From Pseudoxanthomonas sp. (lineage in GTDB: Bacteria; Pseudomonadota; Gammaproteobacteria; Xanthomonadales; Xanthomonadaceae): a stretch of DNA of 34,434 bases. A program made the translations under genes and the position numbers. Where the stretch lies: positions 1 to 34,434 of the forward strand of contig NZ_JANJUE010000128.1 in NCBI RefSeq assembly GCF_024710765.1, given 5' to 3'. Every line of letters starts with the position of its first letter. Position 1 is the stretch's first letter. The notes under the pieces are model-generated. The model saw nothing but the letters and a program-made list of their open reading frames with translations, had not been told where the DNA came from and ran no database searches. Shown here one piece after another: positions 1 through 34,434 of the stretch.

Positions 1-437
1 GCGTGGACATCGAGATCCGCCGCGGCATGTGGAAGACCCTCAAGGACATCAACGCCGCGGGCACCACCATCATCCTGACCACCCACTACCTGGAAGAGGC
101 TGAAAGCCTCTGCCGCAACCTGGCGATCATCGACCACGGCAACATCGTCGAGCAGGGGCCCATGCGCAGCCTGCTCGCGAAACTGGACGTGGAAGGCTTC
201 CTGTTCGACATCGACGGAGAGTTGCCGGCGCAACTGCCGGTCATCGAGGGCACCACCCTGATCGCGCTCGACCCGCACACGCTGGACCTGGACATGCCGC
301 GCGCGATGGACCTGAACCGGATTTTCGCCGTGCTCAACGAAGCCGGCATCCGGGTGCGCTCGATGCGCACCAAGAGCAACCGACTGGAGGAACTGTTCGT
401 GCGCATGACCGGCAACGGCAAGGAGCAGGCGGCATGA
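1..437 (+). CDS. yadG: ABC transporter ATP-binding protein, YadG type (5' end outside window)
   Basis: This is the C-terminal part of an ABC transporter ATPase whose N-terminus, including Walker A and the signature motif, lies before the window. The visible frame begins VDIEIRRGMW, the segment just after Walker B in this family. It then carries the switch histidine (H-loop) in ILTTHYLEEAESLCRN and the family continuation AIIDHGNIVEQG. The tail ends in a conserved block with SMRTKSNRLEELFVRM. Order and wording match my memory of E. coli YadG closely. The protein would power export of an unknown substrate through the membrane partner encoded next. Its TGA overlaps the ATG of the permease gene by 4 bases (ATGA), a sign of translational coupling in one operon. 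The substrate cannot be read from the sequence. Confidence 0.93.
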   Translation, partial: VDIEIRRGMWKTLKDINAAGTTIILTTHYLEEAESLCRNLAIIDHGNIVEQGPMRSLLAKLDVEGFLFDIDGELPAQLPVIEGTTLIALDPHTLDLDMPRAMDLNRIFAVLNEAGIRVRSMRTKSNRLEELFVRMTGNGKEQAA

Positions 438-1204
438 GCAATCCCAACCTGATCGCCCTCGGCACCATCGTCCGCCGCGAAGTCGCGCGCATCCTGCGCA
501 TCTGGGGCCAGACCCTGGTGCCGCCGGCCATCACCATGACCCTGTACTTCCTGATCTTCGGCGGCCTGATCGGCTCGCAGATCCGCGACATGGGCGGCTA
601 CAGCTACATGGAGTTCATCGTGCCGGGCCTGGTGATGATGAGCGTCATCCAGAACAGCTACGGCAACATTTCCTCCAGCTTCTTCGGCGCCAAGTTCGGC
701 CGCCACATCGAGGAACTGCTGGTCAGCCCGATGCCCAACTGGGTGATCCTGTGGGGCTACGTGGCCGGCGCGGTGCTGCGGGGCCTGATGGTGGGCATCA
801 TCGTGCTGGTAATCGCCACCTTCTTCACCCCCGTGCGGATGCCGCATCCGCTGGTCACCCTGAGCACGGTGCTGCTGGGCGCGACGATCTTCTCGCTTGC
901 CGGTTTCATCAACGCGGTCTACGCCAAGAAGTTCGACGACGTGGCGATCGTGCCGACCTTCATCCTGACCCCGCTGACCTACCTGGGCGGCGTGTTCTAC
1001 TCGGTCAAGCTGCTGCCGCCGTGGGCCGAGGCGATGACCCACGCCAACCCGATCTTCTACATGGTCAACGCGTTCCGCTATGGCCTGCTGGGCAGCAGCG
1101 ACGTGCCGCTGTGGGTGGCCTACGCGTTGATGCTGGTGTTCGTGCTGGCGCTGAGTTCGCTGGCCCTGTGGTTGCTCAAGCGCGGCGTCGGCCTGCGCAG
1201 TTGA
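434..1204 (+). CDS. yadH: ABC-2 type transporter permease, YadH type
   Basis: This is the inner-membrane permease partner of the preceding ATPase, 256 residues, the usual length for YadH. It has a short cytoplasmic N-terminus containing RIWGQTLVPPAITM, then about six hydrophobic segments. The ABC-2 signature region near residues 175-195 reads PTFILTPLTYLGGVFYS. The segment FGAKFGRHIEELLVSP is typical of the YadH/NodJ branch. The start codon overlaps the ATPase stop, so this start is well fixed. The complex is presumably two ATPase and two permease subunits, as in other ABC-2 exporters. The cargo is unknown. The gene ends with TGA just before the ketopantoate-reductase-like gene, 43 bases away, so that gene may be cotranscribed. 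Confidence 0.94.
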   Translation: MSNPNLIALGTIVRREVARILRIWGQTLVPPAITMTLYFLIFGGLIGSQIRDMGGYSYMEFIVPGLVMMSVIQNSYGNISSSFFGAKFGRHIEELLVSPMPNWVILWGYVAGAVLRGLMVGIIVLVIATFFTPVRMPHPLVTLSTVLLGATIFSLAGFINAVYAKKFDDVAIVPTFILTPLTYLGGVFYSVKLLPPWAEAMTHANPIFYMVNAFRYGLLGSSDVPLWVAYALMLVFVLALSSLALWLLKRGVGLRS

Positions 1205-1247
1205 GTCGGCGCCGGAGCAAACCGGCGCAATGCAAGGAGTGGTGCGG

Positions 1248-2189
1248 ATGCGAATCCTGATCCTGGGCGCCGGCGGTACCGGCGGTTATTTCGGCGGCCG
1301 GCTCGCGCAGTCCGGCGCCGACGTCACCTTCCTGGTCCGGTCCCCGCGCGCCGCGGATCTGGCGCGCGACGGCCTGCGCCTCCGCAGTCCCCTTGGCGAC
1401 GCGGAACTGCCGGTGGCGACGGTGACCGCCGCGCAGCTGCCCGCGCTGGCGGCGTCGCGGCCGTTCGATCTGGTCCTGCTCAGCTGCAAGGCCTACGACC
1501 TGGACAGTTCGATCGACGCCATCGCGCCGGCCCTCCAGGCCGGTGCCGACGTGCTGCCGATTCTCAACGGGCTGCTGCACTACGCGCGGCTGGACGAGCG
1601 GTTTGGCTGCGATCGCGTGATCGGTGGCCTATGCTTCATCAGCGCGACCAAGGGCCCGCAGGGCGAGATCCTGCATCTGGGCAAGCCCGCCTCGATCACC
1701 TTCGGCGAGCGTGACGGCGTTCCGCCGCGCGCGCGCCTGCACGCCTTCGCAGAAGCCTGCGAAAAGGCACGCATCGATCACCTGCTGTCGCCGGACATCG
1801 GCCGGGAGCAGTGGATCAAGTACAGCTTCCTCACCGCGCTGGCCGCCGGCACCTGCCTGATGCGCGCGCCGATCGGGCGGATCGTGGCGGGCGAGGGCGG
1901 CGAGGCGTTCATGACCGCGTTGTATGCCGAATGCACCGCGGTGGCGGCCGCGTCCGGACAACCGATTCCGCAGGCCGCGCAGGACACCGCCCTGTCTACC
2001 CTGCGGCAGCCGGGTACGGATCTGAAAGCCTCGATGCTGCGCGACCTGGAAGCCGGCCAGCGTGTCGAAGGCCTGCAGATTGTCGGCGACATGGTGCACC
2101 GCGCGCAGCGGTTCGGAAGGCCGGTGCCCCTGCTGTCCACCGCCTGGTGCCACCTGCAGGCCTACGAGGCGTCGCTGCCGGCACGGTGA
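1248..2189 (+). CDS. Ketopantoate reductase family protein (PanE/ApbA fold)
   Basis: This is an NADPH-dependent oxidoreductase of the 2-dehydropantoate 2-reductase family, 313 residues. The start at 1248 is chosen because AAGGAG at 1234-1239 lies 8 bases upstream. An in-frame ATG at 1230 lies upstream of that ribosome site and has none of its own. The N-terminus shows the Rossmann loop GAGGTGGYFG. Lys191 in EQWIKYSFL fits the catalytic Lys, and the C-terminal SSM-like block SMLRDLEAGQRVEG keeps the conserved Glu. Four residues after the Lys, where E. coli PanE has an active-site Asn, there is Leu. This points to one of the many PanE-like paralogues rather than a proven pantothenate enzyme, so I give no gene symbol. 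It lies 43 bases after yadH and may be read from the same transcript. Confidence 0.88.
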   Translation: MRILILGAGGTGGYFGGRLAQSGADVTFLVRSPRAADLARDGLRLRSPLGDAELPVATVTAAQLPALAASRPFDLVLLSCKAYDLDSSIDAIAPALQAGADVLPILNGLLHYARLDERFGCDRVIGGLCFISATKGPQGEILHLGKPASITFGERDGVPPRARLHAFAEACEKARIDHLLSPDIGREQWIKYSFLTALAAGTCLMRAPIGRIVAGEGGEAFMTALYAECTAVAAASGQPIPQAAQDTALSTLRQPGTDLKASMLRDLEAGQRVEGLQIVGDMVHRAQRFGRPVPLLSTAWCHLQAYEASLPAR

Positions 2190-2342
2190 CGTTCCTGTCG
2201 CGGTGCGTGTCCGGTCGTGACTCGGAATGCTCCGATGGCGCGCGAAAGGGGCCCCGCCTACGATGTCCGGCGATCCGACCGCGACCGCCCTGCGCCATCG
2301 CGTGCCAGGGTGGCAAACCTTCTCTTCGTAACCGTCCAGGAC

Positions 2343-2840
2343 ATGCAGCAACGTCATCCTCGTCCCCCTTCTGCACGGGCATCGCACGGGTGCCGGTTCC
2401 TCTCGCGGAGGCACGCAATCCGCATCGGGCGCTGGTTGACGCTGTTCGCCGGTCTCTGCGTGCTGACCGGCTGCTTTCCGTATCGCGAGCAGATCGTCCC
2501 GCGGATCGAAGGCCGGCTGGTCCGCGGCGCCATGCCGGTGGCGGGCGTGCGCATCCACGTGTTGCCGGAGACGTTCCGAGCCGGCTGCCAGCCATCCCGA
2601 TACACCGCCGTCACCGATGATGCGGGTGCGTTCACCCTGGTCGGCAAGAGCCGGATCGGGATGATCGTGCCCATGGGCGATCGCATCAACACCTGGGGCG
2701 TGTGCATCGAGGAGAACGGACGGCTGATCGAGGGCTTCCGGGACGGCAGCATCGGCTGGCCGCCTCGGCACATCGACATGCAATGCGATCTGGAACGTAC
2801 CGTCCGAATCTGCGAATGGAGCGAGCGCAACCAGCGCTAG
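2343..2840 (+). CDS. Lipoprotein with carboxypeptidase-regulatory-like domain
   Basis: This is a probable lipoprotein of unknown function. A basic stretch (RRHAIRIGR) is followed by the hydrophobic segment WLTLFAGLCVLTGC, which ends in a good lipobox (LTGC), so the mature protein would be lipidated on Cys. The next 70 residues (EGRLVRGAMPVAGVRIHV ... TDDAGAFTLVG) have the pattern of a beta-sandwich carboxypeptidase-regulatory-like domain, in which a value is followed by a 'TDDAGxF' turn. The start is uncertain. ATG 2343 gives an unusually long n-region with the lipobox Cys at residue 44. The frame stays open upstream to 2217, but with no convincing ribosome site. No catalytic motif is visible. 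The domain suggests binding or a structural role in the envelope. Confidence 0.7.
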   Translation: MQQRHPRPPSARASHGCRFLSRRHAIRIGRWLTLFAGLCVLTGCFPYREQIVPRIEGRLVRGAMPVAGVRIHVLPETFRAGCQPSRYTAVTDDAGAFTLVGKSRIGMIVPMGDRINTWGVCIEENGRLIEGFRDGSIGWPPRHIDMQCDLERTVRICEWSERNQR

Positions 2841-2877
2841 GATGCCGGCCCCGGGCGTGGGCTGGCTGAACGCATGC

Positions 2878-3684
2878 CTAGGCGCCGGATTCGCACGCCG
2901 GCAGGCGGAAGAACGCGGTCGCGGTCGCGGTGGTCGTGGCCGCGGTGACGCCGGTCTCTTCGCCGCGATCGCGCGCCAGTTCCTCCACGATGTGGGCCAG
3001 GTACATCGGCTCGTTGCGGCGATGCGACGGTTGTGGCCGCACGGTGCGCGGCAGCAGGTAGGGCGCGTCGGTCTCGATCATCAGCCGTTCGGCGGGGATG
3101 TGGGGCACCAGTTCGCGCAGGTGCTGGCCGCGCCGCTCGTCGCACAGCCAGCCAGTGATGCCGATGTGCCAGTCCTGGTCCAGGTAGTCGAACAGCTCCT
3201 CGCGGCTGCCGGTGAAGCAATGCACCACCGCCGGGCCCAGGCGGCCATCGAAGTTCTTCATCATCGCCATGAAGTCGGCGTGCGCATCGCGCTGGTGCAG
3301 GAACAGCGGCTTGCCATTCTCGGCGGCGATCTGCAGCTGGCGCTCGAAGGCGCGCCGCTGCGCCGGCCGCGGCGAGAAATCGCGGAAGTAGTCCAGGCCG
3401 CATTCGCCGACCGCCACCACCTCCGGATGGGCGTGCAGCGCGCGCATTTCGGCGTCGCATTCGTCGGTGTACTCGACCGCGTGGTGCGGATGCACGCCGG
3501 CGGTGGCGAACAGTTCGCCCGGGTGCGCGCGGGCCAGCGCGAGCGCCTGCGGGGAATGTTCGCGGCTGGCGCCGGTCACCACCATCTGCGCCACGCCGTG
3601 CGCGCGGGCCCGCTGCATCACCGCGTCCAGATCGTGGGCGAAGCTCTCGTGGGTCAGGTTGGCGCCGATGTCGATCAGGTGCAT
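2878..3684 (-). CDS. tatD: TatD family metal-dependent nuclease
   Basis: This is a 268-residue TIM-barrel metallohydrolase very like E. coli TatD along its whole length, a Mg-dependent 3'-5' exonuclease acting on DNA and RNA. Visible family blocks in order are IDIGANLTHESF near the start, TAGVHPHHA, VAVGECGLDYFRDFS (metal-ligand Glu), FLHQRDAH, VVHCFTGSREE, ITGWLCDERRG, IETDAPYLLPR (metal-ligand Asp) and HRRNEP. The 'DIGANLT' N-terminus and the CDERRG block separate TatD proper from the YcfH and YjjV paralogues. Despite the name, the family is not part of the Tat export machinery. The gene is divergent from hrpB, with about 75 bases between the two starts, so they share a promoter region. It stands alone on its strand. 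Confidence 0.95.
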   Translation of the reverse strand: MHLIDIGANLTHESFAHDLDAVMQRARAHGVAQMVVTGASREHSPQALALARAHPGELFATAGVHPHHAVEYTDECDAEMRALHAHPEVVAVGECGLDYFRDFSPRPAQRRAFERQLQIAAENGKPLFLHQRDAHADFMAMMKNFDGRLGPAVVHCFTGSREELFDYLDQDWHIGITGWLCDERRGQHLRELVPHIPAERLMIETDAPYLLPRTVRPQPSHRRNEPMYLAHIVEELARDRGEETGVTAATTTATATAFFRLPACESGA

Positions 3685-3759
3685 GGAGCGTGGGAAAGCG
3701 CAGCGAAGGGCGCGCCATTGTAGTCGGCCCGGCGCGCGGAGCCGGTATCCTAGCCGGCC

Positions 3760-6255
3760 ATGTCGTCGCCCGCGCCGTCACCTGAATTCCCGATCACCCC
3801 GCTGCTGCCGGAGATCCGGCGGAGCCTGTCCGCGCATCCACGGCTGGTGCTGGAAGCGCCGCCGGGCGCCGGCAAGACCACCCAGGTGCCGCTGGCGCTG
3901 CTGGACGAGCCGTGGGGGCAGGGGCGCCGGATCCTGATGCTGGAACCGCGCCGGGTGGCCGCGCGCGCGGCCGCGGGCTTCATGGCGAAGCAGCGTGGCG
4001 AGGCGGTCGGCGAGACCGTCGGTTACCGCATCCGCTTCGAGAACAAGATCTCCGCGCGCACCCGCATCGAGGTCGTCACCGAGGGCATCCTGACCCGGAT
4101 GATCCAGGATGACCCGATGCTCGAATCGGTGGCGGCGATCCTGTTCGACGAATTCCACGAGCGCCACCTGTCAGCCGATCTCGGCCTGGCCCTGGCGCTG
4201 GACGTGCAGGCCCAGCTGCGCGAGGACCTGCGCATCGTGGTGATGTCGGCGACCCTGGATGGCGAACGCCTGGCGCGGTTCCTGGACGCGCCGCGCCTGA
4301 GCAGCGAAGGGCGGAGTTTTCCGGTGTCGGTGGCGCATTTTCCCGCGCGCCGCGACGAACCCGCCGAAGCGCAGGCGCGGCGCGCGATCGAGCATGCGCT
4401 GGCGGCGCATCCGGGCGACGTGCTGGTGTTCCTGCCCGGCCAGCGCGAGATCGCGCGCCTGGATGCGATGCTGGACGGGCTGCCCCGCGATGTCGCGGTG
4501 CTGCCCCTGCATGGCGAATTGCCGGTGGAGCGGCAGTCCGAAGTGCTGCAGCCGGATCCGCAGGGCCACCGCCGGGTGGTGCTGGCGACCAACGTGGCCG
4601 AGTCCTCGGTGACGCTGCCGGGCGTGCGGGTGGTGATCGATGCCGGGCTGGCGCGCGAACCACGCTATGACCCCAACAGCGGTTTCGCCCGGTTGGAGGT
4701 TGTCGCCATTTCGCAGGCATCGGCGGACCAGCGTGCCGGCCGCGCCGGCCGCGTCGCCGAAGGCTGGACTTACCGGCTGTGGCCGCAGTCGCAGCGGCTG
4801 GAGCCGCAGCGCCGGCCGGAAATCGCCCAGGTCGAACTGGCCGCGCTGGCGCTGGAGCTGGCGGCCTGGGGCAGCGATCAACTGCGATTCGTCGACCCGC
4901 CGCCCGCCGGTGCGCTGGGCGCGGCGCGCGAACTGCTGCAACGGCTGGGTGCGTTGGGAGAGAGTGGCGGCGTTACCCCGCTCGGCCAGCGCATGCTCAC
5001 GTTGGGCACGCATCCACGCCTGGCGGCGATGTTGCTGTCGGCGCCGAATGGCGCGGCGCGGGCGCTGTCCTGTGATCTGGCGGCACTGATTGAAGCGCGG
5101 GATCCGCTGCGCGGCGGCGGTGATGCGCTGGCCGCGCGCTGGCGTGCGCTGGCGGCGTTCCGCCAGGGCCGGGCGCCCGGCGACGCCCATCGATCCGCCC
5201 TGGCCGCGATCGACGCCGCGGCGAAGCAATGGCGCCGGCGCCTGCGCGAGGAGGCCGCGCCACCCGCGACCCTGGAAGCGCATCTGCTGGGAGACCGGTT
5301 GAGTCATGCCTATCCCGATCGCATCGGCTACCAGCATCCCCAGGATCCGCGCCGCTACGCGCTCGCCAATGGGCGCATGGCGCGCCTGTTCGATGACAGC
5401 GCGCTGTTCGGCGAGCCCTGGATCGTCGCCAATGAACTGCGCCACGAAGCCAAGGATGCGTTGATCCAGCGCGGTGCGCCGGTCGATGAGGCTTTCCTGC
5501 GCAGCGAGTTCCCGGACCGCTTCGTCACCGGGGACACGGTGCGCTGGGACGCCGGCAGGCGTGCGTTGAGCGCGCAGCGCGAGACCCGTTTCGATCGCAT
5601 CATCCTGAAAGCGCGTTCGACCGGACGCGTGGATCCGGCGCTGGCCGCGCAGGCGCTCACCGATGCGGTGCGCGAACTGGGAATCGATGCGCTGCCGTGG
5701 ACCGAATCGCTGCGGCAGTGGCGCGAACGCGTGCGCAGCCTGCGCGAATGGATGCCCGAGCTCAGCTTGCCGGATCTGTCCGACGAGGCATTGCTGGCGG
5801 ATCTGGATCGCTGGCTGAGGCCGGCCTTCGCCGGCAAGAGCCGGCTGGACGCGCTCGACGAAACCGAACTCGGCGAAGCACTCCGATCGCCGTTGGACTG
5901 GTCGCTGCGCCAGCGGATCGACGCGCTGGCGCCGACCCGCATCAGCGTGCCCTCGGGCATGGAGCGGCGCATCGAATACACCCACGGCCAGCCGCCGGTG
6001 CTGGCGGTGAAGCTGCAGGAACTGTTCGGCCTGGCCGAAACGCCGCGCATCGCCGATGGCCGCATCCCGCTCACGTTGCACCTGCTGTCGCCGGGTGGAC
6101 GCCCCCTCCAGGTCACCCAGGATCTGCGCGGCTTCTGGGAGCGCACCTACCCGGAAGTGAAAAAGGAAATGAAGGGCCGCTACCCCAAGCATCCCTGGCC
6201 CGACGATCCGTGGACCGCCCAGGCCACCCATCGGGCCAAGCCACGCGGCACCTGA
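3760..6255 (+). CDS. hrpB: ATP-dependent RNA helicase HrpB
   Basis: This is a DEAH-box-like helicase of 831 residues, close to the usual HrpB length. Motifs in order are Walker A/motif I APPGAGKTT (residues 33-41), motif II DEFH (130-133, the HrpB variant of DEAH), motif III SAT (163-165), and LVFLPGQREI at the start of the second RecA domain. TNVAESSVTLPG follows (about 277-289), then motif VI QRAGRAGR (about 324-331). The C-terminal half carries the winged-helix/ratchet region and the HrpB-specific tail ending in KKEMKGRYPKHPWPDDP. Members are ATP-driven RNA or RNA-DNA unwinding enzymes of the cytoplasm. A precise role for HrpB is poorly defined in most bacteria. The gene is divergent from tatD and is followed by an inverted repeat at 6272. 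Confidence 0.96.
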   Translation: MSSPAPSPEFPITPLLPEIRRSLSAHPRLVLEAPPGAGKTTQVPLALLDEPWGQGRRILMLEPRRVAARAAAGFMAKQRGEAVGETVGYRIRFENKISARTRIEVVTEGILTRMIQDDPMLESVAAILFDEFHERHLSADLGLALALDVQAQLREDLRIVVMSATLDGERLARFLDAPRLSSEGRSFPVSVAHFPARRDEPAEAQARRAIEHALAAHPGDVLVFLPGQREIARLDAMLDGLPRDVAVLPLHGELPVERQSEVLQPDPQGHRRVVLATNVAESSVTLPGVRVVIDAGLAREPRYDPNSGFARLEVVAISQASADQRAGRAGRVAEGWTYRLWPQSQRLEPQRRPEIAQVELAALALELAAWGSDQLRFVDPPPAGALGAARELLQRLGALGESGGVTPLGQRMLTLGTHPRLAAMLLSAPNGAARALSCDLAALIEARDPLRGGGDALAARWRALAAFRQGRAPGDAHRSALAAIDAAAKQWRRRLREEAAPPATLEAHLLGDRLSHAYPDRIGYQHPQDPRRYALANGRMARLFDDSALFGEPWIVANELRHEAKDALIQRGAPVDEAFLRSEFPDRFVTGDTVRWDAGRRALSAQRETRFDRIILKARSTGRVDPALAAQALTDAVRELGIDALPWTESLRQWRERVRSLREWMPELSLPDLSDEALLADLDRWLRPAFAGKSRLDALDETELGEALRSPLDWSLRQRIDALAPTRISVPSGMERRIEYTHGQPPVLAVKLQELFGLAETPRIADGRIPLTLHLLSPGGRPLQVTQDLRGFWERTYPEVKKEMKGRYPKHPWPDDPWTAQATHRAKPRGT

Positions 6256-6271
6256 CCGGACGACATGTTCC

Positions 6272-6341
6272 GTAGGAGCGACGTGAGTCGCGAAGGCGGC
6301 CTTTTCCGTAGTGTTCCGGTCGCGACTCACGTCGCTCCCAC
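6272..6341. repeat. Long inverted repeat with 22-base arms (REP-like), copy 1
   Basis: The arms at 6272-6293 and 6320-6341 are reverse complements with one mismatch (a T opposite G near the outer end). They enclose a 26-base loop. The arm begins GTAGGAGCGACGTGAGTC. A second element with the same arm sequence lies at 28640-28707, which makes this a dispersed family rather than a local terminator. It sits 16 bases after the hrpB stop and could end that transcript or stabilise its 3' end, but there is no T-tract. Confidence 0.9.
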
Positions 6342-6453
6342 AAGCTGGAAACCCACCCGTTCAGCCCCCGGTCGGCGCATCGGGGCGCCGCTAACGTGCC
6401 GTGAACATCCGCGGATGGACACTGGATGCCGTCATCTCCACAGGACAACGACG

Positions 6454-6813
6454 ATGAGCAAGCTCACCATCATTACCGACCGCGCGCTGGAACTGGTCAG
6501 CCAGGCAGGCAGCAGCCTCAAGCAGGCGGTGCCGAAGAACGCCGACAAACTGTTGCAGACCGGTGTTGTGCTGGGTGCGGCCAAGACCGGCGCGAAGACG
6601 GCGGGCAAGTTCATCCGCCGCAATCCGGTGGTGGCCGTCGCGGCGGCCGCGGGCATCGGCCTGCTGGCCTACGCGGCTTACCGCAAGCGCAAGCGCGACG
6701 CCGCCGATGCGCCGATCGAGGGCAAGTCGCGCCGCATCGAGGCGCGCAAGGTCAACGGCACCGGGCGAACCGGCCGCCGCACCACCTCGCGCGCGCCTTC
6801 GGCCAATCCCTGA
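6454..6813 (+). CDS. Small single-pass membrane protein, hypothetical
   Basis: This is a 119-residue protein with no family I can name. The start at 6454 follows a purine-rich CAGGAC 9-14 bases upstream. The open frame upstream runs through the inverted repeat and is not credible as coding. Residues 1-55 are amphipathic and Lys/Ala-rich (LKQAVPKNADKLLQTG, GAAKTGAKTAGKFIRR). Residues 58-76 form one hydrophobic segment (PVVAVAAAAGIGLLAYAAY). A strongly basic tail follows (RKRKRDAADA ... RTGRRTTSRA). Basic flanks on both sides of the helix leave the topology open. It resembles small DUF883-like, ribosome- or membrane-associated stress proteins only in layout, with no sequence signature. It is convergent with rluE. 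Confidence 0.72.
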   Translation: MSKLTIITDRALELVSQAGSSLKQAVPKNADKLLQTGVVLGAAKTGAKTAGKFIRRNPVVAVAAAAGIGLLAYAAYRKRKRDAADAPIEGKSRRIEARKVNGTGRTGRRTTSRAPSANP

Positions 6814-6883
6814 TCGACTTCCGCGGCTTCCCGCCACGCGGAATGCCTCCGGCGTGACGGTTTCATGTGAGGCCAGCCGGGCG

Positions 6884-7426
6884 TTACGAACGGACCTCGC
6901 GCCACTGACCTGGCGCGAGATCATCCAGTGCGACATTGCCCATCGCCACGCGCACCAGGCGCAGGGTCGGCAAGCCGACGGCGGCGGTCATCCGCCGCAC
7001 CTGCCGGTTGCGGCCTTCGCTGATTCGGATTTCCAGCCACGTATCGGGCACCGTCTTGCGGAAACGCACCGGCGGATCCCGCGGCCACAGCGCGGGATCC
7101 GGATCCAGCCGGCGCACCTCGGCCGGTCGGGTCGGTCCATCGTTCAGCACCACCCCGCGCCGCAGCGCGTCGAGCTGCGCGTCCTGCGGCGTGCCTTCCA
7201 CCTGCGCCCAGTAGGTCTTGGCCTGCTTGTGGCGCGGATCGGTCAGCCGGTGCGCCAGTCCGCCGTCATCGGTGAGCAGCAGCAAGCCCTCGCTGTCGTA
7301 GTCCAGCCGACCCGCCGCGTAGACCCGCGGCGGCAGATCGAATTCCGCCAGCGTCCGCCGGGGCGGATCGCTGCGATCGGTGAACTGGCACAGCACGTTG
7401 AAGGGCTTGTTGAACGCGATCAGCAC
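6884..7426 (-). CDS. rluE: 23S rRNA pseudouridine synthase RluE
   Basis: This is an RsuA/RluB/E/F-type pseudouridine synthase of 180 residues without an S4 domain, as in E. coli RluE, which modifies U2457 of 23S rRNA. The N-terminus FNKPFNVLCQFTD is typical of RluE. The catalytic Asp42 lies in AAGRLDYDSEGLLLLT. Further family blocks are LNDGPTRPAEV, LWPRDPPVR, EGRNRQVRRMTAAVGLPTLRL and a WREVRS end. All match my recollection of RluE closely, so the specific assignment is stronger than the family alone. The gene lies 16 bases after the stop of the exported methyltransferase on the same strand and may be cotranscribed with it. Confidence 0.94.
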   Translation of the reverse strand: MLIAFNKPFNVLCQFTDRSDPPRRTLAEFDLPPRVYAAGRLDYDSEGLLLLTDDGGLAHRLTDPRHKQAKTYWAQVEGTPQDAQLDALRRGVVLNDGPTRPAEVRRLDPDPALWPRDPPVRFRKTVPDTWLEIRISEGRNRQVRRMTAAVGLPTLRLVRVAMGNVALDDLAPGQWREVRS

Positions 7427-7442
7427 GGACCAGCGGCTCGAC

Positions 7443-8282
7443 TCAGGGCTTCACGAACCGCAGCGTCATCCGATCGCTTTCGCCGATGGCTTTGTACTTC
7501 TCCGCGTCCTTGGGATCGTGATTGTTGGACGGCGGCAGGGTCCACACACCGTTGGGATGATCCTTGGTGTCGCGCGGATTGGCGTTGATCTCGCTCTTGC
7601 CGTCCAGCCGGAATCCGGCCGCCTCGGCCAGCGCGATCACCTGCGCTTCGCCCACATAGCCGCTGTTGTCGTCCGCCGGCACGTCACGCTTGGCGCGGTG
7701 TTCGACCACGCCCAGCACGCCGCCTGGCTTGAGTACGTCGAAGAAGCCCTTGAACATGCCTTCGGCCTGCCCGGCCGAGCGCCAGTTGTGCACGTTGCGG
7801 AAAGTCAGCACGAGATCCGCCGAGGCCGGCGGGCCGAACACCGGCGCCGACGGCGAATACGCCACCACCTTGGTCGTGTCGTACAGCGCCGGCGAGGCGG
7901 CGAACTTCTTCTCCAGTCCGTCCTTGCTGCGCTGCTGGTAGTCGCGACCACCGCCCTGCGCGACCGCCGCCGGATCCACGATCGCCGCCACGTACTGGCC
8001 GCTCCCGCGTAGATACGGCGCCAGGATCTCCGAATACCAGCCGCCGCCCGGGGTGATCTCGACGACGGTCTGTCCCGGCTTCAGGCCGAAGAACGACAGC
8101 GTCTCGGCGGGGTGGCGGTAGCCGTCGCGGGCCACGTTGGCCGGGGTGCGCCAATCACCCTTGATCGCGCCATCGAGCGTGATGGCCGCATCGGCGGCGG
8201 CGGACGAGGCGTCCTGCGCATGCGCGAGCGCGGGCACGCCCAGGGCCAACAGCACGGCGAGGCAGATCGAATGCGGCTTCAT
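7443..8282 (-). CDS. Exported class I SAM-dependent methyltransferase-like protein
   Basis: This is a 279-residue protein of the 'predicted methyltransferase' group (COG4798-like). It begins with a clear Sec signal peptide (MKPHSICLAVLLALGVPALAHA, probable cleavage after AHA). Residues 50-80 contain the SAM-binding motif I region, GQTVVEITPGGGWYSEIL. Later come DLVLTFRNVHNW (motif IV/post-motif region) and LKPGGVLGVVEHR (motif VI-like). An apparently intact SAM fold after a signal peptide is odd, because SAM is a cytoplasmic cofactor. The protein may bind another ligand in the periplasm, or act before export. ATG 8282 is the only sensible start for the signal peptide. rluE follows 16 bases downstream. 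Confidence 0.85.
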   Translation of the reverse strand: MKPHSICLAVLLALGVPALAHAQDASSAAADAAITLDGAIKGDWRTPANVARDGYRHPAETLSFFGLKPGQTVVEITPGGGWYSEILAPYLRGSGQYVAAIVDPAAVAQGGGRDYQQRSKDGLEKKFAASPALYDTTKVVAYSPSAPVFGPPASADLVLTFRNVHNWRSAGQAEGMFKGFFDVLKPGGVLGVVEHRAKRDVPADDNSGYVGEAQVIALAEAAGFRLDGKSEINANPRDTKDHPNGVWTLPPSNNHDPKDAEKYKAIGESDRMTLRFVKP

Positions 8283-8460
8283 CGGTGGTCTCCGGGGGAA
8301 AGTGCGGCGAGCCTATCACGCATGTGCAACGCGGCACGGCTGAATGCCCGCATGCCGCTTATGTGGAATTTACGCGGCGGGGCGCTGGCCGGAATGGTCC
8401 GTTTACGCCCCCGGCGCCTAGCCTGTTTCCACCGCGCGAAAGCGCGCCTGGAAACCCGGC

Positions 8461-8898
8461 ATGAACCTCCTGATCCTCGAGGGCCCGCACGCGTCCTCCG
8501 CCCCCGGCGCGGCGATGGCGCCCTCCGCGCTGCGCGGCCTGCGGGCACGGGCGCGCGCCTGCGGCCACCGCGTGTTCCATTGCCGTTGCACGGACACGGA
8601 CGCGTTGCTCACCGGCCTGCGCGCGTGCGCCGCGCTCGACGTGCGGATGCTGTTGCTGGATGCGGGCGACCTCGCCGCCAACGCCCCCGCGCTGCCGGCC
8701 CTGCGCGAATCGCTGGAACAGGTGCCGATGCCCTACATCGAAGTGCACGACGACAGCGCGCAGGTGCTGGAGTCGCGCCTGGACCTGCGCCATCCGCCGT
8801 TGGCGACGGTGGTGTTCAACCGCGACCGCGTGCAGGGCCACGTGCTGGCGCTGTCGATCGCCCTGCGCCGCCTGCGGACGCCGGCCGGCGACATCTGA
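8461..8898 (+). CDS. Degenerate type II dehydroquinase-like protein, copy 1
   Basis: This is a 145-residue protein whose layout follows type II 3-dehydroquinate dehydratase (AroQ). It has strand 1 NLLILEGPH (AroQ: LVLNGPN), a helix then AxxxGHRVFHCRCTD (AroQ: AxxxGHHLxHLQSN), VRMLLLDAGDLAANAPAL (AroQ: IIINPxxxTHTSxAL), MPYIEVHDDSA (AroQ: PxIEVHLSN), and a final LALSIALRRL helix. The catalytic parts are largely gone. The flexible lid with the active-site Arg and Tyr is replaced by an Ala-rich stretch, the Asn of the NP motif is Asp, and the THTS His is missing. The His of IEVH remains. It is therefore probably not a shikimate-pathway enzyme. A second copy follows after 36 bases. The alignment was made by eye from memory of AroQ. 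Confidence 0.75.
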   Translation: MNLLILEGPHASSAPGAAMAPSALRGLRARARACGHRVFHCRCTDTDALLTGLRACAALDVRMLLLDAGDLAANAPALPALRESLEQVPMPYIEVHDDSAQVLESRLDLRHPPLATVVFNRDRVQGHVLALSIALRRLRTPAGDI

Positions 8899-8934
8899 AT
8901 CCGCCTCCTTCCTCCCCGCAACCCGGAGCTTCCC

Positions 8935-9381
8935 ATGTCACTGTTGCTCATCCGCGGTCCGGAGCGCCGCGCCCATGGCAGCGAACCGCCGCCGCCGTTG
9001 CCCGCGCCGGTCGTGCGCGCGCTGGCCGAGCGCGCCGCCGCCGCCGGCAAGACCCTCGCCGTGCGCGTGTGCGCCAACGAAGCCGAGTACCTGCATGCGC
9101 TGGATGGCGCCCGGCTCACCCGCACCGAACTGCTGCTGCTGGACCCCGGCAGCGCTGCCACCAGCGCGCGCCTGCATGCCGCGGTCGACCACGCCGGCAT
9201 TCCCTACATCGAGGTCCACGATGACGACTGCGATGCGCCGGAACCGCGCCTGCCGCCCTCGCGTGCCTGCCTCGCGGTGGCCCAGGGCTATTGCGCGCAG
9301 AGCTACACGCTGGCGCTGGAGATGGCGCTGGAGCATCTGGGCTGCGCCGAGTGCGAGTCCGAACGCCATGTCGGCACCTGA
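8935..9381 (+). CDS. Degenerate type II dehydroquinase-like protein, copy 2
   Basis: This 148-residue protein is a paralogue of the preceding gene and is closer to AroQ. It has LLLIRGPE at the start, AAAAGKTLAVRVCANEAEY, TELLLLDPGSAATSARLHAA (AroQ: IIINPxAxTHTSVALRDA), GIPYIEVHDDDCD (AroQ: IPFIEVHLSNVH), and AQGYCAQSYTLALEMALEHL (AroQ: GLGATGYRLALESALEQL). The lid Tyr and Arg are absent, Asn is replaced by Asp in the NP motif, and the THTS His is lost. The fold is likely kept while dehydroquinase activity is not. A good ribosome site (CCGGAG) lies 7 bases before the ATG. The end overlaps the next start by 14 bases, so the three genes look like one operon. Confidence 0.78.
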   Translation: MSLLLIRGPERRAHGSEPPPPLPAPVVRALAERAAAAGKTLAVRVCANEAEYLHALDGARLTRTELLLLDPGSAATSARLHAAVDHAGIPYIEVHDDDCDAPEPRLPPSRACLAVAQGYCAQSYTLALEMALEHLGCAECESERHVGT

Positions 9382-9589
9382 TTCCGCGCGTCCTGGCGCC
9401 GGCTACTTCGCCGACTACGAGGTCTACGCGATGGGCGAGGCGATCGCCTGGGGCCAGATCACGCTGGCCTGTTCCAGCGAGGACGACCGCGAACCGGCGG
9501 CGCTGATCCGCCGATTGCGCCAGGCCGCCGCCGACCAGCACGGCGCCGAGGCCGGTGCGATCCGGTTGCGCCAGGTCTGCCGGCTCTAG
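9368..9589 (+). CDS. Small acidic protein following the dehydroquinase-like pair
   Basis: This is a 73-residue protein I do not recognise. It starts inside the end of the second dehydroquinase-like gene (14-base overlap). Its stop shares the palindromic tetranucleotide CTAG with the stop of the convergent patZ gene. Visible features are a Gly/Tyr-rich start (GAGYFADYEVYAMGEAIAWGQITLACSSED) suggesting beta strands, then a helix-like stretch (PAALIRRLRQAAADQHG). There is no signal peptide or membrane segment. The tight overlap suggests it works with, or is made in proportion to, the upstream pair. The protein-like composition and coupling support a real gene, but no homologue is known to me. 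Confidence 0.6.
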   Translation: MSAPDSARPGAGYFADYEVYAMGEAIAWGQITLACSSEDDREPAALIRRLRQAAADQHGAEAGAIRLRQVCRL

Positions 9590-12306
9590 CCGGCGTCTTC
9601 CACGCGTCCGTCGATGGGCAGTTCCACGTCCATCAGGGTCGGCTCGTCGGGATCGGCGCGGATGCGGAAACCCAGTTGCTCGCACATCGCCAGCATGGTG
9701 CGGTTGTCGCGCAGCACCTGGCCCTCGACCACCTTCAGGCCAAGCCAGCGGGCGTACTCGATCATGATCCGCATCAGCCGCCAGCCGATGCCGTGGCCCT
9801 TCAGATCCGAGCGGACCAGGATGCCGTACTCGCCGCGATCGTAGTTGGCATCGGCATGCAGCCGCACCGCGCCCAGCATCTGCCCGCTGGCCGGATCCAG
9901 CGCCACCAGCGCCATCGAACGGGCGTAGTCGATCTGGGTCAGGCGGGCGATGAACTCGTGGCTGAAATGGCGCACCGACTGGAAGAAGCGCAGGCGCAGA
10001 TCCTCGTCGGTGACGTGGGTGAAGAACTCGCGGAACATCGCGTCGTCCTCCGGCCGCACCGGCCGCACGAACGCGTCGCTGCCGTCGGCCAGGGTGATCG
10101 TGCGTTCCCATTCCTTCGGGTACGGGAAGATCGCGAAGCGCGGATGACCGCGGCCCTTGTGCAGTTTCCGGCCCGGCGCCACCGCGATGCGCGCGTCCAC
10201 CGCGATCACGCCGTCGCGATCGGCCAGCAGCGGATTGATGTCCAGCTGGCGGATTTCGGGGATGTCGGCCGCCAGTTGCGCCAGCTTCACCAGCACCAGC
10301 GCGATCGCGCGTTCGTCGGCGGCCGGCACGTCGCGATAGGCCTTGAGCACGCGCGAGACCCGGGTGCGGCCAATCAGTTCGTGCGCCAGCCGCAGATCCA
10401 GCGGCGGCAGCGCCAGCGCCTTGTCGTCGATCACGTCCACGGCGGTGCCGCCGCGCCCGAACACCACCACCGGGCCAAACACCTCGTCGTCGGCGATGCC
10501 GGCAATCAGCTCGCGCGCCTTGGGCCGCAGCAGGGTCGGCTGCACCAATACCCCACCGATGCGCGCATCCGGGCGCGCGCTGCGCGCGCGCTGCAGGATG
10601 CCGGCCGCCGCCTCGCGCACGGCGTCGGCGCTGACCAGGTTCAGGCGCACGCCATCGATGTCGGATTTGTGCGGAATGTCCGGCGACAGGATCTTCACCG
10701 CCACCGCCATGCCCTGGGCGAGCAACGGCGCGGCCACCTGGGCGGCATCCTCCGGATCGCGCGCGCGGCGCAGCGGCGCGACCGGAATGCCGTAGGCGGC
10801 GAGCACGTGCGCGGTGGCCAGCGGATCCAGCCAGTGCTGGCCGTCCTTCAGCGCGTGCTCGACCAGCGCGCGCGCCGCGTCGGTGTCGACCACGAAATCC
10901 TCGGGCAGGCTGGGCGGCGTTTCCATCAGCGCGGCCTGCGCTTCGCGATAGCGCACCAGATGCATGAAGCCGCCGACCGCGTCGGACTCGGTTGGATAGT
11001 TGGGAATCCGCGCCGCGTCCAGCACCTCGGCGGCGGCGGGATCGTGGCCCAGCCAGACCGCGAACACGGGCTTGTGCGGACCGTGCGCGGGGCGCGCGCG
11101 CAGCACCCGGGTCATCGCCTCGGCGGTCTCCACCGCCGAGGACAGCACGGTGGGCACGTTGACCGCCAGCAGCGCGTCGTTCTGTGGATCCTCCAGCAGC
11201 GCCTCGATGGTGGCGGCGTAGCGCGCGGCGTCGATATCGGTCAGCAGATCCACCGGATTGCTGCGCGACCAGCCCGCCGGGAGCATCGCGTCGAGGCGAT
11301 CGCGGGTATCGTCGGACAGCGCCGCCAGCGTGCCGCCCAGTTCGTGCAGGCGATCCACGGACAGCGCGCCCACGCCGCCGCCGTTGGTCAGGATGGCCAA
11401 CCGCCGGCCGGGGAAGGCACGCAACCGGCCCAGCGTCTCGGCGGCGGAGAACAATTCGTCCAGCGAACGCACCTGCAGCAGGCCGGCGCGCCGGAACGCG
11501 GCGTCGTACACCACGCGCGGATGGGCCAGGTGCTGGACGTGGGTGCTGTCGGCGGCGGCGCGCGCGGTCGCCACCGCGGACTGGCCGGACTTCACCACCA
11601 CCACCGGCTTGGTGCGCGCGGCGGCGCGCGCGGCCGACATGAACTTGCGCGCGTCCTTGATCGCCTCGACGTACAGCAGGATCGCGCGGGTGCGGTGATC
11701 GGTGGCGAAGTAGTCCAGCAGGTCGGCGAAATCCACGTCCAGCGCGTCGCCCAGCGATACCACCGCGGAAAATCCGATCGAGCGGCCGACGCTCCATTCC
11801 ACCAGTCCGCCGGAAATCGCGCCGGACTGCGAAATCAGCGCCAGGTCGCCCGCGCCCGGCAGGCGTCCGGCGAGGCTGGCGTTGAGGCCGACGTGCGGCG
11901 CGATGACGCCCAGGCAGTTCGGCCCCAGCACGCGCAGGCCCTTCTCGCGCGCGATGGCTTCCAGCTGCGCCGCCGGCGAATCCGGACCCGAACCCATCGC
12001 CGCGGTCAGCACCGCCACCGCGCCCGCGCCACATTCGGCGGCCTCGCGGGCGATGCCCGGCACGGTGGCCGGCGGCGTGGCGATCACCACCAGATCCGGC
12101 TTCCACGGCAGATCCCGCAGCCGCCGGGCGGTGGTCACGCCGTCGATGCTCGCCGGATGCAGGTTGACCAGTCCGATGGGGCCACCGAAGCCGCCTTCCA
12201 GCAGGTTGTTGATCACCGCGCGACCGACCGACCGCGGTCGCGACCGGCTGCCGACCACCGCCACCGAGGCGGGCCGGAAGATGGATTGCAGGCGGTAGGT
12301 GCTCAT
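9586..12306 (-). CDS. patZ: PatZ-type protein lysine acetyltransferase / acyl-CoA ligase-like fusion
   Basis: This is a 906-residue multidomain protein counted from ATG 12306 (MSTYRLQSIF). An in-frame ATG at 12336 is less likely. Domain order is CoA-binding Rossmann (ASVAVVGSRSRPRSVG), succinyl-CoA-ligase-like domain (GPNCLGVIAPHVGLNAS, ISQSGAISGG, KPVVVVKSGQ), a region with VYDAAFRRAGLL, an ATP-grasp-like domain (VAVKILSPDIPHKSDIDGV), and a C-terminal GNAT domain with the acetyl-CoA loop LKGHGIGWRLMRIM. The order and many blocks match E. coli PatZ/YfiQ, which acetylates lysines of Acs and other proteins. A His remains in STHVQHLA, where the NDP-forming ligases have their phospho-His and where I recall E. 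coli PatZ lacking it. No ligase activity is proved by that. It stands alone, convergent with the dehydroquinase-like operon. Confidence 0.9.
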   Translation of the reverse strand: MSTYRLQSIFRPASVAVVGSRSRPRSVGRAVINNLLEGGFGGPIGLVNLHPASIDGVTTARRLRDLPWKPDLVVIATPPATVPGIAREAAECGAGAVAVLTAAMGSGPDSPAAQLEAIAREKGLRVLGPNCLGVIAPHVGLNASLAGRLPGAGDLALISQSGAISGGLVEWSVGRSIGFSAVVSLGDALDVDFADLLDYFATDHRTRAILLYVEAIKDARKFMSAARAAARTKPVVVVKSGQSAVATARAAADSTHVQHLAHPRVVYDAAFRRAGLLQVRSLDELFSAAETLGRLRAFPGRRLAILTNGGGVGALSVDRLHELGGTLAALSDDTRDRLDAMLPAGWSRSNPVDLLTDIDAARYAATIEALLEDPQNDALLAVNVPTVLSSAVETAEAMTRVLRARPAHGPHKPVFAVWLGHDPAAAEVLDAARIPNYPTESDAVGGFMHLVRYREAQAALMETPPSLPEDFVVDTDAARALVEHALKDGQHWLDPLATAHVLAAYGIPVAPLRRARDPEDAAQVAAPLLAQGMAVAVKILSPDIPHKSDIDGVRLNLVSADAVREAAAGILQRARSARPDARIGGVLVQPTLLRPKARELIAGIADDEVFGPVVVFGRGGTAVDVIDDKALALPPLDLRLAHELIGRTRVSRVLKAYRDVPAADERAIALVLVKLAQLAADIPEIRQLDINPLLADRDGVIAVDARIAVAPGRKLHKGRGHPRFAIFPYPKEWERTITLADGSDAFVRPVRPEDDAMFREFFTHVTDEDLRLRFFQSVRHFSHEFIARLTQIDYARSMALVALDPASGQMLGAVRLHADANYDRGEYGILVRSDLKGHGIGWRLMRIMIEYARWLGLKVVEGQVLRDNRTMLAMCEQLGFRIRADPDEPTLMDVELPIDGRVEDAG

Positions 12307-12439
12307 CGCGGGCCGGAAAGACGGGAGGCGCGACAAAGGTAACGCGACGGCTGTCAGCAGGCCATGATCAGGTCGCTGTCCGGGGGTGAGTGCCTTGTGA
12401 TACTGCCGCTTGCCCGACGCACCTCTTGCCCGACCGCCG

Positions 12440-13375
12440 CTAGGGGATAAGGCACATGGCTTCGGTGATGGGTCGAAGGGATCTGCACTTGCCGGTCATG
12501 TATTCAACGTCCTTGCCGGCGGCCTCGGCCTTCAGCTCGGCCGCCATCTCATCCACCCCGGGCAACTGGTCTGGTGCGCTCCGGGCCACGCAGCCGCGAT
12601 GGCGCGCAAGCAGCAGATCGCAGGCTGCCACGCCGGTGAGTGCGGGCACCTCTTTTGCCGCGGCTTGCTCGACCAGATCCTGGAAAGGTGCCAACGCCTC
12701 CATGAGCGAGGACAGGAGCTTTTCCAGGTCGCGACTATCGTCGGGATGCCAAGGACCGCTGGAAGAAGGCGCGGACAAACGGAATTCGCCGCGCACCGCC
12801 GTATCGCGCGACCTCTGCAGGGCGAGGGTGTACGCCTCCGTGAAAGTGGACATCCGCTCGAACGAGAAACCGGCCAGCAAGGTCTGGAACGCATCACGCG
12901 CACCGGTGGCATCCGGGATGGGGCACATGTAGGCGAGGGTGACCATGTATTCCTCCTCCCCGCTTTCCGGCGAGTGGTCCATCATGTTCTCCACCGTGCA
13001 GGGCGTGGTGGTCAGGGTCTGGTAGAGCGCGTTGGCCACGCGCTGTCCGAGCTGGTCGGTCTTCTCGCCGGAGGGATCGGCATCGTTGCGCGTTCCTTCG
13101 GGCGGCAATGGCAGCAGGCCCTTGGGGACGCCGTTGCGGAACACGCGGGCAAGCGCTTCGCCTGCTTCCAGATCTAGCGCGTCCCGACCGTCATGCAATG
13201 GCCTGAGTGCATCGTTGAGCGTCCGGGCGGCCCCCATATCGAAATGCAGGAACGTCCTGACGTAAAGCTGGAAGGTCTGCTCCGGCGTGGGGGAGGCGGG
13301 CTGGGCCATCGCCGGAGTGGGCAACACGAAGGCGGAAAGGCAGGAAAGGAGCAGGGCAGAAAAGGAATGTCGCAT
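12440..13375 (-). CDS. Secreted hypothetical protein with six mature cysteines
   Basis: This is a 311-residue exported protein of unknown function. It has a Sec signal peptide (MRHSFSALLLSCLSAFVLPTPAMA, likely cut after AMA). The mature part is helix-rich with no domain I can name. Six cysteines remain after cleavage (in PCTVEN, YMCPIP, AACDLL, RGCVAR, GKCRSL and a C-terminal MCLIP), which fits up to three disulphides in the periplasm. The stretch FQLYVRTFLHFDMGAARTLNDALRP near the mature N-terminus resembles small 'stalled enzyme' scaffolds such as SnoaL-like entry helices, but too weakly to call. It has its own transcription unit, with 130-odd bases of noncoding DNA on both sides. Confidence 0.78.
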   Translation of the reverse strand: MRHSFSALLLSCLSAFVLPTPAMAQPASPTPEQTFQLYVRTFLHFDMGAARTLNDALRPLHDGRDALDLEAGEALARVFRNGVPKGLLPLPPEGTRNDADPSGEKTDQLGQRVANALYQTLTTTPCTVENMMDHSPESGEEEYMVTLAYMCPIPDATGARDAFQTLLAGFSFERMSTFTEAYTLALQRSRDTAVRGEFRLSAPSSSGPWHPDDSRDLEKLLSSLMEALAPFQDLVEQAAAKEVPALTGVAACDLLLARHRGCVARSAPDQLPGVDEMAAELKAEAAGKDVEYMTGKCRSLRPITEAMCLIP

Positions 13376-13509
13376 GGCGGAAGTGCCAACAGGGAAGATC
13401 CGGCGACGTTATTTCCGGCCCGGTGTCTTTCCCATAGGAGGTATCCGATTCCCCCGCATCCGGTGGTCGGGAAGTGCATCACGGGAGTAAATCCGCGTGC
13501 CGGTCCGGC

Positions 13510-15219
13510 TCACGCCAGCTTCAACGCATCCGGATACGGCGGCGTATCCGGATAGTCGCCCGCGGCCAGCCGCGCCTGCAGATCGCGCCACCAGCCCGCG
13601 TTGAACAGATCGCCATGCGCGGCGCGCAACGCGTTCGCCTGCGGCGCCGGCAGGCCGAGGAACTGCGGGAAGCGCTCGGGAAACACGTCGCCGGGCCCGA
13701 CGTAGAACCACGGTCCGTCCGCCATCTCCTCCTCATAGCAGGTCGGCTGCGGCCAGTCGCGGAAGTGGCAGTCGGTGACCAGGCACAGCTCGTCGTAGTC
13801 GTAGAACACCGCGCGGCCGTGCCGCGACACGCCGAAGTTCTTCAACAGCATGTCGCCAGGGAAGATGTTGTTGCGCGCCATGTCCTTGATCGCCTGGCCG
13901 TAGTCGATCGCGGCGGCGAGCGCGGCTTCCGGTTTCTGTTCGCGCAGGTAGAGGTTGAGCGGGCGTAGCCGCCGCTGCACGTAGCACAGGTGGATGATCA
14001 GATCGTCGCCATCCTCGGTGATGCCGTGCCCGCAGCTGGACAGGAGTTCTTCCAGCAATGCCGGGGCGAAGCGCGCGCGCGGGAAGCGCAGGAACCGGTA
14101 GGGCTGGGTATCCAGCAGGCGACCCACGCGATCCAGGTGGAACACCAGGTTGTAGCGATCCTCCACGTCCTTGCGGCTGACTTCCTTGGGATAGGCGAAG
14201 CGGTCGCGGATGATCTTGAACACCAGCGGATAGCTCGGCAGGGTGAATACCGCCATTACCATGCCGGGGGTGCCCTCGGCCTGCACCAGCTGTTCGCCGG
14301 GATGGGTGTCGAAATGATGGAAGAAGGTGCGGAAGCGCTCGGTCTTTCCCTGCTTGGCCCGGCCCAGCACCGTATAGATCTCGTCGATCGGCTTGCCCGG
14401 CAGCAGCGAGCGCAGGAACACCACCGCATCGCCGACCGTGGACAGGTCCGCATGGAAGTAGCTGCGCGAGGTGCCGAACAGATGCGCCACATCGCCGCGC
14501 CGGGTCAGCACCGCCTCGACCTTCAGCGCTCCGCCGTCGTTGACCAACGCGATCACGCAGGGCGAGAAGCGGTGCTCGCCGAACACCCGGCCCACCAGGT
14601 AGGCGCGGCGCTCGCGGTAGAACACCGTGTCCAGCAGTTCGATGCCGCGCACCGGGTTCTCGCCCCAGTGCGCCAGATCATCCTGCAGGCGGACGGCGAT
14701 CGAGGCCGCGCAGCGGGTGCGGTGCGCGTACGGGATGTCGAACGGATAGTCGCCCAGCACCCGCACGAAGGTGTCGGTGGGACGCAGCTCTGACACCGCG
14801 TAGCTGTGCCGCGCGACCGGATGGGTGATCGCGTCGGTCGGTTCGATGTCCATCGCGATGAACTCGATCGACGGATCCACGCCGCGGGTCTTGAAGAAGC
14901 GCCGGGTCAGCGTGTTGTAGAAGGTCTTGTACAGCTCGCGGTCGATTAGATCCGCGATGAGCCGGTCGTAGCCGTCGCGCACCGCCGACCACAGCATGCG
15001 GTCATGCGCGTGATCCAGCAGCGCCGCCTGCAGCCGCAGCGCGCATTCGGCGACGCACTCGTCGTACAGTTCGATGCGCTCGACCGCGTCCGCGCGCGTG
15101 CCGGCCCAGTCCATGCGTTCGAACCGATGGCGGGCGCGGCGGGTGATGTCGGCGAACCGCGCGTGATAGTCGGCGAAGGCGTCGTGGATGAGTGTCGCGA
15201 TGACGGTCGGCTGGATCAT
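13510..15219 (-). CDS. aceK: Isocitrate dehydrogenase kinase/phosphatase AceK
   Basis: This bifunctional enzyme phosphorylates and dephosphorylates isocitrate dehydrogenase to set flux between the TCA cycle and the glyoxylate shunt. It has 569 residues from ATG 15219, near the usual length. The family-specific regulatory N-terminal half includes [29 protein letters not shown] and [11 protein letters not shown]. The kinase-like domain has an ATP loop region [25 protein letters not shown], then HDR-like [10 protein letters not shown], the catalytic block [20 protein letters not shown] and the metal-binding FYDYDE, followed by FPERFPQFL. The ATG overlaps the TGA of the LysR gene upstream by 4 bases, so translation is probably coupled. 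No aceA or aceB lies in this window. The target icd lies about 1.6 kb away on the same strand. Confidence 0.97.
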
Positions 15220-16088
15220 GCGTCCACCCGCGCCTCGTCCAGCACCCACTTGCGCACGGTCTGGAAGTCCGGGTGGGCGAGGCTGCGCTCCGGATAGACC
15301 AGGTAGTGGGCGAAGTCGGCCTGCAGGCACTTGCTGGTCAGCGGCACCAGCCGGCCGGCCTTGATCAGCGGTTCGGCGAGGGTGAGCCGGGCCAGCGCGA
15401 CGCCCACCCCCTGCGCGGCGGCCTGGTGCAGGGTCTCGGTATCGTCGAACTGGGCCACGAAGCGGCGCGGCGGCTCGCCACCGAATTCGGCGAACCAGTC
15501 CTTCCAGCGCTCGGAGGGATCGCCCAGCAACGGCAGGCTGCCGATGCGGGCCAGGGCGGGCTTGCCATGGCGCTTGAGGAAGGCCGGGCTGGCGACCGGC
15601 TGGATCCATTCGTGGAACAGATACTCCGAGCGGACGCCGGGCCAGCGGCCACCGCCCAGTCGCAGCGCCAGGTCCACCGGTTCGCGCTCGAAGTCCACCA
15701 CGTGGGTGCTCGATTGCAGGTTCAGGCCCAGCTCCGGATTCGCCGCCAGGAAATCCGGCAGGCGCGGCACCAGCCAGGCGGTGGCCATCGACGGAATCAG
15801 GCTGAGGGTGATGACGTGGTCGTTGCGCGCCGACATGCGCTGCAACGCGTGTCCGATCGCGTCCAGCGGCGTGGCCACCGCATCGAACAGGCGCTGGCCT
15901 TCCGGGGTCAGCTCCACCCCGCGCGGACCGCGCGCCAGCAGCTTGTGGCCGACCCGGTCCTCCAGCAGGCGCATCCGGTGGCTCAGCGCGCTGACGGTCA
16001 GGTGCATTGCCTCGGCCGCGCGGGTCAGGTTCTTCATCCGTGCGGCGGTGACGAAGGCGTCGATCTGGTCCAGCGGCAAACGGCTCAT
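15216..16088 (-). CDS. LysR family regulator upstream of aceK
   Basis: This is a LysR-type regulator of about 290 residues from ATG 16088 ([12 protein letters not shown]). An in-frame ATG at 16118 is possible. The N-terminal winged helix reads [42 protein letters not shown] (residues about 10-50). The effector domain contains [21 protein letters not shown] and [14 protein letters not shown], typical of the GcvA/AmpR branch. Its stop overlaps the aceK start by 4 bases, so regulator and AceK are probably made from one transcript. That makes control of acetate/glyoxylate flux a reasonable guess for its role, though the inducer is unknown. It is divergent from a 74-residue gene at 16212, with dyad sequences in between. 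Confidence 0.92.
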
Positions 16089-16103
16089 GCGGAAGGATCC
16101 ATG

Positions 16104-16183
16104 TTGAATGCGGCTCAAGTCTGGCTTGCGCAGGTTTCGCTTTTTCGGGAATCAGGATGAGCCTAACTTGGCTCCTGTTCAAG
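16104..16183. promoter_or_regulatory. Dyad sites between LysR gene and 74-residue gene
   Basis: Two inverted repeats in the divergent spacer each fit the LysR T-N11-A pattern. TTGA-N7-TCAA lies at 16104-16118 and CTTG-N9-CAAG at 16167-16183. LysR regulators usually bind such sites next to their own gene and the divergent one. Short dyads arise by chance, so this is a candidate operator only. Confidence 0.35.
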
Positions 16184-16211
16184 CCGGAAGGTCCGGCGGC
16201 AGGAGAATCCC

Positions 16212-16436
16212 ATGCGTACCGAAACGAAGCATTCGTGGTGGCGTGAACTGGGCGCCGTCAGCCAGGGCATGCTGTTCCTCGATGGTCACATCGCCAGCAC
16301 GGAGGCGGCCCGTTCGGCGGCCGGCGAGGAGCGGCCGCGACGCCGGCCGGTTCCGGTCGAACGCCACCAGCGCGCGCTGCGCGTCCTGCATGCCCGCCGC
16401 CTGCGCGAAATGACCGCGCTGTCGCTGTTCCGCTGA
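16212..16436 (+). CDS. Small basic hypothetical protein, divergent from lysR
   Basis: This is a 74-residue protein starting [30 protein letters not shown] strong ribosome site (GCAGGAG) lies 7 bases before the ATG, which supports real translation. The N-terminal half looks folded, with two Trp and a 'GMLFLDGHI' strand. The C-terminal half is Arg-rich ([30 protein letters not shown]). There is no signal peptide or membrane segment. I do not recognise the family. It shares its upstream region with the LysR gene, so regulation by that protein is plausible but unproven. Confidence 0.65.
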
Positions 16437-16752
16437 GGCGGGGCAGCCGCTTCGAGGATCCGGCCGGGCCCGGACAAGCGCAGCCCATTGGCTGGGAGGC
16501 GCTCGCACTTCGCGCCAACAGCAAATCCCCCCTCGGTCCGCCTTCTTCGAAGGGGGGGCGGAAGCGGGCACCTGCGCGGAATGATCGCCTGACCCCTTCC
16601 CCCGCGTGCGGGGGAAGGTTGGGATGGGGGCGCTTTATGCAATCGCGCGCGGAAGCAGCGACTACGTATCTGCGCCGATCTACCTCAGCCCGCCGCGCGC
16701 GGAAGAGGACGCCGTATCCCTGCTTCGGCAGACACCAATCACGCCCAAAAAA
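16437..16752. other. Gene-free stretch between small gene and icd terminator
   Basis: Together with the terminator this is about 370 bases without a convincing gene. It holds a GC-rich hairpin repeat at 16595-16632, and a short C-rich/G-rich inverted pair around 16526-16560 (CCCCCCTC / GAAGGGGGGGCG). Otherwise no signal is visible. Open frames here have no ribosome site and no protein-like pattern. Confidence 0.6.
16595..16632. repeat. GC-rich hairpin repeat (C-tract/G-tract element)
   Basis: CCTTCCCCCGC at 16595-16605 is the exact reverse complement of GCGGGGGAAGG at 16608-16618. It is followed by TTGGGATGGGGGCG. The same hairpin and tail recur in three tandem copies at 29761-29956 and in inverted form near 30050, so this is a dispersed family. 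Confidence 0.85.
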
Positions 16753-16776
16753 GACGCCCGGCGTGAGCCGGGCGTC
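16747..16776 (-). terminator. Rho-independent terminator of icd
   Basis: A perfect 10-base-pair GC-rich stem (16753-16762 with 16767-16776) with a 4-base loop is followed, reading leftwards, by six T residues (A at 16747-16752 on the + strand). It lies 28 bases after the icd stop, where a terminator for the minus-strand gene is expected. Confidence 0.92.
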
Positions 16777-16803
16777 TGCAACACCAACCGCGGGATCGCG
16801 CCC

Positions 16804-18132
<1,329 letters not shown>

Positions 18133-18233
18133 GGAACTGCTCCCGGTTGAGATGGCACGCGGCGGGCCGCGCGCGGGGGTGAACAAAGGGGTCGAGCGAA
18201 AAGAGGGATACGACAGGGGTGAAACGGACCCCC

Positions 18234-18262
18234 ATTGTCGCGGTTTATGCAGTCCTGGGCAA
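18234..18262 (-). promoter_or_regulatory. Candidate sigma-70 promoter upstream of icd
   Basis: Reading leftwards, TTGCCC (18262-18257) and GACAAT (18239-18234) are separated by 17 bases, about 100 bases before the icd start. Each box matches the consensus at 4 of 6 positions. In GC-rich DNA this is suggestive only. Confidence 0.3.
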
Positions 18263-18357
18263 AACCCGGATCACCAGCCTCCGGCGTATGGATGCGGCGG
18301 CGCGCGGCCTGCCTTGTCCGTGGCGGCGGCGGCCCGGTGCGATAACCGCCGGTGTCC

Positions 18358-18390
18358 AAAAAAAAGCGGGCGCGATTCGCATCGCGCCCG
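18358..18390 (-). terminator. Rho-independent terminator of the Ig-like lipoprotein gene
   Basis: A perfect 10-base-pair stem (18367-18376 with 18381-18390) with a TCGC loop is followed, reading leftwards, by eight T residues (A at 18358-18365 on the + strand). It lies 33 bases after the stop of the minus-strand lipoprotein gene and separates it from icd. Confidence 0.93.
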
Positions 18391-18423
18391 AGCTTGCCCA
18401 CCAGGGTGGGAGAGAGGGTGGAA

Positions 18424-18909
18424 TTACTTGACTTCGATTTCCTGGGTCATGCCCACGGGCTGGCCATTCAAGGTCACGTCGACCTTGTACTTGCCGGCGG
18501 GCCAGGGATTGGCATTGGTGAATTCGATGTTGGTGGTGCCATCGCCATCGGCGGTGCGCTTGGTGCTCTGCTGTCCCGCGACCTGCCCGTCCTGGTAAGT
18601 CAGCTTGGCATCGATGGTGGCGTCGGCGGGAGCGCTCGCATCGGTCTTCACCGAAACGATGATCTTGTCCTTCGGGGTGAAGGTGGACACGGCGGCGACC
18701 GACTTGTCGGCGGCGGCGGTGTTGCCCACGGTCACGCCGGTGGCGCTTACGGCGGGCGCGGGTTCGACCGGGGCGGGCACCGGTGCCGGTGCCGGCTCGG
18801 TGGCGGCCGGCGGGGCGGCGACCGGTTCTTCCTTCTTCTTGCAGGCGGCCAGGGCCACGGTGCCGGCCAGCGCGATCATCAGGGCGTAGGAAATGCGGTT
18901 CTGCTTCAT
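18424..18909 (-). CDS. Lipoprotein with Pro/Ala linker and beta-sandwich domain
   Basis: This is a 161-residue lipoprotein. A signal sequence with lipobox LAAC (MKQNRISYALMIALAGTVALAAC) is followed by KKKEE, then a linker of Ala-Pro repeats (about residues 30-55). A C-terminal domain of about 100 residues has alternating strands (DKIIVSVKTDA, ATIDAKLTYQDG, NIEFTNANPWPAGKYKVDVTLNG). The 'WPAGKYKVDVTLNG' end is a common Ig-like pattern. Lys after the lipidated Cys rather than Asp fits outer-membrane sorting by the Lol rule. No enzyme motif is visible, so a structural or binding role in the envelope is the best guess. It has its own terminator and follows the LysM gene at a distance of 51 bases. 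Confidence 0.85.
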   Translation of the reverse strand: MKQNRISYALMIALAGTVALAACKKKEEPVAAPPAATEPAPAPVPAPVEPAPAVSATGVTVGNTAAADKSVAAVSTFTPKDKIIVSVKTDASAPADATIDAKLTYQDGQVAGQQSTKRTADGDGTTNIEFTNANPWPAGKYKVDVTLNGQPVGMTQEIEVK

Positions 18910-18960
18910 GGTGTCAGTCCTTGTGTCAGCCGTTGAATGGTCGGTGAGGTGAGCGGGCGC

Positions 18961-19260
18961 TCAGGCGATGCTGTCCTTGGGCGGCAGCTTGATCACCTGG
19001 CCGGGGAAGATCCGGTCCGGATCCTCGATGACATCGCGATTGGCCTCGAAGATGTGCTTCCAGGCATTGGCACTGCCGTAGTGCTCCTTCGCGATCTTGG
19101 AGAGCGTGTCGCCCTTCTCGATCGTGTAGCTCTGTTCGCCGACGGCTTCCTCGGTGCTGTCCACCTTCGCGGTGACACCGGAGAAGTCGGCCTTCTGTTG
19201 CTCGGTGGAATCCACCTTCGCAGTGACGCCCGAAAAATCCGCTTTCTTCTCGTTGCTCAT
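18961..19260 (-). CDS. Small LysM-domain protein with duplicated N-terminal module
   Basis: This is a 99-residue protein from ATG 19260 (a second in-frame ATG at 19266 is possible). Residues 6-20 and 23-37 are an identical 15-residue module (KADFSGVTAKVDSTE) repeated in tandem with a QQ spacer. Residues 45-93 form a LysM domain (YTIEKGDTLSKIAKEHYGSANAWKHIFEANRD...FPGQVIKLP) very like the C-terminal domain of E. coli Kbp/YgaU. The BON domain of Kbp is missing. There is no signal peptide, as in Kbp, which is a cytoplasmic K+-binding protein. LysM in secreted proteins binds peptidoglycan, so location decides function and is unsettled here. Confidence 0.88.
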   Translation of the reverse strand: MSNEKKADFSGVTAKVDSTEQQKADFSGVTAKVDSTEEAVGEQSYTIEKGDTLSKIAKEHYGSANAWKHIFEANRDVIEDPDRIFPGQVIKLPPKDSIA

Positions 19261-19367
19261 ACACAACCGTCCTTCCGTGCAGGATGTTGGGACGAGCTAG
19301 CCTTGCATGCGCCCTGTTAAGAAATCATGGGATTGGCGTGAAGGCCACGATGGCCTTCAGCCAGGGG

Positions 19368-20183
19368 CTACTGGCGGGGTTCGCGCCGCGCCGGAAGCGC
19401 GGTTACTCCCCGGCTCGCACGCCAGGGATTGATGTCCAGGCCACCGCGGCGGGTATAGCGCGCTTCCACCGACAGCCACTGCGGCGAGCAATGTGTCATC
19501 AAGTCACGATGGATGCGTTCGACGCATTGTTCGTGGAACTCGGCGTGATCGCGGAAGCCGATCAGGTAGCGCAGCAGCTCGGCGCGATCGATGCGCGGGC
19601 CCGCGTAGCGGATGAGGACCGTGGCCCAGTCGGGCTGGCCGGTGACCGGGCAGTTGGACTTGAGCAGGGCCGACACCAGGGTTTCCTCGACCAGGACGGT
19701 GCTGTCGATCAGCAGTCCTTCCGGTCGCGGTGGGCCGTAGTGATCGATCTCCACATCCAGATCGTCCAGCGACTCGCCTTCCACCACTTCCTGCATCGGC
19801 GGCAGTCCGAACGCCACCGTCACGTCGGCGCCCGCGCGCGCGGACAGATCGGTGCGGATGCATTCCAGCACCGCCGCATCGCTGTTGAAGCGGGTGGCGT
19901 TGAGCGAATTGAGGAACAGCTTGAGCGACTTGGATTCGATCAGGTTGGGCGAATCGCACGGCACGGTGAAGGTGGCGGTGGCGACCCGCGGCTTGCCGCG
20001 CGCGTCCAGCCAGCTCAGCTCATAGGCGTGCCAGCGGTCGTGGCCGTGGAAGGGCAGCGCATCGTCGGACACGCCGATTTCGCTGCGCGCCTGGTGGCGC
20101 GGAATCGGGAACAGCAGGCCGGGATCGTAGTGGTCCGGATAGGCGACTTCGCGCCCCAGCAGGGAGTCTTCGGGCTTGCTCAT
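19368..20183 (-). CDS. queF: NADPH-dependent 7-cyano-7-deazaguanine reductase QueF (long form)
   Basis: This enzyme reduces preQ0 to preQ1 in queuosine synthesis. At 271 residues it is the two-domain (tandem tunnel-fold) form found in gammaproteobacteria. Cys178 in [11 protein letters not shown] is the nucleophile that forms the thioimide, and Asp185, seven residues on, is the conserved acid. [13 protein letters not shown] (residues 83-95) is the typical substrate-binding block, and [15 protein letters not shown] lies in the C-terminal domain. The start at ATG 20183 is followed directly by MSKPEDS. The longer open frame upstream runs into the divergent inhibitor gene and is rejected. Genes upstream and downstream are unrelated to queuosine. 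Confidence 0.96.
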
Positions 20184-20235
20184 GCTGCTAGTGTATTCCG
20201 GCCCGCCTGTACGCCAGGCGTCACTGGAGAGCGTC

Positions 20236-20709
20236 ATGCGAAGCCTCGTGATGCGTTGCGCAAGCCTGGCCGTCGCCGGTGCGCTGGCCACGTCCTGTGC
20301 CTCGCCGCCGGTCGAACCGGCCGCGGCCGGCGCCGATGGTCCCGCGCCCGCGGCCGCCATGGCCGAAGTGCCGGCCGATGCTGGAACGCAAGTCCTGGAC
20401 GTGGGCGGCTTTCTCGACATCGCCCTGCCGGCCAACGCCAGCACCGGCTACGGATGGGAGCTGGTGGAAACCGGTGCGCCGGTCTTGCGACAAACCACGC
20501 CTCCCCCGTCGGCCCACGACGGTCCCGCGACGCCGCCGATGCCCGGCGCGGGCGGCACCGCGCGCTGGCGTTTCGTGGCCGAGCGACCGGGTACCGCCGA
20601 GGTGCGGCTGGTCTACCGCCGCGCCTGGGAAAAGGACGTGCCGCCGGCGCGCGAGGCGCGCTATCGGGTCACCGTGAGCGCGCCCCCGGCGCCTGCCGGC
20701 AAGGACTGA
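20236..20709 (+). CDS. Chagasin-family protease inhibitor, lipoprotein
   Basis: This is a 157-residue protein with a lipoprotein signal ([21 protein letters not shown], lipobox ATSC). A low-complexity Ala/Pro linker follows, then a C-terminal domain with the three marks of MEROPS I42 (chagasin) inhibitors of papain-like cysteine proteases. They are loop 1 [10 protein letters not shown], loop 2 [10 protein letters not shown], and a loop 3 related to RPW (YRRAWEKD). The start follows GGAGA by 5 bases. Such proteins may guard the periplasm against proteases of hosts or competitors, or check a self protease. No partner protease of the papain type is seen nearby. The gene is divergent from queF, and the M20 peptidase gene converges on its 3' end. 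Confidence 0.86.
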
Positions 20710-20744
20710 GTCCCGGTTCCCGCGACTGTGGCTGGCGTCCGTGC

Positions 20745-20771
20745 TCCGACCGGGAGGCAGGCCCGGTCGGA
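20745..20771. terminator. Perfect hairpin between convergent genes
   Basis: A 10-base-pair stem (20745-20754 with 20762-20771) with a 7-base loop lies between the convergent inhibitor and M20 peptidase genes. It has no T-tract, so it may end transcription weakly in both directions or simply protect 3' ends. Confidence 0.45.
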
Positions 20772-20811
20772 TGAGCGGAGGCAGATGCAGCGTTGGCGGT
20801 GCGCGGCGTGC

Positions 20812-22155
20812 TCAACCGGCCGACGCGGGCGCCGGCGTCCCGTTCAGATAATCCAGGGTCACCTGCAGCAGGGCGCGGAAGCCGATATCCAGCGCGCCTT
20901 CGTCGAGCAGGAACTTCGGCGAGTGGTTGCTGGGCGCGGTGGCCGGATCCACGTCCTTGCCGGTGGCGCCGACGAAGAAGAACATCGCCGGGGCCTTCTG
21001 TCCGTACAGCGAGAAATCCTCCGATCCCATCTGCAGCGGCGGTTCGAACACGTTGTCCACGCCGGCCACCGCGCGCAGGCTTGGCAGCATGCGCGCGGTC
21101 AGCGCGGGATCGTTGATGGTGGGCGGATTGCCGTCGTGGCTTTCGATGTTCACTTCCGCGCGCGCACCGTGCGCGGCACCCACGTGCTCGGACACGCTGG
21201 TCAGATCGGCGAAGATCTTCTGCCGCATGCCCTCGTCGAAGGTGCGGATGGTGCCCAGCACCTCCACGTCGTCGGGAATGATGTTGTAGCGGATGCCGCC
21301 CTTGATCGCGCCGAACGTCACCACCGCCGGCAGCCGCGAGATGTCGGTGCGGCGGCTGACGATCGTCTGCGCGGTGCCGATCAGATCGGCCATCGCGACG
21401 ATGGGATCGATGCCGCCCCACGGCCGCGAGCCATGGGTCTGGCGACCCACCATGCGGATGCTGAAGCGATCCGAGGCCGCCATCATCGGCCCTTGGCGCA
21501 CCGCGATGCGTCCCACCGGGATGTTCGCGAACACATGCAGACCAAACACCGCGTCGGGCTTGAATTCTTCGAACAGGCCCTGCTTGAGCATCAGCGACGC
21601 GCCGCCTTCCTCGCCGCTGGGCGGACCTTCCTCGGCCGGCTGGAACACCAGCAGCACCTCGCCGGGCAGATCCTTGCGCATCGCCACCAGCGCCTCGGCC
21701 ACGCCCATCAGGATGCTGGTGTGCGCGTCATGGCCGCAGGCGTGCATGACCCCCACGGTTTCGCCGCGATAGGTGGACGTGGCCTTGGAGGCGAACGGAA
21801 GACCGGTCTGCTCAGTGACGGGCAGCGCGTCCATGTCCGCGCGCAGCGCGACCCGCGGCCCCGGCTTGCCGCCCTTGATGACCGCGGTGACGCCATGGAA
21901 CGCCACCCCGGTCGTCGGCTGCAGGCCCAGTTTGCGCAGGTGCGCGGCGACCTGCGCGGCGGTGCGCTCCTCGCGGTTGGACAGTTCCGGGTGCTGGTGG
22001 AAATCGCGTCGCCAAGCAAGGACCTTGTCCTGCAGATCGTGCGCGGCGGTGGCCACTTCGGGGCGCTGGCCGGGCGCGGCCTGCTGCGCGTGGGCGGGGG
22101 GCGGCAGCGAGGCACAGAGCAACAACGGCACGGCATACAGGGCGAGGCGCATCAT
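20812..22155 (-). CDS. Exported M20 family metallopeptidase/amidohydrolase
   Basis: This is a 447-residue M20D-type hydrolase (IAA-amino acid hydrolase/hippurate hydrolase family) with a Sec signal peptide (MMRLALYAVPLLLCASLPPPAHA). The metal-binding block MHACGHDAHTSILMG is at residues 137-151. The catalytic and metal Glu pair lies in FQPAEEG (175-176). The dimerisation domain shows KGGIRYNIIPDDVEVLGTIRT. The late block MGSEDFSLYGQKAPAMFFFVG supplies the last metal ligand region, followed by SPKFLLDEGALDIG. The family removes acyl groups from amino acids or cleaves small peptides. A periplasmic location is inferred. It is convergent with the inhibitor gene and divergent from the YfcA gene. 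The substrate cannot be told. Confidence 0.93.
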   Translation of the reverse strand: MMRLALYAVPLLLCASLPPPAHAQQAAPGQRPEVATAAHDLQDKVLAWRRDFHQHPELSNREERTAAQVAAHLRKLGLQPTTGVAFHGVTAVIKGGKPGPRVALRADMDALPVTEQTGLPFASKATSTYRGETVGVMHACGHDAHTSILMGVAEALVAMRKDLPGEVLLVFQPAEEGPPSGEEGGASLMLKQGLFEEFKPDAVFGLHVFANIPVGRIAVRQGPMMAASDRFSIRMVGRQTHGSRPWGGIDPIVAMADLIGTAQTIVSRRTDISRLPAVVTFGAIKGGIRYNIIPDDVEVLGTIRTFDEGMRQKIFADLTSVSEHVGAAHGARAEVNIESHDGNPPTINDPALTARMLPSLRAVAGVDNVFEPPLQMGSEDFSLYGQKAPAMFFFVGATGKDVDPATAPSNHSPKFLLDEGALDIGFRALLQVTLDYLNGTPAPASAG

Positions 22156-22288
22156 CGGATTCCTGTTCGGGACGGGCCGATGCTACCCGGATCCCGGCGC
22201 CGCGCGGGGATGGCGACTATCATTGTCAGATGCGTTCCATGTGGCCCCTGGCCGTTCGAGACGCCATCCGCCACATCGCAAGCCGCCC

Positions 22289-23074
22289 ATGCACGACGTC
22301 GCCCTGCAGATCCTGTTGCTGCTGTTCCTCGCCGGCCTGCTGGCCGGTTTCATCGATTCCATCGCCGGCGGCGGCGGCATGATCACCATTCCGGCGATGC
22401 TGCTGGCGGGCATCCCGCCATTGCAGACGCTCGGCACCAACAAATTGCAATCGTTGTTCGGATCCGCCTCGGCCAGCTGGAGCTATGCGCGCCACGGCCA
22501 CGTGGATCTGCGCCAGCAGTGGCCGATGGCATCGATGGCGGCGCTGGGCGCGGTCGGCGGCGCGCTGCTGGCGACGGTGATGCCGGGCGACTGGCTGAAG
22601 GCCGCGCTGCCGTTCCTGCTGATCGCCATCGCGGTGTATTTCGGTCTCAAGCCGAACATCGGCGAGGTCGATCGGCATCGCCGCATGGGCGTGGCCGCGT
22701 TCGGTTTCGGCTTCGTGCCGCTGGTGGGTTTCTACGACGGCCTGTTCGGGCCGGGCACCGGCTCGTTCCTGATGCTGGGTTTCGTCAGCCTGGCCGGCTA
22801 CGGCATCCTCAAGGCGACCGCGCACACCAAGTTCCTCAACTTCGGTTCCAACGTCGGTGGCTTCGCGGTGTTCATCGCCACCGGCGCGGTGCTGTGGAAG
22901 GTCGGCCTGGCGATGGGCGCCGGCCAGTTCATCGGCGCGCAGCTGGGCTCGCGTTTCGCGATGAAGCAGGGCGCGAGGATCATCAAGCCGCTGCTGGTGA
23001 CGGTCTCCATCGCATTGGCCATCCGCCTGCTGGCGGATCCGGCGCATCCACTGCGCCAATGGCTGGGACTGTAG
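22289..23074 (+). CDS. yfcA: TauE/SafE family membrane protein, YfcA type
   Basis: This is an inner-membrane protein of 261 residues with about eight hydrophobic segments. The two family repeats are visible: AGFIDSIAGGGGMITIPAMLL near residue 20 and GFYDGLFGPGTGSFLMLGFV near 150. TNKLQSLFGSASASWSY and KATAHTKFLNFGSNVGGF are further matches to E. coli YfcA over the whole length. TauE/SafE proteins export or import small sulfonates, sulfite or organic acids. The substrate of YfcA is not known to me. ATG 22289 is chosen as the first start that precedes the first membrane helix without a polar extension. It is divergent from the M20 peptidase gene, with 133 bases between starts. Confidence 0.93.
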   Translation: MHDVALQILLLLFLAGLLAGFIDSIAGGGGMITIPAMLLAGIPPLQTLGTNKLQSLFGSASASWSYARHGHVDLRQQWPMASMAALGAVGGALLATVMPGDWLKAALPFLLIAIAVYFGLKPNIGEVDRHRRMGVAAFGFGFVPLVGFYDGLFGPGTGSFLMLGFVSLAGYGILKATAHTKFLNFGSNVGGFAVFIATGAVLWKVGLAMGAGQFIGAQLGSRFAMKQGARIIKPLLVTVSIALAIRLLADPAHPLRQWLGL

Positions 23075-23090
23075 TCGGCGGTGATCGCCA

Positions 23091-23114
23091 CGCGCCCGGC
23101 ATGGGCCGGACGCG
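23091..23114. terminator. Imperfect hairpin between convergent yfcA and aldo/keto reductase genes
   Basis: CGCGCCCGGC (23091-23100) and GCCGGACGCG (23105-23114) form a 10-base-pair stem with one mismatch around a 4-base loop. The stem sits between convergent gene ends. It lacks a T-tract, so the terminator role is a guess. Confidence 0.4.
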
Positions 23115-23133
23115 TGACGCGAGGCGATGAAAC

Positions 23134-24129
<996 letters not shown>

Positions 24130-24184
24130 CGGGAATTCCTTTGCGGGAGGGGGAGGCGCCGCGCGGGTGGGGACGATGGCGGCG

Positions 24185-24259
24185 GTGTGAAACACGATAG
24201 GGCTGGCGATTGCATGGATAAAGACGCAATATCCGAATCCTGTTTGAAGCCAGGCTTCA
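24185..24259. promoter_or_regulatory. Palindromes in the reductase-LysR divergent spacer
   Basis: Two perfect dyads are seen. GTGT-GAA-ACAC lies at 24185-24195 and TGAAGC-CAG-GCTTCA at 24245-24259. The second ends two bases before ATG 24262 of the LysR gene, so a bound regulator would block its translation start or promoter exit. They are candidate operators for the divergent pair. Confidence 0.4.
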
Positions 24260-24261
24260 CA

Positions 24262-25164
24262 ATGGCATCGCATCCCCTGCCGGCGGTCGTCGCCTTCGCC
24301 CGCGTCGCGCACCACGCCAGCTTCAGCCGCGCGGCGGCCGAACTGGACGTCAGTCCATCGGCGCTGTCGCAGACGGTGCGCGCGCTGGAAAGCCAGCTCG
24401 GCGTGCGCCTGTTCAACCGCACCACCCGCCGGGTCGCGCTGACCGAGCATGGCCAGCGCTTCCTGCAGCAGGTGGCGCCGGGCCTGCGCCAGATCGACGA
24501 GGCGTTCCGCGACATGGATTTCCTGCGCGATCGGCCTGCCGGGCATTTGCGCATCAACCTGCCGAACGTGGTGGCCGAGCGCATGATCGCGCCGCATCTG
24601 CCGGCGTTCATGGCGCGCTGGCCGGAGGTGCAGGTCGAGCTGTTCGTCGAACCGGCCCTGGCCGATCTGGTGGCCGGCGGCTTCGATGCCGGCATCCGCC
24701 TGGGCGAGTCACTGGCCCGGGAAATGGTGGCGTTGCCGATCGGGCCGATGCAGCGCCAGGCGATCGTGGCCACGCCCGGTTATTTCCAGCGCCATCCGAA
24801 ACCCGTCGAACCGGCCGACCTGGTCCATCACGAATGCGTGCGCTACCGGCGCAGCAATGGCCGCCTCATGGCGTGGGAATTCACCCGCGAAGGGCGCGAC
24901 TTCGAGGTGGAAGTGGGCGGTCGCCTGATCGTCAACGACAGCGACCTCGGCCTGGTGCTGGTGCGGCAGGGCCTTGCGATGTCGCAGGTGTTCGAGGCCC
25001 AGGTCGCGGCGGAGCTGCGCAGCGGCGAGCTGGTGCGGGTGCTGGAGGCCTGGCAGCAGCCGTTCGCCGGCTTCCACATCTATTACCCGGCGCGCGAACA
25101 CTTGCCGCCCAAGCTGCGGGTATTCGTCGACTACCTGCGCGAGGTGCTGCCGCCGCCGTCCTAG
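24262..25164 (+). CDS. LysR family regulator divergent from aldo/keto reductase
   Basis: This is a LysR-type regulator of 300 residues from ATG 24262 ([12 protein letters not shown]). An in-frame ATG at 24214 would add 16 residues without family support. The N-terminal winged helix reads [46 protein letters not shown]. The effector domain includes [34 protein letters not shown] and [20 protein letters not shown], as in the CrgA/DmlR-like branch. Divergent placement suggests it controls the aldo/keto reductase gene and itself. The ligand is unknown. It is convergent with purU, 9 bases apart. Confidence 0.94.
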
Positions 25165-25173
25165 CGGCGCGGA

Positions 25174-26025
25174 TCAGCGGAATACCACCGTGCGATGCCC
25201 GTTGAGCAGGATGCGATGCTCCACGTGCCGGCGCACCGCCCGCGACAACACCAGCGATTCGGTGTCGCTGCCGAGCCGGACCAGATCGCGCGGGGTCATC
25301 GCGTGATCCACCCGCGCGATGTCCTGCTCGATGATCGGGCCCTCGTCGAGATCGCGGGTCACGTAGTGCGCGGTCGCGCCGATGATCTTGACCCCGCGCT
25401 GGTACGCCTGGTGGTACGGGTGCGCGCCCTTGAAGCTGGGCAGGAAGCTGTGGTGGATGTTGATGGCGCGCCCGGCCAGCGCATCGCACAGGCCCGGCGA
25501 AAGGATCTGCATGTAGCGCGCCAGCACCACCAGATCCACCTGCGCCTGCTCGACCAGGTCCAGGATCCGGCGTTCCTGCACGGCGCGATTGCCGGCGTCG
25601 ACCGGCAGATGGTGGAACGGCACGCCATAGGAGGCGGCCAGCGGCGCGAAATCCCGGTGGTTCGATGCCACCGCCGCGATCTCCACCGGCAACTGCCGAC
25701 TGTGCGCGCGGAACAGCAGATCGTTGAGACAGTGGCCCTGCTTGCTGACCAGCACCAGCAGGCGCGCCTTGCGGCGGGCGTCGTGAATCCGCCAGCGCAT
25801 CGAGAACGCGTCGGCCAGGGTTTCGAAGCGCGCTTCCAGCGCCGGCAACGCCGCCGTGGACGGCAGGTCGAAATGCACGCGCAGGAAGAAGCGCCCGGAC
25901 TCCTCGTCGCCGAACTGCTGCGCATCGATGATGTTGCAGTCCGATTCGAACAGCAGCCCGGTGACCCGGTAGACGATGCCGGTGCGATCCGGGCAGGACA
26001 GGGTGAGGATGTGGTCGTGGCGCAT
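25174..26025 (-). CDS. purU: Formyltetrahydrofolate deformylase PurU
   Basis: This enzyme hydrolyses 10-formyl-THF to THF and formate, balancing one-carbon pools and feeding formate to PurT. It has 283 residues. An N-terminal ACT domain (LTLSCPDRTGIVYRVTGLLFESDCNIIDAQQFGD) is followed by a formyltransferase-fold catalytic domain (LVLVSKQGHCLNDLLFR, VASNHRDFAPLAASYGVPFHHLP, LVVLARYMQILSP). The active-site residues appear in INIHHSFLPSFKGAHPYHQA (Asn, His) and TRDLDEGPIIEQD (Asp). ATG 26025 is chosen because it gives the family N-terminus MRHDHILTLSCPDRTG. The open frame upstream lacks family sequence. The gene stands alone, followed 9 bases later by the convergent LysR gene. Confidence 0.97.
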   Translation of the reverse strand: MRHDHILTLSCPDRTGIVYRVTGLLFESDCNIIDAQQFGDEESGRFFLRVHFDLPSTAALPALEARFETLADAFSMRWRIHDARRKARLLVLVSKQGHCLNDLLFRAHSRQLPVEIAAVASNHRDFAPLAASYGVPFHHLPVDAGNRAVQERRILDLVEQAQVDLVVLARYMQILSPGLCDALAGRAINIHHSFLPSFKGAHPYHQAYQRGVKIIGATAHYVTRDLDEGPIIEQDIARVDHAMTPRDLVRLGSDTESLVLSRAVRRHVEHRILLNGHRTVVFR

Positions 26026-26095
26026 GCGGCGGCCGCGGGAGGGGGCGGGCCAGTGTAGGGCCGCGCTGCCCATGCGCGACACCATGCGTCGCCCG

Positions 26096-26608
26096 TCAGT
26101 CGGCGGCCATGCCCTGCCCGAGCTTGCGCAGCAAGCCGGCCAACTGCGCCTGTTCGTCGGCATCCAGTCCGGCTACCGCCCGGCGCGCCTGCTCGAACCG
26201 CAGCGCGATGGCGCGCTCGGCCAGCTTCACGCCCTTGGCGGTCAGCACCGCGAACAGGGACCGGCCGTCACCCGGATCCGGTTCGCGCCGGATCAGGCCG
26301 CGTGCCTGCAACCGGTTGAGGCAGGCGGTCATCGCCCCGGAAGTCAGCAGGACCGACTGGCGCAGTTCGGTCGGCGAGAGCCGAAAGGGGACACCGGAAC
26401 GGCGCAGGGTCGCCAGCAGATCCAGCTCGGTATAGCTGAGCTCCAGCGGTTTCAGGCACTCGTCGGCGCGGACCTCCAGCAGCCGGCCCAGGTGCAGGAC
26501 CCGGCCCGCCACCGCCATCGCGCCGGCATCCAGGTCGGGACGTTCGCGGCGCCAGTCCGCCAACAGCTGGTCGATCAGATCGGGAGGAGGAGCGGCGGGG
26601 GGCGTCAT
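26096..26608 (-). CDS. MarR family transcriptional regulator
   Basis: This is a 170-residue winged-helix regulator. The core is ELSYTELDLLATLRRSGVPFRLSPTELRQSVLLTSGAMTACLNRLQARGLIRREPDPGDGRSLFAVLTAKG, with the recognition helix near LTSGAMTACLNRL and the wing at DPGDGRS. The flanking helices would form the dimer. A perfect palindrome of MarR type begins 4 bases before its ATG, consistent with autorepression. The divergent exported hydrolase gene shares this spacer and is the likely second target. MarR proteins usually respond to small aromatic or oxidising compounds. The ligand here is unknown. Confidence 0.94.
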   Translation of the reverse strand: MTPPAAPPPDLIDQLLADWRRERPDLDAGAMAVAGRVLHLGRLLEVRADECLKPLELSYTELDLLATLRRSGVPFRLSPTELRQSVLLTSGAMTACLNRLQARGLIRREPDPGDGRSLFAVLTAKGVKLAERAIALRFEQARRAVAGLDADEQAQLAGLLRKLGQGMAAD

Positions 26609-26611
26609 GGA

Positions 26612-26633
26612 GATATCTTGACATAAAGATATC
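26612..26633. promoter_or_regulatory. MarR-type operator palindrome
   Basis: GATATCTT (26612-26619) and AAGATATC (26626-26633) form a perfect 8-base inverted repeat around GACATA. The AT-rich site stands out in GC-rich DNA. It lies between the marR start (26608) and the divergent hydrolase start (26675), and it resembles known MarR/OhrR-family sites built on ATCTTG-N-CAAGAT. A TTGACA overlaps it at 26618-26623, but no matching -10 box is seen at 17 bases. Confidence 0.75.
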
Positions 26634-26674
26634 TTCCGGGCGAGGCTGCGCTCCCCGCTGCCGGAATCCCGCCC

Positions 26675-28168
26675 ATGAAGCGTGCGCCGTGGCTGTCGCT
26701 CCTCGTGCTGTTGTCGTCATTCGGTTCCGCGATTCCCGCGCAGGCGCGGCAGGCCGGCGACATCGTGGTCACCGCCGGGACCGTCCAGACGGCGGACGGC
26801 ACCGCGGTTCCCTATGAAATCGGCACGCTGTACGTGCCCGAGCATCGCGGGGTTCCCGGCAGCCGGCTGATCGGCGTCGGCTTCGCCCGCATCCGCGCCC
26901 GCGTCCCCGGTGATGCGCCGCCGGTGTTCTGGCTGCCCGGCGGCCCCGGCCTGTCGGTGCTGGATGCCTTCGACGGCAGCAGTGAAGCTGCGCGCAGCCG
27001 GTTGGCATCCTGGTTGAGCTACCGCGATACCGCCGACCTGGTGGTGATCGAGCAACGCGGTTACAGCGACCGCGGCGAAAAGCTGACCGCGATGTCCCCG
27101 GCATGGCCGCGCGGGCGCGCATTCACCGCGCAGGACGATATCGATGACGCGCGCCTGCGGGCGAAGGCGGCGGTGGCCGCGCACCCGGACAAGGACCTGG
27201 CCGGCTACACCATCGTGGCCTGCGCCGACGACGTCGACGACCTGCGCCGCGCGCTGGGCTATGCGCGCATCAGCCTGTTCGGCGGCAGTTTCGGCTCGCA
27301 ATGGAGCTTCGCGGTGATGCGCTCGCACCCGGAGATCGTCGCGCGCGCCGTGCTGGCCTCGATCGAGCCGCTGGATTTCGGCTATGACATGCCTTCGCCG
27401 CTGCTGGCGACGATGCAGCGCATCGCCTTCGAGGCCGATCGCGATACCGGCTTGGCGCCTTACCTGCCCACGGGCGGATTGATGGCCGCCATCGATGCCC
27501 TGCGCGAACGCCTCGCGCGACAGCCGATCGCGGTCGACCTCGGGGACGGCGACGCGCCGGTGGTGATCGGCCTGGCTGACCTGCAGGCCTCGCTGCTGGC
27601 GGAAGCCGGCACGCCGGAAACCTGGCCGGCCTTCGTGCTGTCGCTGTACCACGGCCATTACACGGCGTGGGCCAGGGAAGTGGCCGAGGGACGGCAGGCG
27701 CACGCGTACGCGCTGATCGGACCGCTGATCGACACCAGCCTGGGCATCACGCCGCAGCGCGAATACCTGCTGCGCCAGGACCCGGCGCGCGCCTATGTCG
27801 GCGAAGGTGGTTTTGCGCCTTACCTGGCGGCCGCGCCGCACTGGCCGACGTCCGATCTAGGGGACGACTATCGCCGGCTGCGGCCAATCGACGTCCCGGT
27901 ACTGATGGTGCATGGCGATTGGGACACCTCCACCCCGATCGACAACATGCAGGCGCAATTGCCCTACCTGCGCAATGGCCGCGCGATCGTGATCCACCGC
28001 GGCGGCCACGATGGCGTGTTCTACCAGCTGCGCAACGAGCCGAAGGCCAAGGCGGCCGTGCACCACTTCCTGCGCACCGGCGAGTTCGGCGACCTGCCCG
28101 CGGAGGTGACGCTGCCGCCGCCCGCTTTCGCACCTCCGGATTTTCCGGCGCCCCTCGCGCGGCGTTGA
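26675..28168 (+). CDS. Exported alpha/beta hydrolase, S33 peptidase-like
   Basis: This is a 497-residue hydrolase with a Sec signal peptide (MKRAPWLSLLVLLSSFGSAIPAQA). The oxyanion region reads FWLPGGPGLSVLDAF, the nucleophile Ser is near residue 205 in LFGGSFGSQWSF, the acid Asp is in MVHGDWDTSTPIDN, and the His is in IHRGGHDGVFYQ. 'DLVVIEQRGYSDRGE' is the segment seen in prolyl-aminopeptidase-like (S33/tripeptidyl) enzymes. It could cleave small peptides or esters in the periplasm. It is divergent from marR, with the palindrome 42 bases before its start, so induction by a MarR ligand is plausible. It is convergent with the thioesterase gene, 7 bases apart. Confidence 0.92.
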   Translation: MKRAPWLSLLVLLSSFGSAIPAQARQAGDIVVTAGTVQTADGTAVPYEIGTLYVPEHRGVPGSRLIGVGFARIRARVPGDAPPVFWLPGGPGLSVLDAFDGSSEAARSRLASWLSYRDTADLVVIEQRGYSDRGEKLTAMSPAWPRGRAFTAQDDIDDARLRAKAAVAAHPDKDLAGYTIVACADDVDDLRRALGYARISLFGGSFGSQWSFAVMRSHPEIVARAVLASIEPLDFGYDMPSPLLATMQRIAFEADRDTGLAPYLPTGGLMAAIDALRERLARQPIAVDLGDGDAPVVIGLADLQASLLAEAGTPETWPAFVLSLYHGHYTAWAREVAEGRQAHAYALIGPLIDTSLGITPQREYLLRQDPARAYVGEGGFAPYLAAAPHWPTSDLGDDYRRLRPIDVPVLMVHGDWDTSTPIDNMQAQLPYLRNGRAIVIHRGGHDGVFYQLRNEPKAKAAVHHFLRTGEFGDLPAEVTLPPPAFAPPDFPAPLARR

Positions 28169-28175
28169 CGCTGCC

Positions 28176-28592
28176 TCAGCCCTGCACGATCGGCGGCGGC
28201 AGCGGCGGCGCCTGGGTCGGCCGGCCCAGCGGATCCAGCGCGATCATCACGAAGTGCCCGCGCGTGCACAGCTTGCGCTCGCCGCTCAGCAGATCCTCGG
28301 TGATGACCTCGACGTCGACATTCATCGAACTGCGGCCGACCTTGACGATGCGCGCGATGACCTCGACCAGGTCGCCCTTGTGGATCGGCTGGTTGAAATC
28401 CACCTGTTCGGAGCGGGCGGTGACCACCGTGGTGCGCGCATAGCGCGAGGCCGCGATGAAGGCGGACATGTCCATCCAGGCCAGCGCCTGCCCGCCGAAC
28501 AGCGTGCCCAGGTGGTTGGTGTGGTCGGGAAAGACCATATGCAGCAGGCGCGCCTCGGTCGGGCGCGGATCGTGCGAGGGATGTTCGGACAT
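28176..28592 (-). CDS. Acyl-CoA thioesterase, hotdog fold (YciA-like)
   Basis: This is a 138-residue hotdog thioesterase. MVFPDHTNHLGTLFGGQALAWMDMSAFIAA (residues 19-48) holds the Asn and Asp positions typical of the YciA/acyl-CoA thioester hydrolase group. VDFNQPIHKGDLVEVIARIVKVGRSSMNVDVEV is the central beta sheet, with the usual 'F..PI..GD' block. Members hydrolyse acyl-CoA to free CoA in the cytoplasm, with broad chain-length preference. It stands alone between the hydrolase gene and a long inverted repeat. The Pro-rich C-terminal tail (RPTQAPPLPPP) is not part of the fold. Confidence 0.93.
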   Translation of the reverse strand: MSEHPSHDPRPTEARLLHMVFPDHTNHLGTLFGGQALAWMDMSAFIAASRYARTTVVTARSEQVDFNQPIHKGDLVEVIARIVKVGRSSMNVDVEVITEDLLSGERKLCTRGHFVMIALDPLGRPTQAPPLPPPIVQG

Positions 28593-28639
28593 GCGGTTGC
28601 TCCGTGTGGCCAGCGCCTCCCGCTAGCATCCTAGCGCAT

Positions 28640-28707
28640 GTAGGAGCGACGTAAGTCGCGACCCGCATGGCGGTCGGCTAGGCGGTCGCGACTTACGTCG
28701 CTCCTAC
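28640..28707. repeat. Long inverted repeat with 22-base arms (REP-like), copy 2
   Basis: The arms at 28640-28661 and 28686-28707 are perfect reverse complements around a 24-base loop. They are the same arms as in the element at 6272-6341, but with GTAAGTC/GACTTAC in place of GTGAGTC/GACTCAC. A base pair is thus exchanged on both sides. The element lies 15 bases after the nrdB stop and before the thioesterase gene. Confidence 0.92.
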
Positions 28708-28722
28708 AATAAGTGACGGTGA

Positions 28723-29742
28723 TCAGAACGCGTGGTCGAAACCGACTTCGCCCTGCACGCCGACCTGGTAGGCCGAGACGCGGCGCTCGAAGAAGTTGGT
28801 CAGCTCCTGCACGTCCTGCAGTTCCATGAAGGGCAGCGGGTTGCGCACGTTGTATTTCTTCTCCATGCCCAGCTTGACGAAGTGCTGGTCGGCGCAGTGC
28901 TGCAGGTATTGGCGCATGTCGCGGGTGGAAATGCCGGCCACGCCGCCGGACAACACGTCCTCGGCGAACTGCACTTCGCATTCGATGGCCTCGGCCAGCA
29001 TGTCGTACACCTGCTGGCGCATGCCGTCGTCGAACAGATCCGGCTCCTCTTCGCGCACCGTGCGCACCGACTCGAACGCGAACTCCATGTGGCAGCTCTC
29101 GTCGCGGAATACCCAGTTGGTGCCCGAGGCCAGGCCCGGCAGCAACCCGCGCGAGCGGAAGTAGTACACGTAGGCGAACGCGGCGAAGAAGAACAGCCCC
29201 TCGATGCAGGCGGCGAAGCAGATCTGGTTGAGCAGGAACTGCCGGCGCTGGTCGCGGGTCTCGATGCGGCGGAGATCCTGCAGGGAATCGATCCACTTGA
29301 AGCAGAACTCGGCCTTCTTGCGAATCGAGGGAATGTTCTCCACCGCCGCGAACGCCTTGACGCGCTCGGCTGGGTCCGGCAGGTAGTTGTCCAACAGGGT
29401 CAGGTAGAACTGCACGTGCAGCGCTTCCTCGTACAGCTGCCGCGACAGGTACATGCGCGCTTCCGGCGCATTGAGGTGCTGGTAGAGGTTGAGCGCCAGG
29501 TTGTTGGACACGATCGAATCGCCGGTGGCGAAGAACGCGACCAGCCGATGGATCAGGTGGCGGTCGGCCGGGGTCATCTTGTCGTGCAGATCGCTGATGT
29601 CGATCTGGAAATTGATCTCCTCCACCGTCCAGGTGTTCTTGATCGCGTCGCGATACATCTCGTAGAACTGCGGATAGCGCATCGGGCGCAGGGTCAGTTC
29701 GAATCCGGGATCGAGCAGCATCTGGCGGGCGTGGGCGGGCAT
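28723..29742 (-). CDS. nrdB: Ribonucleotide reductase class I beta subunit
   Basis: This is the radical-bearing small subunit that supplies the tyrosyl radical to NrdA. It has 339 residues. The di-iron ligands can be followed: Asp75 (FFATGDSIVSN), Glu106 and His109 (YEEALHVQFY), Glu181 (CIEGLFFF), and Glu215 with His218 (RDESCHMEF). The radical Tyr is Tyr113, four residues after the first His ligand, as in E. coli NrdB. Tyr325 near the C-terminus (VSAYQVG) fits the residue that passes the radical to NrdA, and the tail GFDHAF would dock on NrdA. It lies downstream of nrdA on the same strand, but separated from it by 448 bases of repeats. It may therefore have its own promoter. Confidence 0.96.
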   Translation of the reverse strand: MPAHARQMLLDPGFELTLRPMRYPQFYEMYRDAIKNTWTVEEINFQIDISDLHDKMTPADRHLIHRLVAFFATGDSIVSNNLALNLYQHLNAPEARMYLSRQLYEEALHVQFYLTLLDNYLPDPAERVKAFAAVENIPSIRKKAEFCFKWIDSLQDLRRIETRDQRRQFLLNQICFAACIEGLFFFAAFAYVYYFRSRGLLPGLASGTNWVFRDESCHMEFAFESVRTVREEEPDLFDDGMRQQVYDMLAEAIECEVQFAEDVLSGGVAGISTRDMRQYLQHCADQHFVKLGMEKKYNVRNPLPFMELQDVQELTNFFERRVSAYQVGVQGEVGFDHAF

Positions 29743-29760
29743 GTCGTGTTTCCTGCTTTT

Positions 29761-29956
29761 GTCCCTTCCCCCGCTCGCGGGGGAAGGCTGGATGGGGCGA
29801 ATGGAGCGGAGTGCACCCGTTCGCGACTTTCTGTCCCTTCCCCCGCTCGCGAGGGAAAGGCTGGGATGAGGGCGAACGGAGCGGAGTGCACCGTTCGCGA
29901 CTTACTGCCCCTTCCCCCGCCTGCGGGGAAGGTTGGGATGGGGCGAACGGAGCAGG
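29761..29956. repeat. Three tandem copies of a 72-74-base GC-rich hairpin repeat
   Basis: Copies start at 29761, 29833 and 29907 (the last is shortened to 50 bases). Each begins with a hairpin (CCTTCCCCCGC and its complement around a short loop), then GGCTGGGATGGGGCGAA and GGAGCGGAGTGCACCGTTC. Stems in copies 1 and 2 differ slightly. The same hairpin is at 16595. Confidence 0.88.
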
Positions 29957-30047
29957 ATTGCGATCGTCTGCGATGAAGCCAGGTGAGCGAAATGGCGCTT
30001 CCGTGGATACCGCGAACGATTCGCCGTCATGGCTCCGGTCTCGCTCC

Positions 30048-30084
30048 CACCCAGCCCTCCCCCGCAAGCGGGGAGGGGCGGTTC
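30048..30084. repeat. Inverted single copy of the GC-rich hairpin repeat
   Basis: CCCTCCCCCGC AAG CGGGGAGGG forms a hairpin. Read on the minus strand it is followed by GCTGGGTGGGA, so it is a copy of the element at 29761 in the opposite direction. It lies about 100 bases after the nrdA stop. Confidence 0.65.
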
Positions 30085-30190
30085 AATGGATTGGCGCGTC
30101 CCTGCGCCCGGAACGTCCTGTTCCCGTCTTCCTGTGCGCATCCTGCGTGGGGATTGCGGAGGCATGACCTCCCGGCCGCGCATGAAACCG

Positions 30191-32620
30191 CTACTGGCAG
30201 GCCTCGCAGGCTTCCGGGTTCTCCAGCGAGCACGACACCGCTTCCACCGCCGTATACGCCGGCTTGGGGGTCTCGTTGCCGGCGCGGCTGACCGTGGTCT
30301 TGGCGATGCGGGTGGCCGGACGCGAGCGCAGGTAGTAGGTGGTCTTGATGCCCTGCTTCCACGCATACATGTACATGGACGAGAGCGCGCCGATGTTCGG
30401 GCTCTCCATGAACAGGTTGAGCGAAGCCGACTGGTCGATATAGGCGCCGCGATCGGCGGCCATGTCGATCAGCGAGCGCATCGGCAGTTCCCACGCGGTG
30501 CGGTAGACCTGGCGCAGCGGTTCCGGAATTTCCGCGACACCCTGGATCGATCCTTCGGCCAGCTTGATCGCATCGCGCATCTCCGGCGTCCACAGGCCGA
30601 GCTGCTTCAGCTCGGCGACCAGGTAGCGGTTGACCTGCAGGAAGTCGCCGGACAGGGTCTCGCGCTTGAACAGGTTGGAGATCTGCGGCTCCACGCACTC
30701 GTAGCAGCCGGCGATCGAGGCGATGGTCGCGGTCGGCGCGATCGCGATCAGCAGCGAGTTGCGCAGGCCGTGCTCGCGGATGCGCCCGCGCAGCGCGTCC
30801 CAGCGCGCCATGTCCTGCGGCGCCACGTTCCAGGCGTCGAACTGCAACTCGCCGCCGGCCGCGCGGGTATCGGCGAAGGATGGATGGCGGCCGCGTTCCT
30901 CGGCCAGTTCGCACGAAGTCTCCAACGCATGGAAATAGATGGTCTCGGCGATCTTCTGCGACAGCGCGCGGGCCTCGGCGCTGTCGAACGCCAGCCGCTT
31001 GCGGAAGAACACGTCCTGCAGGCCCATGCAGCCCAGGCCGACCGGACGCCAGCGCAGGTTGCCCCGGCGCGCGGATTCGATCGGATAGAAGTTCAGGTCG
31101 ATCACGCGGTCCAGCTGGCGCACCGCCAGCCGCACGGTTTCGGCCAGGCGCTCGAAGTCGAAATCGCCGTATTCGTCGAAATGGCGGGCCAGGTTGATCG
31201 AGCCCAGGTTGCAGACCGCGGTTTCCTCGGCCGAGGTGATCTCCAGGATCTCGGTGCACAGGTTGGACAGGTGGATGACGTTGTTCGCGCGCAGGGTCTG
31301 GTTGCTGGCGCGGTTGCACTTGTCCTTGAAGGTCATCCAGCCGTTGCCGGTCTCGGCCAGCGTGCGCATCATCCGCGCGTACAGCTTGCGCGCCGGCACC
31401 GCCTTGGCCGCCTTGCCCTGGGTCTCGGCCTGCAGGTAGGCCTGCTCGAACGCCTCGCCGTAGAGGTCGGTCAGTTCCGGCACCACCCGCGGATCGAACA
31501 GCGACCATTCCTGATCCGCCTCCACCCGCTTCATGAACAGATCCGGCACCCAGTTGGCCAGGTTGAGGTTGTGGGTGCGGCGCGACTCATCGCCGGTGTT
31601 GTCGCGCAGCTCCAGGAAATCCTCGATGTCGGCATGCCAGGTTTCCAGGTAGACGCAGGCCGCGCCCTTGCGCTTGCCGCCCTGGTTGACCGCCGCGACC
31701 GAGGAATCCAGCGTCTTCAGCCACGGCACGATGCCGTTGGAATGGCCGTTGGTCGACTTGATCAGCGAGCCGCGCGAACGCACCCGCGTATAGCTCACGC
31801 CGATGCCGCCGCTGAACTTGGACAGCTGGGCGATGTCGCCGTACTTCTGGTAGATCGATTCCAGCGAATCCTGCGGCGAGTCCAGCAGGAAGCACGAGGA
31901 CAGCTGTTCGTGGGTGGTGCCGGCGTTGAACAGGGTTGGCGAACTGGGCAGGTAGTCCAGGTTGCCCATGCGGCGGTACAGCCCCAGCGCCTCGGCGACA
32001 TCCTCGCTGAGCGCGCAGGCGATGCGCAGGAAGAACTGTTGCGGGGTCTCGATGACCTTGCGGGTATGCGGGTGGCGCAGCAGGTAGCGGTCGTACAGGG
32101 TGCGCAGGCCGAAGTAGTCGAAGTGCAGATCCAGCGAGGCGTCCAGCGCGTCGTTGAGCTTGCGCGCGTTGGTCTGCACGAAGTTCAGCAGGCGATCGTT
32201 GATCAGGCCGACCTCGTGGCCGCGCGCGACCGACTGCGAGAACGCGTGGATTTCCTGCCCGGTCACTTCCTTGGCGATGTAGCTGGCCAGCAGGCGCGCG
32301 GCCAGCCGGCTGTATTCGGGCTCCTCGGCGGTCAGCAGCGCGGCGGTGCGGATGGACAGTTCGTCCAGTTCGCGCGTGCTGGCGCCGTCGTACAGGCCGG
32401 AGATGGTGCGGGTGGCCACCCGCATCGGGTCGATGGCGTGCAGGCCCTCGCAGCTGCGCTGCACGGCGCGGACGATCTTGTTCAGATCCACCGGCTCGCG
32501 GCTGCCGTTGCGCTTGGTCACGCTCATCGCGGTGGCGGTGGGCGGCGGGGTCAACAGGAATGCGTCCTTCTGGGACGGGGGGACGTCGGTTTCGGCGACG
32601 GCGGTATCGGTCGGGGCCAC
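30191..32620 (-). CDS. nrdA: Ribonucleotide reductase class I alpha subunit
   Basis: This is the catalytic large subunit that reduces ribonucleoside diphosphates. It has 809 residues from a GTG at 32620, which follows GGAGGAA by about 6 bases. An N-terminal tail precedes an ATP-cone (VTKRNGSREPVDLNKIVRAVQRSCEGL, residues 34-60 onward) for allosteric control. Catalytic residues are visible: the redox Cys in LSSCFLLDS, the radical Cys in LSNLCTEI with nearby Glu, and the partner Cys in AVCNLGSINL. Paired tyrosines stand in KTTYYLRSR, and the C-terminal swinging CxxC is CEACQ. Further blocks are GGIGVSYTRVRSRGS and GCMGLQDVFF. nrdB follows after a long repeat spacer. A cobalamin riboswitch precedes the gene, so expression should fall when B12 is plentiful. 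Confidence 0.97.
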   Translation of the reverse strand: MAPTDTAVAETDVPPSQKDAFLLTPPPTATAMSVTKRNGSREPVDLNKIVRAVQRSCEGLHAIDPMRVATRTISGLYDGASTRELDELSIRTAALLTAEEPEYSRLAARLLASYIAKEVTGQEIHAFSQSVARGHEVGLINDRLLNFVQTNARKLNDALDASLDLHFDYFGLRTLYDRYLLRHPHTRKVIETPQQFFLRIACALSEDVAEALGLYRRMGNLDYLPSSPTLFNAGTTHEQLSSCFLLDSPQDSLESIYQKYGDIAQLSKFSGGIGVSYTRVRSRGSLIKSTNGHSNGIVPWLKTLDSSVAAVNQGGKRKGAACVYLETWHADIEDFLELRDNTGDESRRTHNLNLANWVPDLFMKRVEADQEWSLFDPRVVPELTDLYGEAFEQAYLQAETQGKAAKAVPARKLYARMMRTLAETGNGWMTFKDKCNRASNQTLRANNVIHLSNLCTEILEITSAEETAVCNLGSINLARHFDEYGDFDFERLAETVRLAVRQLDRVIDLNFYPIESARRGNLRWRPVGLGCMGLQDVFFRKRLAFDSAEARALSQKIAETIYFHALETSCELAEERGRHPSFADTRAAGGELQFDAWNVAPQDMARWDALRGRIREHGLRNSLLIAIAPTATIASIAGCYECVEPQISNLFKRETLSGDFLQVNRYLVAELKQLGLWTPEMRDAIKLAEGSIQGVAEIPEPLRQVYRTAWELPMRSLIDMAADRGAYIDQSASLNLFMESPNIGALSSMYMYAWKQGIKTTYYLRSRPATRIAKTTVSRAGNETPKPAYTAVEAVSCSLENPEACEACQ

Positions 32621-32811
32621 GGGGCTTCCTCCATGCGTGATGCACGCGGCGGCCTGTCCCTCGCAGGCAGCGGAAGGCCGGATGGAGCAACAGGGTGGGG
32701 AAGCGGCGTCGCAGGGGCCGCGACCGGAACGACGGACGGCGGGCCTGCTTCACCAGCCATCTCCCCCCGGAGATTCCGCGGCCGGCACCGCGCGGTGTGC
32801 GGCGCGCGGCT
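32621..32811 (-). other. nrdA leader between riboswitch and start codon
   Basis: These 191 bases presumably hold the expression platform. GC-rich self-complementary sequence (CCGCGCG ... CGCGCGG) lies just after the aptamer near 32780-32810. A GGAGGAA ribosome site is next to the GTG start. No terminator-like T-tract is visible. A 69-codon frame begins at 32760 directly after GGGGGGAG and overlaps nrdA out of frame. Its spacing to the ribosome site is too short to be convincing. Confidence 0.55.
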
Positions 32812-32989
32812 GTCGGCAGGTCTTCGGACTCGTGGACGCGGAAGCCTCGCTTCCTCCTAGCCCGTCGCTTCCCAAGGCAGGGCGCCTCAGTGCCAATGAC
32901 GGGTTCGTTTCCACCTACCGCTGCGGGGCAGCGCCGGCATTCGACCGGCTTCCCTTTTCATCCCCCGGCGTGCGACCGGGAGAACCGAC
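32812..32989 (-). ncRNA. Cobalamin (B12) riboswitch in the nrdAB leader
   Basis: Read on the minus strand, the conserved parts come in order. The P1 5' side is GTCGG (32989-32985). Next come GAAAAGGGAAGCCGGT, then CCGGCGCTGCCCCGC, a CACTG in the GCCACTG position, GGGAAG, and the B12 box GAGTCCGAAGACCTGCC (32831-32815). The P1 3' side is CCGAC (32816-32812). The core GGGAA, GCTGCCCCGC and B12 box match the consensus as I remember it. The element ends about 190 bases before the nrdA start. The expression platform is not clear: a GC-rich hairpin follows but no T-tract, which favours control of translation. Confidence 0.93.
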
Positions 32990-33092
32990 GGCCACAAGAT
33001 AGTGGGGGGGAATGTGAGCGTCAACACCAAATGTGGTGCCGCGCCAGCTGTGGAACGCCGCCTCTCGCAGTGGCAGGCGTTTCACGGATCAG

Positions 33093-33752
33093 CTACTTCA
33101 CGAAGCGGATGGCGGCCAATGCCTCGCGCAGCCACGCCTGCGCGGTGGCGGTGTCGAACGGCGGCGTGCGCGGCGGATCGTAGACTTCCGGACGGGTGCC
33201 GACGATCAGCAGATCGATCGCGTAGCAGCGGTCCTGGCGCACCGCGCGATAGGCGTCGACGGTCAGGTAGTGGCTCATGGCGGCATCGCTGGCGCGGAAA
33301 TGACGGAACGGCTGGCCGTCGACGCGGATCTCGTCGCGCGGGGAAGGCAGCGCCGAGTCGGAGACCTCCAGGCAGGCGGCCACCGCATCGGGATCGTCGC
33401 TGACACCCAGCCGCACTTCCGCCGCGGTGATCTCGTTGGAGCCGTCCAGGACCAGCGCGGCCACGGCCTTGCCGCGACTGTCCGGTTCGGCGAAGGTTTT
33501 CCAGTCGTCGGTCGCCAGGTAGTCGCGGCGGAAATCACGCCGCAGGGTGAAACCGGGCAACGGCAGGATCGCCACGCCCAGGGCCTCGTCGACGAACTGG
33601 GCCTGCAGGGCGATGCGTGACGCCTGGGCATCGGAAACCGGTGGCGGCGCGACCGGCGGAGCGGGCGTGGCGTGCGCGGTCTCAACGGGGTGTTCCGGCT
33701 GGCAGGCCGTCAGCAGGCCCAGCAGGCCGAGCGTGCCCAGACGTTTTTTCAT
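33093..33752 (-). CDS. Hypothetical lipoprotein
   Basis: This is a 219-residue lipoprotein of unknown function. A short signal MKKRLGTLGLLGLLTAC (lipobox LTAC) is followed by a Pro/Ala-rich linker (about residues 22-42), then a folded part of about 170 residues. Visible pieces are LGVAILPLPGFTLRRDFRRDYLATDDWKTF, AVAALVLDGSNEITAAEVRLGVSDD, FRHFRASDAAMSHYLTVDAYRAVRQDRCYAIDLLIVGTRP and a final helix AQAWLREALAAIRFV. Two cysteines (AACLEV, DRCYAI) could form a disulphide. I recognise no domain. It is separated from tatC by 136 bases, and the nrdA riboswitch lies on the other side. Confidence 0.82.
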   Translation of the reverse strand: MKKRLGTLGLLGLLTACQPEHPVETAHATPAPPVAPPPVSDAQASRIALQAQFVDEALGVAILPLPGFTLRRDFRRDYLATDDWKTFAEPDSRGKAVAALVLDGSNEITAAEVRLGVSDDPDAVAACLEVSDSALPSPRDEIRVDGQPFRHFRASDAAMSHYLTVDAYRAVRQDRCYAIDLLIVGTRPEVYDPPRTPPFDTATAQAWLREALAAIRFVK

Positions 33753-33888
33753 CGATTTTCCTTCTCGTTCGCAACAGCGCGGTCGAGTCTGGCAAAGCCA
33801 GGATGAACCTTCGCAGCGGCCTACCGTGAATGGATCCGGCGCCCGTCTTCAGCGATGTGGAGAGGAATTCAGGCGCAAGCGTGCGCGC

Positions 33889-34434
33889 TCAGGCGTCGCG
33901 CGGCGTGCGCGAATCGTCGCGGTCGGGTTTGGGCGCGACCCACTGCGCGGCGATGATGCCGGCCTCGTACAGCAGGCACATCGGAATCGCCAGCATCAGC
34001 TGCGAAACCACGTCCGGCGGGGTGATGACGGCGGCCAGGATGAAGATGCCGACCACCGCGTAACCGCGCCCCTGGCGCAGCTGCGTCGGCGTAACCCAGC
34101 CCAGCAGGGCCAGGATCACCAGCGCCACCGGCAACTCGAAGCTCACGCCGAAGGCCAGGAAGATCACCAGCACGAAGTCCAGGTATTTGCCGGGATCCGG
34201 CGCGATGGTGACGATGTCCGGGGTGAACATCATCAACGCGTGGAAGACGCCGGGCAGCACCAGGAAATAGGCGAACGCACAGCCGGCGTAGAACAACGCG
34301 ATGGACGAGACCAGCAGCGGAAACGCCAGCCGCTTCTCGTGGCGGTACAGGCCGGGCGCGACGAAACCCCAGGCCTGGTACAGCAGCCACGGCGCGGTCA
34401 GGAACATGGCGGCGAAGAAGGCCAGCTTGATCGG
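33889..34434 (-). CDS. tatC: Sec-independent translocase subunit TatC (5' end outside window)
   Basis: This is the C-terminal two-thirds of TatC, the membrane receptor for twin-arginine signal peptides. The visible frame enters at PIKLAFFAAMFLTAPWLLYQAWGFVAPGLYRHEKR, a hallmark TatC block. It continues through FALMM-type MMFTPDIVTIAPDPGKYLDFVLVIFLAFGVSFELPVAL, with the conserved Phe/Glu of the fourth helix, and ends after ITPPDVVSQLMLAIPMCLLYEAGII. A hydrophilic tail (APKPDRDDSRTPRDA) is normal for the family. The helix order fits the last four of six membrane helices. tatA and tatB are expected upstream, outside the window. The window's tatD gene is far away and unrelated in function. Confidence 0.97.
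   Translation of the reverse strand, partial: PIKLAFFAAMFLTAPWLLYQAWGFVAPGLYRHEKRLAFPLLVSSIALFYAGCAFAYFLVLPGVFHALMMFTPDIVTIAPDPGKYLDFVLVIFLAFGVSFELPVALVILALLGWVTPTQLRQGRGYAVVGIFILAAVITPPDVVSQLMLAIPMCLLYEAGIIAAQWVAPKPDRDDSRTPRDA

Follow-up and report, generated by a model that had tools for sequence, protein, structure and literature searches.

Three adjacent genes of Pseudoxanthomonas sp., here called A, B and C, probably form an accessory part of the KdpDE (potassium-limitation) regulon, a pseudoenzyme module in which two proteins with the fold of type II dehydroquinase (AroQ) carry a rebuilt pocket; we put the probability of this reading at about 0.7. The genes lie in what we call the window, the whole stretch of 34,434 nucleotides analysed (contig NZ_JANJUE010000128.1). 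An earlier note on this DNA had proposed two repurposed pseudoenzymes, coupled in an operon to a small partner. The fold, the lost catalytic residues and an intact aroQ elsewhere in the genome uphold that proposal, as do purifying selection on A and B and the conservation of the genes, but it contained no clue to the pathway. What goes beyond it is the promoter: boxes of the KdpE type, together with the co-occurrence with kdp, appear to supply that clue.

All three open reading frames are present at the positions previously given for them (Table 1), and the 73 codons of C begin inside B with an overlap of 14 bases, as had been described. Upstream, the divergent neighbour of gene A (7443-8282, minus strand) encodes a secreted-looking, methyltransferase-like protein whose Pfam matches are all sub-threshold. 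Downstream, a convergent gene (9586-12336, minus strand) overlaps gene C at the stop codons and encodes an acetate-CoA-ligase-like and ATP-grasp protein with a C-terminal GNAT domain. A scan of positions 8250-9700 for sigma-70 promoters and terminators gave no match.

Table 1. Genes and promoter elements of the module, in window coordinates
Feature	Position	Strand	Basis
Distal half-site CTTATG, 11 bp ahead of the next box	8358..8363	+	sequence
TTTACG box, KdpE-type half-site	8369..8374	+	part of the box pair at 8369-8407, a pattern with two matches in the genome
Proximal element GGAATGGTCCGTTTACGCC, with TTTACG box at 8402-8407	8391..8409	+	sequence
Gene A, predicted AroQ-derived pseudoenzyme, 145 aa	8461..8898	+	open reading frame found at this position
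Gene B, predicted AroQ-derived pseudoenzyme, 148 aa, with a conserved C-terminus that ends in HVGT	8935..9381	+	
Gene C, 73-aa partner, unnamed family, beta-beta-alpha-beta model	9368..9589	+	ATG at 9368, stop at 9589

That A and B are homologues of type II dehydroquinases, as the earlier note had held, is confirmed by profile searches with both and by structure comparison for B. Gene B matches Pfam DHquinase_II at 26.4 bits, above the cut-off of 23.3, and gene A scores 12.7 bits, under it; profiles built from their relatives reach AroQ structures in the PDB with E values of 5.9e-13 for A and 3.8e-20 for B. With the AlphaFold2 model of B (pLDDT 86.8) the top Foldseek matches are type II dehydroquinases, 4l8l first (E 8.9e-8). 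By fold and profile similarity the proteins thus belong to the type II dehydroquinase homologous superfamily. A and B are 38% identical to each other across 58 residues. An unrooted tree built from 56 sequences has a branch with 100/100 support that splits AroQ from A and B together, and B does not form one clean group in it; A and B appear to be old sister groups. A separate, intact aroQ is present in the source genome (191.9 bits).

The residues that make AroQ an enzyme are, for the most part, gone. In our alignment of 29 AroQ, 53 B and 40 A rows, for which we assume the residue roles and the M. tuberculosis numbering of the AroQ positions, Asn12, Arg19, Tyr24, Asn75, His81 and Arg112 are invariant in all 29 AroQ rows. 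Asn12, Tyr24, Asn75, His81 and Arg112 occur in 3, 0, 0, 2 and 0 of the 53 B rows, respectively, and each is missing from every one of the 40 A rows, so that neither protein has the catalytic residues of a type II dehydroquinase. The earlier claims that the lid Tyr, the Asn of the NP motif and the His of the THTS motif are lost from both proteins and that the His of the EVH motif is kept are therefore sound. Two further claims need qualification. Loss of the lid Arg is true of the window proteins, which have Glu (B) and Ala (A), but 13 of the 53 B rows align an Arg with position 19, where the alignment has gaps. Loss of the NP motif is correct as regards the Asn in A and B, but in B the change is merely from Asn to Asp, giving DPG (Asp in 53/53). 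On these sequences A and B are best filed as AroQ homologues, not as dehydroquinases.

What has taken the place of these residues is itself conserved. Glu99 and His101 are retained (52/53 each in B; 40/40 and 37/40 in A), Asp replaces Asn75 in all 53 B rows and in 38/40 A rows, and a Cys stands inside the former QSN motif (B 52/53, A 28/40). Positions 102 and 103 are Asp in 46/53 and 47/53 of the B rows and in 30/40 and 24/40 of the A rows, and the former GFG motif has Tyr in B (53/53) and Asp in A (32/40). The columns with new letters presumably sit at the strand ends that line the AroQ pocket. For B, 16 strand-end columns of our own choosing are more conserved than the rest (entropy 0.74 versus 1.62, p 0.00035); for A the difference is less clear (1.20 versus 1.63, p 0.04). 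A and B thus share a rebuilt, conserved pocket made up of Cys, Asp and Glu-x-His-Asp-Asp, to which B adds a Tyr and A an Asp. Values of dN/dS between the window and its two nearest relatives are 0.14-0.19 for B, 0.36-0.39 for A and 0.24-0.30 for C; between those two relatives they are 0.13, 0.12 and 0.92, respectively. With conserved new pocket letters and low dN/dS, A and B have been remodelled and are not decaying.

Gene C encodes a protein with YFADYE at its start and RL at its end. Its model (pLDDT 88) has a beta-beta-alpha-beta fold, for which the best matches are archaeal LX and its eukaryotic ribosomal counterparts, at a Foldseek probability of 0.97 and an E value of 0.15 that is not significant; the likeness is one of fold only, and a sequence relation was not found. 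We take the eukaryotic counterpart to be eL20. Searches of C by Pfam, PDB profile and fold gave no significant relative, and the best PDB profile match (E 0.0088, across half of C) was judged to be chance. The model gives the C-terminal tail of B little confidence (its last block has a pLDDT of 44), yet 50 of 53 B rows end in VGT. The idea that this tail is conserved merely because the start of C overlaps it was rejected, because lineages without C (L054, L056-L058 and L060) retain the VGT end.

The main evidence on function comes from the DNA in front of gene A, where CTTATG-N5-TTTACG at 8358-8374 and a further TTTACG at 8402 form direct-repeat half-sites. The site bound by KdpE in E. coli consists of a pair of 6-bp half-sites, TTTATA and TTTACA, separated by 5 bp and hence 11 bp apart (PMC3264566). 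The proximal sequence GGAATGGTCCGTTTACGCC is a variant of an extended element, CAT(A/G)GCG-CTTTACG, that is common to kdp and pseudo-AroQ promoters. Across differing gene orders and genera the box pattern is found ahead of the first gene of the cluster: at least one TTTA[CT][GC] is present in 82 of 84 distinct first-gene upstream regions and at least two in 55, the only box-free regions being two from genus g26 (L056 and L057). All 57 pairs of such boxes are spaced by 11, 32/33 or 43/44 bp, approximately multiples of the helical turn, as are 131 of 139 pairs of the looser TTAY[GC], eight being out of phase. Among 430 control upstream regions of other genes in the loci, from which genes at locus positions 7300-8500 were left out, as were those close to the match for L073, L085, L088 and the window, 13 have at least one box and a single one has at least two. 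That one precedes a TorF porin gene beside kdpA.

The layout of the boxes is the same in front of kdp. Relative to the proximal box, a box lies at -33/-32 in 48 of 49 pseudo-AroQ segments (the distinct ones among the 84 upstream regions with TTTAYG at most 72 bases from the start), and TTAY[GC] lies at -44/-43 in 21 of 49. All 27 kdp segments have a further box 11 bp ahead of the distal one, that is, at -44/-43. These segments are 27 of 30 fetched kdp loci and were chosen for having the box pair, so that only the -44/-43 box is independent evidence there. Their proximal box sits within the element CATAGCGGCTTTACG, and the pseudo-AroQ promoters have a matching layout.

In the source genome TTTAYG-N26/27-TTTAYG has two matches, one before gene A (8369-8407) and one before the TorF porin gene next to kdpA; the reversed pattern, used as a control, has none. 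The kdpA gene is followed by KdpD- and KdpE-like genes, named from their best NCBIfam matches, both under cut-off. This kdp operon lies on two contig ends (L249, G000:C423:7500-11260, and L250, G000:C383:30000-38923), the one carrying the TorF porin gene and a truncated kdpA and the other running from kdpA to the KdpE-like gene. There are small differences between the two kdpA copies, and the assembly may perhaps contain a mixture of strains (contamination 4.5).

Across 178 genomes of the family, the set used for all family counts of A, B, C and the box pair and one in which related genomes are not independent, the box pair has 129 matches, of which 61 lie upstream of kdpA, 24 ahead of pseudo-AroQ genes and 44 elsewhere (16 in kdp genomes and 28 in genomes without kdp). 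The raw count is not special, since the reversed control gives 108; divided by genome type, box pair and control give 101 versus 52 matches in kdp genomes and 28 versus 56 in genomes without kdp. The evidence is location, with 85 of the 129 matches at two kinds of gene, and not count, the reversed control being known by its totals only. The pair lies at kdp in 56 of 65 kdp genomes, so that the module and kdp carry the same boxes; KdpA was matched in 66 genomes, but one (G146) has only a 40-bit fragment and was not counted. The exact pair precedes the module in just 23 of 43 B genomes; in the rest a single letter differs or the boxes stand at another of the phased spacings.

Seven of the 16 other matches in kdp genomes belong to genus g17, one per genome and with similar matched strings. 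The two that were fetched (L247:2363-3208 and L248:1687-2484) precede a gene for an outer-membrane-barrel-like protein with the motif CTDRPTKxNxxCTVP; the L247 protein has no match in NCBIfam. In Pseudoxanthomonas winnipegensis the gene of a look-alike (L079:6407-7246) separates kdpA from the trio. The barrel-like protein is probably another member of the regulon.

The genes themselves also travel with kdp. KdpA is found in 40 of 43 genomes with B and in 25 of 135 without it (Fisher p 4e-19, related genomes included). Counted by genus the figures are 10/11 versus 11/43 (p 1.3e-4), and permutation within genera gives p 0.029; the association is weaker once relatedness is reduced, yet it remains. 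The three B genomes without kdp all belong to genus g26, and none of them has A or C; the two g26 B promoters that were read lack the boxes. Conversely, 25 kdp genomes are without B, and Kdp therefore does not need the module. In four of 34 named loci kdpA adjoins the module (L077, L079, L085 and L095, from Lysobacter prati, Pseudoxanthomonas winnipegensis, one MAG and Dyella tabacisoli); that of L077 was confirmed as KdpA and the other three were called by clustering with it. For the remaining 30, kdpA was not among the genes found nearby by a simple ORF caller.

The module is patchily distributed. B occurs in 43 of the 178 genomes (11 of 54 genera) and C in 33, always with B and adjoining it in 33/33; C is absent from 10 of the 43. 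A lies beside B in 28 B genomes, elsewhere in 3, and is absent from 12, while in Rhodanobacteraceae A occurs without B. The counts for A and the adjacency of C and B were read by eye from the searches. Conservation of the trio in relatives, as expected by the earlier note, thus holds for many genomes but not for all. Gene orders vary (ABC, BC, BCA and B alone). A scan of genome contigs gave the 34 named loci in Pseudoxanthomonas, Lysobacter, Stenotrophomonas, Luteimonas and others, with A-type genes in Dyella and Rhodanobacter among them. Outside the family but in the same order there are a few more: G207, for example, has a gene of the B type, and family f12 has genes of the A type. A third pseudo-AroQ subfamily (L132, L177, L178 and L179, from family f12) has LLLDVDA, PYIE[IMV]HD and, here too, phased TTTACG boxes. 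One A-type gene near those of Dyella stands on a contig labelled Eremiobacteraeota (L092), a bin that is probably mislabelled or contaminated. In a panel of the class, B was found at E <= 1e-24 in 3 of 369 genomes, all of the window's family. Constant operon partners besides A, B and C were not seen among the neighbours, which change with genus and, by our own reading of their sequences, include histidine genes in Lysobacter (where nine loci share their flanking clusters), a TamA/TamB-like pair in Stenotrophomonas and an HslU-like gene in Luteimonas.

Could A and B instead be a new enzyme, in which the Glu-His dyad and the new Asp and Cys act on a small acid needed at low potassium, for example an organic counter-ion that is made or broken? 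The conserved, non-decaying pocket residues of B (D70, E93, H95, D97, Y119 and C46) are consistent with this, as is the dN/dS of B in its two window comparisons (0.14-0.19). A known catalytic constellation is not recognised, however, the AroQ lid motif is gone and the differing neighbourhoods show no constant metabolic gene, and we regard a new enzyme as possible but rather unlikely. It is improbable that A and B are inactive subunits that enter the dodecamer of the genuine AroQ and thereby modulate the shikimate pathway. They have the same fold and share a genome with a genuine aroQ, but no aro gene was recognised by eye among the neighbour representatives, the box pair of the source genome lies only at the module and at kdp, and AroQ-like matches occur in 233 of 250 genomes of the order, in contrast with the patchy module.

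The small size of B and C, their overlap, their patchiness and their changing neighbourhoods would also suit a toxin-antitoxin or defence module. This we consider highly improbable, since B lacks C in 10 of 43 genomes and the two are not an obligate pair, PADLOC and PHROGs give no match at E up to 1, the promoter boxes are held in common with kdp and the nine Lysobacter loci share their context. A different kind of doubt concerns the protein that reads the boxes. Members of the OmpR/PhoB type generally recognise direct-repeat half-sites (PMC3264566), and PhoP reads 7-bp repeats with a 4-bp spacer (PMC4832192); another regulator of this type might control both kdp and the module, which would then answer a different signal, such as phosphate or osmotic stress. 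The half-site nevertheless matches that of KdpE, and KdpD- and KdpE-like genes come after kdpA in the source genome, making such a regulator an unlikely choice. We consider it likely that the trio belongs to the KdpE regulon, of which its genes are candidate members.

Comparison with known systems shows how far the proteins have moved. With AroQ (PF01220, for example PDB 4l8l) A and B have in common the fold, the length, the GP and PxIEVH framework and the Glu-His dyad, and B matches the GxGxxxY framework also; they differ in that Asn12, the lid motif, Asn75, His81 and Arg112 are gone and a new pocket of Cys, Asp and HDD is present. With KdpDE and KdpFABC the module shares the layout of its promoter boxes, and B co-occurs with KdpA, but homology of A, B or C to a Kdp subunit or sensor was not found. 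Inactive shikimate-pathway domains are known in fungi, from Aro1 of C. albicans and from the QutR-type repressors. These too keep the fold of a shikimate enzyme without its activity; they differ from A and B, which are free-standing type II folds, in being parts of a multidomain protein with what we take to be the type I dehydroquinase fold. In Aro1 of C. albicans four of the five domains are active (PMC9074039). The abstracts searched mention no AroQ-like protein in the Kdp regulon, and a literature search, mostly at the level of abstracts, gave no earlier description of such a pseudo-AroQ system.

The preferred reading, an accessory module of the KdpDE regulon, suggests the following sequence of events. 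KdpD would sense low potassium, and phosphorylated KdpE would bind the TTTACG half-sites at 8358-8407, so that low potassium would induce A, B and C. Their products would then appear alongside the outer-membrane porin and the KdpFABC pump, which are encoded by an operon with the same promoter layout. Using the AroQ fold, A and B may form an assembly that probably includes both of them and C; their pocket may bind a small ligand or cation, through which the module could adjust potassium uptake or the way metabolism responds when potassium is scarce. That A, B and C act as a ligand-binding regulator is a tentative idea, somewhat less than an even bet. More specifically, A and B might be a non-catalytic assembly of the AroQ fold that senses a cytosolic ion or metabolite in potassium starvation and, jointly with C, gates KdpD or KdpFABC; in this version, which we consider doubtful, a retired enzyme of the shikimate pathway would provide a new layer of control in bacterial potassium homeostasis. 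Because the trio carries the same DNA boxes as the potassium pump, these former enzymes have probably taken on a new function under potassium shortage.

In Lysobacter, Pseudoxanthomonas, Stenotrophomonas, Luteimonas, Dyella and Rhodanobacter automatic annotation may name these proteins dehydroquinases despite their lost catalytic residues. The promoter evidence points them to potassium limitation. To our knowledge, the Kdp regulon has been taken to have few members apart from the pump and its sensor. If our reading is right, soluble components would be added to it and the fold of a shikimate enzyme would prove to have been re-used in ion homeostasis.
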